Source: Thiothrix fructosivorans
GTDB lineage: Bacteria > Pseudomonadota > Gammaproteobacteria > Thiotrichales > Thiotrichaceae
NCBI RefSeq assembly: GCF_017349355.1
Contig: NZ_JAFMPM010000008.1
Coordinates: 1,302,001-1,366,000, forward strand
Length of the DNA stretch: 64,000 nucleotides
Direction: 5' to 3'
Shown: piece by piece, positions 1 through 64,000 of the stretch
Layout of the letters: each line of letters starts with the position of its first letter
Numbering within the stretch: the stretch's first letter is position 1
Translations under genes and position numbers: made by a program
The notes under the pieces: model-generated
The model's database searches: none
What the model was told of the DNA's origin: nothing
What the model saw: the letters and a program-made list of their open reading frames with translations, nothing else

Positions 1-2384
1 AAGTCAGTGAAAAATGGCTGCGTGAGTGGATTGATACCCCGCTAGCGCTGGATGTGATTGCCGACAAACTCACCATGTCCGGCTGCGAAGTGGAAGCGCG
101 TGATGCAGTAGCCACCGCCTTCACCAACATTGTGGTGGGTCATGTCCTCGAACGTGAAAAACACCCTGATGCTGATAAACTCAGTGTCTGCAAAGTCGAC
201 AATGGACGTGGCGAAATTCTGCAAATAGTGTGTGGTGCGAGCAATGTGCGTGCGGGCATCAAAGTGCCATTGGCACTGATCGGCGCGGTATTGCCACTAC
301 CCGATGGCACGGATTTAAAGATCAAAAAAGGCAAGCTGCGTGGTGTGGAATCGTTCGGCATGTTGTGTTCATCAACCGAATTGGGTATGTCCGACAAGTC
401 CGACGGCTTGCTGGAATTGCCAGATGATGCGCCCGTGGGCATGGACATCCGTGAGTATTTGAAACTCAATGACGAAGTGATTGAGTTGGCGATTACCGCG
501 AACCGTGGCGATTGCATGAGCATGATTGGTGTGGCGCGTGAAACCGCCTTGGTCATGGATGTACCGTTGAATGTGCCGGAAATCCCCGCGCAAACCATCC
601 AGCATACCGACACGTTTCCGGTTGACTTACAAGCGGCGGATGCTTGCCCGCGTTATGTTGGGCGCATTATTCGCAATATCAACCCGCAAGCCGCCACGCC
701 GATTTGGATGCAGGAAAAATTGCGCCGTGCCGGTGTACGTAGCATTTCTGCCACGGTTGACGTAACCAATTACGTGTTGCTGGAACTCGGTCAGCCGATG
801 CACGCTTTCGACCTCGACAAACTGCAAAGCGGTATCGTGGTACGTTACGCGAATGCGGGTGAAACCCTGAAGCTGCTGGATGGGCAAACCGCGACCTTGC
901 GTAACGATACGCTGGTGATTGCCGATGCCACACAGCCTGTTGCGATGGCAGGCATTATGGGGGGCGAACCCACGTCGGTGACGGATGCTACCCGCAACGT
1001 ATTTCTGGAAAGTGCACATTTCCGCCCTGCCAAAATCATGGGTAAGGCGCGTAGCTACGGCTTGCAAACCGATTCTTCGGCGCGTTTCGAGCGTGGTGTC
1101 GACCCTGATATGCCAGTTAAGGCAATGGAACGTGCGACACAGTTGATCGTGAGCGTTTGCGGTGGCGAAGTCGGCACATTGGTGGATACGGTAGCGGATA
1201 CCAGCATATTGCAGCGCAAAGCGATTCTGTTGCGTCCTGAACGTATTCGCCGTGTGCTGGGGATAACGATGGCGGCGGCAACGGTTGAAGGCGTGTTGGT
1301 GCGTTTGAATTGCACCTTCACCAGCAGCGATGCAGGCTGGCAAGTGCAAGCACCGTTGGCACGTTTCGATTTAAATATCGAAGAAGATTTGATCGAAGAG
1401 CTGGCACGGGTACGCGGTTACGATTCGATTCCGGCAGAATTACGCCCGCGTGCGCCGCGTATTACCCAGCCGAGCGAAACAGCGGTTAGACGTGAACATT
1501 TGCGTCAGTTGTTGGTGGCGCGGGGTTATCAGGAAGCGGTTACGTTCAGCTTTGTTGATCCGAAAATGGAGCACTTACTTGCTCCCGGTGCGGATAATAT
1601 TGCATTGGCGAACCCGATTTCAGCCGATTTGGGTGTTATGCGCAGCACTTTGTGGTCAGGTTTGTTGCGGGCGGTAACGTACAACGTAAATCGGCAGCAG
1701 AGTCGAGTGCGTTTGTTTGAGATTGGTCCCGCGTTTTCGCAAGGTGAAGCTGGCAAGCCACAGCAAAAAACCATGTTATCGGGCGTATTGACCGGCAATC
1801 TTTACCCAGAACAGTGGGGACAGGTGAACCGAAACGTCGATTTTTACGACTTAAAAGGGGACGTGGAAACGTTGCTGGAACAGGTCACAGGTACGTCATT
1901 CTATTTTGCACCTGTTGCTCATGCGGCATTGCACCCCGGTCAATCCGCTGAAATCATGACTGAGACAGCCGTGGTGGGCTGGATGGGCATGTTGCATCCA
2001 CGTATTGAGGAACAGCTCGGTCTGGAACAACCCGTGTATGTCTTTGAATTAGATATGAGTTTGTTGATGCAACGGGCGTTACCGAAGTATCAAGCGATTT
2101 CCAAGTTCCCGGCTATTCGCCGTGATTTAGCATTATTGGTCAGAGAAGATACATTGGCAGTTGCTTTGGAAAATGCTGTGAAAAAAACAGCGATTCCGCA
2201 GCTAATGTCCTATTATTTATTTGATGTTTATACGGGTAAAGGCATACCAGAAGGGCAAAAAAGTGTTGCGTTGAGTTTGATTATTCAAGACGCTACGCGC
2301 ACGCTTGAGGATGCAGAAGTCAATCGGATCGTCGATACAGTCATTACTTCGCTTCAGGATGAAGTCGGTGCGGTATTGCGTTAA
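1..2384 (+). CDS. pheT: phenylalanine-tRNA ligase beta subunit (5' end just outside window)
   Basis: Beta chain of the alpha2-beta2 phenylalanyl-tRNA synthetase, which charges tRNA-Phe in the cytoplasm. The frame is open from base 3 (VSEKWLREWID...), giving about 793 visible residues against 795 in E. coli, so only the first two or so residues are missing; the internal GTG at 54 is not the start. An EMAP/OB-type tRNA-binding domain lies at roughly residues 40-150 (HPDADKLSVCKVD), followed by B3/B4, B5 (RRVLGI) and the C-terminal anticodon-binding ferredoxin-like domain (ISKFPAIRRDLALLV). ihfA follows after 15 nt, the usual gammaproteobacterial order. Confidence 0.97.
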   Translation, partial: VSEKWLREWIDTPLALDVIADKLTMSGCEVEARDAVATAFTNIVVGHVLEREKHPDADKLSVCKVDNGRGEILQIVCGASNVRAGIKVPLALIGAVLPLPDGTDLKIKKGKLRGVESFGMLCSSTELGMSDKSDGLLELPDDAPVGMDIREYLKLNDEVIELAITANRGDCMSMIGVARETALVMDVPLNVPEIPAQTIQHTDTFPVDLQAADACPRYVGRIIRNINPQAATPIWMQEKLRRAGVRSISATVDVTNYVLLELGQPMHAFDLDKLQSGIVVRYANAGETLKLLDGQTATLRNDTLVIADATQPVAMAGIMGGEPTSVTDATRNVFLESAHFRPAKIMGKARSYGLQTDSSARFERGVDPDMPVKAMERATQLIVSVCGGEVGTLVDTVADTSILQRKAILLRPERIRRVLGITMAAATVEGVLVRLNCTFTSSDAGWQVQAPLARFDLNIEEDLIEELARVRGYDSIPAELRPRAPRITQPSETAVRREHLRQLLVARGYQEAVTFSFVDPKMEHLLAPGADNIALANPISADLGVMRSTLWSGLLRAVTYNVNRQQSRVRLFEIGPAFSQGEAGKPQQKTMLSGVLTGNLYPEQWGQVNRNVDFYDLKGDVETLLEQVTGTSFYFAPVAHAALHPGQSAEIMTETAVVGWMGMLHPRIEEQLGLEQPVYVFELDMSLLMQRALPKYQAISKFPAIRRDLALLVREDTLAVALENAVKKTAIPQLMSYYLFDVYTGKGIPEGQKSVALSLIIQDATRTLEDAEVNRIVDTVITSLQDEVGAVLR

Positions 2385-2399
2385 ACAGGGAGAAAGTGC

Positions 2400-2708
2400 A
2401 TGACAACAACATTAACCAAAGCAGACATGGTTGAACATCTGTTTGAAGAGTTGGGTTTGAATAAGCGCGAAGCCAAGGATTTGGTCGAGATGTTTTTTGA
2501 AGAAGTCCGCGATGCTTTGGAAACAGGCAAAAACGTGAAATTGTCCGGTTTCGGGAATTTTATGTTGCGTGACAAGACCCAACGTCCGGGGCGTAACCCG
2601 AAAACAGGTGAAGAAATTCCCGTCACGGCGCGGCGTGTGGTGACATTCCGTCCGGGGCAGAAGCTCAAGCAACGGGTAGAGGAATATGGAAGTAGCGACA
2701 CCCAATAG
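2400..2708 (+). CDS. ihfA: integration host factor subunit alpha
   Basis: DNA-bending nucleoid protein that works as a heterodimer with IhfB in recombination, replication and sigma-54 transcription. It has 102 residues, the family's normal length. The HU/IHF fold is clear: [18 protein letters not shown] at the N-terminus, the GFGNF turn and the beta-arm [14 protein letters not shown] with the intercalating proline. A GGGAG ribosome site precedes the ATG. It is translationally linked to pheT upstream, and its 3' end overlaps the next gene by 23 nt. IHF could also serve the sigma-54-type promoter and the integrase found later in the window. Confidence 0.97.
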
Positions 2709-3066
2709 TCAACTGCCACCCATTCCGGGCAAACGCTACTTCACCATCGGTGAGGTAAGTGATTTGTGCGGGGTGAAAACGCACGTATTGCGCTATTGGG
2801 AGGGTGAGTTCCCTTCTTTAAAGCCGATGAAGCGGCGGGGTAACCGTCGCTATTATCAGCGTGAGGATGTGTTGCTGATCCGTCAGATTCGGGCGTTGCT
2901 GTATGAAAATGGCTATACCATCAGTGGTGCGCGGCAGAAATTGTTGGATGAAGCGCACACGCCACCGCCATCTGTGCATCCCTTAGAGCCAATTGTGCTC
3001 AACGGGCATGATGTCGCGCCGCTGGTGGAAGAGCTGGAACGTATCTTGTTTATCCTTAAATGTTGA
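2686..3066 (+). CDS. MerR-family transcriptional regulator
   Basis: A 126-residue protein with an N-terminal MerR winged helix-turn-helix ([25 protein letters not shown], then [16 protein letters not shown]) and a short tail. The ATG overlaps the end of ihfA and has an AGAGGA site inside ihfA. The gene occupies the position usual for this small MerR-like protein after ihfA in gammaproteobacteria. No effector-binding domain or metal-binding cysteine cluster is visible, so its ligand and targets cannot be assigned. Confidence 0.9.
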
Positions 3067-3117
3067 TTTCAGCTTGAGCTTACGCGGTGATTACGGTAAG
3101 CTCTGTCCCCTTCACGT

Positions 3118-3194
3118 CGGGGCGTAGCGCAGCCTGGTAGCGCACCACACTGGGGGTGTGGGGGTCGTAGGTTCAAATCCTATCGTCCCGACCA
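3118..3194 (+). tRNA. tRNA-Pro (anticodon GGG)
   Basis: A 77-nt cloverleaf. The acceptor arm CGGGGCG pairs with CGTCCCG (one G-T pair), the anticodon stem CCACA/TGTGG encloses the loop CTGGGGG with anticodon GGG, and the T-loop is GGTTCAAATCC. The discriminator A and CCA are encoded. The gene is intact even though a mobile island has inserted immediately downstream. Confidence 0.95.
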
Positions 3195-3264
3195 ATTCAT
3201 TGATTCATGTTGTATCATGATGACCCAAAAGCCCTTACAGGCAGCAATCTGTAAGGGCTTTTGT
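3192..3264 (+). repeat. island end next to tRNA-Pro (attL)
   Basis: This 73-bp segment is repeated exactly at 19312-19384. It covers the last 3 bases of tRNA-Pro plus the downstream terminator. Similarity extends left into the tRNA (TATCGTCCC in both copies), except that the right copy lacks GACC. Since that difference lies left of the identical block, the crossover probably falls within the 73 bp, downstream of the tRNA body. Confidence 0.85.
3227..3262 (+). terminator. terminator of tRNA-Pro, inside attL
   Basis: A 14-bp perfect stem (AAAAGCCCTTACAG with CTGTAAGGGCTTTT) with an 8-nt loop and T tract reads as an intrinsic terminator on either strand. The identical hairpin recurs at 19347-19382 in attR. 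Confidence 0.8.
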
Positions 3265-3319
3265 TGTGTCAGGTTGTATCAGATTGGCTCACTGAAGCTC
3301 ATGCAATTGACTGTACTAT

Positions 3320-3357
3320 TGTCCATATATCAACTTAAGCGCATGGATATATGGACA
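3320..3357 (+). promoter_or_regulatory. 12-bp inverted repeat covering the integrase start region
   Basis: TGTCCATATATC (3320-3331) and GATATATGGACA (3346-3357) are perfect inverted arms separated by 14 nt. The right arm ends one base before the integrase ATG at 3359, where a ribosome binding site would lie, and no clear Shine-Dalgarno is seen. It could be an operator for autoregulation or an mRNA hairpin limiting integrase translation. Confidence 0.5.
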
Positions 3358-3358
3358 C

Positions 3359-4618
3359 ATGGAAAGAAAACTAACAGATACAAAGATTAAGAAGGCAAAG
3401 GCAAAACCAAACGGCAAGGACAACATTTTAGCGGATGGCGGCGGACTTGCTGTTTACGTGACAGCCAAAAACAATCGGTATTGGCGTTACACCTATCGGT
3501 ACGAAGGTAAAAGGCAAAACTTAACCATTGGTAGTTACCCAGAAATCGACCTTGCAACAGCCCGTGAAAAGCACATGGAAGCACGGGCGCAACTTGCCAG
3601 AGGCATGAACCCCGCCACCCTCAAACGCATCATGAAGGCATCCCGTACCGACATCACCACCAACAGTTTTGAGGCGATAGCGCGGGAGTGGTTCGAGCGT
3701 AGTAAAAAATCATGGTCTGAAAGCCACACGGTACGCACTATCAGCTATCTGGAACGGGATGTTTTCCCGTGGATGGGTAAAACCAACATCAATGAAGTGA
3801 CACCGGGTGACGTTATCCGAGTAGTCCAGCGGGTAGAAGCGCGTGGGGCAGGGGATGCAGCACGGCGGGTTAAGCAATACATCCTGCAAGTGTACAAATA
3901 CGCGGTTACGTTAGAACTGGCAGACCGTAACCCAGCGGCGGATATTGATAACGGCATCATCTTGCAACCCCGTATCAAAAAGCACTTTGCCGCGATCATA
4001 GACCCGGTGAAGGTCGGGCAACTGTTGCGGGATATGGACGCTTACCAAGGTTCGTTTGTGGTGCGGTGTGCTTTGCTCTTGTCGGCATTGGTGATGTTAA
4101 GACCGGGTGAGTTACGGGCGGCGGAATGGTCGGAGATAGACCTTGAAGCCGCTACATGGACAATTGAAGTAAGGCGCATGAAAGCCCCTACCCACATCAA
4201 GCGGGCTAACCAGACCGCGCACATTATCCCGCTATGCAGACAAGCGGTGGAGGTGTTGCGGGAATTGTACCCGCTCACAGGTCGGTTTAAGTACGTGTTT
4301 CCCAGTGCCAGAGGTGCAAGCAAGCCAATGAGTGACAACGGGGTGAGGGCGGCATTACGCACGATGGGTTACGACAATGACACGATGACCCCGCATGGAT
4401 TTAGGGGCATGGCATCCAGCTTGCTGAATGAACTGGGATGGAATCCCGACGCGATAGAACGGCAGCTTGCCCATAAGGATACCAACCCCATTAGAGCGGC
4501 ATACAACCGGGCGGAATACATGGAAGAACGAACCAGAATGATGCAGGCGTGGGCGGATTATCTGGACACCCTGAAAGTGGGCGGGAAGGTTATCCCCTTC
4601 AAAACCAAAGCAGGGTAG
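3359..4618 (+). CDS. tyrosine-type site-specific integrase (P4 family)
   Basis: A 419-residue recombinase that would insert and excise the island at tRNA-Pro. The N-terminal DUF4102 arm-binding domain (LTDTKIKKAKAK, ADGGGLAVYV) is followed by a SAM-like core-binding domain and the catalytic domain, with Arg in RPGELR (about residue 248), HGFR, LAHKD and the nucleophile Tyr in AAYNRAEY. All catalytic residues and the normal length are present, so it is probably active. It is oriented away from the tRNA and followed by its own terminator. Confidence 0.95.
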   Translation: MERKLTDTKIKKAKAKPNGKDNILADGGGLAVYVTAKNNRYWRYTYRYEGKRQNLTIGSYPEIDLATAREKHMEARAQLARGMNPATLKRIMKASRTDITTNSFEAIAREWFERSKKSWSESHTVRTISYLERDVFPWMGKTNINEVTPGDVIRVVQRVEARGAGDAARRVKQYILQVYKYAVTLELADRNPAADIDNGIILQPRIKKHFAAIIDPVKVGQLLRDMDAYQGSFVVRCALLLSALVMLRPGELRAAEWSEIDLEAATWTIEVRRMKAPTHIKRANQTAHIIPLCRQAVEVLRELYPLTGRFKYVFPSARGASKPMSDNGVRAALRTMGYDNDTMTPHGFRGMASSLLNELGWNPDAIERQLAHKDTNPIRAAYNRAEYMEERTRMMQAWADYLDTLKVGGKVIPFKTKAG

Positions 4619-4643
4619 GTTGTTGCACAAACCCCAACCTGAG

Positions 4644-4667
4644 AGCCGGACCCGTTCCGGCTTTTTT
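4644..4667 (+). terminator. intrinsic terminator after the integrase
   Basis: GCCGGA and TTCCGGC arms around CCCG, followed by six T. The same hairpin sequence recurs with small changes after each toxin-antitoxin module (5528-5584, 6194-6274, 7376-7456). Confidence 0.8.
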
Positions 4668-4695
4668 GTGCCTGAGAAAGCCAATACAAAAAAAG

Positions 4696-4726
4696 CTGCT
4701 ACAGTTGCTACACTTGCTACACTTCG
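4696..4726 (-). repeat. truncated copy of the iteron core
   Basis: 31 bp identical to the right part of the core at 4870-4913 and inverted relative to the array at 18898-19178. It contains three TGCTAC units and lacks the AT-centred palindrome. Confidence 0.75.
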
Positions 4727-4869
4727 CTACGTTTAGCCTATATCCCGCCTCCTTATGATTAAAATATAACCATAATATAATTATAATAATATATAACTTA
4801 TTGTTTTTATTGTTATTTATATATTATTACTACTTTATAACCCACCTAGAAACCCGTGACGTTCTCACC
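4727..4869. other. AT-rich non-coding stretch
   Basis: About 140 bp with long A/T runs, much lower in G+C than its surroundings, lying between two copies of the iteron core. No convincing gene is present; the open frames here lack ribosome sites and recognisable sequence. An unwinding element next to iterons is one possible reading. Confidence 0.5.
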
Positions 4870-4913
4870 GTAGCAATTGCTACTGCTACAGTTGCTACAC
4901 TTGCTACACTTCG
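4870..4913 (-). repeat. iteron core, inverted copy
   Basis: A 44-bp sequence that is the exact reverse complement of the core starting each tandem unit at 18898, 19006 and 19114. It consists of the palindrome GTAGCAATTGCTAC followed by repeated TGCTAC units at 8-9 bp steps. It places the same protein-binding motif at both ends of the island in opposite orientation. Confidence 0.85.
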
Positions 4914-5047
4914 GGAAAACGCAGTGATAACACACCCATTCACCCTTGGTTATTCCCCCTTTGGTTTTGCGTTACGCAGTAACGGGCAAGGCGTTTGATT
5001 GTTGTAACAGAATTCAAAGCACCTCAACAAAGGTAGACGGATAGTAG

Positions 5048-5245
5048 CCCGTGGGTGAGGGTGTTTGTGAATTGCGTGTGGACATAGGCGCGGGATACCG
5101 CATCTACTATGGTCGGCATGGGCAAGAGCTTGTGATTCTGCTTTGTGGTGGCGACAAAGACAGCCAGCAATCAGACATTCGGCAAGCTATCCAATACTGG
5201 AAAGATTACAAGGCGGATACCAATGGCAACAATACCCTACAGTAG
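5048..5245 (+). pseudogene. 5'-truncated HigB/RelE-like toxin fragment
   Basis: The C-terminal two thirds of a RelE-superfamily addiction-module killer protein (VGEGVCELRVDIGAGYRIYYGR, then LLCGGDKDSQQSDIRQAI). Full members are about 100 residues and begin with an N-terminal helix pair that is missing: the frame is blocked by a TAG at 5045-5047 right before the conserved P-V-G-E-G. No ribosome site precedes the GTG at 5051. The following antitoxin gene overlaps its end and is intact. The toxin is most likely inactive. Confidence 0.7.
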
Positions 5246-5531
5246 CAGTGACTACCTGCAAACCGATGATGACGTTATCGAGTACCTTAACGCAGCAATG
5301 GAAGACGGCGATAATCACGTATTGCTGTTGGCATTGCGTAACGTGGCGATTGCCAAGGGCGGGTTTGCAAAGCTGGCAGACATCACCGGATTGAACCGCG
5401 AAAGCCTTTATAAAACCTTGTCAGAGCAGGGCAACCCACACTATGAGACAGTCGCAGCAATTATGCGCGGGTTGGGTTTCCGGTTTGCGATCTTGCCCAA
5501 CCAAATCAGCAGCCACCACCAAGCAGCTTGA
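5223..5531 (+). CDS. HigA-like addiction-module antitoxin
   Basis: A 102-residue DNA-binding antitoxin. I choose the ATG at 5223 because the upstream extension lies in the toxin reading region and matches nothing. The helix-turn-helix is visible in GGFAKLADITGLNRESLYKTLSEQGNPHYETVAAIMRGLGFRF, typical of COG3636 antitoxins paired with COG3657 toxins. It overlaps the truncated toxin by 23 nt, the usual toxin-first order. With a broken toxin it may persist as a regulator or as an anti-addiction copy. Confidence 0.85.
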   Translation: MATIPYSSSDYLQTDDDVIEYLNAAMEDGDNHVLLLALRNVAIAKGGFAKLADITGLNRESLYKTLSEQGNPHYETVAAIMRGLGFRFAILPNQISSHHQAA

Positions 5532-5584
5532 AATCTGTAACAACAATCAAAACCCAAAGAGCCGGACACGTTCCGGCTTTTTTG
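5528..5584 (+). repeat. terminator-bearing intergenic repeat, copy 1
   Basis: Starts with TTGAAATCTGTAACAACAAT and ends in the hairpin GCCGGA-CACG-TTCCGGC plus a T run. It closely matches copies at 6194-6274 and 7376-7456. It follows the first toxin-antitoxin module. Confidence 0.85.
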
Positions 5585-5627
5585 CGTCTGTCACCGTGGA
5601 AAACTTCAACACCTGCTTAGTGTGAAA

Positions 5628-5651
5628 GTGAGTACAATAATTGGTACTTAC
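5628..5651 (+). promoter_or_regulatory. probable YefM-YoeB operator
   Basis: GTGAGTAC and GTACTTAC form an inverted repeat with one mismatch around an 8-bp AT-rich centre, 22 nt before the antitoxin ATG. GTAC-centred palindromes are known operator elements for yefM-yoeB promoters, where the antitoxin-toxin complex represses its own operon. Confidence 0.5.
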
Positions 5652-5673
5652 TAACAAAATGAGGACGTGACCA

Positions 5674-5931
5674 ATGGAAGCCATCAGCTATTCAGCTTTC
5701 AGAAAAGGGCTATCGAACGCTTTGGATAAGGTGGAGCAAGACCGTGTGCCATTGCTGATTACGCGGCAAAACGGTACGGCGGCGGTGCTTATTTCCTTGG
5801 ATGAATACAACGCTTATGCGGAAACCGCGCACTTGGCAGCAAGCCCCAAAAATGCCGAACGCTTGAACCGTGCCATTGCCCAACTGGAAGCAGGGCGGGG
5901 CGTGGTGCGTGACATCGTGGAGGCGGAATAA
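5674..5931 (+). CDS. yefM: YefM-type antitoxin (Phd/YefM family)
   Basis: An 85-residue antitoxin and autorepressor that neutralises the downstream YoeB. The N-terminal Phd/YefM fold is typical (ISYSAFRKGLSNALDKVEQDRVPLLITRQNG, then AAVLISLDEYNAYAET). A GAGGA site precedes the ATG. The stop overlaps the toxin start (TAATG), giving tight translational coupling in the usual antitoxin-first order. Confidence 0.92.
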   Translation: MEAISYSAFRKGLSNALDKVEQDRVPLLITRQNGTAAVLISLDEYNAYAETAHLAASPKNAERLNRAIAQLEAGRGVVRDIVEAE

Positions 5932-6185
5932 TGCTGCTGTGTTGGGCTGATGATGCGTGGGATGATTACCTACACTGGCAGCAAACCGACCGCAAAATCG
6001 TGAAGCGGGTTAATGACCTAATCAAGGATATGAAGCGCAACCCGTTTGAAGGCGTGGGCAAACCCGAACCCCTTAAGCACCAGTGGGCGGGGTATTGGTC
6101 ACGGCGCATCACGGAGGAACACCGGATTGTGTACAAGGTGGAAAGTGACCACCTGTATATTGCGCAGTGCCGTTACCACTATTAG
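5931..6185 (+). CDS. yoeB: YoeB-type mRNA endonuclease toxin (Txe/YoeB family)
   Basis: An 84-residue RelE-superfamily toxin that cleaves mRNA on the ribosome. Its length equals that of E. coli YoeB (84). Diagnostic features are WADDAWDDYLHWQ at the N-terminus, NPFEGVGKPEPLKH, WSRRITEEHRIVY and the C-terminal catalytic CRYHY. All residues known to matter appear present, so the toxin is probably functional. Confidence 0.93.
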   Translation: MLLCWADDAWDDYLHWQQTDRKIVKRVNDLIKDMKRNPFEGVGKPEPLKHQWAGYWSRRITEEHRIVYKVESDHLYIAQCRYHY

Positions 6186-6193
6186 TCCACTGT

Positions 6194-6274
6194 CACCCAA
6201 CCCCGTCACGCTTTGAAATCTGTTACAACAATCAAAACCCAATCAAGAATGTCGGACACGTTCCGGCTTTTTTG
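6194..6274 (+). repeat. terminator-bearing intergenic repeat, copy 2
   Basis: 81 bp beginning CACCCAACCCCGTCACG and ending in the CGGACACGTTCCGGC hairpin plus T run. It matches copy 3 over its full length and copy 1 over its right two thirds. It follows yefM-yoeB. Confidence 0.85.
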
Positions 6275-6334
6275 TGCCTATCTATTGCTACCGAAAGGCG
6301 TTAATATTTAACGGTCAACAAGGCAGGAAAGCAC

Positions 6335-6622
6335 ATGACCCCACACCAAGCAAAAGCCATCTTGAACGACCTAGCCAGCGATGGGCAGCGGGTATTCTTC
6401 ACCCGTCATGCAGAGCAACGCATGGTGGAGCGGGAAATAACCCGTATGCAGGTTTTACGCTGTTTGCAGGTGGGCAGCTTTGAGGAAGAACCCGCTAAGG
6501 ATGCGCGGGGTAATTGGGCAATGAGGCTAAGAATGTTTACCGCAGGCGAATATATCCGCGTGGCGCTTGCCATTGATGAAGATCAGCATGGGAATCTTGC
6601 TGTGATTATTACCGTTATCTAG
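6335..6622 (+). CDS. DUF4258-type toxin candidate
   Basis: A 95-residue protein with the DUF4258 signature FTRHAEQRMVEREI near the N-terminus, followed by a beta-rich half (GNWAMRLRMF, YIRVALAIDE, LAVIITVI). Genes of this type are often paired with an MqsA-like helix-turn-helix antitoxin, and such a gene follows after 12 nt. Toxin function is inferred from the pairing and family, not from demonstrated catalytic residues. Confidence 0.75.
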   Translation: MTPHQAKAILNDLASDGQRVFFTRHAEQRMVEREITRMQVLRCLQVGSFEEEPAKDARGNWAMRLRMFTAGEYIRVALAIDEDQHGNLAVIITVI

Positions 6623-6634
6623 TGAGGTGTTGTT

Positions 6635-7084
6635 ATGTCTGAATTATTCCATTATCAAAGTTGCGGGCTTGATAGCATTTGGTTACGCAACGGTTTTGAA
6701 AGCAAGCAAACGCCTTACGGTGAAGCGGTAGCCATTGCCGATGTAGCAGGGCTGCACAAGACCATAGGGCTATTCATCACCAACAACCAACCCTTGTTGG
6801 ATGGGGCGGAAATTCGTTTTTTGCGTAAGGAATTAGACCTTTCCCAAACGATGTTGGGTGAGGTGTTGGGCGTGAGTGAGTCCACCGTTAGGAACTGGGA
6901 GGCAGGGCGGCAACCAATCACGGCAGCGGCTGACAGGTTCACCCGTTTGCTGTACCAAGAACACATTCAGGGCAACGCCTATATCAAAGCAATGGTGGAA
7001 CGTTTGAGTAAGCTCGACCATGCACGGCACATTCAGCGGCTGGAACTGGAAAGCACCGGGCAAGGCTGGAAAGCAGCGGCTTGA
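6635..7084 (+). CDS. MqsA-like helix-turn-helix antitoxin candidate
   Basis: A 149-residue protein whose C-terminal half carries an XRE/MqsA-type helix-turn-helix (EIRFLRKELDLSQTMLGEVLGVSESTVRNWEAGRQPI, residues about 62-97). The N-terminal half (YGEAVAIADVAGLHKTIGLFI) replaces the zinc-binding domain of classical MqsA; no cysteine pairs are seen. It lies 12 nt after the DUF4258 gene and would form a toxin-first module with it, probably autoregulated. Confidence 0.75.
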   Translation: MSELFHYQSCGLDSIWLRNGFESKQTPYGEAVAIADVAGLHKTIGLFITNNQPLLDGAEIRFLRKELDLSQTMLGEVLGVSESTVRNWEAGRQPITAAADRFTRLLYQEHIQGNAYIKAMVERLSKLDHARHIQRLELESTGQGWKAAA

Positions 7085-7113
7085 CTGCCACTTACACCCA
7101 AAGAGGCGCAACG

Positions 7114-7362
7114 ATGACCGGCAATATTACCCATACTGAACACCTGACAGATGACGGCGGTGAAGTTCGCGAATTGACGGCGGAAGATATGGCTGGATTC
7201 CTTCCCATTGGTGAAGTATCGCCAGCACTGGCTAACCCTACCCGCAAACGTAAGGTGTACACATTGGCGGAATTGCTGGAAGGATGGGAACCAGACGCCA
7301 CTATGTCGGCAGAAGTCCGCGAATGGGAGAACATGCCACCCGTGGGCAATGAAGTTATCTAA
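7114..7362 (+). CDS. small acidic protein, possible orphan antitoxin
   Basis: An 82-residue protein starting at the ATG with a GAGG site 6 nt upstream. Its segment ELTAEDMAGFLPIGEVSPAL resembles the start of BrnA-type antitoxins, and its tail (YTLAELLEGW...NMPPVGNEVI) resembles the C-termini of MazE/AbrB-type antitoxins. No partner toxin is adjacent. It lies 29 nt after the MqsA-like gene and before repeat copy 3, so it may belong to the same operon. Function is uncertain. Confidence 0.5.
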   Translation: MTGNITHTEHLTDDGGEVRELTAEDMAGFLPIGEVSPALANPTRKRKVYTLAELLEGWEPDATMSAEVREWENMPPVGNEVI

Positions 7363-7375
7363 GCAGGAAGAGTGC

Positions 7376-7456
7376 CACCCAACACCGTCACGCTTTGAAA
7401 TCTGTAACAACAATCAAAACCCGATCAAGAAAGCCGGATACGTTTCGGCTTTTTTG
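7376..7456 (+). repeat. terminator-bearing intergenic repeat, copy 3
   Basis: 81 bp nearly identical to copy 2, ending in GCCGGATACGTTTCGGC plus a T run. It closes the third toxin-antitoxin block. Confidence 0.85.
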
Positions 7457-7717
7457 TTTGCATTGTGTTGTTAAGAACTTTGCAAAATACGTGCATTTTT
7501 TTTTGTTGTTTTGTAGCGTGTTTGAAGTGCTGAAACAGCACAAAACCCAAGCGGGAAGCCATATGCAGGCGCATTGCATCGTAAAAAGCGGTTCGTAATT
7601 TCGTGGCAGTTATTTTTAGCGCGAGCGGGAGTGAGTGCGCGTTTTCGCGTTTTTGAGTTTTTTCTTTGACTGACAGCCTGCACTTGGCAGACTGTCACGA
7701 AGGATAGTAAAACGGGG
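7457..7717. other. intergenic stretch without a recognised feature
   Basis: Lies between repeat copy 3 and the 3' end of the minus-strand gene at 7718. It contains a T-rich segment and a GCGCGAGC...GCGCG segment that could fold weakly. I see no convincing gene. Confidence 0.5.
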
Positions 7718-8638
7718 TTAGCTAGGGCTTATCTCTTGTTCGATTTCGGACATGATGGCGTGTTTAAGGTCATCAAACAGCGGGTCACGTTCAAACGGCT
7801 TAGGTTGTTCAATCATGGCTTTTCTGAGGTAAGCCAGTGGCGACATACCGAACCCATCATCTTGGTACAGTAACTGCCCTGACAAATCCATGAATGCAGC
7901 GACACGGTTATACGCGGGTGCAAAAGCTTCAACAGCGGTTTTGTATTCGTCAATGGCAATCAGGGCTTGCTGACGTAGCAATGAGCGACGGCACGCCTTA
8001 GCAATTTTGTTGTATGCGTCGAAATCCAATTCAAGGCGCTTGGTTGCATCGGTGTATCCATCACGGCGGATTTCATAACGCTTTCTTTCGCCAACAATGG
8101 TTACTGCATCTTTCTCGGCTTTCTGGATACCTTTTTCATCATCAGCCAAGACAAGTGCTTTGTAGCCTTGTGTGATCTTGCTTTCCTGTTCTGTAAGGGC
8201 TTTGAGCTTTTTTACTGCTTCATTGCGCTGGTTTTCGGTTTGCTCCATTTTGGCAGAAATATCATGAGCAAGGCTTTCAGCAATCCGCACATGCTCAGCC
8301 GTTACTTCTTTGCGGGTGATTGGCATCGCTGAACTTTCATCGAGACGTTCCCAACCATGCAAAACCATCAGCTCTTTCCCTGCGATCTTCCCGCCAGGTT
8401 GTTGCACGGTTGCGGCTTCCATTGTGGCAAGGCGGATTCTGAGCATTTCATTGTGGAACGCCTGCACATCGGCGGCGGCATCGCCAGACAGTTGGTAGTC
8501 TTGAAGTGCGTTTTTCATAGTCATTTTGGGTTTTTCCATGTGGTTAACAAGGTCGTTAGGTTCGTATAGCCCGTCTGGATTGAAAAGGCGGTGTTGTCCA
8601 GCAAGGGGAGCGGCTGGACAAGCACGCATAGAAGGCAT
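7718..8638 (-). CDS. coiled-coil hypothetical protein
   Basis: A hypothetical protein of up to 306 residues that I do not recognise. Its middle (residues about 120-220) is rich in charged heptads (HDISAKMEQTENQRNEAVKK, LTEQESKITQ), suggesting a coiled coil. No signal peptide, membrane segment or catalytic motif is seen. The start may lie further in, for example at the Met of MEKPKMTMKNAL. It is transcribed away from the small regulator at 8692, with which it shares an intergenic region. Confidence 0.6.
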   Translation of the reverse strand: MPSMRACPAAPLAGQHRLFNPDGLYEPNDLVNHMEKPKMTMKNALQDYQLSGDAAADVQAFHNEMLRIRLATMEAATVQQPGGKIAGKELMVLHGWERLDESSAMPITRKEVTAEHVRIAESLAHDISAKMEQTENQRNEAVKKLKALTEQESKITQGYKALVLADDEKGIQKAEKDAVTIVGERKRYEIRRDGYTDATKRLELDFDAYNKIAKACRRSLLRQQALIAIDEYKTAVEAFAPAYNRVAAFMDLSGQLLYQDDGFGMSPLAYLRKAMIEQPKPFERDPLFDDLKHAIMSEIEQEISPS

Positions 8639-8691
8639 TAGGGCGGCATTGGCACTATAGGAACAATTGATTCAATGCAGAGGAATGGACA

Positions 8692-8883
8692 GTGCAGGAA
8701 CAACAGAACGATGAATACACCGTAACCAATTCACGGGCGGCAAATATGCTGGGATTATCCCGAAAAAGTCTTTACAGCTTGCCTTTGTCTTATCGCCAGT
8801 TCAAACCGCGTGGGCGGCGATATTACCGATTGTCTGATATTGAGAAACTGAAACAAACCAGTATTCACCAACCAAACCGTTAA
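8692..8883 (+). CDS. small MerR/excisionase-like DNA-binding protein
   Basis: A 63-residue protein with a winged-helix pattern (TVTNSRAANMLGLSRKSLYS, then FKPRGRRYYRLSDIEKLKQ). The GTG start has a GAGG site 8 nt upstream. Small proteins of this kind act as excisionases or repressors on integrative elements. The divergent arrangement with the gene at 7718-8638 suggests control of that promoter. Exact role unknown. Confidence 0.6.
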   Translation: MQEQQNDEYTVTNSRAANMLGLSRKSLYSLPLSYRQFKPRGRRYYRLSDIEKLKQTSIHQPNR

Positions 8884-8907
8884 ACCATTATTTCTAGGAT
8901 GTAACCC

Positions 8908-9195
8908 ATGAATACCTATTATTACGGGCAAAGAAAATACACGCTGGCACAATTGCGCGAATTGCGCAAAAAGATGGAAGGCACTTATTCATCTTTGGTT
9001 GCGGTATCAAAAGAAGATTTTGAAGCTAAAGAAGAAATCGACAAAATGAATGAAATTGATAAGAAAATTGGCGAAGCGTTTTCTTATCTGCATAATGAAG
9101 TGGGCATTAGCTATTATAAAGTTGATGATTTAAAACAGAAATATGCCGCATTACGTTCTAATTTAACGTTTGGTGCTGAATCAAGTATTTATTAA
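8908..9195 (+). CDS. hypothetical protein
   Basis: A 95-residue, lysine- and glutamate-rich protein (YYYGQRKYTLAQLRELRKKM, EEIDKMNEIDKKIGEAFSYL), predicted mostly helical. It is 24 nt after the small regulator and followed by a terminator. I do not recognise a family. Base composition is more AT-rich than the flanking island genes. Confidence 0.6.
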   Translation: MNTYYYGQRKYTLAQLRELRKKMEGTYSSLVAVSKEDFEAKEEIDKMNEIDKKIGEAFSYLHNEVGISYYKVDDLKQKYAALRSNLTFGAESSIY

Positions 9196-9220
9196 TTTTT
9201 CGTCGAGCCTTGAGGGTATT

Positions 9221-9250
9221 GCGGCTTAACTGTGTTTGAGCCGCTTTTTT
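9221..9250 (+). terminator. intrinsic terminator
   Basis: GCGGCT and AGCCGC arms followed by six T, 25 nt after the stop of the preceding gene. Confidence 0.65.
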
Positions 9251-9271
9251 AAATTCACTGATTAAATAATT

Positions 9272-9433
9272 ATGCAAAGTGAACTATTTAAAGATCGGTT
9301 CAATCATGCCAAGCATTGGGCAAATCAACACCGATCACGGGTAGAGCGGCGGGCGCGTGTTGCCTCTGGTCATTTCCTTGTGAACCTAACGCATGAGTGG
9401 CGCTTGCTGCTGGTGCGTGAAGTCCTCAGTTAA
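9272..9433 (+). CDS. short hypothetical ORF (53 aa)
   Basis: An open frame of 53 codons from ATG to TAA encoding a basic peptide (MQSELFKDRFNHAKHWANQH...VNLTHEWRLLLVREVLS). No strong ribosome site is visible. The amphipathic, Arg/His-rich composition looks protein-like, but this could be a chance frame. Confidence 0.35.
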   Translation: MQSELFKDRFNHAKHWANQHRSRVERRARVASGHFLVNLTHEWRLLLVREVLS

Positions 9434-10254
9434 CCCCACAACCCCCAGTAACGGGCGGGCGTGATCTTTAACAATAGAATCCCCTTTCTCGCCTTGTCAG
9501 TTCCCCCGCATGACCTATACTAGCCGTTCGTCTGTCTGGCTAGGGTAGCTCCCGAAAGCCTGAATCCTTTGCAGGTTGCCAGACGATTTTCACCAAGGGA
9601 ACACGGCACAAAGGGGCGTGTATGTATGTCTGGAACTGGAAACGAGGAACAGCCACAAACACGGCTGATTTTTCTGTATGCGCGGCTGTATGAGTTAATG
9701 AGGGAAGCGGTTGAAGACGAACGCCTAGATAACCCGCTTTGTCCCATTCCTGATGCAATCGCTATCCCTGAGTGGCACGACATCAAAAACGCCATCACCA
9801 AGCCGTTATCCATCTGGAATATTGCCGTGATGCGCTACCCCTACCGCGATTTGTGGCCTACAGATAACCCCTCAATGTGGCACAATTACGCCAATAAGCG
9901 GCGACATCTGGTTTATGAGTTGTTGGATGCGGTTTACCGGGATGAAATCAAAATTTATCAGTACCCCGCTGAAATCGACAATCAAGCCATGTTCAAACGG
10001 GCTGACACTAGCCACCAAGCCAAGGCCGAAATTCACGTTGATAGTTTGCGGGCGGCGATCCTTGAAGATCGTTTTTCATGGAGACATTCCATCGTAGTGA
10101 AAATATGGGATTGCCTGATAAAAGCCTGCAAATCCGCTACCTTGCCTTTTCAAGACCCGCCCACCCCGATTAGGTTACAAGACACTTTCAGCACTATAGT
10201 CTTTCCCCGTAAAACAGCTACAATAGGTTGAAGATCAACTTTTTTGCTATTGCC

Positions 10255-10632
10255 ATGACAACCTACTCTCACGACTTACGCGAACGTGTTATCCATGCCT
10301 GTGAGCAAACAGGTCACAAAACAAAGGTTTGCCAAACATTCTCGATTGCCCGCAGTACCTTGGATAAATGGCTTGCCTTACGAGTCGAAACCGGCGGCTT
10401 AACACCGCGCCCTCATCGTATTCGCGGACATAGCCATAAAGTGACCGATTTAGATGCCTTTCGTGAATGGGTCAAAAGCGAGACACCAGTCGAACGGCTG
10501 GAGGAACTGATTCCGCGTTTTGAAGCCCATTACGGCACACCCATTTCTTATAGTAATTTGCACAAATGGTTACAACGGATTGGCTGGAGTCACAAAAAAA
10601 AACCATCAGTTACCAACAAGCCAAACCGCTAG
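10255..10632 (+). CDS. IS630 transposase, N-terminal frame (OrfA)
   Basis: A 125-residue DNA-binding half with a helix-turn-helix (YSHDLRERVIHACEQTGH, FSIARSTLDKWLAL) and a second basic helix (YSNLHKWLQRIGWSH). I start at ATG 10255, which matches the usual M-T-x-Y-S of the family. A run of nine A at about 10593-10601 near its 3' end would allow a -1 ribosomal slip into OrfB, giving a full-length transposase. Confidence 0.88.
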   Translation: MTTYSHDLRERVIHACEQTGHKTKVCQTFSIARSTLDKWLALRVETGGLTPRPHRIRGHSHKVTDLDAFREWVKSETPVERLEELIPRFEAHYGTPISYSNLHKWLQRIGWSHKKKPSVTNKPNR

Positions 10633-11171
10633 AACGCTGGGTTTACCGATGGCTGCACCAAGAACTGGAAGAGGAATATGGGCTGGATCACATGCTGTAT
10701 GCCGATGAGGCGGGTCTTTCCAGCACCGCCCGCTACGCGTGGGGCTGGTCAGAGCGCGGCAAACCCTGTGAGATGCCACGTCCGGGCGGTCATGGAGAAA
10801 AACGCAATTGGATCAGTGCGATTTTGGCTTCTGATCATCGTTGGCAAATGCCTTGGGTGGTGCAGGGAACCATTAACCGTGAGGTGGTTGAACAATGGCT
10901 CACGGCATTGGGGCAGTCATTGCCGCAAGAGGCGGAGACGCCCAAGCCTTATGTGCTTATTTGGGACAATGCCAGCTTTCATTTGGGCGGTGAGTTACTG
11001 ACGATTGCTAAACAATACCGGATTCGCATCGTTCAATTACCCGCTTATTCCCCTGATTTCAATCCTATTGAACAATGTTGGGCAACCTTGAAACGGTATG
11101 TGCGTCTGGCATTGGGAAAAGGTAGTTCCTTGGATGATGCAATCGATGCCGCTTTCAAAATTCAAGTGTAG
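10566..11171 (+). CDS. IS630 transposase, catalytic frame (OrfB)
   Basis: A DDE-3 superfamily catalytic domain. The triad is visible as MLYADEAGLS, LIWDNASFH and NPIEQCW. It is in the -1 frame relative to OrfA and is probably made only as an OrfAB fusion through slippage at the A run, so 10566 marks the open frame rather than a true start. Confidence 0.9.
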   Translation: MVTTDWLESQKKTISYQQAKPLERWVYRWLHQELEEEYGLDHMLYADEAGLSSTARYAWGWSERGKPCEMPRPGGHGEKRNWISAILASDHRWQMPWVVQGTINREVVEQWLTALGQSLPQEAETPKPYVLIWDNASFHLGGELLTIAKQYRIRIVQLPAYSPDFNPIEQCWATLKRYVRLALGKGSSLDDAIDAAFKIQV

Positions 11172-11852
11172 CTGTTTATTAAGGAAAGACTATACAGCAT
11201 TTTTCAGGCCATCCCCTGATGATCTATTCACGATGCAGGCCACAACAGAATGCTTACCTGATGATATTGGGATTGAATTCATGGATAGCTGGGAAATCTG
11301 GCGAAAGAATCACGCATGGGATAGAGAACCAATAGCGGGAAGCGCTAGAGAAATCATTCATTCTCACCTTGGTATTATTCCTGCAACTAGCAGTGACAAT
11401 GCCAATAACCTGCAAATCATCCAGCCACAAGAATTAATAACCAGTAGTGAACTACCAATAATCAGCAATAACAAATTACAAGAGCCAGATATTGAAAACA
11501 CCCCCGACGGCTTACCCATTCCGTGGCTGATGAAAAAAATCCAACGTGAACGCGGAATAGCACCAATGCTAAAAGCAGCTTACATGGCGCTCAGGCAATC
11601 ACCAGAAAAACGCAACCCAGAACGTGATGAGTTATGGCTATATCTCACTCATGAGAACCTTCCTGAATTCATCAGCAAACGTGATAAAGATGGCCCGACT
11701 CTTGCCGATAGTAACCGCACATGGACTAAAAAAGACTTTCTGACCGCTTACCCATTTTGGTTTAGTGCTGGAGATTCAGAATAGTTTCAGAATAAGGCAG
11801 AACACCCCACAAGCCAGCGTTTACCTGTTACAAATCCCTCAGACACAAAAAA

Positions 11853-11875
11853 CCCGGAAGGGGCAACCATCCGGG
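11853..11875 (+). terminator. possible terminator hairpin
   Basis: CCCGGA and TCCGGG arms around an 11-nt loop, about 70 nt after the stop of the interrupted gene. The T tract is weak on the + strand, while an A run lies 5' of the hairpin, so it may serve the opposing gene. Confidence 0.4.
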
Positions 11876-11956
11876 CTTCATTGCTTAATTTTTATCATCA
11901 ATAGGAGTCCATTGTATGGGCTACAGCAACGCTTTGCCTACTAAAAACAGAACTCC

Positions 11957-12175
11957 CTACTTACCCGCTTTGGTGAGTTCTTCCCGTATCAGTTCCCGAA
12001 TGCGTGATTCTGCAAGATCGGGAACGGGTTCTTTCATGCCAAGGGCGGCGGACATCAAATGCACCATTTCTGCATTCACGCTTCTACCGCTTTCCTCTGC
12101 TGATAACTTGATTGCTTCATACACATCTGAGGGGATGCGTATTTGTGTTCTGAAAAAATCGTCTTGTTTACCCAT
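11957..12175 (-). CDS. Arc-like ribbon-helix-helix regulator
   Basis: A 72-residue protein starting at MGKQDDFFRTQIRIPSDVYE; the longer open frame upstream runs through the operator region and is rejected. The Arc/MetJ fold is clear: beta strand RTQIRIP, helix DVYEAIKLSAEESG, then RSVNAEMVHLMSAALG. It faces a second Arc-like gene at 12289 across a 113-bp region with repeated TAGTGAC motifs, so the two probably control the divergent promoters. Confidence 0.85.
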   Translation of the reverse strand: MGKQDDFFRTQIRIPSDVYEAIKLSAEESGRSVNAEMVHLMSAALGMKEPVPDLAESRIRELIREELTKAGK

Positions 12176-12235
12176 TGTTCCATCTTCCCGCGTACCTAGT
12201 GCCAGTGTATCACTAAAATAGTTGCTTGCTTTTTT

Positions 12236-12287
12236 TGTCACTGCTATAGTGACAACTTGAATGACAAAATAGTGACTAGGTAGTGAC
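12236..12287. promoter_or_regulatory. operator cluster between divergent Arc-like genes
   Basis: Contains the palindrome TGTCACTGCTATAGTGACA (12236-12254) and direct TAGTGAC half-sites at 12247, 12270 and 12281. The last two are 11 bp apart, one helical turn, as expected for cooperative ribbon-helix-helix dimers. The cluster sits just upstream of the ATG at 12289. Confidence 0.6.
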
Positions 12288-12288
12288 A

Positions 12289-12450
12289 ATGACAGACACG
12301 GAAACCGAAAAACGTACACAAGTGAGAATGCCGGGTGATGTTCACCAATGGCTGACACATCGGGCAAAGCAGAACGATAGAAGCATGAACGCGGAACTTA
12401 TCCGCATTTTGAAGGAGGCAAAGGAAGCAACGGAAAAGAAAGCGGCGTAA
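12289..12450 (+). CDS. Arc-like ribbon-helix-helix regulator
   Basis: A 53-residue Arc-type repressor with beta strand RTQVRMPGDV, helix HQWLTHRAKQNDRSMNAELI and a lysine-rich tail. It is divergent from and distantly similar to the protein at 11957 (shared MNAE/VNAE turn). Arc/Mnt-like pairs act as lysis-lysogeny or maintenance switches on temperate elements; here the pair may gate expression of the rightward operon starting at 12562. Confidence 0.85.
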   Translation: MTDTETEKRTQVRMPGDVHQWLTHRAKQNDRSMNAELIRILKEAKEATEKKAA

Positions 12451-12466
12451 GCCATAAACGAAAACG

Positions 12467-12494
12467 CCCCACCCTGTTACAGGTGAGGCGCTTA
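12467..12494 (+). terminator. possible terminator or attenuator hairpin
   Basis: GCCCCACCCTG and CAGGTGAGGC can pair around TTA, with two imperfect positions, shortly after the stop of the Arc-like gene. No long T tract follows, so termination is uncertain. Confidence 0.35.
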
Positions 12495-12561
12495 CGGGCT
12501 GCAAGGTGCTGGAAACACCACAACAGCCCATTTACTGATCGAAGTTAAGAGAACTCAGCAA

Positions 12562-12804
12562 ATGAAAGCTAATGTTATCACAACGCCTAACGGCACAAAC
12601 AAGACCTATGAATCAGACATCCTGATTACTGTTACAGGCATCAAACCCGGCATGGATAGCGCCATCATCGGCGAACATCTGGCGAACTTCCTGCACAACC
12701 AAGGCTTGCAAGTAGAAATTGCCGGTCAAACCATCCAGCACGGCAACCACTACCCACAAGCCGTCACGATCCGCACCACTACCCGCGTAGGCGGTGCAGC
12801 ATGA
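12562..12804 (+). CDS. hypothetical protein, first gene of the rightward island operon
   Basis: An 80-residue protein with no recognised family. Alternating hydrophobic stretches (SDILITVTGIKPG, LQVEIAGQTI, AVTIRTTTRV) suggest a small alpha/beta fold. Its stop overlaps the next start (ATGA), so it is translationally coupled to the coiled-coil protein at 12801. Confidence 0.6.
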   Translation: MKANVITTPNGTNKTYESDILITVTGIKPGMDSAIIGEHLANFLHNQGLQVEIAGQTIQHGNHYPQAVTIRTTTRVGGAA

Positions 12805-13166
12805 ACAAGCAAGAACACAACCAACTGTTAGAGATTCACCGCCGCGTATATGGCTATTCGGCTGTAATCGGCGTTTCCCTTGATGCATTGGAATACCAAA
12901 ACTCACGCAGCGAAGACCTAGAAACCGCCCATATCGAGCTGGTGCTGAAAAACCTGCATTACGACCTTGCGGCGCAATGCGAAAAGCTGGAAAAAATGCT
13001 GGAAGCAGCAGAAGCCAAGTTCCAAGCAGAAGCACAAGCGGAACAAGCACGTAAGGAAAAAGAGTGGCTGGAAAAACGCAAAGCCAACTTTCCCGAAGGT
13101 GCGGTTGACGCCTTCAAAGCCGTAAACGCGGCCTACGGCATCAAGTCAGAGGGGGCTTCACAATGA
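12801..13166 (+). CDS. coiled-coil hypothetical protein
   Basis: 121 residues; the second half is a strongly charged helix (EKLEKMLEAAEAKFQAEAQA, EQARKEKEWLEKRK). No known domain is recognised. It overlaps both neighbours by 4 nt (ATGA), as expected inside an operon. Confidence 0.6.
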   Translation: MNKQEHNQLLEIHRRVYGYSAVIGVSLDALEYQNSRSEDLETAHIELVLKNLHYDLAAQCEKLEKMLEAAEAKFQAEAQAEQARKEKEWLEKRKANFPEGAVDAFKAVNAAYGIKSEGASQ

Positions 13167-13453
13167 AAGCCCCCAAACTAAACCAAATCGAGCTATTCGC
13201 CCGTAAAGGTGGCACACGCGCCAACGCAGGCCGCAAAGCTGGCGAATCAACGAGCGTTATCCGCATCCCTACCGCTTGCCTGCCAACGGTAACGGAGATC
13301 CTCACCGCAGAACAGGGTGCAGCAGCGGCAAGAGTTTATGCAAAAACCGGAAAAAATCAACGCAATCCTTACAGAACTGAAGCGTTTGAGAGCGGATGGT
13401 GGAATCACGGCTTTAGGATGGAAATATCACGTATCGAAGGGGTGCAATCATGA
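13163..13453 (+). CDS. small basic protein with GxxxNAGRK motif
   Basis: A 96-residue protein with KGGTRANAGRKAGESTSVIRIP, a basic turn seen in small phage and plasmid proteins thought to bind nucleic acid, and a C-terminal NPYRTEAFESGWWNHGF loosely like ribosome modulation factor. Both resemblances are by eye. It overlaps its neighbours by 4 nt on each side. Confidence 0.55.
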   Translation: MKAPKLNQIELFARKGGTRANAGRKAGESTSVIRIPTACLPTVTEILTAEQGAAAARVYAKTGKNQRNPYRTEAFESGWWNHGFRMEISRIEGVQS

Positions 13454-13797
13454 GCAACCCACTACTTTCACCCGCTGAGAATGCAGAATTGGCAGCGCTA
13501 CGCAGCAACAGCGCGGCTTCCCTATCACACTGGAAAACGGAAACGAACGCCCTACTCGACCGCGTGGACTGGAATAAGGCATTCATCCGCGTGGCTATCG
13601 GCATGAATGCCGTGGGTATCCTCTACGTTGGGTATATCTACAGCGCGTATATCGCCTACTTTGGCTATTCGGCAATTGCCTTTATTGGGCAACTTCTTAT
13701 CGGAGTGTTCTTCATGGCGTGCGTGGTGAGCAACACCAGCGGCTTGCACGTCATGTTGGCATCTATCGGCATGTTTGTTTTAGCGAATAGTTTTTAA
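13450..13797 (+). CDS. small inner-membrane protein
   Basis: 115 residues with a soluble N-terminal region of about 45 residues followed by three predicted membrane helices (FIRVAIGMNAVGILYVGYIY, IAFIGQLLIGVFFMACVV, LHVMLASIGMFVLANSF). No family is recognised. It lies 10 nt before the larger membrane protein, with which it may form a complex. Confidence 0.6.
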   Translation: MSNPLLSPAENAELAALRSNSAASLSHWKTETNALLDRVDWNKAFIRVAIGMNAVGILYVGYIYSAYIAYFGYSAIAFIGQLLIGVFFMACVVSNTSGLHVMLASIGMFVLANSF

Positions 13798-13807
13798 GGG
13801 GTAACGT

Positions 13808-15676
13808 ATGAAATTCAATCTTCCAAACAACAACGGCAAATTGCCAACCGACCAACACCGTGCCATGAAAAACTATCGCCTGATGCAGTGGGCGAAAGTA
13901 GCCACCTTCGGGCTGTATATGGTGGCAGTGTTCATGCTGTACGTTTCCGACGTGTGGGGAGTTGCGTCCTTCGTGACTCAAAACAGCAATGAGTTCATCG
14001 CCCTTTCGGTGTTTTCCATCATCAGCTTCGTGCTGGCGTTCTTTCTCGCATCCAGCAAGGAAGCCGTTTACGAAGACATCGCCCTGCACCGCTCCGAAGG
14101 CTGGAAACTGAAGCCAACCCAATACGCGGCTATGGGCTTGTTCCTATCCAGCGGCATCCTGTTTGAAATGTTCAGCACGACCAACAATCAGCAGCACATT
14201 GCCAACACGGCGGCGGAACAATCCACCATGATGAAAAGCATTCAGGGAACAGACGTATCCTTGTTGGGCAGTGCCAACCTAACCGACAGTTTCGCCAGTG
14301 CTCAAATGAAGCTGGCGCAATGTGAGCAACGCCTAGCGCAAGGCAAAGAAAAGCATTGTGCAGGTGCTAAGGCGCGTGTTGACGCGGTACGGGAAAGCAT
14401 GACCATGAGTAATCAGCTAGCCACCACAGCCGCACAACAAAGCGTGGATAACAAAGTGGATGGAATGCTGAAGATCCGTGAGCACTTTGATAAGCCGATG
14501 TTTCAGGCGATTGGTAAAGCCACTGGCACAGACAACAATTCCGGCATGTTAATGGTTATCGGCGTGCTGATCTTCATCTTTGAATGTCAGCACATCATGG
14601 CACTGTTTGCTTATGCCAACAGTCTGGCACGGATTAACCGCAAAGACTCAAAGGGGTTGGGGTTGCCAGCCGATGATGAAATGAAGGAACGGCGCGAAGC
14701 TGAGGCAATGGCGGCGCGTGATCTTAAATCTAGCTCATACGACTTTAAAAGATGGGCTGATGAAAAAGAAGCTAAAGCACCGTTGGCAGCATTTGCCAAT
14801 TCCGCCAAACAAACCGTAGGCGAATATGCTGCAAAAGTCGAAGCGGGTTTAAAAGCCTCACCCTACGTTATCGCCCGTGAATATGCCCGTGCCGATTATG
14901 CCAATAAGCAGGTATTAGCTGACGCGGGGCGTATTGGTGGCAAGATCGGCGCAAAGCTGGACGACGCGTTAAATGCTGAAAACCGTAAAAACTACCCTCA
15001 GAAAATTCAATTTCCAGTGGGCGAAGGTAAAACAGCAGAGGACTATGACTTAATCCCGCGTACCGATAAAACCCCTACCCTTTCCGGTGAAAATACATTG
15101 GCGTATTTGACCCCGCGTTTGTCCGTAGAGGAAACCGTGAAGCACATCCAAGCCAATGTGAAGCAATCGGGCGCAACCTCACCAGACGCGATTCAGGCGG
15201 CTGTATTCGACACGTTTGCAGCCATGCCGAACCCTGCCCCGCTCTCTGATGTGATCCTTGAGCGCATCGCGGGCAAGCTGGTAGAACAGGCTGTAACGAC
15301 TGTGCACGCACAGCCAGAACAGACCCGCACAGAGGCACAGCCAGAACAGCATGAACAGCCTGTAACGACTGTGCACGCACAGCCAGAACAGACCATGCCA
15401 GAACTGACAGCAGCGGCAAAACAGGCAGAATCAGACCTGTACCCAGAGTGGGTAAAACAGGTATCTGCCAAGGCGATTACGTCAGGGGCGCGTGATTCAA
15501 AACGCTTTATCAGTCAGGCAACTTTCACGCACGGCGACAAAACAGTTTTGTCTGTGCAGGAAATGGGGCGCATTTGGTTGAACTGGCAAGATCGGGCGGC
15601 GCGTGATGGCGTACTGACAGCAAACCCAAAATATCAACCCAACAACCGCCAACCTAAATATTTGTTAGCGGCATAA
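13808..15676 (+). CDS. large membrane protein with cytoplasmic tail, unknown function
   Basis: 622 residues. Membrane helices are predicted at about 30-50, 60-80, 104-120 and 240-263 (MLMVIGVLIFIFECQHIMAL), with a cysteine-bearing loop at 120-235 (KLAQCEQRLAQGKEKHC) that is probably periplasmic. The remaining 350 residues are soluble and include a Gln/Pro/Thr linker containing a duplicated VTTVHAQPEQT segment. The last 80 residues (WVKQVSAKAITSGARDSKRF...WLNWQDRAARDGVL) look like a separate small domain. No function can be assigned. Confidence 0.65.
   Translation: MKFNLPNNNGKLPTDQHRAMKNYRLMQWAKVATFGLYMVAVFMLYVSDVWGVASFVTQNSNEFIALSVFSIISFVLAFFLASSKEAVYEDIALHRSEGWKLKPTQYAAMGLFLSSGILFEMFSTTNNQQHIANTAAEQSTMMKSIQGTDVSLLGSANLTDSFASAQMKLAQCEQRLAQGKEKHCAGAKARVDAVRESMTMSNQLATTAAQQSVDNKVDGMLKIREHFDKPMFQAIGKATGTDNNSGMLMVIGVLIFIFECQHIMALFAYANSLARINRKDSKGLGLPADDEMKERREAEAMAARDLKSSSYDFKRWADEKEAKAPLAAFANSAKQTVGEYAAKVEAGLKASPYVIAREYARADYANKQVLADAGRIGGKIGAKLDDALNAENRKNYPQKIQFPVGEGKTAEDYDLIPRTDKTPTLSGENTLAYLTPRLSVEETVKHIQANVKQSGATSPDAIQAAVFDTFAAMPNPAPLSDVILERIAGKLVEQAVTTVHAQPEQTRTEAQPEQHEQPVTTVHAQPEQTMPELTAAAKQAESDLYPEWVKQVSAKAITSGARDSKRFISQATFTHGDKTVLSVQEMGRIWLNWQDRAARDGVLTANPKYQPNNRQPKYLLAA
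15291..15394 (+). repeat. in-gene tandem repeat (69-bp period)
   Basis: A 35-bp sequence at 15291-15325 recurs at 15360-15394. It encodes the repeated VTTVHAQPEQT in the linker of the large membrane protein. The length is a multiple of three, so repeat number can change without breaking the frame. Confidence 0.8.
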
Positions 15677-15740
15677 CCCAACAGGGCAGGGAGGTATTAA
15701 AACTCCCTGCCCACCTTTAAATCTCATTGGAGCTATTAAC

Positions 15741-15998
15741 ATGATTAACCCCGCCACTTTTCAAACATTCGACTTCAAAGAATGGAAACAAAAGTTACAG
15801 CAGAAAAAACCCGACATGCCTATCGGTGTACGCCTGATTGATATGCACGAAATTGTCATGAAAACCGGATACAGCAGAAGCACCATTAACCGCTGGCGTA
15901 AAGCCGGAACGTTTCCTGATGGCACGTTATACGGCAGCAGCACCCGCCGTTGGTTAGAATCAGACATTGACGCATGGATTTATCAGGCAAGAGGGTAG
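15741..15998 (+). CDS. AlpA-family regulator/excisionase
   Basis: An 85-residue protein ending in a typical AlpA helix-turn-helix (VRLIDMHEIVMKTGYSRSTINRWRKAGTFPDG, then STRRWLESDIDAWI). AlpA proteins activate integrase expression or aid excision of P4-like elements. It sits immediately before the primase gene with 3 nt between them, the usual place in such islands. Confidence 0.88.
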   Translation: MINPATFQTFDFKEWKQKLQQKKPDMPIGVRLIDMHEIVMKTGYSRSTINRWRKAGTFPDGTLYGSSTRRWLESDIDAWIYQARG

Positions 15999-16001
15999 TT
16001 T

Positions 16002-17033
16002 ATGGAAAGCACACAAAGAAAAGCCCCTAGTGTTACCAGCACCAGAGGCAATTCGAGAATCAACGATTTGAACACTGATTATAATCCAAAAGCCGAAAAA
16101 CTGCCATTAAGCACAGGTGATATTATCGCCAATTTCCGCCAAGCGGTGCTAGACAATATCGGCTATGCCCCTAGCGTTATCAAGCTATCCGGCAAAATGG
16201 AACGCTTTGCCAGCAACAGCAAAAAAGGCGACGTTTCCGGCTGGTACGTCCTGCACTTGCACGGTGATTATGCCGTGGGCGCGTTTGGTTGCTGGCGTTC
16301 TGGCATCAAGCAAACGTGGCACAGTGCCAGCGGCTCACAACGCCTTTCTGATGCAGAGTGGGTGCAACTCCGCAAACTGATAGCCGCCGAACGTGCCAAG
16401 ACAGCAGCAGAGCAAGCCGCGAAAGCAGAGCAAGCCCAACGCCAAGCCGTGGCGCTGTGGCAATCCAGCCAACCCGCTGACCCGCAACACCCGTACTTGA
16501 TGCGCAAGCGGGTAGGGGCGCACGGCATCCGCCAAAAAGGCCACTGGTTGCTGATTCCCCTATGTGATCTTGACGGCCTGCTATGCGGCATCCAAACCAT
16601 TGACCCTGACGGAAAAAAACACTTTCCCAAAGGCACAGCTAAACACGGGCATTTCTGCCTAGTTGGGGAAAACCTGACCCATCCACACGGCGTTTACATT
16701 TGCGAAGGTTACGCCACCGCTGCCAGCCTGCATGAAGTCTACGGCCTGCCCGTACTGTCTGCCTTTGATGCGGGAAACCTGCTACCTGTTGCCACCGCAT
16801 ACCGGGAGCGTTTCCCCCATGTTCCCCTGACCCTTTGCGCGGACAATGACCGCGACCACACCAGCACGGGCTATATGATCGGCTTAACCAAAGCGCGGGA
16901 AGTGGTTGCCACTTTGCCGAATGTGGGCTTGATCGTGCCAGAATTCCCCGACAATGCGCCGCTGAACCTCTCCGATTTTAACGATTTGACGGTATTGCTC
17001 ACCAGCAACACCGAGAAGGACATTACCCCATGA
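16002..17033 (+). CDS. TOPRIM-domain primase-like protein
   Basis: 343 residues. The C-terminal half is a TOPRIM nucleotidyl-transferase domain with the acidic residues visible in ICEGYATAAS and CADNDRD. The N-terminal part includes GWYVLHLHGDYAVGAFGCWRSG, typical of plasmid and P4-type primases. It probably primes replication of the excised island together with the downstream helicase, whose start overlaps its stop by 4 nt. Confidence 0.88.
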   Translation: MESTQRKAPSVTSTRGNSRINDLNTDYNPKAEKLPLSTGDIIANFRQAVLDNIGYAPSVIKLSGKMERFASNSKKGDVSGWYVLHLHGDYAVGAFGCWRSGIKQTWHSASGSQRLSDAEWVQLRKLIAAERAKTAAEQAAKAEQAQRQAVALWQSSQPADPQHPYLMRKRVGAHGIRQKGHWLLIPLCDLDGLLCGIQTIDPDGKKHFPKGTAKHGHFCLVGENLTHPHGVYICEGYATAASLHEVYGLPVLSAFDAGNLLPVATAYRERFPHVPLTLCADNDRDHTSTGYMIGLTKAREVVATLPNVGLIVPEFPDNAPLNLSDFNDLTVLLTSNTEKDITP

Positions 17034-18613
17034 CTACCGCAACCCCCCACAACACCCACAAACCCACCTTGGCAGTCGTGAGCAGCTTCGTGCGTACCGA
17101 AAAGCCTGTTAGCTGCGGATGGGAAAACCCCGAACCCATTACCCCATCCGGCAGCGATAGCGCAAAATACCCCATTCACGCATTACCCGGCATTGTTGGG
17201 GCCGCTGTGCGTGAAGTGGTGGAAATCGTCAAATGCCCCCCGGCACTGGCGGCAAACTCTGCCTTATCCGTGTTGGCAGTCGCAGGGCAGGGCATCGCCA
17301 ATGTGCAAGCGCATATCAGCCTAAAACCTTCACCATTAAGCCTGTACCTGTTATCCATCGGCACATCCGGCGAACGCAAAACCACGGCGGATAAACACTT
17401 CTCCGACGTGCTGGATACGTGGGCGTTCCGCAAACAACAAGACATTGAACCCAACCTGATAAAAAGTCGGGCGGCGGTAACAGTCTGGAAAGCCGAAGTG
17501 GAAGGCATCAAGCAAGCCATTATCCAAGCAGGACGCAAGGGTGAAAATACCCGCGAACTCCAAGAGCGTATGGAACTGGCAGAAGCCACCCAACCCAAAG
17601 CACTACACACCCCCGATATGGTGTTTGAAGATTCCACCCCTGAATCCATCGCGTTCGACCTCGCCCACAAATGGGCTAGCGCGGGTATCTTGTCGGATGA
17701 AGCAGGCGTGGTGTTTGGTGGGCATGGCATGAAAGCCGACAACATCACTAAAAATTTAGCCGTGCTGAATAAGCTGTGGGAAGGCGGTTCACTGTCGATC
17801 AAGCGACGCGGTGACGGTGGCAGCTTCAATGTGCGCAATGTGCGCTTATCGGCAGGGCTAGCCGTGCAACCCAGCATTATCCAAAACTTTTACGAAACCA
17901 ACGGCGATATAGCCAGAGGCTCAGGGTTTGCGGCGCGTTTCCTGCTGGCATACCCCGAATCAACGCAAGGTGGGCGCTTTTTGACGCTGGATGAAATCAC
18001 CACCCAACACCCCAAGAAATCCCTAAACCTGTTCTATGCAAAATTGCATGATGTGTTGGAACGCCAGTACACCAACGCCCAAGGCGGCACACTGGAAAAC
18101 CTGCCCACCTTGCAACTATCACCCGCTGCACAGCAGGCATGGTTGAATTATTACAACGGTGTGGAAAGCGAACTGAAAGCAGGCGGGGACATGGAACATT
18201 ATCGCGACATTGCCAGCAAGTCAGCCGACAACGCGGCGCGGATTGCGGGATTGTTCCACCTGTTCAACGATGGCGACGCGTTAGACACGATCAACGGCGC
18301 AACGATGGAAGCCGCTACCCAGTTAGCCGCATGGCACTTGTACGAAGCGCGGCGATTTTTCAGTGAAATAGCCGTACCCACTGACCTTTCCAACGCCATT
18401 AAGCTGGACAGTTGGCTAATCCAGTATTGCCGTAACAATCACACCGACCACGTAGGCAAGCGTGAAACGCGCCAACTTGCCCCCAATCGCCTACGCAATA
18501 GCCAAGAGCTAGACAAGGCGTTAGAAGAATTGGAAGGGTTAAGCCGTATCCGCATCATGACCGAAGGTCGAAAAGAGTTCATCGAAGTTAACCCCGCATT
18601 GTTGGGAGGGTAG
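17030..18613 (+). CDS. DUF3987 (YfjI-like) helicase/ATPase
   Basis: 527 residues with a Walker A motif GTSGERKT at about residue 112 and an ATPase core (GILSDEAGVVFGGHGM as probable Walker B region). DUF3987 proteins accompany TOPRIM primases in plasmids and integrative elements and are thought to be replicative helicases. The C-terminal winged-helix-like segment (LDKALEELEGLSRIRIM) may bind the iteron arrays found just downstream; that link is inference. Confidence 0.85.
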   Translation: MTTATPHNTHKPTLAVVSSFVRTEKPVSCGWENPEPITPSGSDSAKYPIHALPGIVGAAVREVVEIVKCPPALAANSALSVLAVAGQGIANVQAHISLKPSPLSLYLLSIGTSGERKTTADKHFSDVLDTWAFRKQQDIEPNLIKSRAAVTVWKAEVEGIKQAIIQAGRKGENTRELQERMELAEATQPKALHTPDMVFEDSTPESIAFDLAHKWASAGILSDEAGVVFGGHGMKADNITKNLAVLNKLWEGGSLSIKRRGDGGSFNVRNVRLSAGLAVQPSIIQNFYETNGDIARGSGFAARFLLAYPESTQGGRFLTLDEITTQHPKKSLNLFYAKLHDVLERQYTNAQGGTLENLPTLQLSPAAQQAWLNYYNGVESELKAGGDMEHYRDIASKSADNAARIAGLFHLFNDGDALDTINGATMEAATQLAAWHLYEARRFFSEIAVPTDLSNAIKLDSWLIQYCRNNHTDHVGKRETRQLAPNRLRNSQELDKALEELEGLSRIRIMTEGRKEFIEVNPALLGG

Positions 18614-18616
18614 GCT

Positions 18617-18835
18617 ATGGCACTGCGTGATTCACTGGCATGGAATACCCCCACCAATAGACCTGCCACCCAGCCACCCCCGCAAGGTGTCAAGCGTTTG
18701 CGTGACTGGTTGGCATGGGATACCCCACCACAACCCGACCTCGAAGCACTGGCAGAACGGGCGGCAATTATGGAGCATGACGGCGGATTAACCCGCCAAG
18801 AGACAGAACGTAGGGCAAAGCAGCCCACACGCTAG
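18617..18835 (+). CDS. small hypothetical protein, last gene of island operon
   Basis: 72 residues with a repeated RDSLAWNTP/RDWLAWDTP element and a C-terminal helix ALAERAAIMEHDGGLTRQETERRA of a kind often encoded after replication genes on mobile elements. It begins 3 nt after the helicase stop. Function unknown. Confidence 0.6.
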   Translation: MALRDSLAWNTPTNRPATQPPPQGVKRLRDWLAWDTPPQPDLEALAERAAIMEHDGGLTRQETERRAKQPTR

Positions 18836-18861
18836 GGCAGCAGAACCCAACACCACACAAC

Positions 18862-18886
18862 GAGCCGGGGAAACCCGGTTTTTTTG
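18862..18886 (+). terminator. terminator of the island replication operon
   Basis: GCCGGG and CCCGG arms around GAAA, followed by a run of T, 27 nt after the last stop. The downstream TTTTTTTGTGCCTG matches that of the integrase terminator at 4661-4674. Confidence 0.75.
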
Positions 18887-18897
18887 TGCCTGTTTTC

Positions 18898-19178
18898 CGA
18901 AGTGTAGCAAGTGTAGCAACTGTAGCAGTAGCAATTGCTACGGCTGGCACAACCAAAGGGTAGGGCGTAGCAACGTAAAATCAAGCACTTACTGATTCAT
19001 GACTGCGAAGTGTAGCAAGTGTAGCAACTGTAGCAGTAGCAATTGCTACGGCTGGCACAACCAAAGGGTAGGGCGTAGCAACGTAAAATCAAGCACTTAC
19101 CGATTAATGGCGGCGAAGTGTAGCAAGTGTAGCAACTGTAGCAGTAGCAATTGCTACGGCTGGCACAACCAAGGGGCA
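18898..19178 (+). repeat. tandem 108-bp repeats with iteron core
   Basis: Units start at 18898 and 19006 (108 bp each, almost identical), followed by a third partial unit from 19114. Each begins with the 44-bp core: GTAGCAA/GTAGCAG elements at 8-9 bp steps ending in the palindrome GTAGCAATTGCTAC. The same core occurs inverted at 4870-4913. The position directly after primase and helicase fits a replication origin or cis-required region like ori/crr of phage P4, or integrase arm sites. Confidence 0.85.
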
Positions 19179-19311
19179 GGGATGGAAGGAGCGGGTAATC
19201 TGGTGCTATTATTGGTTAAGTGTCCGTATATTTGGCTATATGGTGATTATTTTTGTTTAGTAAAATTGTTAAAGAACAACTGTTTATGATGGCTTTTAAG
19301 TTGGTATCGTC

Positions 19312-19384
19312 CCAATTCATTGATTCATGTTGTATCATGATGACCCAAAAGCCCTTACAGGCAGCAATCTGTAAGGGCTTTTGT
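19312..19384 (+). repeat. island end (attR)
   Basis: Exact repeat of 3192-3264, including the hairpin terminator. It is preceded by TATCGTCC (19305-19312), a remnant of the tRNA-Pro 3' end lacking GACC. Confidence 0.85.
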
Positions 19385-19511
19385 CGTTTCTGCGTAGCAG
19401 TGGTTATGCACTACAACAATATAATAAAGCAAATTCGACAGGCTGATTGGAATTGTTAGCAATACGACAAAGCATGACGCATTTTTTTTGAAAAATATTC
19501 ATATTTTTTAG

Positions 19512-19526
19512 TGGCATGACTTTTGC
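19512..19526 (+). promoter_or_regulatory. sigma-54 type promoter for modABC
   Basis: TGGCATG-ACTT-TTGC matches the -24/-12 consensus TGGCAYR-N4-TTGC at every specified base, with exact spacing, about 49 nt upstream of the modA ATG. An A/T-rich segment lies just upstream, suitable for IHF bending. No enhancer-binding site was identified. Confidence 0.65.
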
Positions 19527-19574
19527 CTCATCGTTTCCGTTTGATACCTAGCAACGTTGTAAAAGGAATCCTCC

Positions 19575-20348
19575 ATGAAACTGTTTAAAACCCTTGGTTT
19601 GGCTATCACTTTGTCGTTCAGCGTAGCCACCGCTTGGGCGGAAGATGTACCCGTCGCCGTTGCCGCTAACTTCACTAAACCGATGGAAAAGATTGCCGCC
19701 GATTTTGAGAAAGCCACTGGCAACAAAGCCGTATTGTCTTTTGGTGCGACCGGCAAATTTGTTGAACAAATCAAGAACGGTGCGCCTTTCCAGATTCTCG
19801 TTTCTGCTGACCAGAAAAGCCCGATCAAGCTGGAGAAGGAAGCGCTCGCTGTTCTCGGCACACGTTACACTTACGCCATTGGCAAGCTGGTGTTATGGTC
19901 CGCCAAACCACAATTTGTGGATGACAAGGGGCTTATCCTGAAAACCAACCGCGATTTTGAACACATCGCCATCGCTGATCCCAAGGTTGCTCCCTATGGC
20001 AAGGCAGCCATGCAAGTGATGGAGAAAATGGGGGTGCTGGATACCCTGAAACCGAAAATGGTGCAAGGTGAGAGCATTGGTCAGACCAAGGAGTTTGTCG
20101 CCAGCGGTAATGCCGAACTGGGCTTTGTTGCGCTGTCGCAAGTTATCAAGGAAACGACAGGTTCGAGCTGGATGATTCCCCAAGATTTATACAGCCCCTT
20201 GTATCAGGATGTTATCCTGCTCAAAACCGGCGATAGCAGTGCCGCCGCCAAAGCGTTGCTGGATTATCTGCGCAGTGATGCAGCTTTGGCTGTGATCAAA
20301 GACTACGGCTACGACCTGCCAGACTGGGCAAAGACTGATGCTAAATGA
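19575..20348 (+). CDS. modA: molybdate ABC transporter, periplasmic binding protein
   Basis: 257 residues with a cleavable signal peptide ([22 protein letters not shown]). The mature part has the ModA hallmarks [56 protein letters not shown] and a final [18 protein letters not shown]. It captures molybdate for ModBC. An AAGGAA site precedes the ATG, and the stop lies 11 nt inside modB. Molybdenum is required by NarG, encoded further along, and for MoaA-dependent cofactor synthesis. Confidence 0.96.
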
Positions 20349-21015
20349 CGAAGATTTCGGTGCAATCCTGCTAACCCTGCAACTGGCGAGTCTGGTGACA
20401 GTCATCCTGCTGTTGCTGGGTACGCCTATCGCGTGGTGGCTGGCGCACGCCCGTTCACGCTGGAAAGGCATTATTGGCGCGGTGGTCGCTCTGCCGCTGG
20501 TATTACCGCCAGCGGTGCTGGGTTTTTACCTGCTGGTGCTGATGGGGCCGCACGGCGCGGTTGGGCAAGTCACTAAGGCGCTGGGGCTGGGGACGCTGCC
20601 GTTCACCTTCGGCGGGTTGGTGGTGGCTTCAGTGATCTATTCGCTGCCGTTCGTGGTGCAACCGTTGCAGAATGCGTTTGAAGCGATTGGCTCACGTCCG
20701 CTGGAAGTGGCTGCTACCTTACGCGCCAGTCCGCTGGATACATTTTTCAGTGTGGTTGTGCCGCTGGCACGCTCCGGTTTTTTGACCGCTGCGATTTTGG
20801 GATTTGCGCACACCATCGGTGAATTCGGCGTGGTGTTAATGGTCGGCGGCAATATTCCCGGCAAAACCCAAGTGATTTCCATGCAAATTTTCAACCATGT
20901 TGAAACGGGCGAATACGCACAGGCGCATTGGCTCTCTGGCGGGATGCTGGTGTTTTCGTTCGTGGTGCTGTTGATGCTCTACACCTTGACACCGAATCCG
21001 TGGAGGAAACGCTAA
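20338..21015 (+). CDS. modB: molybdate ABC transporter, permease
   Basis: 225 residues with five to six membrane helices and the EAA-type loop contacting the ATPase ([26 protein letters not shown]). [22 protein letters not shown] is characteristic of ModB. The length is normal. The start overlaps modA by 11 nt, and modC begins one base after its stop. Confidence 0.95.
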
Positions 21016-21016
21016 A

Positions 21017-22093
21017 GTGGCAAATATCGAAGCGCAGTTCCGCCTGCCATTTCCCGATTTCACGCTGGAGGTTGACCTGCAATTGCCCGCTAAAGGCGTG
21101 ACGGCGTTGTTTGGGCATTCCGGTTCGGGTAAGACGACGTTATTGCGCTGCATCGCTGGCTTGGAATGCGCCCCGCAAGGCTTCCTGCGTGTCAACGGCA
21201 AGCTGTGGCAGGACAGTAAGCAGGACGTGTTCCTGCCTACCCACCAGCGCCCATTGGGTTATGTGTTTCAGGAAGCCAGCCTATTTCCACATTTGAATGT
21301 GCGTAAAAATCTGGAATTTGGGCGCAAGCGAGTGTCTTTCCTGCGCAATCCAGCGGGGCTAGCGCAGGCGGTGGAATTGCTGGGCATCAGCCATTTGCTG
21401 GAGAGGATGCCGGATAAATTGTCTGGTGGTGAACGTCAGCGGGTCGCGATTGCCCGCGCCTTAGCGGTTAGCCCACAGGTGCTGTTGATGGACGAACCGC
21501 TCGCCGCACTCGACCTCAAACGCAAGCAGGAAATCCTGCCGTTCCTCACGCGTTTGCAGGGCGAACTCGACATTCCGATTTTGTACGTGACGCATTCGCC
21601 ACAGGAAGTCACCCAACTCGCCGATCATCTGGTCGTGCTAGAAGCGGGCAAGGTGGTGGCATCCGGCACGCTGGAAGAAACCCTGACGCAATTGGATTCG
21701 CCGCTGGCGCAAGGCAAACAGGCAGCCACCGTGTTGCAAGTGACGGTCTGCGGGCATGAGCCGGAATTCCACCTCAGTCAGGTGCAATTTGCGGGCGGGG
21801 TATTGAGTTTGCCTTACCAGCAGGCAGCGGCTGTCGGTACGGCTTTGCGGCTGCGAGTGTATGCGCGTGATGTCAGCATTACTCTCCAACAACCGGAACA
21901 AACCAGCATCCTCAACGTGCTACCTGCTACGATTACTGGCATGGCACATGATGCCGCCGGGCGTACTATGGTGCGGCTGAACATGGGTGGCGTGCCGCTG
22001 CTGTCGCACATCACCCGCAAATCCGCCAGTGTACTGGGCTTGGAAAAAGGGATGCAGGTATTCGCGCAAATCAAAGCGACGGCGATTTTGTAG
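21017..22093 (+). CDS. modC: molybdate ABC transporter, ATP-binding protein
   Basis: 358 residues. Walker A GHSGSGKTT, Q-loop GYVFQEASLFPHL, signature LSGGERQRVAIARAL, Walker B VLLMDEPLAALD and H-loop YVTHSPQEV are complete. The C-terminal about 65 residues form a TOBE/Mop molybdate-sensing domain (ATITGMAHDAAGRTMVRLN). A GTG start is used with a GAGGA site at 21003. Confidence 0.96.
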   Translation: MANIEAQFRLPFPDFTLEVDLQLPAKGVTALFGHSGSGKTTLLRCIAGLECAPQGFLRVNGKLWQDSKQDVFLPTHQRPLGYVFQEASLFPHLNVRKNLEFGRKRVSFLRNPAGLAQAVELLGISHLLERMPDKLSGGERQRVAIARALAVSPQVLLMDEPLAALDLKRKQEILPFLTRLQGELDIPILYVTHSPQEVTQLADHLVVLEAGKVVASGTLEETLTQLDSPLAQGKQAATVLQVTVCGHEPEFHLSQVQFAGGVLSLPYQQAAAVGTALRLRVYARDVSITLQQPEQTSILNVLPATITGMAHDAAGRTMVRLNMGGVPLLSHITRKSASVLGLEKGMQVFAQIKATAIL

Positions 22094-22095
22094 GT

Positions 22096-23409
22096 TTAGC
22101 CCTGCTCAATCACTTTCCTAAAGCGCACGATTTGTTTTTCGCGTACTTGCTGCATATCCAGATGGTAAATGTCGTAAGGGAACAGGAAGTCCATCACTCC
22201 TGAATCGAACAAGCGGCGCACTTCATATTCGTCGTGTGACGTGCCGCGCTGGTAACGGTAGTTGAGATAAGACGGATTGGTATGGATGATGAATTCCACC
22301 CGCAAGCCTCCCATCCGCGCAAAGAATTTCAGCATCTGCGTCTGATTGCTGCTGCCGACGGCGGTAGCGGTGTATTGATTGCCTGCTAACGTATCGGAAA
22401 TGTCTTCCAGAATCATGATTGAACCCGCTTTGACGGCGGCGCGGGTCAGGTGGCGCACAAAGCGTTTAACGTGGCTGACATTATCTAGCACCGCCATTAG
22501 CCCCAGCTCATCATCGACGGCAACGGCAGGATTCTTTTCATTCTTGCGTAACAGTTTCAGCACTTTGGCGGCAGAATCCTTTTTACGCACGGTGACATAC
22601 ACCGGAATTTCTTGCCCATTGACGTGAAACAGGCGGCGTTTTACCAAGGTCAGTTTCTCATTTTCGCCCACAGGGGGCAGGTGTTTGACCGTTTCAGCAT
22701 CCAGCACTTCGACGTGGGTGCAACTGAAATCTACTCCGTCATGGTGGCTGGCGAGGTAGGCAATGTCCAGTTCGCCAATCTTGAGTTGCGGACTCCACAC
22801 GTATTGGTTGAGGAAGTTCAGGAATGCGGAAAACTTGTTTTCGATGTCGGTTTCGCGTTCACGCTGATCAATTGAACCTGCCAACCCCATCAGTACCAGT
22901 TTGCGTTTTGCCTCGAAGCGGATTTTTTTGTGGTAACGGTCATCGAATACGATCAGTAGTAGATCAACCGGATTTTTGGAGGTTTCAATCTCGTTGCTGA
23001 TTTCGATGTGAGAGGTGTAGGGGGCGAGAACCTTGCTGCGTAATTGCCCGATTACCGCATCGGCGGTGTTCATGTATTCATGAATGCGCGTTTGAATTTC
23101 CGGTAGCCCACCGCTTAAGCCAAACAGGTTGCCGAGCAATTGATAGGCGCGTTGGCTGCGTTGTTCACGCAATGCCGCGTCGTTGATAAGCGCGGGAATT
23201 TCGTCGAAAGATTCAATCTCCAACAGGTCGAATAACTGGTCACGCACCGCACGGTATTTGGTCGCTTTTTGCCTATCGTGCAGCAGCGCTTTGGCACATT
23301 GCCGATTTTGCTGCGAAAACAGATGGTCAAAGGCAATCTGGTCGCGCACGGCAAACAGGCCGTCTTGCTTCATGGCGGTGAAAATGGATTTTTCGTCAAT
23401 GATGCTCAT
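22096..23409 (-). CDS. conserved protein of unknown function, faint RelA/SpoT-like resemblance
   Basis: 437 residues from the ATG of MSIIDEKSIF; the 20-residue upstream extension looks non-coding. I do not recognise it with confidence. The N-terminal half is helical. The C-terminal half contains DDELGLMAVLDNVSHVKRF, SSNQTQMLKFF, GGLRVEFIIHTNPSYLNYRY and SHDEYEVRRLFDSGVMDFLFP, which loosely recalls the beta-alpha layout of RelA/SpoT-type nucleotidyltransferases. No catalytic residues can be assigned. It is convergent with modC (3 nt apart) and divergent from hrpB. Confidence 0.6.
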   Translation of the reverse strand: MSIIDEKSIFTAMKQDGLFAVRDQIAFDHLFSQQNRQCAKALLHDRQKATKYRAVRDQLFDLLEIESFDEIPALINDAALREQRSQRAYQLLGNLFGLSGGLPEIQTRIHEYMNTADAVIGQLRSKVLAPYTSHIEISNEIETSKNPVDLLLIVFDDRYHKKIRFEAKRKLVLMGLAGSIDQRERETDIENKFSAFLNFLNQYVWSPQLKIGELDIAYLASHHDGVDFSCTHVEVLDAETVKHLPPVGENEKLTLVKRRLFHVNGQEIPVYVTVRKKDSAAKVLKLLRKNEKNPAVAVDDELGLMAVLDNVSHVKRFVRHLTRAAVKAGSIMILEDISDTLAGNQYTATAVGSSNQTQMLKFFARMGGLRVEFIIHTNPSYLNYRYQRGTSHDEYEVRRLFDSGVMDFLFPYDIYHLDMQQVREKQIVRFRKVIEQG

Positions 23410-23471
23410 GGATTCATCCGTCTGCCGAGGTTTGTGTAGGGGACTATTGTACAGCAACATTTGTACCAATT

Positions 23472-26048
23472 ATGATGCGTCGCATGAAAATGCCCCTCAC
23501 TGAACAGACATTGCCCGTCGATGCGGTACTCGACGACCTCAAGCAAGCGCTGCGTCAGCGTCATGAAGCCGTGTTGGAAGCGCCCCCCGGTGCAGGTAAA
23601 ACCACGCGTGTGCCGCTGGCGTTGCTGGATGCGCCGTGGCTTGCGGGCAAAAAAATCCTCATGCTCGAACCGCGCCGCATTGCTGCCAAAAATGCTGCCC
23701 ACCGCATGGCTAGCCTATTGAACGAAAGTGTTGGGCAAACGGTGGGCTACCGGATGCGCCTCGACAATAAAACCAGCCGCGCCACGCGGATCGAAGTTAT
23801 TACCGAAGGCATCCTCACCCGTCTATTGCAGCAAGACCCGTCGCTGGAAAGCGTCGGCTTGGTCATTTTCGATGAATTCCACGAACGCAGTTTGGATGCT
23901 GACCTCGCCCTCAGCCTGTGTTTGAAAGGACGCGAACTCTTCCGTGATGACAGCAATCCACTGAAGATTTTGGTCATGTCCGCGACGTTGGATAGCGCTG
24001 CGATTGCCAATTTGCTGGACGATGCGCCGCTGGTACGCAGCGAAGGCAGAACCTATCCCGTCACGATTCGCTACGGGCAAGCTGCCAAACCCGGCGAACG
24101 CATTGTCGAGCGCATGGTTGCCACGCTGCGCCAAGCCCTGAGCGACAATCCCGACAGCAGCATTCTCGCCTTTCTGCCCGGTCAAAGCGAAATCCACCGC
24201 ACCACGGCAGCGCTGAGTGAATGGCTGGTGGAGCGCAAGCTGCGTGGCGTGCATTTGCGCCCCATGTACGGCAACCTCACGCTGGAAGAACAGCAGCAAG
24301 CGATTGCCCCGCTCACGGGCGCAAGTGAGGGCGAACGCAAAGTCGTGCTTGCCACCAATATCGCCGAAACCAGCCTGACTATCGAAGGCGTGGATGTGGT
24401 GGTGGATGCTGGGTTGGTGCGTGAAGCCCGTTTCGACCCCGGCACGGGCATGACGGGCTTGCACACCACGCGCATTTCCCGCGCATCCAGCACACAACGT
24501 GCCGGACGGGCAGGGCGGCTTGCCCCCGGTGTGTGCTACCGCTTGTGGACGGAAAGCCAGCAAGAGCAACTCGCCGCGCACAATACGCCGGAAATGTTGC
24601 GTGCCGATCTCGCCCCGCTGGCGTTGCAATTGCTGCAATGGGGCGTAAACGATCCGGCGGAATTGCGTTGGTTGGATGTGCCACCGTCCGGCTTATGGCA
24701 ACAAGCGTTAGACTTGCTGGCAACCTTGGGGGCGATTGCACGCAAGGACGACAGTCATGTGTTGACCGCGCACGGGCAAGTGATGGTGGATTTGCCCGTG
24801 CATCCGCGTTTGGCGCATTTGCTGCTGTGTGGCGCACAGGTTGGGCATTTGCAAACCGCCGCCTATCTTGCCAGCCTATTGTCCGAGCGCAATCCGTTCA
24901 GCCAAGATAATCCCGATATTAGTTTGCCGCTGGACATGCTGGCGGGTAAAGCCAACTGTCCGCCCCCGCAACAAGGCTGGTTAACGCGCACGCGCCAGCT
25001 TGCCAACCAGTTTGTGGCGCAAGTCCGCAGCCAAGCCTTGCCGGAAAGCACGGTCAGTTTTCTATTGCCCGCGTCACAGCTCAACGGCTATTTACTGGCG
25101 TGTGCTTACCCTGATCGGATGGCGCGTCGCCGTCATTCCGGCGGTTATCAGTTAGCCAATGGGCGTAGCGCTGAATTGCCCGACAAACACGCCATCGGCA
25201 ACCAGCCGTGGCTGGTGATTGCCGAAGTCAGCAGTATGATCGGCGGCAAAAGCGACACGATCCGTGCTGCTACCGTGCTGGATGACAAGCTGTTTGCTAG
25301 CGCACTCGCAGAGCAGGTGCGTGTACACACCGTGCTGGAGTGGGATAAAAAAAGTGAGCGCTTCCTTGCTGAGACGCAGCACAAAATTGGTGCATTAGTC
25401 TTGCAACGCACCACCTTGCAGAATGTGCCGCCAGAAGCCAAAAGTGCTGCCCTGATCGGTTTCATCCGCAAACAGGGCTTGGATTTGTTGCCGTGGCAAG
25501 CGGAACACGCGCAATGGTGCGCCCGCGTGAATCTGCTACGCCGTGTTGAGCCGGAACAGCCGTGGCCGGATGTGAGTCGAGAACACTTGCTGGCAACGTT
25601 GGAGATTTGGCTTGCGCCGTATTTGGATGCGGTCAATCTGTTGAGTGATTTCAAAAAGCTGGATTTAAGCGCGATTCTCAGCACACTATTGCCGTGGATG
25701 TTGCAACAGCGTTTGGACGCGCTTGCCCCGCAACAGTTGGATGTGCCGTCGGAACATGCCATTGCTATCGACTACCGTCAGTCGCCGCCCGTATTGGCAG
25801 TGAAATTGCAGGAAATGTTTGGCTGTGAACAAACGCCGACGATTGCGAATGGCAGGGTGGCGCTGCTGGTGCATTTGCTCTCTCCGGCGGGTAGGCCGTT
25901 GCAGATTACGCAAGATTTGGCAGGGTTTTGGCGCACGTCTTACCACGACGTGAAAAAGGACATGAAAGGGCGTTACCCCAAACATCCGTGGCCGGATGAT
26001 CCGTTACAGGCGGTGGCGACGCGCAAGACCAAGCGGCATCAAATATAG
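23472..26048 (+). CDS. hrpB: ATP-dependent RNA helicase HrpB
   Basis: 858 residues, close to the usual length of about 820. DEAH/RHA-type motifs in order: I (EAPPGAGKTT), Ia (MLEPRRIAAKNAA), II (IFDEFHERSLD), III (VMSATLDS), IV (ILAFLPGQSEI), V (ATNIAETSLTI) and VI (QRAGRAGR), then an HA2 domain and the HrpB-specific C-terminus ending SYHDVKKDMKGRYPKHPWPDDP. Alternative starts exist at Met 5 and Met 7. It is divergent from the gene at 22096. Confidence 0.95.
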   Translation: MMRRMKMPLTEQTLPVDAVLDDLKQALRQRHEAVLEAPPGAGKTTRVPLALLDAPWLAGKKILMLEPRRIAAKNAAHRMASLLNESVGQTVGYRMRLDNKTSRATRIEVITEGILTRLLQQDPSLESVGLVIFDEFHERSLDADLALSLCLKGRELFRDDSNPLKILVMSATLDSAAIANLLDDAPLVRSEGRTYPVTIRYGQAAKPGERIVERMVATLRQALSDNPDSSILAFLPGQSEIHRTTAALSEWLVERKLRGVHLRPMYGNLTLEEQQQAIAPLTGASEGERKVVLATNIAETSLTIEGVDVVVDAGLVREARFDPGTGMTGLHTTRISRASSTQRAGRAGRLAPGVCYRLWTESQQEQLAAHNTPEMLRADLAPLALQLLQWGVNDPAELRWLDVPPSGLWQQALDLLATLGAIARKDDSHVLTAHGQVMVDLPVHPRLAHLLLCGAQVGHLQTAAYLASLLSERNPFSQDNPDISLPLDMLAGKANCPPPQQGWLTRTRQLANQFVAQVRSQALPESTVSFLLPASQLNGYLLACAYPDRMARRRHSGGYQLANGRSAELPDKHAIGNQPWLVIAEVSSMIGGKSDTIRAATVLDDKLFASALAEQVRVHTVLEWDKKSERFLAETQHKIGALVLQRTTLQNVPPEAKSAALIGFIRKQGLDLLPWQAEHAQWCARVNLLRRVEPEQPWPDVSREHLLATLEIWLAPYLDAVNLLSDFKKLDLSAILSTLLPWMLQQRLDALAPQQLDVPSEHAIAIDYRQSPPVLAVKLQEMFGCEQTPTIANGRVALLVHLLSPAGRPLQITQDLAGFWRTSYHDVKKDMKGRYPKHPWPDDPLQAVATRKTKRHQI

Positions 26049-26303
26049 TTTGGCGAATAGGAATATTCGGTTAATGATAATGTTAATGAAGAGTCATGGA
26101 TGAGAAATAAATTTTTAGGCACGGGAGAGGAGGGGTATCACCCCTTGCGTAAATTCCAAACCGTATTATCCGGTTTAAAGTATGCCGTGAAATATGATTT
26201 TAGTGTCACCTATAAACTGGTGTTGTCTATAATTGTATTAATCATTGCGTTTGCCTTCAGAGGCTGGGTCGATTTTTTGATGGTGTTGGTATCAACCACA
26301 TTG

Positions 26304-27672
26304 GGCTCTTTGGGAATTCCCGTGGAAGCCACCAGATGTAGTGTTAGCCTCATGCTGGTTGCTTCCTTGAAAATGCCAGATCCACCTGAATGTGTTGGAA
26401 GAAACGCTTCACATCCAACAACCCATAGCAGCGGCGCTTGATGACTTTCAGCTTGTTGTTCATGCCTTCGACAAAACCGGAGGTGTTGCGATCTTCAAAG
26501 TAGTTGGTGATGCCATCCTGCCATGTTTCCAGCAAGTTGAGGAATTTGTCAAAACAGGCCAGCCCTGATGCTTTAACCTTGGCCTTCCAGTCTTGTAGTT
26601 GTTGTTGGGCTTGTGCCTTGGTTTGTTCCTGTTCAAATAGCAGGTTCAGTTCATGACGCAGTAGCCAAGCATCTTTCAACTCAGGGGCGAGTAGCAGAAA
26701 TTCTTCCAGTTGCCCACGCTGTTCTGCGGTCAATGACCAGTAGTGGTGACGGAACAGCCAGAGTGTCCCCTTACAGGTAGCGTAGGTATCTGCCGAAAGT
26801 GTTTGTTTGAGTTCCTGCAAGGTCTGCTTACGGAAATTGTCCACCTCCCGGTTGTAGTATTGTGCGACATGGAAACGGTCTACCACGATAGCGACCTTGG
26901 GCAAGGTTTCCCGGACGGCATTGGCAAAACCCTCGTTCATGTCACAACATGCCCCGCACACGGTGGTTTGCAGGTGTTCAGGAATGCTGCGCAGGAAGGC
27001 AGCTACCGTTTCTTTGAGACGGTCAGGCAACACAGCCAACACCTGCGGACGGTCATGATCATCCAGTGAGCTGATAATCGCGGCATAGTGCTTATGGCCT
27101 TTTTTCAGGGCGATTTCATCAATGCCCAAGGTGCGTAATTGCTTAAAACCAGACCAATCCACTTGGGTGCTGACACGACGTTTCAGCACCCCTTCCACCT
27201 CACCATAGCTGACACCACAGCGGCGGCTGACATCCATGACGGTGGAATTGCCCAACATCTTCAACAGCCAGTCCTCAAAAGCACGGGTATGCGGGCTGCG
27301 TGGGTCATACCATTCCAGCGTCTGGGTAGTGGTCGGGTCACCTTCGCAATGGCGGCAGCGGTAACGTTTGGGGCGGATTTCAATCCAGACATCACGCCCC
27401 AGAATCGGCAAATGGCGCAAACGGATCGGTCGGTCGTAGCCATGGAATTCGGTAATCTTGTGCCCACAGCAACGACACTTCGTGAATGAAAGGCTACTTT
27501 CCACTTCCAGAATGAAATTGCCCTGTGCGTCATGGGAACTCGACTGTAAACGGACGTTGGGGAGATCAAGCGGGATTTGCAGGCTACTGTTCATGGGGGA
27601 TCCTCGCTAGGGGTGCTCGGTTTTCCTCATGATACTACATGTTGTGGCTTCCACGGGAATTCCCAAAGAGCC
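26304..27672 (-). mobile_element. ISL3-family insertion sequence
   Basis: A 1369-bp element with 29-bp perfect inverted repeats beginning GGCTCTTTGGGAATTCCCGT, flanked by the 8-bp target duplication CCACATTG (26296-26303 and 27673-27680), the duplication size of the ISL3 family. It encodes one intact transposase on the minus strand. Confidence 0.95.
26350..27594 (-). CDS. ISL3-family transposase
   Basis: 414 residues. The N-terminal zinc finger is visible as CRCCGHK and RCRHCEGD, then a helix-turn-helix and the DDE_Tnp_ISL3 domain (TLGIDEIALKKGHKHYAAIIS, VAIVVDRFHVAQYYNREVD, TSGFVEGMNNKLKVIKRRCYG). Full length with no frameshift, so probably active. Confidence 0.95.
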   Translation of the reverse strand: MNSSLQIPLDLPNVRLQSSSHDAQGNFILEVESSLSFTKCRCCGHKITEFHGYDRPIRLRHLPILGRDVWIEIRPKRYRCRHCEGDPTTTQTLEWYDPRSPHTRAFEDWLLKMLGNSTVMDVSRRCGVSYGEVEGVLKRRVSTQVDWSGFKQLRTLGIDEIALKKGHKHYAAIISSLDDHDRPQVLAVLPDRLKETVAAFLRSIPEHLQTTVCGACCDMNEGFANAVRETLPKVAIVVDRFHVAQYYNREVDNFRKQTLQELKQTLSADTYATCKGTLWLFRHHYWSLTAEQRGQLEEFLLLAPELKDAWLLRHELNLLFEQEQTKAQAQQQLQDWKAKVKASGLACFDKFLNLLETWQDGITNYFEDRNTSGFVEGMNNKLKVIKRRCYGLLDVKRFFQHIQVDLAFSRKQPA

Positions 27673-27882
27673 CCACATTGGTGGTTATGGCGGAATTATT
27701 CAACAGTGCCATCGAGGCATTGTGTGACTTTGTTGAGGATCAACACAATGAAAAGATTAAAGTTATTAAGGATATTGCCGCTGCGGCGGTGGGTATCTCC
27801 ATTTTGTTATGGGTGATTGTGATAGGCATGGAGCTGTGGCGCGTCCTCGTCGATTAAGCGGAGACTTGTTGAGTGTGACTGT

Positions 27883-28698
27883 ATGAGTGTTAATCCACAT
27901 TTATTGGGAGATTTTGTCAACGCGCTGTTTAACACGCCAGCATTCCCTGAGCGTTTCAAGCTGTATGTCAGTTTCATTGAGACGCTCGGTTTTGAGGGAC
28001 GTGTGGTGTATTCCTTCCTGCCTTTGTTACGCATGGAAGGTAAGCTGTTCCCAGCGAACGTGGAACTTACCCACACTAGCAACTATCCCGTTGATTTTTT
28101 GCAACATTACGTCATAGAAGATTTAGATCGTTATGACATTAGCCTGAAAAAAATCAGAAACAATGACTTTTCCATGACGAATTACCGTGAGTATGCCGAC
28201 ACGATTGGTTTTACTTCTGACGAACGCTACTTTGATAAGCTGGCAACGCATGAGTATGGTTGTGTAAATGCGTTGTGTTTGCCGTCATTGGGCGCGACGG
28301 GTATTTCTAGTTTTAATATTATCAGTTGTGAACACGATTATATTTTCAGGCATTTGATGCGAGAACGTGCCGAGATGCTGTTGCACCTAACGCAATTGTT
28401 CCACAGCGTGGTGTTGTCTGATCCCCAAACCTGTGCGCAGTTTACCTCGCCGTTTTTACCGAGATTGAATGACACTGAAATCACGATTTTGCGTTATGCG
28501 GCTTCTGGCAAGTCATTCAAAAATATTCAGGATCACACGGGCATTTCGTACCGTTATGCTGCCAAAGTATTGGATCGGTTGCGTGATAAGTTGGGGGGTA
28601 TCACGCGGGATCGCTTGTTTTATTTGGCAGGTTTATTGCGCTTCACTTCTGCTGATCCACAAACCACACCGCCGCTTCCACCCGCGACCGCAGGTTGA
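27883..28698 (+). CDS. LuxR-family transcriptional regulator
   Basis: 271 residues. The C-terminal GerE-type helix-turn-helix is LNDTEITILRYAASGKSFKNIQDHTGISYRYAAKVLDRLRDKLG (residues about 198-241). The N-terminal region resembles autoinducer-binding domains of solo LuxR proteins, but no luxI is nearby and the ligand is unknown. Its last 56 nt overlap the 3' end of narL on the opposite strand. Confidence 0.8.
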   Translation: MSVNPHLLGDFVNALFNTPAFPERFKLYVSFIETLGFEGRVVYSFLPLLRMEGKLFPANVELTHTSNYPVDFLQHYVIEDLDRYDISLKKIRNNDFSMTNYREYADTIGFTSDERYFDKLATHEYGCVNALCLPSLGATGISSFNIISCEHDYIFRHLMRERAEMLLHLTQLFHSVVLSDPQTCAQFTSPFLPRLNDTEITILRYAASGKSFKNIQDHTGISYRYAAKVLDRLRDKLGGITRDRLFYLAGLLRFTSADPQTTPPLPPATAG

Positions 28699-29293
28699 GT
28701 TTGCGTAGTAAATGTTTGACGTGAACTTTGACCGTGCCTTCGGTGATACCCAGTTCACGCGCTACCAGCTTATTGCTTTTGCCCGCCGCGACTCGTTCCA
28801 GAATGCGCTGTTCTTGCTCGGTCAAACCCGCTTCGGAGCTGGTTTTGGGGTGAATCGCATCGTGGCGCATGGCGTGTGCCAGCAAGTTGATCAGGCGTTC
28901 GGTGAGGGTAATGCGTCCCGCCGCTGCTTCCGCCAGCTTTTCTACCAAATCCTCAGGTTCCATTTCCTTGAGCAAATAGCCGTCTGCACCTGCGCGTAAC
29001 GCTGCCACCAAATCACTCGCCTGATCAGAAACGGTCAGCATCACCACCCGTGCATCGCTGCCAGAGGCTTTGATGACTTTTAATACCTCAATGCCGCTCA
29101 TGTCTTTCATGTTCAGGTCGAGCAGGATCATATCGGGGGCAAGTTCTAACGCCATGTCGATGCCTTCCTGCCCGCAGGAGGCTTCGCCGACAATGATGAA
29201 ATCAGGCACCATATTGACCAGATAGCGCACGCCTTTGCGAAACAGGGGGTGATCGTCCACGATCAGCAGGCTTTGCGGGGTTTCAAGCGGCAT
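28643..29293 (-). CDS. narL: nitrate/nitrite response regulator NarL
   Basis: 216 residues from the ATG at 29293; the longer open frame lies inside narX. The receiver domain has acidic DD in LLIVDDHPLFR, phospho-acceptor Asp in MILLDLNMKDMSG and Lys in YLLKE. The LuxR-type DNA-binding domain is LTEQEQRILERVAAGKSNKLVARELGITEGTVKVHVKHLLRKLN. It is co-transcribed with narX, overlapping its end by 11 nt. NarL-like heptamers are present upstream of narX and narK1. Confidence 0.94.
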   Translation of the reverse strand: MPLETPQSLLIVDDHPLFRKGVRYLVNMVPDFIIVGEASCGQEGIDMALELAPDMILLDLNMKDMSGIEVLKVIKASGSDARVVMLTVSDQASDLVAALRAGADGYLLKEMEPEDLVEKLAEAAAGRITLTERLINLLAHAMRHDAIHPKTSSEAGLTEQEQRILERVAAGKSNKLVARELGITEGTVKVHVKHLLRKLNLRSRVEAAVWFVDQQK

Positions 29294-31217
29294 GAGCAAT
29301 CCTTGTTTTGGGGGTGAAATCGAGCTGTACGCAAGTGCCACCACCCGTGCGCGGCAAGTATTGCAGTATGCCATGCAGGGCGCGGGCGCGTTCGTCCATA
29401 ATCGCCATGCCGTAATGGTGCAGGTTGGCGGTTTTTTGGATACCTGCGCCGTCATCTTCGATGCGCAATTGCAGGCTGTTATTGCCTTCTTGACGTTGCA
29501 ACGACACCCACGCTTGGCTGGCGTGCGCGTGTTTGAGGGTATTGGATAAGGCTTCGCGCACGATTTGCAGCAAGTGAATTTCTTCGTTGGGGGTCAGGTT
29601 GAGGTTGCCTAGACTGACATCCAGCGCAATCGGCAAGTTGCCGCGCTCGGCAAATTCGGTGGTGGTTTGCGCCAGTGCCATGCCTAAATCGTCGTCTTCC
29701 ATACGCAAGCGGAAGGTGGAGAGCAGTTCGCGCAATTGTTGGTAAGAGCTGTTAAGACCCTCGCGCAATTCTTCCAAGGCGGCGGTGACTTCGGTGGCAT
29801 CTGCCGGATTTTTTACGGCGGCACGTAAGCGACTGACTTGAATTTTCATGTACGCCAGCGATTGTGCCAAGGAATCGTGTAGTTCGCGGGCGATGACGGC
29901 GCGTTCTTCCAACAGGGAGACGCGGCGGTGCTGTTCGCTGCGTTGTTCTGAGGCGATGGTGACACCGATGTGACGCGATAAGGCTTCCAGCAATTGCACT
30001 TGCCAGCGTTCGGCGGTGGTGTTGGCGGGGACATCGACGGCTAACATGCCGTAGCGTTTTTCGGCATCGGTGAGCGGCATCCGCAAGATTTGGCGACCGT
30101 CGGGGAGGGTATCCATGCGGGCGGCGTGCGGGTCGTGGCATTCGGCGCAACTGTTGGCGCGTTGGCACATGGGGCTTTTGCCATCGCTAGACGTGGTGGC
30201 GACGACATCGCCTTGTTGGTCATTGTCTTCTTTGAGGCAAATCGTACCATTGCCCAAGCCCAGCACGGCTTCGGCATCTTTCAACACGTTATGGAAGACG
30301 GCGCGGTCGGGGGCAATGCCGTGCAAGCGGGTGATGGAGCGGTACAACAAATCCAGCGAGCGGTTGCTGCGGGTGAGTTCGGCGGTTTTCTGTTCGACCC
30401 GTGCTTCGAGGTCTTGGTAGAGCTTGGACAAGTCTTCTGCCATGAGGTTGAAGGCTTGTCCCAATTGTCCGATTTCGTCTTCGCCGCCGAGTTCGGTACG
30501 CACTGCGAGATTGCCTTGGCGAATCTGGTCGGTTAGCCCCAATAGCCCTTTGAGCGGGGTGACGAGAATGTTATTGACCAAGTAAATGGAGAGGATGACG
30601 GCGAGGATCGTGCCAATCACGGCGACACCCAAAATGACCCGCAATACAAAAATTTTGGCTTCGGTGGCTTCTTCAATCTGCTTGACCAGATCGTTGATGT
30701 GGGCAACGAATTGCGGGACAGCATCGAGTAATGCTGCATCGGCAGCAGTGGTGGTATTCGTGGTCAGCAAGGAAATCAGGTCGGGTTTGATGCGTTGCTG
30801 CCAACCATTTTCCACTTGTCGGTATACCTGCTTGAGCGGGGTGGTTTCGTCGGAGGGCAATACGGAGAGGATAGAATCCGCCGCTAAATCGGTTTCAAAG
30901 CGTTGGATGGCTTGTTGCAAGTCGCTGCGGTGCGTGGGGTTGGAGTCTTGCAAAATGCGTTGGTAGAGTGATGCCATGCGCCAGCTTTGCATCCGCAAGC
31001 TTCCGGCGACGTTGATGGCTTCGCCGTTGCCTTGGGTGGTTTCCGCGACCATCCACGAGGTGGACATGCCGACGACGGCGAGAACGGTGATGGCAGCGAT
31101 CATGCCGCCTAGCCGTAGCAGCAGGGAGTTTTGGAGTTTGTTCCACAGTAGGCGGTTCACGCGGTGGTTTCCTAGTGTTGTTATTGGATGCTGCGCACTG
31201 ATTCTAGGGTAATACAT
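29283..31217 (-). CDS. narX: nitrate/nitrite sensor histidine kinase NarX
   Basis: 644 residues. TM1 (LGGMIAAITVLAVVGMSTSW), a periplasmic type-IV pili-methyl-accepting-like nitrate sensor with the P-box-like GEAINVAGSLRMQSWRMA, TM2 (VLRVILGVAVIGTILAVILS), HAMP, a GAF-type domain, then HisKA_3 with the phospho-His in ARELHDSLAQSLAYMK and an HATPase (RIEDDGAGI). The GAF region contains CQRANSCAECHDPH, an unusual cysteine set including CAECH. Activated by nitrate or nitrite, it phosphorylates NarL. Confidence 0.93.
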   Translation of the reverse strand: MYYPRISAQHPITTLGNHRVNRLLWNKLQNSLLLRLGGMIAAITVLAVVGMSTSWMVAETTQGNGEAINVAGSLRMQSWRMASLYQRILQDSNPTHRSDLQQAIQRFETDLAADSILSVLPSDETTPLKQVYRQVENGWQQRIKPDLISLLTTNTTTAADAALLDAVPQFVAHINDLVKQIEEATEAKIFVLRVILGVAVIGTILAVILSIYLVNNILVTPLKGLLGLTDQIRQGNLAVRTELGGEDEIGQLGQAFNLMAEDLSKLYQDLEARVEQKTAELTRSNRSLDLLYRSITRLHGIAPDRAVFHNVLKDAEAVLGLGNGTICLKEDNDQQGDVVATTSSDGKSPMCQRANSCAECHDPHAARMDTLPDGRQILRMPLTDAEKRYGMLAVDVPANTTAERWQVQLLEALSRHIGVTIASEQRSEQHRRVSLLEERAVIARELHDSLAQSLAYMKIQVSRLRAAVKNPADATEVTAALEELREGLNSSYQQLRELLSTFRLRMEDDDLGMALAQTTTEFAERGNLPIALDVSLGNLNLTPNEEIHLLQIVREALSNTLKHAHASQAWVSLQRQEGNNSLQLRIEDDGAGIQKTANLHHYGMAIMDERARALHGILQYLPRTGGGTCVQLDFTPKTRIAHAA

Positions 31218-31247
31218 TTGGGGGTGGGTCGGGTGGAAAAAAGGGTG

Positions 31248-31263
31248 TACTACTTTGGGGGTA
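31248..31263. promoter_or_regulatory. NarL-type 7-2-7 site upstream of narX
   Basis: TACTACT-TT-GGGGGTA: inverted heptamers (TACTACT and, on the other strand, TACCCCC) with the 2-bp spacing preferred by NarL. It lies 31 nt upstream of the narX start and suggests autoregulation of narXL. Confidence 0.6.
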
Positions 31264-31348
31264 GTTGAGGAGATTTAGACGTTTATCGGCTTGGTGCGTT
31301 TGCTGGCAATTGCCGAGCAACAAGATATTTGAAGTTGGGAGTAATTTT

Positions 31349-32131
31349 ATGGGGCTAAATGTTGGTACGTTCCCATTCGGAAAGCCAATTCTTTCATTGG
31401 TACAAAAAGATCAAACACCTAAGCGCGTGTTTATTTTAGGTGTATATGCAAGTGCGGTACATGCTCGTTGGATAGGGCAAGATGGTCGTCAGAAAATAGG
31501 TGCATTAGCCGTGGCTTCTGAGCCAGAAATATTTTGGAGAGGCAGTACGGCATCAGCGCAGGAGATTATTTCAACTATTCAGCTTCCGCTGGGTGCAGGA
31601 CGCTTGCTTCCTGCAAGCAAACATTTGAATGGGCCATCTGGCAAAGCTCTTGATGATTGTTTTATTGCACCGTTGGGTATGTCTCGGAATGATGTGTGGC
31701 TATGTGATCTGATTCCGTATAGTTGCATGAACGAAAATCAGGAGGTCGCCTTAAAGCGGGAATACGATCCCCTCATTGATTCGCTAAAGCTTCCTGAATA
31801 CACTTGGTCTCGTTTGCCTGATACGTTGGTTAGTTGCGGCAGACGATTGGAGATTGAGCAAGAGCTGATTCGTTCCAATGCTGACATTGTTATCACGTTG
31901 GGAGATCAGCCGTTAAAATGGTTTACGCAACATTATGGAACAGCGTCTAAATTATCTGCTTATGGAAACACAGAAAAACACTATGGTCGTTTGTATCCTT
32001 TTTCGGTGGCTGGCAAACAGTTGCAACTTCTTCCGCTTGTTCATCCTCGGCAAGCAGCAAAATTAGGGGCGCATTCGACAGGTTGGGCTGATCTACATGC
32101 CGCATGGGTTAAGCATTGTCCTGTAAAGTAA
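31349..32131 (+). CDS. uracil-DNA glycosylase superfamily-like protein
   Basis: 260 residues from the ATG with a GGGAGT site. The order of motifs resembles the UDG fold: VFILGVYASAVHARW near the N-terminus, DVWLCDLIPYS, ADIVITLGDQPLKWF and the C-terminal LPLVHPRQAAKL. The usual catalytic Asp/His motif A is not obvious, so enzyme activity is uncertain. It stands alone between narX and narK1, is more AT-rich than the nar genes, and looks inserted into the intergenic region. Confidence 0.5.
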   Translation: MGLNVGTFPFGKPILSLVQKDQTPKRVFILGVYASAVHARWIGQDGRQKIGALAVASEPEIFWRGSTASAQEIISTIQLPLGAGRLLPASKHLNGPSGKALDDCFIAPLGMSRNDVWLCDLIPYSCMNENQEVALKREYDPLIDSLKLPEYTWSRLPDTLVSCGRRLEIEQELIRSNADIVITLGDQPLKWFTQHYGTASKLSAYGNTEKHYGRLYPFSVAGKQLQLLPLVHPRQAAKLGAHSTGWADLHAAWVKHCPVK

Positions 32132-32264
32132 CCACACTAGTATCAACGTAAGGGGCAGTTCCGTGGGTTAAAGGGTGTACCACCTCTATGCTGCCATCAC
32201 CAAAATCCAATCAATGCCTTAATAAAAATTCAAATTAAAACAGTTGCTTAGGTAATTTCTCATG

Positions 32265-32309
32265 TACCACTAAAGTGGTATTTACCATCCTTTACCCGCC
32301 ATTACCCCC
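32265..32309 (+). promoter_or_regulatory. NarL-type binding array upstream of narK1
   Basis: A perfect 7-2-7 palindrome TACCACT-AA-AGTGGTA (32265-32280) followed by three direct heptamers TACCATC (32283), TACCCGC (32293) and TACCCCC (32303) at exact 10-bp steps, on one face of the helix. It lies 70-114 nt before the narK1 ATG. Matches the TACYNMT heptamer rule for NarL. Confidence 0.7.
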
Positions 32310-32378
32310 ACTAGAATCAGGAATTCATCGGCCTAGAATCACCTTGAAACCACTTACGGTTTTGTTACGAGGTGAATT

Positions 32379-33635
32379 ATGGCAACGCAGCAATACAAGG
32401 CATGGTCGGTCGTCATCATGAGTACGCTGGCCTTCACGGTGTGCTTCATGATCTGGATGATGTTTGCCGTCATCGGGATTCCTATCAAAGCAACCTTGGG
32501 TTTGAACGAAACCCAGTTCGGGATTTTGATCGCAACACCGGTACTGACCGGCTCATTGATCCGCGTACCGCTAGGGATGTGGACGGATAAATTCGGTGGG
32601 CGCATCGTGTTCACCATCCTGATGTTATCCACCGTATTGCCGATTTGGATGATTTCGCAGGCAACCCAATTCTGGCATTTCCTCGTAACCGGCTTGTTTG
32701 TCGGCGTAGCGGGTGGTTCATTCACCGTTGGTATTGCTTATTGCGCCCGCTGGTTCCCGAAGGAACGTCAAGGTTTGGCGATGGGGATTTTCGGCGCAGG
32801 CAATACTGGCGCGGCAGTCACCAAGTTGCTCGCGCCCATTATCGTGGTCGGCTATGGCTGGACGATGGTGCCAAAAGTCTACGCCGTGTTGATGCTGGTC
32901 ACTGCGATTGTGTTCTGGTTTTTCACCTTCAGCGAACCGAGCCACAAGGTCGGTAAAGCGGTCACTGTGCGCGAACAGCTTGCGGTATTCAAAGACCCCA
33001 AGGTGTGGCGTTACAGCCAATATTATTCCATCGTGTTCGGCGGCTACGTCGCACTGGCGTTGTGGATGACCAAATATTATGTCAGCGAATACGGTTTCGA
33101 CCTGAAAACCGCCGCGTTTTTAGCCGCCGCGTTCAGTATTCCCGGCGGCTTGTTGCGGGCAGTTGGTGGCTACTTCTCCGACAGACTCGGCGCACACACC
33201 CTGACTTGGTGGGTATTGTGGGTTTCACTGGTGTGCTTGTTCTTCCTGTCTTACCCGCAAAGTGACATTACGATTCAAACCTTGAATGGCGCAAAAACCT
33301 TTCACTTCGGGCTGACCCCGACCGTCTTCACCATCATCCTGTTTACCCTCGGCGTAGTCTTCGCTGTCGGTAAAGCCTCGGTTTTCAAGTACATTTCGGA
33401 CGATTACCCCGACAACATTGGCGTGGTATCCGGTGTGGTGGGCTTGGCGGGCGGTTTGGGTGGTTTCCTGATGCCGATTATGTTTGGCGCATTGGTGGAT
33501 CTCACTGGCATTCGTTCTTCCGCCTTCATGCTGATGTTCGGGGTGGTGTGGGTGTCGCTGATGTGGATGTATTTCACCGAAGTGCGCCCGGTTCATGCCG
33601 ATTTACACGCAAAGTCCCTCACCACAACTGTTTAA
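32379..33635 (+). CDS. narK1: NarK-type nitrate/nitrite transporter (NarK1-like)
   Basis: 418 residues of the major facilitator superfamily with 12 predicted helices. Nitrate-transporter signatures are seen: RVPLGMWTDKFGGR, the glycine-rich motifs VAGGSFTVGIAYCARWFPKERQG and VSGVVGLAGGLGGFLMPIMFG. Group-1 NarK proteins are thought to be proton-coupled nitrate importers. It is first in the nar operon, with narK2 15 nt downstream. Confidence 0.92.
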   Translation: MATQQYKAWSVVIMSTLAFTVCFMIWMMFAVIGIPIKATLGLNETQFGILIATPVLTGSLIRVPLGMWTDKFGGRIVFTILMLSTVLPIWMISQATQFWHFLVTGLFVGVAGGSFTVGIAYCARWFPKERQGLAMGIFGAGNTGAAVTKLLAPIIVVGYGWTMVPKVYAVLMLVTAIVFWFFTFSEPSHKVGKAVTVREQLAVFKDPKVWRYSQYYSIVFGGYVALALWMTKYYVSEYGFDLKTAAFLAAAFSIPGGLLRAVGGYFSDRLGAHTLTWWVLWVSLVCLFFLSYPQSDITIQTLNGAKTFHFGLTPTVFTIILFTLGVVFAVGKASVFKYISDDYPDNIGVVSGVVGLAGGLGGFLMPIMFGALVDLTGIRSSAFMLMFGVVWVSLMWMYFTEVRPVHADLHAKSLTTTV

Positions 33636-33650
33636 TGCGAGGAATACCTG

Positions 33651-35258
33651 ATGACTGATATTAAAAATTGGGACGTGGAAGACACCACGTTCTGGGAAAG
33701 CACCGGCAAGAAGATTGCCAACCGTAATTTGTGGATTTCGATCCCCAGCCTGCTGATGGGTTTCGCTATCTGGCTGATGTGGGGAATTATCACCGTACAG
33801 ATGTCCAATCTGGGCTTTCCATTTAAAGACGAAGAGTTGTTTACCTTGACGGCAATTGCCGGTTTGGCAGGCGCGACCCTGCGGATTCCGGCTTCTTTCT
33901 TTATCCGCTTGGCGGGTGGGCGCAATACCATTTTCCTGACCACCGCGCTGCTGATGATTCCGGCTATCGGCACGGGGTTTGCGCTGCAAAACAAGGAAAC
34001 CCCGCTGCTGACTTTCCAGATTCTGGCATTTTTGTCCGGGATTGGTGGCGGTAACTTTGCGTGTTCCATGTCGAATATCAGCACGTTTTTCCCCAAGCGT
34101 TTGCAAGGTACGGCACTGGGTTTGAACGCGGGTTTGGGTAACTTTGGTGTGACCACCATGCAAATCCTGATTCCGCTGGTGATGACGATGGGCGTGTTTG
34201 GCGCATTGGGTGGCGATTCCATGCCCTTGATGAAAGATTCCGGCTGGATTCTTGGCAAAATTTTGGCAGGCACAGAAACGTGGGTGCAAAACGCGGGCTT
34301 TGTGTGGCTGGTATTCCTGATTCCGCTGGCGTTCTTCGGCTTCTTTGGCATGAATAACCTGTTGCCGATTTCTCCGGCGATTGGCGGCACGCTTGCGGCG
34401 TTCGTGAAAATTTTGTGGCTGTATGGCTTGGCGTTTTTGACCACGGCAGTTGGCTTGTATTTGTACCTGCCTGCGCCCACGGGTTTGGGTTTGCTGAATA
34501 TGTGGGTGGCGCTGCCGCTGATTATTGTGGCAACGCTGGGGATTATGAAAGTGACTGCCTTTGGTGAAATGAAGGTGGGTATCAACAAGCAATTTGCGAT
34601 TTTCAGCAACAAGCATACTTGGTCAATGACCGTGTTGTATGTACTGACCTTCGGCTCTTTCATCGGTTTTTCAATGGCATTGCCACTGGCGATCAAGGTC
34701 ATTTTCGGCAATACCCATGTGTTTGATGCAGCCACGCAAGCGTGGGTACATGCCAAAAACCCTAACGCTATTTCGGTGTTTACTTACGCATGGATTGGCC
34801 CGTTTGTGGGTGCGTTGATTCGTCCGGTCGGCGGCTGGATTTCTGACAAAGTGGGCGGCTCTATCGTTACGCAAGTGATTTCGGTGGTGATGGTGGGCGC
34901 GTCTGCGTATGCCGGTTACATCATGATGCAGGCTTATCAATCGGCTACCCCGGAAATTTACTTCCAGCCGTTCTTGTGGACATTCGTGTTGCTGTTTGCT
35001 GCCACCGGTTTGGGCAATGGCTCGACCTTCCGCACGGTTGGGGTGATTTTTGACCGTTTGCAAGCAGGCCCTGTATTGGGTTGGACTTCAGCAGTAGCGG
35101 CTTACGGTTCGTTCATTGCACCTGTGGTGATTGGGGCGCAAGTGAAAGCGGGTACGCCGGAAAACGCGATGTATGGCTTTGCGATTTTCTACGCGCTGTG
35201 CCTGATTTTGAACTGGTGGTTTTATCTGCGTAGTGGCAGCGATATTAAGAATCCGTAA
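33651..35258 (+). CDS. narK2: NarK-type nitrate/nitrite antiporter (NarK2-like)
   Basis: 535 residues, longer than NarK1, MFS fold. Signature segments are GNFACSMSNISTFFPKRLQGTALGLNAGLGNFG and GPFVGALIRPVGGWISDKVGG. NarK2 proteins exchange nitrate for nitrite. The tandem narK1-narK2 arrangement corresponds to the fused NarK1-NarK2 transporter of Paracoccus, but here two separate genes are kept. Confidence 0.92.
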   Translation: MTDIKNWDVEDTTFWESTGKKIANRNLWISIPSLLMGFAIWLMWGIITVQMSNLGFPFKDEELFTLTAIAGLAGATLRIPASFFIRLAGGRNTIFLTTALLMIPAIGTGFALQNKETPLLTFQILAFLSGIGGGNFACSMSNISTFFPKRLQGTALGLNAGLGNFGVTTMQILIPLVMTMGVFGALGGDSMPLMKDSGWILGKILAGTETWVQNAGFVWLVFLIPLAFFGFFGMNNLLPISPAIGGTLAAFVKILWLYGLAFLTTAVGLYLYLPAPTGLGLLNMWVALPLIIVATLGIMKVTAFGEMKVGINKQFAIFSNKHTWSMTVLYVLTFGSFIGFSMALPLAIKVIFGNTHVFDAATQAWVHAKNPNAISVFTYAWIGPFVGALIRPVGGWISDKVGGSIVTQVISVVMVGASAYAGYIMMQAYQSATPEIYFQPFLWTFVLLFAATGLGNGSTFRTVGVIFDRLQAGPVLGWTSAVAAYGSFIAPVVIGAQVKAGTPENAMYGFAIFYALCLILNWWFYLRSGSDIKNP

Positions 35259-35272
35259 GACAGGAGATAAAC

Positions 35273-35665
35273 ATGGCAATTCAACAGTATGACGACAATC
35301 TACAAACCAACCCTTACGCGATTTATACCTTGGCGTTGGAAGTGGATGGCAAAACGATCCTCACCGATCAGGAAGGCTACATCCAAAACATGGATGACTG
35401 GAGCGAAGGTTTCGTGGAAGCCCTCGCCGAACGTGAAGGCTTGGTGCTGACCGACGAGCATTGGGAAATTATCGAGTTCCTGCGCAACTACCATCAGGAA
35501 CACGGCGTGCAAGCGCCGGTGCGTGACATGCTCAAGCACTTCAAGCAAGCGTGGGGTGAAGAGTTCGCTACCAACCATTACCTGCATGAAATTTTCCCCA
35601 AAGGCGGCCCGCAGAAGCAGGGCAATCGCTTGGCGGGTATCCGTAGAACCAAAGGGGAGCATTGA
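35273..35665 (+). CDS. DsrC/TusE-family protein lacking both C-terminal cysteines
   Basis: 130 residues with the DsrC fold (GYIQNMDDWSEGFVEALAE, LTDEHWEIIEFLRNYHQEHG, and the C-terminal arm FPKGGPQKQGNRLAG). DsrC ends in a mobile arm with two conserved cysteines, and TusE keeps the last one. Here QGC is replaced by QGN and the penultimate Cys by RTKGEH, so it cannot carry persulfide. Cysteine-less homologues have been called RspA. It lies between narK2 and narG with short gaps, so it is expressed with nitrate reductase and may be regulatory or an assembly aid. Confidence 0.88.
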   Translation: MAIQQYDDNLQTNPYAIYTLALEVDGKTILTDQEGYIQNMDDWSEGFVEALAEREGLVLTDEHWEIIEFLRNYHQEHGVQAPVRDMLKHFKQAWGEEFATNHYLHEIFPKGGPQKQGNRLAGIRRTKGEH

Positions 35666-35670
35666 TTGCC

Positions 35671-38600
35671 ATGAGCCACTTTATTGACCGACTGAATTTT
35701 TTCAAACGTACCCAAACGCCATTTTCCAACGGGCATGGCGCGATGACCGAGGAAAGCCGCGACTGGGAAGACGGCTACCGCAAACGCTGGCAGCACGACA
35801 AGGTGGTACGTTCCACCCACGGCGTAAACTGCACGGGTTCGTGTAGCTGGAAAATCTACGTGAAAAACGGCTTGGTGACGTGGGAAACGCAGCAAACTGA
35901 CTACCCGCGTACCCGCCCGGATTTGCCGAATCATGAGCCGCGTGGCTGTCCGCGTGGCGCAAGTTATTCGTGGTATATGTACAGCGCGAATCGCCTCAAA
36001 TACCCCTTGATGCGCCGCCAGTTAATGGAATTGTGGCGTTCTGCCAAAGCGAAAAACCCTGATCCGGTCACGGCGTGGGCATCCATCGTTGAAAATCCAA
36101 CCACGGCGCAATCCTACAAAACCCGGCGCGGTTTGGGTGGTTTTGTGCGTTCTTCGTGGGATGAAGCTAACGAGCTGATTGCAGCGGCGAATGTGTATAC
36201 CGCCAAGCAATATGGCCCAGACCGCGTGATTGGTTTCTCACCGATTCCGGCGATGTCGATGGTGTCGTATGCGGCCGGAAGCCGTTACCTGTCGTTGATT
36301 GGTGGCGTGTGTTTAAGCTTCTATGATTGGTATTGCGATTTGCCGCCTGCGTCACCGATGGTGTGGGGCGAGCAAACCGACGTGCCGGAATCTGCCGATT
36401 GGTACAACAGCAGCTATATCATTGCGTGGGGTTCTAACGTTCCGCAAACCCGTACCCCTGACGCGCATTTCTTCACTGAAGTGCGTTACAAAGGCACGAA
36501 AACGGTGGCGATTACGCCGGATTACGCGGAAGTTGCCAAACATGCCGACCAATGGCTGAACCCGAAACAGGGGACGGATGCGGCGTTGGCAATGGCGTTT
36601 GGACACGTCATTCTGAAAGAATTCCACGTTGATAAGCCTAGCGAGTATTTCACCGATTACGTGCGCCGTTACACCGACTGGCCGAATCTGGTATTGCTGG
36701 AGTCGCGGGACGATGGCAGCTATCAGGCGGGACGCTTTGCGCGTGCTAGTGACTTCGTGTCTGGTTTGGGCGAAGAGCAAAACCCGGATTGGAAAACTGT
36801 CGCGATTGATGATGCGACGGGTGAAATCATTTCCCCGAACGGTTCTATCGGCTACCGTTGGGATGGTAGTGGTCAGTGGAATCTGCAACAAAAAGACGGG
36901 AAGACCCACGACGACGTTAACCTTTCATTGTCCTTGGTAGCGCGGCACGACACCGTGGTGGATGTTGCGCTGCCTTATTTTGGCGGTGTGCCCAGCGATT
37001 ATTTCCAAGGCAATACGCTCAAAGACATCCTCAAGTATAAATTGCCTGCCCGTAAAGTCACTTTGGCGGATGGTAGCGAAGGTTTGCTGGTGTCGGTGTA
37101 CGACCTGAACATGGTCAACTACGGTATTAGCCGTGGCTTGGGTGATGATGACAGTGCCAAAGATTTCGATGATGCCAATGCGCCGTACACTCCGGCATGG
37201 CAGGAAGCGATTACCGGTGTGCCGCGTGACAAAGTGATCCGCATTGCGCGTGAATTTGCCGATACCGCCGACAAGACCAAGGGTAAGTCGATGATTATCG
37301 TCGGCGCGGGCATGAACCACTGGTATCACATGGACATGAACTACCGTGGTCTGATCAATATGCTCGCCATGTGCGGCTGTGTGGGGCAATCCGGCGGTGG
37401 CTGGGCGCATTACGTTGGGCAGGAAAAGCTACGTCCGCAGACCGGCTGGTTGCCGCTGGCGTTTGGGCTGGACTGGTCACGTCCGCCACGGCAAATGAAT
37501 GGCACGTCGTTCTTCTACAACCATTCCAGCCAATGGCGTTACGAAAAGCTCGAAATCAAGGAAATCCTTTCCCCGTTGGCGAACAAAGAACGTCAATCCG
37601 GCAACTTGATTGACTACAACGTGCGGGCAGAACGCATGGGTTGGTTGCCATCTGCGCCGCAGTTGAATACTAATCCGTTGCGCATTGCCCAAGCCGCGAA
37701 AGATGCGGGCATGAGTCCGGCGGATTACACCGTTGCCAGCCTCAAATCCGGCAAGATCGCGTTTGCAGCGGAAGACCCCGACAACGCGCAAAACTTCCCG
37801 CGTAACCTGTTCGTGTGGCGTTCCAATTTGCTGGGTTCTTCGGGCAAAGGGCATGAATACTTGCTCAAGTATTTGCTGGGCACAAAGCACGGCGTGCAAG
37901 GCAAAGACCTTGGCGAAATGGGCGGGGTGAAACCGCAAGAAGTGAAGTGGCATACAGATGCGCCCGAAGGCAAACTCGATTTGCTGGTAACGCTCGACTT
38001 CCGCATGTCTACCACCTGCTTGTATTCCGACATCGTGCTGCCGACCGCGACCTGGTACGAAAAGGATGACCTGAACACCTCCGATATGCACCCGTTCATT
38101 CACCCGCTGACCGCCGCCGTCGATCCGTCATGGGAAGCACGCAGCGACTGGGAAATCTACAAAGGCATTGCCAAGGAATTTTCACGGGTATGTGTCGGGC
38201 ATTTGGGCGTGGAAACCGATTTGGTGACACTGCCACTGTTGCACGATGCGCCCGCCGAATTGGGTCAAGCCTTCGGTGTGAAAGACTGGAAAAAAGGCCA
38301 ATGCGACCTGATTCCGGGCAAAACCGCGCCCGCGTTGATTGCGGTCGAACGCAATTACCCTGAAACCTACGCCCGCTTTACCTCCATTGGCCCCTTGATG
38401 GAAAAACTCGGTAACGGCGGCAAAGGTATCGGCTGGAATACCGAAACCGAAATCGCTTTCCTCGGCAAGCTCAATCACCAGCACACCAGCGGCACGAACG
38501 AAGGCCGTCCGTGCCTGAACAGCGCGATTGATGCGGCGGAAATGATCCTTTCACTTGCCCCCGAAACCAACGGGCAAGTGGCGGTGAAAGCGTGGGCGGC

Positions 38601-39423
38601 ACTGTCGAAAATTACTGGCATTGACCACACCCACCTCGCCTTGAACAAGGAAGACGAGAAAATCCGCTTCCGTGACATCGTGGCGCAACCGCGCAAGATC
38701 ATTTCCAGCCCTACTTGGTCGGGCTTGGAAGATGAACATGTGTCATACAACGCCGGTTATACCAACGTCCACGAGTTGATTCCGTGGCGTACTTTGACAG
38801 GTCGGCAACAGTTCTACCTCGACCATGACTGGATGCGTGATTTTGGCGAAAGCATGTTGGTGTATCGCCCGCCGATCAACACCAAAACCATCAAGCCGAT
38901 GCTCAACCAAAAGTCCAACGGCAACCCCGAACTGGCGTTGAACTGGATTACCCCGCATCAAAAATGGGGCATCCATTCCACCTACACCGACAACTTGCTG
39001 ATGCTCACGCTGTCACGCGGCGGGCCGATTGTGTGGATGAGTGAAGACGATGCCAAAAAACTGGGCATTGTCGATAACGACTGGATCGACCTGTTCAACG
39101 CCAACGGTGCGATTGCGGCGCGGGCAGTGGTCAGCCAGCGCGTCATGCCGGGGATGGTGATGATGTACCACGCGCAAGAGCGCATTGTGAACGTACCCGG
39201 TTCTGCCATTACGGGCGAACGCGGCGGCATTCACAACTCCGTCACCCGCGTTTGCCCGAAACCCACCCATATGATCGGCGGTTACGCGCAACAGGCTTAC
39301 GGCTTCAACTACTACGGCACGGTCGGTTCTAACCGCGATGAATTCGTCATTGTGCGCAAGATGACCAATGTCGATTGGCTGGACGGCGAAGGTAATGACA
39401 CGATTCAGGAGGCAGTAAAATGA
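35671..39423 (+). CDS. narG: respiratory nitrate reductase, catalytic alpha subunit
   Basis: 1250 residues. The N-terminal FS0 cluster ligands HGVNCTGSCSW...CPRGAS (His plus three Cys) and the Mo-bis-MGD domain with DLPPASPMVWGEQTDVPES and SNVPQTRTPDAHF are intact. The ATG at 35671 is preferred over the upstream TTG because of the AAGGGGAG site. It reduces nitrate to nitrite on the cytoplasmic side using quinol electrons passed from NarI and NarH. Overlaps narH by 4 nt. Confidence 0.97.
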   Translation: MSHFIDRLNFFKRTQTPFSNGHGAMTEESRDWEDGYRKRWQHDKVVRSTHGVNCTGSCSWKIYVKNGLVTWETQQTDYPRTRPDLPNHEPRGCPRGASYSWYMYSANRLKYPLMRRQLMELWRSAKAKNPDPVTAWASIVENPTTAQSYKTRRGLGGFVRSSWDEANELIAAANVYTAKQYGPDRVIGFSPIPAMSMVSYAAGSRYLSLIGGVCLSFYDWYCDLPPASPMVWGEQTDVPESADWYNSSYIIAWGSNVPQTRTPDAHFFTEVRYKGTKTVAITPDYAEVAKHADQWLNPKQGTDAALAMAFGHVILKEFHVDKPSEYFTDYVRRYTDWPNLVLLESRDDGSYQAGRFARASDFVSGLGEEQNPDWKTVAIDDATGEIISPNGSIGYRWDGSGQWNLQQKDGKTHDDVNLSLSLVARHDTVVDVALPYFGGVPSDYFQGNTLKDILKYKLPARKVTLADGSEGLLVSVYDLNMVNYGISRGLGDDDSAKDFDDANAPYTPAWQEAITGVPRDKVIRIAREFADTADKTKGKSMIIVGAGMNHWYHMDMNYRGLINMLAMCGCVGQSGGGWAHYVGQEKLRPQTGWLPLAFGLDWSRPPRQMNGTSFFYNHSSQWRYEKLEIKEILSPLANKERQSGNLIDYNVRAERMGWLPSAPQLNTNPLRIAQAAKDAGMSPADYTVASLKSGKIAFAAEDPDNAQNFPRNLFVWRSNLLGSSGKGHEYLLKYLLGTKHGVQGKDLGEMGGVKPQEVKWHTDAPEGKLDLLVTLDFRMSTTCLYSDIVLPTATWYEKDDLNTSDMHPFIHPLTAAVDPSWEARSDWEIYKGIAKEFSRVCVGHLGVETDLVTLPLLHDAPAELGQAFGVKDWKKGQCDLIPGKTAPALIAVERNYPETYARFTSIGPLMEKLGNGGKGIGWNTETEIAFLGKLNHQHTSGTNEGRPCLNSAIDAAEMILSLAPETNGQVAVKAWAALSKITGIDHTHLALNKEDEKIRFRDIVAQPRKIISSPTWSGLEDEHVSYNAGYTNVHELIPWRTLTGRQQFYLDHDWMRDFGESMLVYRPPINTKTIKPMLNQKSNGNPELALNWITPHQKWGIHSTYTDNLLMLTLSRGGPIVWMSEDDAKKLGIVDNDWIDLFNANGAIAARAVVSQRVMPGMVMMYHAQERIVNVPGSAITGERGGIHNSVTRVCPKPTHMIGGYAQQAYGFNYYGTVGSNRDEFVIVRKMTNVDWLDGEGNDTIQEAVK

Positions 39424-40973
39424 AAATCCGTTCCCAAGTCGGCATGGTGCTGAATTTAGACAAGTGCATCGGCTGCCATACCTGCTCGATTACTTGCAAA
39501 AACGTCTGGACTTCACGCGAAGGCATGGAGTACGCATGGTTCAATAACGTCGAAACCAAGCCCGGTATCGGTTATCCCAAAGAGTGGGAGAATCAGGACA
39601 AGTGGAAAGGCGGCTGGTTACGCCGTGCCGATGGCAAGATTGAGCCGCGCATCGGCGGTAAATTCCGCCTGCTGGCGAATATCTTTGCAAACCCCGATTT
39701 ACCGGCGATTGACGACTATTACGAGCCGTTCGATTTCGATTACCAACACTTGCACAACGCACCCGATAGCAAGCATCAGCCGGTAGCACGTCCGCGCTCG
39801 CTGATTTCCGGGCAGCGTATGGACAAGATCGAATGGGGGCCAAACTGGGAAGAAATCCTCGGCACAGAATTTTCCAAGCGCCGCAAGGATAAAAACTTCG
39901 ACCAGATTCAGGCGGACATTTACGGTGAATTTGAAAACACCTTTATGTTTACCCTGCCGCGTTTGTGCGAACACTGCTTGAATCCGGCGTGTGTCGCGTC
40001 TTGCCCCAGCGGTGCAATTTACAAGCGTGACGAAGACGGCATTGTGTTGATCGACCAAGACAAATGCCGGGGCTGGCGCATGTGCGTGAGTGGCTGCCCT
40101 TACAAAAAGATTTACTACAACTGGAAGTCTGGTAAATCCGAGAAGTGCATTTTCTGCTACCCACGCATTGAAGCGGGGATGCCGACGGTGTGTTCCGAAA
40201 CCTGTGTGGGGCGTATCCGTTACCTTGGCGTGTTGTTGTATGACGCGGATCAGATTGAGTCCGCCGCCAGCACTCCGAACGAGAAGGATTTGTACAAAAA
40301 GCAGTTGGAAGTATTTCTCGACCCATTCGACCCGAAAGTGATTGAACAGGCGAAGAAAGATGGCATTCCCGACAATGTGCTGAAAGCCGCGCAAGAGTCT
40401 CCCGTGTGGAAGCTGGCGATGGATTGGAAGCTGGCACTGCCGTTACACCCTGAATACCGTACTTTGCCGATGGTGTGGTATGTGCCGCCACTGTCCCCAA
40501 TCCAATCGGCGGCGGATGCGGGCAAGATCGGTTACGACGGCGTATTGCCGGACGTGGACAGCTTGCGGATTCCGGTGCGTTACCTCGCTAACTTGCTCAC
40601 GGCGGGCGATGAAGAGCCGGTGAAATTGGCACTCAAACGCCTGATGGCAATGCGCCAATACAAGCGGGCGGAAACCGTGGAAGGCATCCACGATACCCGT
40701 GCGCTGGAACAAGTCGGTTTGTCGGAAGCGCAAGCCAAGGAAATGTACCGTTATCTGGCGATTGCCAATTACGAAGACCGTTACGTGATTCCCACCAGTC
40801 ACCGCGAACTGGCACGCGATGCTTTCCCGGAACGGGGCGGTTGCGGTTTCAGCTTCGGCGACGGTTGCGGCACTAGCACGGGGAATAACGAGGTCAACCT
40901 GTTCGGCGGGCGCAAGCAAACCGTGACGATGGTGCAGAAAATCGACTTCGTGAAGCAGGAGGTCAAGCCATGA
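39420..40973 (+). CDS. narH: respiratory nitrate reductase, iron-sulfur beta subunit
   Basis: 517 residues. Four cysteine clusters bind three [4Fe-4S] and one [3Fe-4S] centre: CIGCHTCSITCKN, CEHCLNPACVASCP, CRGWRMCVSGCP (Trp in place of one Cys, as in the 3Fe-4S site) and CIFCYPR...CSETC. It carries electrons from NarI to NarG. Overlaps both neighbours by 4 nt. Confidence 0.97.
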   Translation: MKIRSQVGMVLNLDKCIGCHTCSITCKNVWTSREGMEYAWFNNVETKPGIGYPKEWENQDKWKGGWLRRADGKIEPRIGGKFRLLANIFANPDLPAIDDYYEPFDFDYQHLHNAPDSKHQPVARPRSLISGQRMDKIEWGPNWEEILGTEFSKRRKDKNFDQIQADIYGEFENTFMFTLPRLCEHCLNPACVASCPSGAIYKRDEDGIVLIDQDKCRGWRMCVSGCPYKKIYYNWKSGKSEKCIFCYPRIEAGMPTVCSETCVGRIRYLGVLLYDADQIESAASTPNEKDLYKKQLEVFLDPFDPKVIEQAKKDGIPDNVLKAAQESPVWKLAMDWKLALPLHPEYRTLPMVWYVPPLSPIQSAADAGKIGYDGVLPDVDSLRIPVRYLANLLTAGDEEPVKLALKRLMAMRQYKRAETVEGIHDTRALEQVGLSEAQAKEMYRYLAIANYEDRYVIPTSHRELARDAFPERGGCGFSFGDGCGTSTGNNEVNLFGGRKQTVTMVQKIDFVKQEVKP

Positions 40974-41653
40974 TTAAGATCTTTGCCGTACTGGCACGCT
41001 TAATGGATTACCCCACGGCGGAACTGATCGAATCCCGCAGTGCCTTGATTGACGTGGTGCGCGAAGAAACCCGTTTGCCGGTGAGCTTGCGCGATTCCCT
41101 GACCGCTTTCATCCAGCAATTGGGTACGGGCGAGTTGTTGGATGCACAGGAAGATTACGTGGCGCTGTTTGATCGCGGGCGTTCGCTGTCTTTGCTGCTG
41201 TTTGAACACGTTCACGGCGAATCGCGGGATCGTGGGCAGGCAATGGTGGATTTACTTCAGCAATACCGCGATGCGGGGTTGGAACTGAGCGTCAAGGAAT
41301 TGCCGGATTACATCCCGCTGTATCTGGAATACCTCGCCACCCGCAGCGAAGCAGAAGCGGCGCAAGGGCTGGGTGATGTTCACCCGATTCTCGCGCTGTT
41401 ATCGGCACGCTTGCAGGAGCGCGGCAGCAATTACCACCTGTTGTTTGATGCGTTGCTGGCGATGATTGGCATCCAGCCGAACATGGGGGAATTGCGCGGT
41501 AAAGTGGCAACCGAACCCCGCGATGACACCGCCGCTGCGATGGATAAGGTCTGGGAAGAGGAAATGGTCGCCTTTGTGGAAGACAAAGGCGCGTCGTGCC
41601 GCCCCACCCAATCCACCAACCAAACCCACACGCTGCATTTTCGGGAGAACTGA
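40970..41653 (+). CDS. narJ: nitrate reductase assembly chaperone
   Basis: 227 residues of the TorD/NarJ family, all-helical (KIFAVLARLMDYPTAELIES, LFEHVHGESRDRGQAMVDLL, LPDYIPLYLEYLATRS). It holds NarG in the cytoplasm until the Mo cofactor is loaded and is not part of the mature enzyme. narI begins one base after its stop. Confidence 0.93.
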   Translation: MIKIFAVLARLMDYPTAELIESRSALIDVVREETRLPVSLRDSLTAFIQQLGTGELLDAQEDYVALFDRGRSLSLLLFEHVHGESRDRGQAMVDLLQQYRDAGLELSVKELPDYIPLYLEYLATRSEAEAAQGLGDVHPILALLSARLQERGSNYHLLFDALLAMIGIQPNMGELRGKVATEPRDDTAAAMDKVWEEEMVAFVEDKGASCRPTQSTNQTHTLHFREN

Positions 41654-41654
41654 T

Positions 41655-42332
41655 ATGTCTTACTTTGATTCACTTTTCTTTGGGCTGTACCCCTACGTAG
41701 CGGGGGCGGTGTTTCTGATTGGTAGCTGGCTGCGTTACGACCAAGCGCAATATACGTGGCGGGCAGGTTCTAGCCAGATGCTCAGTAAATCTGGGATGCA
41801 GGTGGCGAGTAATTTGTTCCATGTGGGCATTCTGGTGATCTTTTTCGGGCATTTGGTGGGTTTGCTGATGCCGCATTGGTTGTATGAACCGTTTATGTCA
41901 CCCGGCACGAAGCAGGTGATGGCGATTCTGGTCGGTGGCATTGCAGGAGCGGCTTGCTGGTATGGCGCGTTTTTGCTGTTCATGCGCCGCAAGAATGATG
42001 CACGGGTACGCGCTACGGGTTCAACAATGGACTTGGTGGTGATTGGTATTTTGCTGGTGCAAGTGACGCTGGGTTTGCTGACCATCATTCCGACCTTGGG
42101 GCATTTGGATGGCAGCAATATGCTGAAATTGGCGGAATGGGCGCAATCCATTGTGTTCTTCAAGGGCGGTGCGGCGGCGCATCTGGCGGATGTGGGTTTT
42201 ATCTTTAAGCTGCATATTTTGCTGGGCTTGACTGTGTTTTTGCTGTTCCCGTTTACGCGCTTGGTGCACATCTGGAGCGTGCCGGTGCAATACGTGAATC
42301 GTCAGTATCAAATCGTGCGGGCGCGGGGTTAA
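41655..42332 (+). CDS. narI: respiratory nitrate reductase, cytochrome b gamma subunit
   Basis: 225 residues from the ATG of MSYFDSLFFGLYPYVAG; the longer frame runs through narJ. Five membrane helices are predicted. Heme-ligand histidines are in FHVGILVIFFGHLVGLL and FKLHILLGLTVFLLFPFTRLVHIWS. It oxidises quinol at the periplasmic face and anchors NarGH. Confidence 0.95.
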   Translation: MSYFDSLFFGLYPYVAGAVFLIGSWLRYDQAQYTWRAGSSQMLSKSGMQVASNLFHVGILVIFFGHLVGLLMPHWLYEPFMSPGTKQVMAILVGGIAGAACWYGAFLLFMRRKNDARVRATGSTMDLVVIGILLVQVTLGLLTIIPTLGHLDGSNMLKLAEWAQSIVFFKGGAAAHLADVGFIFKLHILLGLTVFLLFPFTRLVHIWSVPVQYVNRQYQIVRARG

Positions 42333-42335
42333 GCC

Positions 42336-43094
42336 ATGAATAGCATCCAAGTCGGCAATGACACCATCACCGCTGAAGCGATTGCCCGCGAGTTGCAATA
42401 TCACCCCGCCGAACAGATGGACGATGCTTGGCAAGCCGCTGCTACCAGCTTGGTGGTGAAAACCTTGCTGGAGCAACGTGCCAATGAGCTGGGCATTGAG
42501 GCGGCAACGGAAGAAGAGCGTACCGCCTTATTGTTGGAGCAGGAACTGCAAGTGCCTGAGCCGACGGAAGAGCAGTGCCAGCATTACTTCCACAGCAATC
42601 GGGGGCGTTTCCATACCCCGGTATTGCTGGCGGTAAGCCACATTTTGTTGCTAGCTGCGCCGGAGGATGTGCAGCAGCGTGATCAGCAGCGCATTCTGGC
42701 AGCCCAGTTGTTACGGCAATTGCAAGTTGAACCCGATAGTTTTGTGGCACTGGCGCAGCAGTATTCGGTTTGCCCATCATCGGGGCAGGGCGGCAGTCTG
42801 GGGCAATTGTCGAAAGGACAAACCGTGGCAGAGTTTGAGCGGCAAGTGTGGCGATTACCCGTGGGACTTGCCGCGCAGCCAGTGGAAACGCGCTTTGGTT
42901 TTCATCTGGTGCGGGTGGATCAGCGTGTGGAAGGCGAGCCGTTGGAATATGAGCATGTGGCAACGCGCATCCGCCAGTATTTGCATGAGCAGGTGACGCG
43001 GCGGGCATTGAGCCAATACTTGCAGGTGTTGGGTGCAGAGATTGGCGTTGAGGGGATTGCCTTCAATGCCGCCGGTTCGCCGTTAGTGCAGTAA
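42336..43094 (+). CDS. PpiC-type peptidyl-prolyl isomerase (NifM-like)
   Basis: 252 residues with a SurA/NifM-like helical N-terminus and a parvulin domain from about residue 92 (VLLAVSHILLLAAPEDVQQ, FVALAQQYSVCPSSGQGGSLGQL, VETRFGFHLVRVDQ). No signal peptide, so probably cytoplasmic. Such genes commonly follow narI and are presumed to aid nitrate reductase folding. 3 nt after narI, 15 nt before moaA. Confidence 0.88.
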   Translation: MNSIQVGNDTITAEAIARELQYHPAEQMDDAWQAAATSLVVKTLLEQRANELGIEAATEEERTALLLEQELQVPEPTEEQCQHYFHSNRGRFHTPVLLAVSHILLLAAPEDVQQRDQQRILAAQLLRQLQVEPDSFVALAQQYSVCPSSGQGGSLGQLSKGQTVAEFERQVWRLPVGLAAQPVETRFGFHLVRVDQRVEGEPLEYEHVATRIRQYLHEQVTRRALSQYLQVLGAEIGVEGIAFNAAGSPLVQ

Positions 43095-43109
43095 GGGTGG
43101 GTGGTGTGT

Positions 43110-44096
43110 ATGGGTAATGGATTAGTTGACCCGTTTGGGCGTGAAATTAGCTATTTGCGGGTATCGGTGACGGATCGCTGTGACTTGCGGTGTTTTTACT
43201 GTATGCCGGAACACTTCAACGATTATACCGTGCCGGAGCATTGGCTGAGCTTCGAGGAAATCGAGCGGGTCACGGCAGCGTTTGCCGCCTTGGGCGTGAG
43301 TCGGTTGCGCTTGACAGGTGGTGAACCGTTGGTGCGCAAGGGCTTGCCTGAACTGGCGACGCGGCTGGCAGCATTACCCGGTATTACCGATTTATCCTTA
43401 AGCACCAATGCTAACCGACTAGTGCATGACGCACGGGTGCTCAAGCAGGCAGGTGTTTCCCGTCTCAATGTCAGTCTCGATAGCCTGCAACCCAAACGCT
43501 TTCAACGCATTACCAAAGGCAAGTTGGATAAAGTCATGGCAGGCTTGATGGCAGCCAAAGCCACTGGGTTTGCCCCTATCAAAATCAATATGGTGGTGAT
43601 GCAGGGCATCAACGACGACGAAGTGCTGGATATGGTGGAATTCTGTCTGGAACACCGTTTCACCCTACGTTTTATCGAAACCATGCCGATGGGTGAAACG
43701 GGGCGCAATGCCCGCGATTCGTATTACTTGAGCCTGCAAACGGTTAAGGCACGGTTGGCGGAACACTACAATTTGTTGCCGTCGATCATGGAGGGCGGTG
43801 GCCCGGCACAGTATTACACCATCGGTGATACGGGGTTGAAGATTGGGTTTATTACGCCGATTTCGCAGCACTTTTGTGCGACCTGTAATCGCGTAAGGCT
43901 GGGCGTGGATGGCACGTTGTACTTGTGTTTGGGGCAGGAACATAGCGTGGCATTGCGTCCGTTATTGCGGGCGGGGATTAGTGATGTGGCGTTGCAGGCG
44001 ACTATTCGCAAGGCGTTGTGGCTGAAGCCGCTGGCGCATAACTTCAACCAGACGCAAACACAGGTGTTGCGGTTTATGTCGATGACGGGTGGGTAA
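43110..44096 (+). CDS. moaA: GTP 3',8-cyclase, molybdenum cofactor biosynthesis
   Basis: About 328 residues, radical SAM. The first cluster motif is CDLRCFYC and the second, C-terminal cluster is FCATCNRVRLGVDGTLYLC. The protein ends in the double glycine needed for activity (MTGG). It makes the first pterin intermediate of molybdenum cofactor. The ATG at 43110 is favoured over upstream GTG codons. Its place in the nar operon ties cofactor supply to nitrate reductase; no moaC, moaD or moaE is in the window. Confidence 0.95.
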   Translation: MGNGLVDPFGREISYLRVSVTDRCDLRCFYCMPEHFNDYTVPEHWLSFEEIERVTAAFAALGVSRLRLTGGEPLVRKGLPELATRLAALPGITDLSLSTNANRLVHDARVLKQAGVSRLNVSLDSLQPKRFQRITKGKLDKVMAGLMAAKATGFAPIKINMVVMQGINDDEVLDMVEFCLEHRFTLRFIETMPMGETGRNARDSYYLSLQTVKARLAEHYNLLPSIMEGGGPAQYYTIGDTGLKIGFITPISQHFCATCNRVRLGVDGTLYLCLGQEHSVALRPLLRAGISDVALQATIRKALWLKPLAHNFNQTQTQVLRFMSMTGG

Positions 44097-44429
44097 AGCT
44101 GTTGAAAGAGGTAGGAGAGGAATATGTGCTGAATGATGCGTTATCGGCATTCCAGTGTTTTAAAAACTTACCGCCGTTACAAAGAGAGTATCTATTAAAT
44201 CATTCCCAAAAGATTAAAGTGTCCCGTTTAGAACGATTGTTTGAAAATGGCAATCAATGCGCTGGTGTGTTTTGTTTAAATGTCGGGCGTGTTCGTCTCG
44301 GTATTCTTGCTTCCAATGGGAATGAACGCACCATTGATCTTGTTTTGCCCGGTGAAATATTTGGTGAATCCGGTATTTTTAAAAGCCATAAATCGCCTTT
44401 ATATGCTCAAGCCCTGACACCAGCAGAAC

Positions 44430-46069
44430 GTAACTGAACAGTCCCCCCTTACCCAAACGCACTAAATTTGCGACACTCCCCCGATGACCCAACAACTGAA
44501 AGACCACAGCCTCAAACAGCTTAACAGCCAGTACCTTGCCAAGCTCACGCCGGAGGAACTGCTGCACCTGTCGACCAAGTTGTTGCATGACCTGAAAGAA
44601 GCGCGGGAACAGATCAACCAAAACTCCAACAACTCCTCCAAACCACCCAGCAGCGGTTTCCCGTGGGAAACGTCACCCAAAACGGTGGCTTTGCCCGAAA
44701 CAGAAGGGGTGGGTGCAGCCAGAGGAAAGCCAACCCCGGAACCAGAAGCTGTGGCGGGCACAAAGCCAGCCCAACCAGCCAAACGCAAAGCGGGTAAACA
44801 ACCCGGCGCACCGGGTTATGGTCGGGTATGGCATCCGCCCATCAATGCAGACGAACACCATTACCCCAGCCGATGTGAAGCCTGTGGCAGGTCCCTGGAT
44901 GCGGCTGTCTCCCGTATTTATACCGCCTATGACAGTGTGGACATCCAGTTTGGCACGGATGGGAACCCCGGACTGACCGTCATCACCACCCGCCACCACC
45001 TTCACGATAGCGTATGCACCTGCGGTCATGTGAGCCGCCATATCCCGCATCGCCAAGCTCCCGACCCGTTATACCCGGAGGTTGATGTGGGCGAGTGGCG
45101 GCTGATTGGGGGCAATCTGGCGGCACTTATTGTCCACCTACGGCTGCGCTCACGCTTGTCACTGCGTGGCACACAAGAACTGTTGCGGGAGGTGTTGGGC
45201 ATTCCCCTAAGTGTCGGGGTGTTGCAGCAATGTTTTGAGGAAGCAGCCGCGAGTGCTTCTCCATTGGAAGATGCCTTGGTGGAAGGGCTGTTGGCAGAAG
45301 CCACCGCTGACGGCGGGGTGCTGTATATTGATGAAACCTCTTGGAAAGAGCGTGGCGAAGCCCTGTGGCTATGGACATTCGTCACCACCCTCAGCGTTTG
45401 TTTCTACGTAGGGCAGCGCACCATTGAAATGCTCGACAACGTGATTAGCCCCCACTTTGGGGGCTGGCTGATGAGTGATGGCTATGCCGCTTACCGCCAC
45501 CACCCCAAACGCTTGCGTTGCTGGGCGCACCTGATCCGCAAAGCCCGTGGGCTGGCAGAATCACTGGACAAAGACGGGCGGACGTTTGGCAACTTCACCC
45601 TCGCTTGGCTGAGGGTATTACAGGACGACATTTACGCTTGGCGGGCAGCAGGCGGCACGGTGGGGACGCAAACCGACGTGATCCGTCAACGCCATCAGGC
45701 AAAACTCCTGGAATTCAGGGCATTATGCTTGATCCATGCCGTATCTGCCCATGACAAGACGGCGGCACTGGCGAAAGAGTTCATCAATGATTGGGATGCC
45801 ATTTTCCGAATCCTTGACCACCCGTGGCTTCCCTTGACCAATAATGAGGCTGAGCGGGCGTTGCGCCATTGGGTGATCCTGCGCAAAACCAACCATGGCA
45901 CAAAGAGTGCTACGGGGAGCCGTGCGTTTGCCATGCTGGCCAGCATCATCGGTACTTGCCGCAAACGTGGACAGTCTGCCTTGGCTTATCTTGCCAGTGT
46001 TATTACCGCTGCCCGCGCTGGCTTTGCCCTGCCCGCTTTACCGCAAGGGGTGGGGATGTGATCAATTAC
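44430..46069 (+). mobile_element. IS66-family insertion sequence (single-ORF type)
   Basis: A 1640-bp element flanked by the 8-bp duplication AGCAGAAC (44422-44429 and 46070-46077). Its ends begin GTAACTGA and, inverted, GTAATTGA, the GTAA terminus typical of IS66. It encodes only TnpC; the accessory tnpA/tnpB genes of classical IS66 are missing, as in the ISBst12 subgroup. Confidence 0.92.
44484..46061 (+). CDS. IS66-family transposase (TnpC type)
   Basis: 525 residues. An N-terminal leucine-rich helix, the hallmark QNSNNSSKPPSS, a basic linker, the zinc-binding segment CEACGRS...CTCGHVSRH, and the DDE domain with YIDETSWKE, MSDGYAAYRHH and LTNNEAERALRHWVI. Full length with no frameshift. 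Confidence 0.95.
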   Translation: MTQQLKDHSLKQLNSQYLAKLTPEELLHLSTKLLHDLKEAREQINQNSNNSSKPPSSGFPWETSPKTVALPETEGVGAARGKPTPEPEAVAGTKPAQPAKRKAGKQPGAPGYGRVWHPPINADEHHYPSRCEACGRSLDAAVSRIYTAYDSVDIQFGTDGNPGLTVITTRHHLHDSVCTCGHVSRHIPHRQAPDPLYPEVDVGEWRLIGGNLAALIVHLRLRSRLSLRGTQELLREVLGIPLSVGVLQQCFEEAAASASPLEDALVEGLLAEATADGGVLYIDETSWKERGEALWLWTFVTTLSVCFYVGQRTIEMLDNVISPHFGGWLMSDGYAAYRHHPKRLRCWAHLIRKARGLAESLDKDGRTFGNFTLAWLRVLQDDIYAWRAAGGTVGTQTDVIRQRHQAKLLEFRALCLIHAVSAHDKTAALAKEFINDWDAIFRILDHPWLPLTNNEAERALRHWVILRKTNHGTKSATGSRAFAMLASIIGTCRKRGQSALAYLASVITAARAGFALPALPQGVGM

Positions 46070-46475
46070 AGCAGAACTACTATGCATTAACAAAAGTGCG
46101 ATTTTAGCGGGCATTCAACAATGGCCGGAAATGGGAATCGTATTTCTCGAATTGGCCTGTAAACGTATTGATCAATTACTGGGAGGTATGTACGTGTGTT
46201 GTTTACGTAATGCCCACCAGCGCGTCAATGATTTTCTGTTGAAAAACGTCAAGCCGTTAGGAAGAAGCCGCTCTCAAGGAGTTGTTTCACTACCTGTCAG
46301 TAAGGCGATGCTGGCTTCCAGCCTGAATTTGTCAGCAGAAACCTTTTCACGCGAACTCCATAACCTGTCGGAGATGGGGTTGATCCGAGTGGAACGTACC
46401 GCCATCCACGTTTACGACCTTGAACAACTGCACAAGCAGTGTATTTCTTAAAACCGTAAAGAGGAGATAAAGCAA

Positions 46476-46937
46476 ATGATGAATCGTAGAACATTTTTGC
46501 GGGGCAGTCTGGCTGCCAGCGCACTGGGGCTGGTTGTTAGTGCCGGATTGCTGACCCCGCGTTTACTGTTGGCGGATGAAACCCGTGCGGCAGCTTTCGA
46601 GGCAAAATCACTGGATGAAGCCCTCAAAGCGATGGCGGCAACACCCGAAGAATCCGCTGAGATCAGTATTGAAGCACCGGACACCGCCGCTAATGGCGCA
46701 TCGGTTCGAGTTACGGCAGTCAGCAAGTTACCCAGCACATCCGAAATCAGTTTTATTGTGGAAAACAATCCGTTGCCCTTGGCTGCGACGTTTGTTCTGG
46801 GGGAGGGCGTAGAACCCACTTCATCGGTGGTACTCAAGTTCGGCAAGACTTCCAACGTCATTGTCTTGGTGAAAGCCGGGGATAAGATCTATTCCGCCAA
46901 GAAAACCGTCAATGTCACTACCGGCGGTTGCGCCTAA
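46476..46937 (+). CDS. soxY: thiosulfate oxidation carrier protein SoxY
   Basis: 153 residues. A Tat signal (NRRTFLRGSLAASALGL) is followed by the immunoglobulin-like SoxY domain, and the C-terminal swinging arm ends GGCA; the Cys carries the sulfur substrate. The usual ending is GGCGG, so this arm is slightly shorter. An AGAGGAG site precedes the ATG. soxZ follows after 18 nt. No soxXA, soxB or soxCD is in the window. Confidence 0.95.
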   Translation: MMNRRTFLRGSLAASALGLVVSAGLLTPRLLLADETRAAAFEAKSLDEALKAMAATPEESAEISIEAPDTAANGASVRVTAVSKLPSTSEISFIVENNPLPLAATFVLGEGVEPTSSVVLKFGKTSNVIVLVKAGDKIYSAKKTVNVTTGGCA

Positions 46938-46955
46938 GCACAGGAGAATACACAC

Positions 46956-47264
46956 ATGTCCAGCATCAAGATGAAAGCCAAAGCAGAAGGCGATAAGGTC
47001 GAAGTCAAGGCACTGATTACCCACCCAATGGAAACCGGTCTGCGCAAGGATAAAACCACGGGCGAATTGGTTCCAGCGCATTACATTCAGGAAGTTGTCG
47101 TGACATCGGGGGATAAAATCCTCGTGACGGCTTATTGGGGCGCATCCGTTTCTAAAAACCCGTTTATGGGATTCACCTATAAAGGGGTGGTTGGTGATAA
47201 ATTAAAGATCACTTGGAAAGATAATAAAGCGGCAACCGATTCCGCTGAAGCAGATGTTGTCTAG
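46956..47264 (+). CDS. soxZ: thiosulfate oxidation carrier protein SoxZ
   Basis: 102 residues, the normal length. SoxZ hallmarks are KVEVKALITHPMETGLRKD, IPAHYIQ-like VPAHYIQEVVV and the GFTYKGVVGDKLKITWKDN tail. It partners SoxY in the periplasm and is exported with it, as it has no signal of its own. Followed by a strong terminator. Confidence 0.95.
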   Translation: MSSIKMKAKAEGDKVEVKALITHPMETGLRKDKTTGELVPAHYIQEVVVTSGDKILVTAYWGASVSKNPFMGFTYKGVVGDKLKITWKDNKAATDSAEADVV

Positions 47265-47282
47265 GTTTTAATTAATACGCTT

Positions 47283-47314
47283 GCCGTGATGGAGTCGAAT
47301 AACACCATCACGGC
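47283..47314 (+). terminator. terminator after soxYZ
   Basis: A perfect 10-bp stem, GCCGTGATGG with CCATCACGGC, and a 12-nt loop, followed by TGATTTTG. Located 18 nt after the soxZ stop. Confidence 0.75.
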
Positions 47315-47319
47315 TGATT

Positions 47320-47333
47320 TTGATAAATGTCAA
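47320..47333 (+). promoter_or_regulatory. FNR/DNR-type box upstream of the octaheme cytochrome
   Basis: TTGAT-AAAT-GTCAA matches the FNR-family consensus TTGAT-N4-ATCAA at 9 of 10 positions. It lies 140 nt before the ATG at 47473. It suggests induction under low oxygen or by nitrogen oxides. Confidence 0.55.
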
Positions 47334-47472
47334 AATTTAAGAGGCATATAACGATTTTCTTATATATTTGTTCTTGAGTCGCATCAAGGATTTCCTTTTA
47401 AACAGTATGGTAAAAGAATAAAAATAATTTTTTATGTCAGTAGTTTCAGTTACGCTGGAGAGGAGTTGAATA

Positions 47473-48972
47473 ATGCATACACGGTCTTTTTTGGGGATCT
47501 CGAATCCCTTTTCGCTGCCTTGGTTAGGGGTATTATTTGCCCTGCTTTTATTCACTAATCCACTTCAGGCTGCCCGCCCAACGGGTGAAATGGGCAAAGA
47601 CTGGGGCAATCCAAAAGGTAAAGCCTGTGTTGAATGCCATCAGGCAGAAACACCGGGATTAACGCAGGAATGGAATCACAGCCAGCACGGTCAATCCGGC
47701 GTTAACTGTCTGGATTGCCATCAGGCCAAACCCGAAGACAAAGACGGTTTTGTGCATGAAGGTGAGCGTATTTCCGTCATCGTCACCCCCAAAGATTGCT
47801 CCACCTGCCATAAAGCTGAATTCGAGGAAATGGACGGTTCCCACCATGCTAAAGCCGGTGACATTCTGGGTTCACTGGATAACCTGATGGGTGAAGTAAT
47901 CGGTGGTCCCGCAGCCGTTACGGTCGGTTGTAAGCAATGCCACGGCGGCGTGGTTGAAATCGGTGCAGATGGCAAGCCTTCCCCCGGTAGCTGGCCTAAT
48001 ACTGGTATCGGGCGCATCAACCCGGATGGCAGCAAAGGCTCTTGTAGCGCCTGCCACGCCCGTCACACGTTCTCCAAGGCTCAAGCACGTACCCCGGATA
48101 CTTGCGGCAAATGCCATGTTGGCCCTGACCATCCGCAAATCGAAATTTACAACGAATCCAAACATGGGATTGTTTACCGCGCCAGTGTCGACAAAATGAA
48201 CCTTGATTCGGATAAATGGGTTGCTGGTATCGACTATTCTGCTGCCCCCACCTGTGCAACCTGCCACATGAGTGCAGGCGGTAAAGAAGGCAAAACCCAT
48301 AACGTGGGTGAACGCATTTCCTGGACATTGCGCCCCGCCGTTTCCAAAAAGCTCAATCTGGTCAAGCTGGAAAACGGGCAGGAATTTGACGTACCCGAAG
48401 GTGAAGCCGTGCCTAAAGTGGGTGAAGCTGCCAAGGAATCCAAAGTCATTGAAGTGCTGACGTGGGAAGACCGCCGCAACAAGATGAAGAGCGTGTGTTC
48501 CGCCTGCCATACCGAAAACATGGTGGAAGGTCACTACAAACAGTTTGACGATCTGGTTGAGCTGTACAACGAAAAGTTTGCCAAGCCCATCGCGGCGATG
48601 ATGGAAGACCTGAAGAAGGAAGGTTACATCACCCCTGCACCGTTTGATGAAAAGATCGAATGGGTCTGGTGGGAAATCTGGCATCACGAAGGTCGTCGTG
48701 CTCGTCACGGTGCATCCATGAGTGGCCCGGATTACGCTTGGTGGCACGGTATCTATGACGTTGCCAAGAACACTTACTTCGAGTTCATTCCTGAGTTGAA
48801 GGAAGTCGTGCAACACAAGGACGGCAACACCAAGAAAGCCGACGAACTGCTGGCGAAACACTTCAAAGGTCACGAAGGCCACGACTGGTACTTCAACGGC
48901 CTGAACAAGGAGCAGATCGAAAAAGTCCGCCAAGGTTATGAAGAGCGCTACGGCAAAGGCGCACTCAAATAA
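47473..48972 (+). CDS. octaheme c-type cytochrome, hydroxylamine oxidoreductase-like
   Basis: 499 residues with a signal peptide (LPWLGVLFALLLFTNPLQAA) and eight CxxCH motifs in order: CVECH, CLDCH, CSTCH, CKQCH, CSACH, CGKCH, CATCH, CSACH. Heme spacing and the C-terminal helical part (SGPDYAWWHGIYDVAKNTYF) fit the HAO family. Members oxidise hydroxylamine or, in the epsilon-HAO group, reduce nitrite or hydroxylamine. Whether the catalytic cross-linking Tyr is present cannot be settled by eye. It needs the Ccm system encoded downstream. Confidence 0.88.
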   Translation: MHTRSFLGISNPFSLPWLGVLFALLLFTNPLQAARPTGEMGKDWGNPKGKACVECHQAETPGLTQEWNHSQHGQSGVNCLDCHQAKPEDKDGFVHEGERISVIVTPKDCSTCHKAEFEEMDGSHHAKAGDILGSLDNLMGEVIGGPAAVTVGCKQCHGGVVEIGADGKPSPGSWPNTGIGRINPDGSKGSCSACHARHTFSKAQARTPDTCGKCHVGPDHPQIEIYNESKHGIVYRASVDKMNLDSDKWVAGIDYSAAPTCATCHMSAGGKEGKTHNVGERISWTLRPAVSKKLNLVKLENGQEFDVPEGEAVPKVGEAAKESKVIEVLTWEDRRNKMKSVCSACHTENMVEGHYKQFDDLVELYNEKFAKPIAAMMEDLKKEGYITPAPFDEKIEWVWWEIWHHEGRRARHGASMSGPDYAWWHGIYDVAKNTYFEFIPELKEVVQHKDGNTKKADELLAKHFKGHEGHDWYFNGLNKEQIEKVRQGYEERYGKGALK

Positions 48973-48982
48973 TCTCCTGTCC

Positions 48983-49016
48983 CCGCGTATTCCGCTCCGG
49001 TGGAGTACGCGGTTTT
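48983..49016 (+). terminator. terminator after the octaheme cytochrome gene
   Basis: CCGCGTA and TACGCGG arms enclosing an inner CTCC/GGAG pairing, then TTTT, 10 nt after the stop. Confidence 0.7.
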
Positions 49017-49063
49017 AAGCGAGCCAAACACATCTTGTTGTACCCGTTTTCAGGAGTTTACCG

Positions 49064-49594
49064 ATGAACCGATACAGTACCCTGTTCTCTCTCCTCTTGC
49101 TCTGCGCTACACCGCTAACAGTGCTGGCGCAAGAGCAGGATTTCATGGCGGAAGCGGAAAAAGCCTCCGTCGGTGGTGATTGGGAAAAAGCCACCACCCT
49201 TTACCGACAAGCCGTTGAGAAAGACCCAAACTCCTCCTTGGCACTATCACGGCTTGCCGGGTCTCTTATGGCCAGCCAGAAATACGGCGAAAGCATCTCC
49301 GTATTTCAGCAAGCCATCGGCAAAGACCAGAAAAACGCCAGCGCCTTTATTGGCATGGGGATTTCTTACCTGCATCTGGGGCGTTACAACGCAACACAAG
49401 CAGCATTTGCCGAAGCCAAAAAGCTGCAACCGGATAAAAAGGAACTGGATGAAGTGATTACTTGGGTGGAAAAAAAGCTGGCAGCCGAAGAGCAAGCTGC
49501 TGCCACGCCGCCTTCCGCACCCTCTACCGCACCGCATTCCACGCCACCTGCTGCTACACCCGCACCACCCACGCAGGGGGAGGTCAAACCATGA
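49064..49594 (+). CDS. periplasmic TPR protein
   Basis: 176 residues with a signal peptide (YSTLFSLLLLCATPLTVLA) and about three tetratricopeptide repeats (GDWEKATTLYRQAVEKDPN, QKYGESISVFQQAIGKDQ, GRYNATQAAFAEAKKLQPD), ending in an Ala/Pro/Thr-rich tail. Probably a scaffold for the flavocytochrome encoded immediately downstream; its stop overlaps the fccA start (ATGA). Confidence 0.75.
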   Translation: MNRYSTLFSLLLLCATPLTVLAQEQDFMAEAEKASVGGDWEKATTLYRQAVEKDPNSSLALSRLAGSLMASQKYGESISVFQQAIGKDQKNASAFIGMGISYLHLGRYNATQAAFAEAKKLQPDKKELDEVITWVEKKLAAEEQAAATPPSAPSTAPHSTPPAATPAPPTQGEVKP

Positions 49595-50283
49595 AGCTAT
49601 ATCCAAGCAAACTGATAGTGGCAATGGCACTGTTAGTGTTTTCCCAAACAGCCTGTTCTGAAGAAAAAGCCTCAGCCCCGCCTGCTGCTGACAAAGCCCC
49701 GGCGGCTGCGCCCGCATCTGCACCTGCTAAACCGGCGGCAGCACCTTCGGGTGCTATCAAATCGTCTTTCGCGTTGGCAAATACCTGCGCGGGTTGCCAC
49801 GGAACCAACGGGCAAAGTGCGGGTGATTCCATGCCGTCACTGGCGGGTCTGGACGAACGTTATTTCTACAAGACCATGAAAGATTTCCAGTCTGGTGCGC
49901 GTCCCTCCACCATCATGGGGCGGTTGGCGAAGGGCTATTCCGATAATGAAATGAAGGCAATGGCTGATTTCTTTGCAGGCCAGCCGTGGTTCAACGCCAA
50001 GGTCGAGGTCGACAAGAAACTGGCAGCAGAAGGCAAGAAATTGCACATGGATCATTGCGAAAGCTGTCATGAGCAAGGTGGCACGGTGTCCGGTAGCAAG
50101 GATACCCCACGCATTGCTGGGCAATGGCGACCTTACCTACTCAACCTGCTGACCGACTTGCACACCATCGGGCGTTCCAGTACCCAGCCCATCAAGATGC
50201 GCCAGCGCGTGCAAAAATTGTCGCAGGAAGAGCTGGAAGCCCTCAGCCATTATTACGCCAGCCAGCAGGAGGCCAAGCCATGA
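49591..50283 (+). CDS. fccA: flavocytochrome c sulfide dehydrogenase, diheme cytochrome subunit
   Basis: 230 residues. An N-terminal lipoprotein-type signal (LLVFSQTAC) and a long Ala/Pro linker precede two class I cytochrome c domains with CAGCH (about residue 66) and CESCH (about residue 150). Two-domain c4-like cytochromes of this kind pair with FccB, whose start overlaps its stop. It accepts electrons from sulfide oxidation at the FAD. Lipid anchoring is inferred from the lipobox. Confidence 0.85.
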   Translation: MKLYPSKLIVAMALLVFSQTACSEEKASAPPAADKAPAAAPASAPAKPAAAPSGAIKSSFALANTCAGCHGTNGQSAGDSMPSLAGLDERYFYKTMKDFQSGARPSTIMGRLAKGYSDNEMKAMADFFAGQPWFNAKVEVDKKLAAEGKKLHMDHCESCHEQGGTVSGSKDTPRIAGQWRPYLLNLLTDLHTIGRSSTQPIKMRQRVQKLSQEELEALSHYYASQQEAKP

Positions 50284-51599
50284 ACAAGCTATCACGCCGT
50301 GATTTCATCAGGACTGCTGGTGGTTTCACCCTACTATCGGCTTACGGTTTCCCGCTGTTCGCCTCGACAGCGGAAAGCACAGCATCGGCAGCGGCTCCGG
50401 CAACACCTGCCGCCACCAAAGCGCGGGTCATTGTCATTGGCGGCGGTTACGGCGGCACAATTGCTGCCAAATACATCCGTATGGCTGACCCGGCTATCGA
50501 AGTGACCCTGATTGAAAAACATGCGGAATTCATTTCCTGCCCACTCAGCAACGAAGTATTGTCCGGTGAACGTGACCTCAAATCGCTGACCTTCAACTAC
50601 AAGGGGCTGGAAGCACACGGGGTGAAAGTCGTCATTGCCGAAGTGACCGCCATTGACCCAGTGAAAAAGTCAGTCACTGCTGGAGGTCAGGAATTGGCCT
50701 ATGACAAACTGGTGGTCTCCCCCGGTGTCGATTACAAATGGGACAGCATTCAAGGGCACAGCGCCGAATTAGCGGAAAGCAAAATACCCCATGCTTGGAA
50801 AGCAGGCGCACAAACCGCGCTGCTGCGTAAGCAGATCGAAGGCATGAAGGATGGCGGCAAGGTCATTATTACCGCCCCACCTGACCCGTTCCGTTGCCCG
50901 CCGGGGCCGTATGAACGCGCCGCACAAATTGCCAGTTACCTCAAACACCACAAGCCCAAATCCAAAGTTATTATCCTTGACGACAAGGCGGGTTTTTCTA
51001 AGCAAAGCCTGTTTACCCAAGGCTGGCAAATGCACTACGGCGACATGATCGAGTGGGTTTCCGGTGAACAGGGTGGCAAAATCAGCGCAGTCAACCCGGA
51101 TGCAATGACCGTAACGGGCGAACTGGAAGATTTCAGTGCGGACGTCATCAATATCATTCCACCGCAAAAAGCCGGGCCGATTGCCTTCGCTGCTGGGCTG
51201 ACCAATGAGAGCGGCTGGTGTCCGGTGGATCAGCGTACCTTTGAATCCACCATCCACAAGGATGTGTACGTGATCGGCGATGCGTGTATTGCAGGCAAAA
51301 TGCCCAAGTCCGGCTATGCCGCCAACTCGCATGGCAAGGTGTGCGCTGCCGCAATCGCGGCATCCGTCAATGGAACGCCAATCCCCGAACCTTCTTACGT
51401 CAACACTTGTTACAGCGTCATTGCACCGAATCATGGTATTTCGGTGGCAGCCGTCTACCGGCTGGAAGGGAAAGAGATCGTTCCCGTACCGGATTCCGGC
51501 GGAATTTCACCGTTGGGCGCATCCGAACGCGATCGGGCGCTGGAGGCTGAGTATGCCTACAGTTGGTTGAAAAACATTACCTCCGACATGTTCGGGTAA
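50280..51599 (+). CDS. fccB: flavocytochrome c sulfide dehydrogenase, flavoprotein subunit
   Basis: 439 residues. A Tat signal (SRRDFIRTAGGF), an FAD-binding Rossmann motif (ARVIVIGGGYGGTIAAKYI), redox-active Cys in FISCPLSNEVLSG, a second nucleotide-binding region, and VYVIGDACIAGKMPKSGYAANSHGK with a second FAD-binding motif. The FCSD C-terminal domain follows (NTCYSVIAPNHGISVAAVYR). It oxidises sulfide in the periplasm. The start at 50280 overlaps fccA; an upstream open frame inside fccA is rejected. Confidence 0.95.
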   Translation: MNKLSRRDFIRTAGGFTLLSAYGFPLFASTAESTASAAAPATPAATKARVIVIGGGYGGTIAAKYIRMADPAIEVTLIEKHAEFISCPLSNEVLSGERDLKSLTFNYKGLEAHGVKVVIAEVTAIDPVKKSVTAGGQELAYDKLVVSPGVDYKWDSIQGHSAELAESKIPHAWKAGAQTALLRKQIEGMKDGGKVIITAPPDPFRCPPGPYERAAQIASYLKHHKPKSKVIILDDKAGFSKQSLFTQGWQMHYGDMIEWVSGEQGGKISAVNPDAMTVTGELEDFSADVINIIPPQKAGPIAFAAGLTNESGWCPVDQRTFESTIHKDVYVIGDACIAGKMPKSGYAANSHGKVCAAAIAASVNGTPIPEPSYVNTCYSVIAPNHGISVAAVYRLEGKEIVPVPDSGGISPLGASERDRALEAEYAYSWLKNITSDMFG

Positions 51600-51613
51600 G
51601 CAAAGGGAAGCAT

Positions 51614-52216
51614 ATGCGGCTGGATGTTGTAGGTCTTCATTGCACACGCGGTTATCGCTCCCTGTTCAGCGAACTGGCATTTACGCTGGAAGCTGGGCAG
51701 TTGTTGCTGGTGGAAGGCCACAATGGCAGCGGCAAAACCACTCTGCTGAAAACACTGGCGGGATTACGCGAACCGGATGCTGGGCAGGTGTTGTGGGAAC
51801 AACAGCAACCGATTGTGTGGTTGGGACATTCCAACGGTATCAAGGATGATCTGACGGCGTTGGAGAATTTGCAGATGATGCAGGTAATGGCAGGTGCTGA
51901 TTCTCTTCTTCGTAGAGACGCAAAATCTTGCATCTCTACCTTGGAGCGGATGGGATTGGCGGGTAACGGGCATCGTTTCCCGCGCCATTTTTCGGCGGGG
52001 ATGAAACGTCGCCTTGCCCTGTGTCGCTTGCTGCTGTCCAGCGCCTGCCTGTGGATTCTGGATGAACCGCAGGCGGCTTTGGATAAAGCGGGTATCCAGT
52101 TGTTTGAAGCGTTGTTGGCGGAACATTTAGCACAAGGGGGAAGTGCCATTATGACCTCTCATCATCATGTTGGGCTGCAAGGCTCGCACATCCAGCGTTT
52201 GCTGCTGGCGGCTTGA
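51614..52216 (+). CDS. ccmA: heme exporter ATP-binding protein CcmA
   Basis: 200 residues. Walker A GHNGSGKTTLLK, signature FSAGMKRRLALCRL, Walker B LWILDEPQAALD. With CcmB it energises release of holo-CcmE. Residues about 97-112 (DSLLRRDAKSCISTLE) are encoded partly by a 28-bp palindrome at 51912-51939 that looks like an in-frame insertion between the Q-loop and signature. First of nine ccm genes, 14 nt after fccB. Confidence 0.94.
   Translation: MRLDVVGLHCTRGYRSLFSELAFTLEAGQLLLVEGHNGSGKTTLLKTLAGLREPDAGQVLWEQQQPIVWLGHSNGIKDDLTALENLQMMQVMAGADSLLRRDAKSCISTLERMGLAGNGHRFPRHFSAGMKRRLALCRLLLSSACLWILDEPQAALDKAGIQLFEALLAEHLAQGGSAIMTSHHHVGLQGSHIQRLLLAA
51912..51939. repeat. palindromic repeat inserted in ccmA
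   Basis: Arms GTAGAGACGCAA and TTGCATCTCTAC (one mismatch) around AATC. Palindromes of the form GTAGAGACG...CGTCTCTAC are known as dispersed repeats in several bacteria. Here it is translated as part of CcmA without breaking the frame. Confidence 0.65.
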
Positions 52217-52893
52217 TGCACATAGCCAAGGCTTTCCTATCAGTATTAAAGCGGGATGTCACCGTAGCATTCCGGCATCGCAATGAAATCTTTAACCCCC
52301 TGCTATTTTTTTCGCTGGTGACGCTGCTGTTTCCGCTCGGTATTGGCCCTTCCCCCAAGTTGTTGCAAACCATTGCCCCCGGCATTTTGTGGGTGGCGGC
52401 GTTACTAGCAGCATTGCTGGCAGCCGATAACCTGTTTCGATCGGACTACGAAGACGGTACGTTGGAACAACTGGTGTTAAGCCCCCAGCCGTTATCGCTC
52501 ATGGTCACGGCGAAAGTGCTAGCACACTGGCTGGTTAGCGCCGTCCCCTTGCTGCTGCTGACACCGTTGCTGGCAGTGTCATTCGGGCTGGATGCGCCGA
52601 CGATTGGCGTTGCCTTGCTGACGCTGTTGTTGGGTACGCCAGTACTGAGTTTCGTCGGCGCAATTGGGGTGGCGCTGACGGTTAGCCTGAAACGCAGCGG
52701 CATGTTGTTGGCACTGTTGGTGTTACCGCTCTACGTCCCTGTGCTGATTTTTGGCAGTAACGCCATTGATACCGCTGCATCCGGGTTGCCGGTCAACGGG
52801 CAATTATACCTGCTGGCGGCAATGCTGGTGCTTGCGGTGACGCTAGCTCCGTTGGCGATTGCTGCGGCTTTGAAAATGAGTGTTTCGCAATGA
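52213..52893 (+). CDS. ccmB: heme exporter permease CcmB
   Basis: 226 residues, six predicted membrane helices. CcmB hallmarks are the N-terminal VLKRDVTVAFRHRNEIFNPLLFF and FRSDYEDGTLEQLVLSPQPL. It forms the CcmABCD complex. Overlaps ccmA and ccmC by 4 nt each. Confidence 0.95.
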   Translation: MMHIAKAFLSVLKRDVTVAFRHRNEIFNPLLFFSLVTLLFPLGIGPSPKLLQTIAPGILWVAALLAALLAADNLFRSDYEDGTLEQLVLSPQPLSLMVTAKVLAHWLVSAVPLLLLTPLLAVSFGLDAPTIGVALLTLLLGTPVLSFVGAIGVALTVSLKRSGMLLALLVLPLYVPVLIFGSNAIDTAASGLPVNGQLYLLAAMLVLAVTLAPLAIAAALKMSVSQ

Positions 52894-53687
52894 ATAGTAA
52901 TGCTTCACACGTTAATTCTGTTGCCATGAAAAACCCCGGTTTTTTCACCCGCTGGTTTCACCGCATGGCTTCCCCCGTCTGGTTCTATCAAATCTCCGGC
53001 AAGCTGCTACCGTGGCTGTGGGTACTGTTCGCGGTATTGCTGGTAACAGGTCTGTACGGCGGGTTGGTGACAGCCCCGGCGGATTACCAGCAGGGCGATT
53101 CCTTCCGCATTATCTATGTGCATGTTCCGGCGGCGTGGATGTCGATGTTTGTCTACATGGTGATGGCGGTCAGCGGTGCGATTGCGCTGATCTGGCGCAT
53201 GAAGCTCGCGGAAATGGTCATGGTCAGTTGTGCGCCAATCGGGGCAGGTTTTACTTTCATTGCGCTGGTGACAGGCTCGCTGTGGGGCAAACCCATGTGG
53301 GGTGCGTGGTGGGTGTGGGATGCCCGTTTGACGGCGGAACTGATCCTGTTGTTCCTGTATCTCGGTGTCATTGGCTTGTACAGCGCGATTGAGGACAAGC
53401 GCATGGCTTCGCGTGCCGTCGCCATTCTTGCGCTGGTCGGCATCGTCAATATTCCGATCATTCATTATTCGGTGGAGTGGTGGAATACCCTGCATCAGGG
53501 CGCGACAGTGACCAAGTTCGACAAGCCGTCCATCCACATCGACATGCTGATTCCATTGCTGTTGATGGCGGGTGCATTCAAGGTATTTTTTGCGATTAGC
53601 CTGTTGCTGCGTACCCGCAATGAGTTGCTGGAGCGTGAATTGCCCCGCCAGTGGGTGAAACAATTAGTGGAGGAAAAGGATGGCTGA
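52890..53687 (+). CDS. ccmC: heme trafficking protein CcmC
   Basis: 265 residues, six membrane helices. The tryptophan-rich WWD motif is WGAWWVWDARLTAELILLFLYLG, and periplasmic heme-ligand histidines flank it (YVHVPAAWMS, IHYSVEWWNTLHQG). It loads heme on CcmE. Overlaps ccmB by 4 nt and ccmD by 8 nt. Confidence 0.96.
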   Translation: MNSNASHVNSVAMKNPGFFTRWFHRMASPVWFYQISGKLLPWLWVLFAVLLVTGLYGGLVTAPADYQQGDSFRIIYVHVPAAWMSMFVYMVMAVSGAIALIWRMKLAEMVMVSCAPIGAGFTFIALVTGSLWGKPMWGAWWVWDARLTAELILLFLYLGVIGLYSAIEDKRMASRAVAILALVGIVNIPIIHYSVEWWNTLHQGATVTKFDKPSIHIDMLIPLLLMAGAFKVFFAISLLLRTRNELLERELPRQWVKQLVEEKDG

Positions 53688-53847
53688 GTTTTTCCACATG
53701 GGCGGTTATGCCCTGTATGTCTGGACTTCGTTCGGCATTGCGGCGGTGGTGTTGCTGTTGAATATTGTGTTGCCCTTGCAGCAGCATCGGGAAGTGTTGC
53801 GTAGGGCTGCGGATTTTCATGAACTGGAAGGGAGAACCAAACAATGA
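53680..53847 (+). CDS. ccmD: heme exporter small subunit CcmD
   Basis: 55 residues. MAEFFHMGGYALYVWTSFGI is the typical CcmD start, followed by one membrane helix and a charged tail (QQHREVLRRAA). It stabilises the CcmABCE complex. Overlaps ccmC and ccmE. Confidence 0.92.
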   Translation: MAEFFHMGGYALYVWTSFGIAAVVLLLNIVLPLQQHREVLRRAADFHELEGRTKQ

Positions 53848-54284
53848 CACCTGTCAGGAAAAAACGCTTGTTGCTGATCCTCGCGCTGGTTGCCGGGGTT
53901 GGGGTGGCGGCAACGTTGGTGTTGCAAGCCTTCAACCAGAACATGATGTTTTATTATGCGCCGAAAGAGGTCAAAGCTGGCAATGCCCCTGCTAACCATG
54001 ATTTCCGCGTCGGTGGATTGGTGGTCAAAGGCACGGTGAAGCGTGACCCCAATAATCTGGATGTGCATTTCGACATTACCGATATGACCGAAACCGTGAC
54101 GGTGAAATACACCGGCATCCTGCCCGACCTGTTCCGCGAAGGGCAAGGCATTATTGCGCGGGGCAGGCTGTTACCGAGTGGCGTGATCGAAGCGGCGGAA
54201 GTGCTGGCGAAACACGATGAAAATTACATGCCGCCGGAAGTCGCGGCCTCACTGCCACAAAAACCTGCCTCGGAGGCAAAATGA
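53844..54284 (+). CDS. ccmE: heme chaperone CcmE
   Basis: 146 residues with an N-terminal membrane anchor (RLLLILALVAGVGVAATLVL) and an OB-fold. The heme-binding motif is AKHDENYMPPE with the covalent His. It carries heme to CcmFH. Confidence 0.95.
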   Translation: MTPVRKKRLLLILALVAGVGVAATLVLQAFNQNMMFYYAPKEVKAGNAPANHDFRVGGLVVKGTVKRDPNNLDVHFDITDMTETVTVKYTGILPDLFREGQGIIARGRLLPSGVIEAAEVLAKHDENYMPPEVAASLPQKPASEAK

Positions 54285-56194
54285 TTCCTGAAATTGGCCA
54301 TTTTGCCCTGATTTTGGCGCTGGTGGTGGCGGTGGTGCAAACCGCTGTGCCGTTGCTGGGCAGTGCCTTGGGTAATCCGCGTTGGATTGGCTTGGCAAAA
54401 CCTGCCACGCGGTTGCAATTGCTGTTCATGGTGATTGCCTATGCTTGCCTGACTTACGCCTTCATTACCCACGATTTTTCGGTGAAGTATGTGGCGAGTA
54501 ATTCGCATACCACCATGCCCTTGCTGTACCGCGTTTCTGGGGTGTGGGGGGCGCATGAAGGTTCGTTGCTGTTGTGGGCGTTGATCCTGAGTTTGTGGGC
54601 GGTGTCGGTGTCGGTGTTTAGTCGCAGCATTCCGGCAGTGATGCTGGCGCGGGTGCTGGGGGTAATGGGTTTTGTAGCGGTGGGTTTTTTGCTGTTTTTG
54701 TTGGTGACTTCCAACCCGTTTGAACGCTTGCTGCCTGCTCCTGCGGATGGGCGCAGTTTGAATCCGTTGTTGCAAGACCCCGGTTTGGCGATTCATCCGC
54801 CGATGTTGTACATGGGTTATGTGGGCTTTTCGGTGGCGTTTGCGTTTGCGGTGGCGGCAATGCTGGGCGGCAAGTTGGATGCCGCCTGGACGCGCTGGGT
54901 ACGCCCCTGGACGAATATTGCGTGGATGTTCCTGACGCTGGGGATTGCGCTGGGTAGCTGGTGGGCGTATTACGAACTTGGCTGGGGTGGCTGGTGGTTC
55001 TGGGATCCGGTGGAAAATGCGTCGTTGATGCCCTGGTTGGTGGGGACTGCCTTGATCCATTCGCTGGCGGTGAGTGAAAAGCGCGGAGCGTTCAAGGCGT
55101 GGACGGTGTTGCTGGCAGTGTTTGCGTTTTCACTGAGTTTGCTGGGAACGTTTCTGGTGCGTTCTGGGGTGCTGACATCGGTACATGCGTTTGCCAGCGA
55201 TCCGGGACGGGGGTTGTTTATCCTGCTGTTTTTGGTGACGGTGGTGGGGTTGTCGCTGACCTTGTATGCGTTCCGGGCGAAACAGTTTACCTCCAACGTG
55301 AGCTTCCAGTTATTTTCGCGGGAAACGGGTTTGCTGCTGAATAACGTGATTCTGGTGGTGATGGCTGCGACTATTTTGCTGGGTACGCTGTATCCGCTGG
55401 TGATGGATGCATTGGGGATTGGCAAGATTTCGGTGGGGCCGCCGTATTTCAATAGCGTGATTGTACCGCTGGGAATTCCGTTGGTAATGGTGATGGGGCT
55501 GGGAGTGTTGTTGCGCTGGAAACGCGACAGCATCAGCCGTTTGGGGACTGATTTGATTCTACTGGTGATTGTGGCACTGGGGGTTGGTTTGCTGTTTTCC
55601 CTGCTGTTGCGTTATGACTGGGAAGTCATGGCAGCGGTTGGTTTAGTGATGGCGATGTGGATTGCGGCGACGACCGTTTTCTCGGCATGGCGACAGAAAC
55701 GCACGGCTTCGGTGTGGGGCGCGGCTTTGGCGCATACCGGTATGGCGATCACCATTATTGGTATTAGCCTTACATCCCTGTACAGCAGCGAAAAGGATGT
55801 GCGCCTGAGTGCTGGGCAGCAGTACCAAATGGCAGGGTATGCATTCCAGTTTCAAGGGGTGAAGAAGGTTTCCGAGACGGCGTTTGATGCGTATCAGGGT
55901 ACGGTGGACATTACCCGTGACGGGCAGCCAGTCAGTCACATGGAACCGCAAAAGCGGGTGTACAAGGTGCAAACCATGCCGATGACCGAAGCGGGGATTG
56001 ATGCCGGATTGTTCCGTGATTTGTTTGTGGCGTTGGGCGAACCGCTGGAAGGTGGGGCGTGGAGCTTGCGTTTGTACCATAAGCCGTTCATCCGCTGGAT
56101 TTGGCTGGGTGGGATTTTCATGGCAGTCGGTGGGCTGTTGGCGGCGACTGACCGGCGTTATCGCTTGAAGTTGCGGAGGGCTGGCAATGCTTAA
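54281..56194 (+). CDS. ccmF: cytochrome c heme lyase subunit CcmF
   Basis: 637 residues, about 15 membrane helices. The WWD motif is GWGGWWFWDPVENASLMPW, and heme-ligand His residues are in the GAHEGS and ALIHSLAVSEKRGAFKAW segments. It attaches heme to apocytochromes with CcmH. Overlaps ccmE by 4 nt and ccmG by 8 nt. Confidence 0.96.
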   Translation: MIPEIGHFALILALVVAVVQTAVPLLGSALGNPRWIGLAKPATRLQLLFMVIAYACLTYAFITHDFSVKYVASNSHTTMPLLYRVSGVWGAHEGSLLLWALILSLWAVSVSVFSRSIPAVMLARVLGVMGFVAVGFLLFLLVTSNPFERLLPAPADGRSLNPLLQDPGLAIHPPMLYMGYVGFSVAFAFAVAAMLGGKLDAAWTRWVRPWTNIAWMFLTLGIALGSWWAYYELGWGGWWFWDPVENASLMPWLVGTALIHSLAVSEKRGAFKAWTVLLAVFAFSLSLLGTFLVRSGVLTSVHAFASDPGRGLFILLFLVTVVGLSLTLYAFRAKQFTSNVSFQLFSRETGLLLNNVILVVMAATILLGTLYPLVMDALGIGKISVGPPYFNSVIVPLGIPLVMVMGLGVLLRWKRDSISRLGTDLILLVIVALGVGLLFSLLLRYDWEVMAAVGLVMAMWIAATTVFSAWRQKRTASVWGAALAHTGMAITIIGISLTSLYSSEKDVRLSAGQQYQMAGYAFQFQGVKKVSETAFDAYQGTVDITRDGQPVSHMEPQKRVYKVQTMPMTEAGIDAGLFRDLFVALGEPLEGGAWSLRLYHKPFIRWIWLGGIFMAVGGLLAATDRRYRLKLRRAGNA

Positions 56195-56720
56195 GTATTT
56201 CGTGCCATTAGGTGGGTTTTTGTTGCTGGTGGCTTTGCTGGCAGCCGGTTTGAAACTTGATCCACGTGAAGTGCCATCCCCTTTCATTGGCAGGCAAGCC
56301 CCCGCATTTGAAGCGAATCAGTTGGAAGCAGCAGGTATGCTTGCCAGCACTTCACTCAAGGGTGATGTCTGGTTGCTGAATGTGTGGGCATCTTGGTGCG
56401 GGGAATGCCAGCGTGAACATGCCGTACTGACCGAGCTGATAAAGGGGCAAAATCTCAAGGCAGTGGGCTTGAATTACAAAGATGTGTCTGCCGATGCCAA
56501 ACGCTGGATTGCTCAATTCGGCAACCCGTTTACCCAGATTATCACTGACCCACAAGGCAAAATCGGGCTGGAATGGGGGGTGTATGGCACGCCGGAAACC
56601 TTCATTATCGACCAGCAGGGGATTATTCGTTACAAGCACATCGGCCCGATGAACCAGAAGGCTGTGACGGAAAAAATCCTGCCATTGCTGGCGGAATTGC
56701 GTAAGGAGGCTGGGCAATGA
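56187..56720 (+). CDS. ccmG: thiol:disulfide oxidoreductase CcmG/DsbE
   Basis: 177 residues, membrane-anchored periplasmic thioredoxin. The active site is WASWCGECQREH, with the acidic Glu typical of CcmG, and cis-proline in GVYGTPETFIID. It reduces apocytochrome CxxCH thiols before heme attachment. Confidence 0.95.
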   Translation: MLKYFVPLGGFLLLVALLAAGLKLDPREVPSPFIGRQAPAFEANQLEAAGMLASTSLKGDVWLLNVWASWCGECQREHAVLTELIKGQNLKAVGLNYKDVSADAKRWIAQFGNPFTQIITDPQGKIGLEWGVYGTPETFIIDQQGIIRYKHIGPMNQKAVTEKILPLLAELRKEAGQ

Positions 56721-57172
56721 GAGCGTTTTTATTTGCAGTAATATGGCTGTTTGCATCCAGCAGTATGGCAAGCATTGAAGTACATACCTTCCAGACACCG
56801 CAACAGGAGGCTCTCTACAATGAGATGATTGCGGAACTACGTTGCCTCGTCTGCCAAAACCAGAATCTGGCGGATTCCAATTCCGCGTTGGCACAGGATT
56901 TGCGTGGCAAGACTTACGAACTGGTGATGGCGGGGTCTTCGCGTGACGCGATTATCGACTTTATGGTGACACGCTACGGCGATTTCGTGCTGTATAAACC
57001 ACCCGTCAAGCAAAGCACCTTGCTGTTGTGGCTGGGGCCGTTGCTGTTTTTCTTGGTGGGGCTGGGGGTATTGTTTGCTTTCCTGCGGGGGAAAACACGT
57101 CAGACCAGCGAACCCTTGTCAGATGCCGATCATCAACGTGCCGCACAACTGCTTGCAAAGGATAAACCATGA
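56717..57172 (+). CDS. ccmH: cytochrome c maturation protein CcmH
   Basis: 151 residues. A signal peptide, the redox motif LRCLVCQNQNLADSNS, then one membrane helix (LLLWLGPLLFFLVGLGVLFAFL). Works with CcmG and CcmF. The E. coli-like TPR portion is encoded separately as ccmI next to it. Confidence 0.95.
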   Translation: MRAFLFAVIWLFASSSMASIEVHTFQTPQQEALYNEMIAELRCLVCQNQNLADSNSALAQDLRGKTYELVMAGSSRDAIIDFMVTRYGDFVLYKPPVKQSTLLLWLGPLLFFLVGLGVLFAFLRGKTRQTSEPLSDADHQRAAQLLAKDKP

Positions 57173-58023
57173 CATTTTGGATGATTGTTTTTCTGCTGGT
57201 GGTGTTAACAGTGGCGGGTTTGCTCATACCGTTGTTACGCCAATCCAAGGTACAAGCAGAGGTGGAGCGCAATGCCCAGAATATCCAGATTGCCCGCGAA
57301 CAATTGGCTGATTTGGAACGCATGAATGTCGCCGGAGAGCTGGATGCTGCCGAATACCACAGTGCTAAACAGGAGCTGGAACGTACCCTGTTGGATGATG
57401 TGCAAACGGGTGAGAGCCGCGTGCCTGCCCGCCAACACCTGTCACCACTATGGACGGCGATGGTCATCGGCTTGTTTGTACCTGTCGCGGCTTTCGGTTT
57501 GTATGGCTGGCTGGGTACGCCCGAAGCCCTGCAAGTGGTGGCACAGGAACAAGGCTTGCCAGCGGATCATCCGCCGATGGATGCTGGTCAGCAGCAAGCC
57601 CCCGATATTGGCAAAATGGTGGAAGGTTTGCGCAAAAAACTGGATGCCAACCCCAATAACCCGGAAGGCTGGAATATGCTGGGGCGTTCCTACATGAACA
57701 TGGAACGCTTTACGGATGCTGCAAACGCCTACCGCAAGCTCAACGAATTGCAGCCGGATAATGTGGATGTCATGCTGCTGTTTGCCGACGCGTTGGCGAT
57801 GGGTAATGACGGCAAAGTCACTGGTGAGGCTGAAACCCTCGCACTCAAAGCCTTGGCAAAAGCGCCCAAGAACGTGACGGCGTTATGGTTGGCGGGGCTA
57901 GGGGCAGCGGAAAAGGGAGATAAGACCAACGCCTTGCAACACTGGAATACCTTGCTACCGTTATTGGCGGATAGCCCTGCGGAACAATCTGAGGTGAAAA
58001 AGCTGATTCAGCAGTTGCAGTAA
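57169..58023 (+). CDS. ccmI: cytochrome c maturation TPR protein CcmI
   Basis: 284 residues. Two N-terminal membrane helices (MIVFLLVVLTVAGLLIPLL; MVIGLFVPVAAFGLYGWLG) surround a cytoplasmic leucine-zipper-like loop, followed by a periplasmic TPR domain (NPEGWNMLGRSYMNMERFTDA, ALAKAPKNVTALWLAGLGAAEKG). It delivers apocytochromes to CcmFH. Last gene of the ccm run; the next gene is convergent. Confidence 0.93.
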   Translation: MTFWMIVFLLVVLTVAGLLIPLLRQSKVQAEVERNAQNIQIAREQLADLERMNVAGELDAAEYHSAKQELERTLLDDVQTGESRVPARQHLSPLWTAMVIGLFVPVAAFGLYGWLGTPEALQVVAQEQGLPADHPPMDAGQQQAPDIGKMVEGLRKKLDANPNNPEGWNMLGRSYMNMERFTDAANAYRKLNELQPDNVDVMLLFADALAMGNDGKVTGEAETLALKALAKAPKNVTALWLAGLGAAEKGDKTNALQHWNTLLPLLADSPAEQSEVKKLIQQLQ

Positions 58024-58029
58024 TCAGTG

Positions 58030-59046
58030 TCATTTTGCACAAAATCTTGCGCGTTCCATGGCCTGTAGCTGAAGGCGTAAGTTATCCGCTGTACCGTAAT
58101 GCTGTTCCCAGCATGTTAACCATTGCGCCACACTGAGATTTTCTGCCCAACTGTGGGCAATAGCACACTCACGCATCGCTTTTTGTACCATGTATGGGGA
58201 ATCTGGTGTTTGTAATGCCCGTAAAATACGGCGTTTACTGCGCCACTGCCGCCCGTGTTTTCCAGCCAGCTTTACGCTAAACCATAGGCTTGCCAACAAT
58301 GCCAGCAGACTAAACACACCCATTACACCACGCCAAATCCAACCCAATACCCACTGGCGTGGTGGCGTGTATTGCCTGTGTTCCAAACGTGCCGTTTCAG
58401 GGTCAAACCAATGCCATTTCAAGGTTGGCAAATCCAGCCGTCCGCTGCTTTGCGGCTTGAAGGGGATGTGGTATTCGAGTCGGTATTGCCCGCCGTCACT
58501 GGCAGGTTTGTCAACTTTCGCAGGGAATAATTCCACTCCGCTGCTGCGCATTTGTTTGAGAATCGGTGGGAATTGTGCGGTTGTCACCTCGTTGCTGTGC
58601 AAACGGATGTGCCAATACGCCAGATGCCCCGGTTGCAACACACCGCTGGGTTCGATGTGCGATTCAATCTCGACATTACCGACGGGGATGGTTGGCGGCA
58701 AATACGGGGGCAGGGCTTGCACGTCCAGCGTTTGCACGGGCGGTTGCCATTGCGCCGCATCCCGTCCGTTGAGGTTGTAGCGGATGGTGGGAAGTCTGAT
58801 AGTTTGCTTGCCGGGAGTATGGGCGGACAATTGCCAGCTCAGGCGCAGTATACGTTTGCCATCGGGATTTGCTTCATTGGTGGCAGGCAGGGCTTGCACA
58901 TCGACACCTTCGATGCGCGGTAAGCTGGCTTCGAGCGTGGCGAAACGGTCGGTGGACTGCACTTCTACGGTCAATGTGGTGCGTTCGCGCTGCCAAACTT
59001 GCACGTCTTCGAGTTGAATTGTCCACGGCAAATCGGCGGCTACCAC
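58030..59046 (-). CDS. BatD-like protein
   Basis: 338 residues with repeated beta-sandwich segments (RERTTLTVEVQSTDRFATLEASLP, LAYWHIRLHSNEVT), one membrane helix at about residue 240 (GVMGVFSLLALLASLWFSVKL) and a cytoplasmic tail. It is last in the Bat set. The GTG start overlaps the preceding TPR frame, and no signal peptide is encoded, although BatD proteins normally have one. Convergent with ccmI. Confidence 0.8.
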   Translation of the reverse strand: MVAADLPWTIQLEDVQVWQRERTTLTVEVQSTDRFATLEASLPRIEGVDVQALPATNEANPDGKRILRLSWQLSAHTPGKQTIRLPTIRYNLNGRDAAQWQPPVQTLDVQALPPYLPPTIPVGNVEIESHIEPSGVLQPGHLAYWHIRLHSNEVTTAQFPPILKQMRSSGVELFPAKVDKPASDGGQYRLEYHIPFKPQSSGRLDLPTLKWHWFDPETARLEHRQYTPPRQWVLGWIWRGVMGVFSLLALLASLWFSVKLAGKHGRQWRSKRRILRALQTPDSPYMVQKAMRECAIAHSWAENLSVAQWLTCWEQHYGTADNLRLQLQAMERARFCAK

Positions 59047-59752
59047 GGTAAAACTCCCAGTAATTCGTTGGGTTCGATTTGGGGTGCGGGGTAGCCTTCT
59101 TCGACTTCAAACAGACGTTTCCATAAAGCAGCAGGGTCGTCGTCGAGCTGTTGCAGGGCAATGCGGGCATCGTCGAGCGATTGTTGGCTTTTGCGCCATG
59201 TTTGCGGATCGCTTGCGCCGGTTTCTGCCAATCGAGCTATGCCTTTGTTAATCAGTTGCTCGATGTCAGGGGTAAATCGGGCGGTGGGGCATTCACGGGT
59301 GCGTCTTTGCCTTCGCCCAACGTCAGGGTGCTGGCTTGATCCCAGTCGAGAGTATTGGTGTTGCGTTCGCGGCGTGCGCCAGTGCTGGCGTTGTCGGCGG
59401 CGGCGCGTTGCCCAGCTTCGCGGCGGCGTTCGAGTTCGGCTTGGACTTCGGCGGCGAGGGCTAGGTTTTGCTGGGTGGCGGGGTGTTCTGGACGATAGGT
59501 TAGGGCATCGCGGAAGACTTGCGCGGCGGCAGCGTAATCGCCTTGTTGGAAATAGCTGTTGCCGAGGTTGTGCAGGGCGCGGGCGCGTTCGGTGTCGTTG
59601 GTGGCGGCGAACACGGCGGCGGTGAAGTGTTGGGTGGCGGTGTCGTAGTGTTCGGCACGGTAGGCTTCGATGCCAGCGGTTAAGTCGGCTTCATCAGCGT
59701 GTGAATACATCGGCAGCAGTAACATCATGAACAGTAACTTAGTTTTCAACAT
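59040..59752 (-). pseudogene. BatC-like TPR protein with a frameshift
   Basis: The first frame (59752-59252) has a signal peptide (KTKLLFMMLLLPMYSHA) and TPRs (HYDTATQHFTAAVF, ALHNLGNSYFQQGDYAAAAQVF). It ends early at APPPDLPLTSSN. The next frame continues as DIEQLINKGIARLAETGASDPQ... to ELLGVLPW at 59040. A one-base change in the C4 run at 59269-59272 (an added C gives DLPPDIEQL) would fuse them into about 237 residues. It may be a true mutation, a phase-variable run, or a sequence error. Confidence 0.75.
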
Positions 59753-60749
59753 GTCGCCTCCACACTGCCAACCATACGCACACTATTCCCAGCAACAACG
59801 CCCACACATACAACTCCCGCCACTGTTGCGCATCGCTGGAGGTGGCAGGAAAGGCTTGCGCAATTCCGTTGGTGTACAGCGTTTTCCAGTCGCTGGCATC
59901 GTCTTTCACCGCGCTGTACGCACCGTCCGCTTGTGCTGTCAGGCTTTGTAGCAAGGTACTGTCGAGGCGCGAACGCACCGCTTGTCCGTCATGTTCCAAC
60001 CATTTGCCGCCGGGGAGTGGGATGGCTTCGCCATCTTCTGTGCCGACACCAAGGCTGTACAACGGAATACCCGCCGCTTTTAGTGCTTGCGCACGGGTTT
60101 GCAAAGCGGTGTGCTGCTCAGCGGGAATATTGCCATCGGTAATCCATAGCACCGCAGTGGGTAATGTTTGTTTACGAGCCGCGAGTTCTTGCTGGGCGAA
60201 GCCGAGCGCGGCGGCGTGGTCAGTGCCGTGCGTCGGTAGCACCAGCGTTTCCAGATGTTGCAGATAAAAGCGCACGGCGTTGGCATCGTTAGTCAGCGGA
60301 GCGAACAGGTGCGGACGTGCGCCATATACCACGATCCCGACGCGGCTTCCTTGGGCAAGGCTGAGGAATTCGTGCAATTCCAGCGCGGCGCGTTGCAGGC
60401 GATTGGGGGCAATGTCAGTGGCTTGCATCGAGCGCGAAATGTCCAGCACCACCAACACGTCGAACTGGGCGGGACGTAAATCATCGGGCTGGGTTTGCGG
60501 AATGCGTGGCCCGGCAAGGCTGATGGCGAATAGTAGCCACGTAATCGCCCACAGGGTTTGCGGTGAGAGCCACTTGCTCCAACCGTGTTGGCTGGCGGTT
60601 ATTTGTACCCACGGCAATAAATGCGGATCGGCGTAGGTTTGCGCTTGGCGGCGTTGCTGGAAATAGCTCCATGCGGCAAGGAGTAGTGGGAACAGTGCCA
60701 GTAACAGCCACAGGGGTTCGCGCCAGTGTAAGGCTTGCCATAAGTTCAT
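59739..60749 (-). CDS. BatB-like VWA-domain membrane protein
   Basis: 336 residues from MNLWQALHWREPLW. Two N-terminal membrane helices, then a von Willebrand A domain with the MIDAS motif LVVLDISRSMQATD and VLWITDGNIPAEQH, and a final membrane helix (WALLLGIVCVWLAVW). It overlaps batA by 4 nt and the TPR gene by 14 nt. Confidence 0.88.
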   Translation of the reverse strand: MNLWQALHWREPLWLLLALFPLLLAAWSYFQQRRQAQTYADPHLLPWVQITASQHGWSKWLSPQTLWAITWLLFAISLAGPRIPQTQPDDLRPAQFDVLVVLDISRSMQATDIAPNRLQRAALELHEFLSLAQGSRVGIVVYGARPHLFAPLTNDANAVRFYLQHLETLVLPTHGTDHAAALGFAQQELAARKQTLPTAVLWITDGNIPAEQHTALQTRAQALKAAGIPLYSLGVGTEDGEAIPLPGGKWLEHDGQAVRSRLDSTLLQSLTAQADGAYSAVKDDASDWKTLYTNGIAQAFPATSSDAQQWRELYVWALLLGIVCVWLAVWRRHVEN

Positions 60750-61726
60750 GCGTTTGCCCGCCGTTGCCAGAGTTGCCACAGCATGAGCGGCAATAAACCT
60801 GCGAGTAGCAGCCAGTGGTAGAGCGGTTGCTGTTCGTAACGCGGGGTTTGTTCGGCGGCATTTTGGTGTCGGCGGGTAATGTCGGCAAGGGCTTGTTCGA
60901 CGGCTTGCGCGTCACCGGCTTGGTAGGTTGTTGCACCAGTGCGTTCTGAGAGTGTTTGTAACAGGGCGAGGTTGACGGGTTGGTAGACTAATCCGCCGGT
61001 GTCGCCTTCCATCGTGGCGGCGGTGGAGCCGATGGCGATAGTGTACAGCGGAATCTTGCTTGCGGCGGCGAGGGCGGCGGCGGCTTCGGGGTCTACGCGC
61101 CCGATGGATTCGTCGGCATCAGTGAATAGCACGAAAATGGGTTTGCGTTGCGGTTGTTTGCCCGCTTCTTTGAGTGCGAGGGTGATGGCATCGCCGACGG
61201 CACTGACACGCCCTGCCAAGGTTGGGGTGAGGCGTTGTAGTTGGCGTTGTACCAGCGTTGGGTCGCGGGTCAGCGGTACGAGCAGGTAGGGGCTTTCAGC
61301 GAAGACGATCATGCCGAGGCGTTCGCCTTGCAGGCGGTTGGCGAAATCGTGCAGCAGGGTTTTGAGGACTTCCATGCGGCTGCGTTTTTGCCCGCCGAGG
61401 GCGTAGTCGGTGAGAGTCATGCTGATGGATACGTCAACCAGTAGTAGGATGTCGCGTTCGGGCGGCAGGTCGGGGAGTTTTGCGCCGCGTTGCACGGGTT
61501 GGGCGATGGCGACGGTTAGGCAGAGCCAAAGCCATGTGAAGAGGGTGCGATGGAGGTGGCGTTGCCATTGGGGTTCGGGAGTTGTGGGGAGCAAATGGGC
61601 TAGAGGATGAAGAAAGACCCCCTTCCCCGACCCTTCCCCCGCAAGGGAGGCAGGGAGGAAGAGAAGAGGGACTGCCGCCAGTAGTGGGAGGATTGCCAGA
61701 TACGGGGTAAGCCAGTCGATGTTCAT
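60746..61726 (-). CDS. BatA-like VWA-domain membrane protein
   Basis: 326 residues. Membrane helices at both ends and a VWA domain with MIDAS ILLLVDVSISMTLTDY and KPIFVLFTDADESIGRV. BatA-BatE proteins are linked to stress or oxygen tolerance and MoxR chaperone systems, but no moxR gene lies nearby. The loop after the first helices contains SLAGEGSGKGVFLHP, which looks like a translated GC-rich repeat. Confidence 0.88.
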   Translation of the reverse strand: MNIDWLTPYLAILPLLAAVPLLFLPASLAGEGSGKGVFLHPLAHLLPTTPEPQWQRHLHRTLFTWLWLCLTVAIAQPVQRGAKLPDLPPERDILLLVDVSISMTLTDYALGGQKRSRMEVLKTLLHDFANRLQGERLGMIVFAESPYLLVPLTRDPTLVQRQLQRLTPTLAGRVSAVGDAITLALKEAGKQPQRKPIFVLFTDADESIGRVDPEAAAALAAASKIPLYTIAIGSTAATMEGDTGGLVYQPVNLALLQTLSERTGATTYQAGDAQAVEQALADITRRHQNAAEQTPRYEQQPLYHWLLLAGLLPLMLWQLWQRRANA

Positions 61727-62058
61727 CGGGCTTGTTCCAACAAAGTGCGGGCTTCGCGTTTGAGGGTGGCGAAGGTGTCGGGGGGGCAGGGTGTTGGAGC
61801 GAAGCGGGCGTGGTCGAGAGCAGCAAGGGAAGTAAGCCCTGCTTCGCGCAAAATGCTTGCCAATGCGGTTGGATTAGGCGGTGAATCGGGCAGGCGTTCA
61901 AGCTGACGCAAAGCACGCGCCACGGGGTGTTGTCGTTTGCGCCACCACGCTAATCCAGCAATCAGCAACAACAGCATAACCAACGCCAGCAGCCACCACA
62001 CATAACCCGGCAAGGGTGCAGGCGGAAGTTCCAGATCGTGCAGGACGGGCGAATTCAT
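61723..62058 (-). CDS. DUF4381 membrane protein
   Basis: 111 residues with one membrane helix (YVWWLLALVMLLLLIAGLAWW) and a cytoplasmic helical part (VARALRQLERLPDSPPNPTALASILREAG). DUF4381 genes normally precede batA in MoxR-Bat operons. It overlaps batA by 4 nt and lies 9 nt after the amine oxidase gene. Confidence 0.85.
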   Translation of the reverse strand: MNSPVLHDLELPPAPLPGYVWWLLALVMLLLLIAGLAWWRKRQHPVARALRQLERLPDSPPNPTALASILREAGLTSLAALDHARFAPTPCPPDTFATLKREARTLLEQAR

Positions 62059-62067
62059 GCGGCTGGC

Positions 62068-63426
62068 TTACCCCCGAACCTGTTCAAGTATTTGCTGGGC
62101 TGCCCTCAAGCCGGATAAGTACGCGCCGTGGACGCTGCTGAAATGCTTGCGCTCGGTAGCTTCTCCGGCAAAAAACACCGTATTGCCCAGCCGTTCTGCC
62201 AAATGGTCACGCATGGCAGGCGTTGAACCCACGCTATTGAAGGAATACGCGCCCCGCGCATACGGGTCAGCATTCCAGCGGGTAATCTGGTAATCCAGCG
62301 GTTCAGGGATGTTATTTCCGAACAGTTTGCGCAATGTTTGCATGGCATCAGCGACGATTTGTTTGTCCGTCCACTGCTCGATGCGCTTGCCGCGCTTTGC
62401 CGCATTGAAGCCTAACAGCACCGGCCAACCTGCTACCCGCGTCAGGCTAACCCATTCTGTCCATGCGCCTGCTTCGGTGGGAATGTATTCCAGCCAGTCC
62501 TGATCATCCGGCCAAAAAGCGTTGGGGAATTGCAGGTAGCACTTGTTTAACGTACCCATCCCCAGTGTCGCAATGGCTTGTTGTTTGCGGGCAGGCAATG
62601 GCGGCGAAAAGGCGACTTGCCCACTTTTCAACACGCCCAGCGGTAAGGTGATAACGGCGTGATCGGCTTGAAACGCACCCCGGTTGGTTTGCACCGTCAC
62701 CTGTTGTTCTGACCATGTGACTGTTTTCACGACGTGTTGCAACTGCACATTCAGCCCCTTCGCCAGATGATCGACGATGACTTGGTAGCCATCAGGGAAC
62801 AACGCATCATCGCCCTTGAATGCGGCGGCTGCATCATGCCAGTAGGCGGAAAGCTCATGGATGCCGCCTGCGTATTCCTGTTCCAAGGTACTGTTGAGGA
62901 TGAATTGCACGAGTTGGCGTTCGCTTGCCTTCAGGCTATTCCAGCCCAGTGCTGTTTCGACAGCGGCTTGAACGGATTGATCGGTGTCGGCGGCTTGCGC
63001 GGCTTCCAACGCTTTGTCGATACGCGCTTGCCATTGTTCCAACTGGCGGTTTTCGCTGTTGTTCAGGGGTTTGCCAGCGGTGTTGTAGGTGGTGGTGTTT
63101 GCGTAACGAGTGATTAAACGTTTTGCGCCGATGCGGTCAGCCAAAGCGGATAAGGGGTTGTCTTTTGCGCCGTGAATCCACGTTGCGCCGAGGTCTACGG
63201 GCATGTGTTGCCAGCGTTTGCTCGTCCACAAACGCCCGCCCAGTCGGTCACGCGCTTCCACAACGGTTACGGAATGCCCTTGCTGGCGCAGGGTTTGTGC
63301 GGCAGTTAGACCGGCGATGCCTGCGCCGACGACGATAATGCGTTTGGCGGGGGCGGCAGACAGGGGTGCAATGGTGCTGCTTGCTAACAGACCAGCGATT
63401 AGGTGTAAGAATTTTCTTCGGCTCAT
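62068..63426 (-). CDS. Tat-exported flavin amine oxidase
   Basis: 452 residues from MSRRKFLHLIAGLL, a twin-arginine signal. FAD-binding motif KRIIVVGAGIAGLTAAQTL, then VVEARDRLGGRLWTSKRW and the C-terminal VFFAGEATERKHFSSVHGAYLSG typical of monoamine or polyamine oxidases. Substrate unknown. It lies 8 nt after the agmatine deiminase gene, suggesting a joint role in polyamine breakdown. Confidence 0.9.
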   Translation of the reverse strand: MSRRKFLHLIAGLLASSTIAPLSAAPAKRIIVVGAGIAGLTAAQTLRQQGHSVTVVEARDRLGGRLWTSKRWQHMPVDLGATWIHGAKDNPLSALADRIGAKRLITRYANTTTYNTAGKPLNNSENRQLEQWQARIDKALEAAQAADTDQSVQAAVETALGWNSLKASERQLVQFILNSTLEQEYAGGIHELSAYWHDAAAAFKGDDALFPDGYQVIVDHLAKGLNVQLQHVVKTVTWSEQQVTVQTNRGAFQADHAVITLPLGVLKSGQVAFSPPLPARKQQAIATLGMGTLNKCYLQFPNAFWPDDQDWLEYIPTEAGAWTEWVSLTRVAGWPVLLGFNAAKRGKRIEQWTDKQIVADAMQTLRKLFGNNIPEPLDYQITRWNADPYARGAYSFNSVGSTPAMRDHLAERLGNTVFFAGEATERKHFSSVHGAYLSGLRAAQQILEQVRG

Positions 63427-63434
63427 CGGGCTTG

Positions 63435-64000
63435 TCACCTCGGTTCTTGCTGCGTAGTGCAATGAATCCCACCGCCGCCCGCCGCTACCCCGTCGATGTT
63501 GATTTGCACAATGTCCCGGTCAGGGAACAGCTTTTGCAGGGTATCGTGGGCGGCTTTGTCCGCTTTGGCATCGCCGAATTCGGGGGCAATCACTGCGCCG
63601 TTGCACACGTAGAAATTGATGTATCCTGCGGCGAAATCGTTATTGGCGTATTGCTCACGCACGTTGGAAGGAGCTGGCATTACCGCGACTTCCAGCTTGT
63701 TGCCTTGCGCATCCGTCGCGGTTTTGAGGATGTCCAAATGGCGCTTGGTCACGGCATGGTCGAACGATTGCGGGTCGGGGTCGTAGCCCGCCACCACCAC
63801 ACCGGGGCGGGCGAAGCGGGCGTAAAAGTCGGTGTGTCCATCGGTGATGTCTTTGCCCTTGATGCCCGGTAGCCAGATGATTTTCTGCAAACCCAGCAGG
63901 CGTTTGAGTTCGGCTTCGCACGCGGCTTTGCTGACACCGGGGTTGCGGTTGGCGTTTAGCACACAGCTTTCGGTGATGATAGCTGTGCCGTGTCCGTCAA
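63435..64000 (-). CDS. agmatine deiminase, C-terminal part (5' end outside window)
   Basis: 188 visible codons, open to the window edge (DGHGTAIITESCVLNANRNPG). Peptidyl-arginine-deiminase-fold residues include the His in DITDGHTDFY and the catalytic Cys in GGGGIHCTTQQEP. It converts agmatine to N-carbamoylputrescine. The internal GTG at 63962 is not the start because conserved sequence continues upstream. Confidence 0.92.
   Translation of the reverse strand, partial: DGHGTAIITESCVLNANRNPGVSKAACEAELKRLLGLQKIIWLPGIKGKDITDGHTDFYARFARPGVVVAGYDPDPQSFDHAVTKRHLDILKTATDAQGNKLEVAVMPAPSNVREQYANNDFAAGYINFYVCNGAVIAPEFGDAKADKAAHDTLQKLFPDRDIVQINIDGVAAGGGGIHCTTQQEPR

Follow-up and report, generated by a model that had tools for sequence, protein, structure and literature searches.

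The closest described systems are DsrC, TusE and RspA. Functional DsrC is recognised by two cysteines in its C-terminal arm (CX10C at the C-terminus) and TusE by the penultimate cysteine, with E. coli-type TusE also lacking the first arm cysteine. Binding of DsrC to DNA ahead of dsr genes has been reported, and RspA, reportedly described by Venceslau et al. 2014, is said to be a cysteine-less DsrC relative, possibly in gene regulation. In A. vinosum, sulfur is bound solely at the penultimate cysteine of DsrC, and loss of this residue strongly weakens binding to DsrEFH; in organisms without DsrAB, another residue takes the place of Cys100 (PMC3397948). Loss of both cysteine motifs has been described (PMC8190135) for five of that study's set of phage DsrC/TusE proteins; these are alike in cysteine loss to the protein studied here, are phage-borne, and are likened to it by description rather than by sequence. 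DsrD, a small allosteric activator of DsrAB (PMC11406059), serves as a working analogy only, i.e. a small protein acting on DsrAB, with no kinship claimed.

Here we analyse a cysteine-less DsrC-family gene, termed KGEH type, within a nitrate reductase operon. It belongs to a known family and has an unusual and testable distribution. No description of a KGEH-type gene in nar operons was found in titles and abstract openings of the open-licence literature, among the matches listed.

The cysteine-less gene and its nar operon

In the window, i.e. the whole 64,000-nucleotide stretch of Thiothrix fructosivorans DNA that was analysed, the gene order is narK1-narK2-[cysteine-less DsrC gene]-narGHJI, comprising together with an upstream regulatory pair the following features:

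28643..31217, minus strand: two-component pair, NarX/NarL-like, upstream (Pfam; NarX/NarL naming by eye)
28643-29455, minus strand: LuxR-type response regulator of this pair (Pfam)
29283-31217, minus strand: HisKA_3 sensor kinase of this pair (Pfam)
32379..33635, plus strand: narK1-like transporter, 418 aa (by eye and similarity within nar loci)
33651..35258, plus strand: narK2-like transporter, 535 aa (by eye and similarity within nar loci)
35273..35665, plus strand: cysteine-less DsrC-family gene, KGEH type (profile, fold model, sequence)
35594..35662, plus strand: C-terminal arm of its product, residues 108-130, FPKGGPQKQGNRLAGIRRTKGEH (conservation over 79 rows)
35671..39423, plus strand: narG, 1250 aa (TIGR01580, 2313 bits, cut-off 1084)
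39420..40973, plus strand: narH, 517 aa (order and by eye)
40970..41653, plus strand: narJ, 227 aa (order and by eye)
41655..42332, plus strand: narI, 225 aa (order and by eye)

The original prediction placed a cysteine-less DsrC-family protein inside the nar operon, between narK2 and narG and 5 nt before the narG start, with Asn in place of the first arm cysteine and no cysteine at the end; ORF coordinates, profiles and alignment bear this out. The product is 130 residues long and has no cysteine. Its start lies 14 nt past the narK2 stop, with AGGAG upstream of the ATG, and a gap of 5 nt separates its stop codon from the narG ATG at 35671. The protein passes the DsrC profiles PF04358 (112.4 bits, cut-off 24.9) and TIGR03342 (100.8 bits, cut-off 53.5) but scores 85.4 bits with the TusE equivalog, whose cut-off is 191 bits. 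An AlphaFold2 model (mean pLDDT 89.3) is confident except for the N-terminus and residues 128-130, the latter below 50, and superimposes on the DsrC structures 1yx3 and 1sau with TM-scores by target length of 0.86 and 0.85. All eight fold matches with E <= 0.001 are DsrC-family entries, and the window protein is thus predicted to have the DsrC fold.

Compared to DsrC (PF04358, TIGR03342; 1yx3, 1sau, 2v4j chain C), fold, arm length, the G-P-x-K-Q motif and the later arm glycines are alike. However, Asn118 occupies the site of the first arm cysteine and Glu129 that of the penultimate one, and the last residue is His130, where DsrC has Val or Ile; W94, Q80 and H105 are fixed in the KGEH clade, which stands apart and is found mostly in nar operons. 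The two arm cysteines of functional DsrC are hence absent, as is the penultimate cysteine of TusE, a member of the same superfamily. The protein fits the definition of RspA, a DsrC fold, here predicted, without functional cysteines, and that name may cover the KGEH clade.

Matches to an FNR-like box number 44 in the window against 29 expected. A 111-aa Crp/Fnr-like ORF (44102-44437, by eye) ends just upstream of a 525-aa IS66-type transposase-like ORF (44484-46061, by eye) and looks truncated by this insertion.

The KGEH-type clade and its C-terminal arm

The T. fructosivorans genome (G000) encodes five PF04358 proteins: a DsrC with both arm cysteines within the dsr cluster (L001), a cysteine-less protein with the C-terminus TNRKGGY adjoining that cluster (L002), the KGEH-type protein of the window (L003), one with a single C-terminal cysteine (L004) and a divergent one (L005). 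Genes of this dsr cluster were named mostly by eye, dsrA and dsrK being scored. The TNRKGGY gene also adjoins Cas6-family and TauD-family genes near the dsr cluster (L155 2601-3699).

A BLAST search of the window protein against 276 genomes of the class identified close relatives in 12 genomes, its own included. Those from the class sample are 54-65% identical to the window protein (alignment A1), followed at 48% by a DsrC that has both cysteines. GGPQKQGNRxAG and KGE are common to all 12 members, and the final His to 11, with Val in L045. A T. caldifontis protein (L077) is 98% identical to that of the window. Four of the 12 members (L039, L042, L045 and L046), and also L144 and L152, carry an extra N-terminal domain of about 100 residues; this domain gave no Pfam match and no PDB sequence match, and is modelled as beta-rich at low confidence.

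A scan of genome contigs yielded 369 relatives, and 79 loci were kept. In a tree of 82 rows, from which the badly cut rows L055, L057 and L063 as well as L004 and L005 were omitted, 32 rows of the KGEH group lie on one side of a branch with support 100/99, and an RspA-like group of 15 rows from one genus lies on one side of another with 100/99; the tree has few columns, is unrooted, did not settle in its bootstrap and drew the program's long-branch warning. From sequence comparison, the KGEH type forms a separate clade and is neither isolated nor decaying.

Conservation was assessed in alignment A2, i.e. the window protein and 78 loci, with L089 left out owing to an internal deletion. Mean column conservation reaches 93% in the arm versus 75% in residues 23-107, and the clade follows the pattern FPxGGPQKQGNRxAGxxxxKGEH, with Asn and Glu at the two DsrC cysteine sites and His last. 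None of the 79 rows has an arm cysteine; 62 lack cysteine altogether, and the other 17 have it only at columns 20, 56 or 81. As GGPQKQGN served as one of the two search words of the contig scan, its conservation is in part built in; the KGEH end played no part in the search. There, the last four codons occur as 23 different strings across the 79 loci, and encode KGEH in 78 and RGEH in one, with a stop codon directly behind in all 79. A reading of these last codons as a Shine-Dalgarno element (AAAGGGGAG ahead of the narG start in the window) was rejected because of the 23 codon strings and because the gene follows narI, rather than preceding narG, in 49 loci. The main feature of the protein is the cysteine-less arm as its best conserved part, beyond the mere loss of cysteines.

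Whether the gene is a passenger or a decaying dsrC duplicate that travels with nar clusters and has no function of its own can be judged from the same comparisons. Copies with an internal loss of about 31 residues in T. lacustris (L089, identical in sequence to the same-genus G004) and in G005 (judged by coordinates only), and a second copy at L079 that appears shifted in frame, are what such a reading would predict. Nevertheless, the shortened copies retain the whole arm, which is almost constant across alpha-, beta- and gammaproteobacteria records while synonymous changes accumulate: relative to six Thiothrix-type relatives, the arm differs by 21 synonymous and one non-synonymous codons and the body by 136 and 54, as sums over six pairwise comparisons with common ancestry, and the sole non-synonymous arm difference adjoins an ambiguous codon in L081. 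We therefore regard a passenger as very improbable. The T. lacustris deletion is in frame and was found in identical sequence at L089 10001-10297 and L175 6334-6630. The frame-shifted-looking copy (L079 17065-17379) follows narI in a Thiothrix MAG, which has another copy before narG.

In a second alternative, the protein would be an RspA-type regulator, i.e. a cysteine-less DsrC relative that adjusts nar and/or dsr transcription under nitrate by binding to DNA. Q80, W94, G117 and T126 are common to the KGEH clade and to the cysteine-less gene beside the dsr cluster of the same genome, and the model has LexA winged-helix matches, weak and non-significant (E 2.9 and worse). However, conservation peaks in the C-terminal arm and not in a DNA-binding helix, the tree sets the KGEH clade apart from the RspA-like group of the genus, with KGEH in place of TNRKGGY at the C-terminus, and some loci have a regulator gene of their own (LysR type, 9/79). 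A regulator is thus unlikely, though worth keeping in view.

Distribution with nar and dsr genes

Linkage to nar genes, the subject of a survey suggested by the original prediction, is present: nar genes lie within 1 kb on the same strand in 56 of the 79 loci, after narI in 49 (i.e. the gene follows the operon) and before narG in 7. A NarG/H/J/I-like match occurs in 59 loci, of which L139, L150 and L154 were set aside since they have no more than a distant NarH-like iron-sulfur match. In these three, the gene sits directly downstream of dsrC, M, K, L, O-like and P genes and a CobB-family (dsrN-like) gene, with a dsrR-like frame, named by eye, on the 3' side in L139. Nine of the remaining 20 loci have a related LysR-type gene, and several are near a contig edge. 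HPP-family genes, whose products can carry nitrite, are present in 12 of the 79. In L097 (10759-11844), the gene directly 3' of the cysteine-less DsrC gene is ubiU (NF047963, 544.5 bits, cut-off 440), which belongs to O2-independent ubiquinone synthesis.

Within the class sample, the window gene, L066, L067 and L069 are nar-linked. L070 and L073 have nirB as a neighbour, together with genes for an iron-sulfur/DmsC-like protein and a molybdopterin enzyme. Rrf2- and NnrS-like genes lie near L068, and the contig of L074 also carries cd1-family genes; L065, L071, L072 and L075 have no clear nitrate reductase close by. The molybdopterin genes of the nirB clusters (L070, L172) were rejected as firm nitrate reductases, their best matches being formate dehydrogenase alpha and NasC, all below cut-off.

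The gene also co-occurs with dsr genes. In the class sample, dsrA is found in 11 of the 12 carriers versus 90 of the 276 genomes (p 2.5e-5), and in the remaining carrier, G209, dsrB scores above its cut-off (508.5 bits) and shares a contig with the nar cluster and the cysteine-less gene; the dsr cluster there extends to the contig end. A further set of 38 carrier genomes, holding 39 of the 79 loci hand-picked for spread and possibly overlapping the class sample, brings the carriers with dsrA or dsrB matches to 12/12 and 38/38, one of the latter by a partial, sub-cut-off dsrB. Among the 38, dsrA matches at E 1e-40 or better in 37, of which 35 exceed the cut-off; G318 and G321 have dsrA pieces, and G306 has no dsrA match and a partial dsrB at a contig edge (251.5 bits, cut-off 341.5), a match regarded as weak, since sub-cut-off dsrB matches were likewise obtained for two archaeal control genomes. 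These dsr matches, together with the neighbourhoods (nar in 56/79, dsr in 3/79), support the link between sulfur and nitrate metabolism that had been suggested for the gene.

Carriage is conditional even so. The gene is present in 1 of 27 genomes with narG and no dsrA (G209), in none of the 159 with neither, and in just 4 of 21 with both (5 of 22 counting G209 by dsrB); it is not obligatory even where dsrA and narG coexist. Among the dsrA genomes, the comparison covered the 11 carriers and 68 of the 79 non-carriers: any of narG, napA or cd1 occurs in all 11 carriers versus 42 of the 68 others (p 0.008). Considered one by one, narG (p 0.18), cd1 (p 0.063) and nirB (p 0.32) are not clearly enriched, and napA has p 0.023, uncorrected for five tests. 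These co-occurrences could be overestimated owing to common ancestry and to transfer of nar clusters between sulfur oxidizers.

In the genus sample of 16 Thiothrix genomes, the gene occurs in all 12 with narG, in two of them as shortened copies, versus 1 of 4 without (p 0.007). Ten genomes have a full-length copy directly ahead of a narG; in G004, whose arm is intact, and G005, a PF04358 piece takes this place. In the narG-less G007, the gene follows nirB and a formate/nitrite-transporter-like gene and lies 50 nt ahead of a Nas/Fdh-like molybdopterin gene, and no copy was found at E 1e-30 in the narG-less G001, G003 and G014. G015 has three copies: the first, identical to the window protein, precedes one NarG type, the second, 99% identical, precedes the other, and the third lies in a nirB cluster. 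The two NarG types behind these near-identical copies are about 58% alike. In L173 (4082-8176), compared with positions 35273-39423 of the window, an identical 130-aa protein is followed by a NarG 58% alike, a pattern that looks like replacement of narGHJI downstream of a retained narK1-narK2-gene front. Two NarGHI types less than 60% alike are known in Thiothrix, and the text of PMC8570282 on these types makes no mention of the cysteine-less DsrC gene.

These distributions bear on a third alternative, in which the protein would assist the assembly or stability of cytoplasmic nitrate reductases, its arm entering NarG (or a Nas-like enzyme) as the cofactor is inserted or the enzyme matures. The adjoining nar genes in 56 of 79 loci, the presence in 12 of 12 narG genomes of the genus and the further copies beside molybdopterin-enzyme genes in nirB clusters are all compatible with such a task. 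On the other hand, every carrier tested is dsr-positive, and narG is found in 48 of the 276 class genomes and only 5 of the 12 carriers (p 0.039), leaving 7 without a narG match. No clade member was found in 43 of the 48 narG genomes, so that the protein is not required by every NarG, a requirement by some NarG being possible. Moreover, near-identical copies are paired with NarG types that are about 58% alike, and a second narG of G011, on contig C38, has no copy among those listed on that contig. An assembly factor is accordingly rather improbable. A chaperone dedicated to NarG is less likely, and was lowered as the lead reading because of the dsr co-occurrence and the two NarG types.

A possible role between sulfur oxidation and nitrate reduction

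Based on the clade, its linkage to nar and dsr genes, the co-occurrence with dsr genes and that with narG in the genus, we conclude that the KGEH type represents a conserved protein of the Dsr side that is employed along with nitrate reduction. We tentatively propose, at somewhat less than even likelihood, that it is a DsrC paralogue, no longer competent as a carrier of sulfur or electrons, that docks on a partner of DsrC, gating or shielding the Dsr pathway during nitrite formation.

Having no cysteine, the protein cannot act in the manner of DsrC. Since the arm is its least variable part, docking is the most likely task; the tie to dsr genes argues for a docking site in the Dsr system, and the nar operons suggest that the protein is wanted during nitrate reduction. 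Together, these points favour a gating or shielding DsrC mimic, with DsrAB as first candidate. Here, the arm would imitate that of DsrC, with Asn and Glu-His standing in for the cysteines, and would dock into a partner that normally receives DsrC. The docked protein may then gate or shield the Dsr pathway while nitrite (and NO) arises in the cytosol, where NarG makes nitrite and where DsrAB resides, a siroheme enzyme whose relatives are inhibited by nitrite. That near-identical copies precede two NarG types is compatible with a partner distinct from NarG. By analogy, for DsrEFH as the partner the penultimate-cysteine result from A. vinosum would count against docking, as do the shortened copies, with about 31 internal residues missing, in two members of the genus.

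In a more specific version, the C-terminal Glu-His would reach into the DsrAB channel to cover or ligate the siroheme, thereby protecting sulfur oxidation or switching it off while nitrite from nitrate reductase builds up in the cytosol. Such an arrangement is unlikely; if true, it would represent a direct protein-level switch from one process to the other, sulfur oxidation and nitrate respiration.

The cycles of sulfur and nitrogen meet in sulfur-oxidizing denitrifiers, and to our knowledge the coordination of Dsr sulfur oxidation with nitrate reduction within one cell is poorly understood. The findings advise caution, as not every PF04358 match is a sulfur-carrying DsrC. A conserved protein that is found, among the genomes tested, only in dsr-positive ones and is mostly encoded with nar genes provides a handle on this coordination, and hints at a built-in link between two energy-making routes, nitrate reduction and sulfur oxidation.
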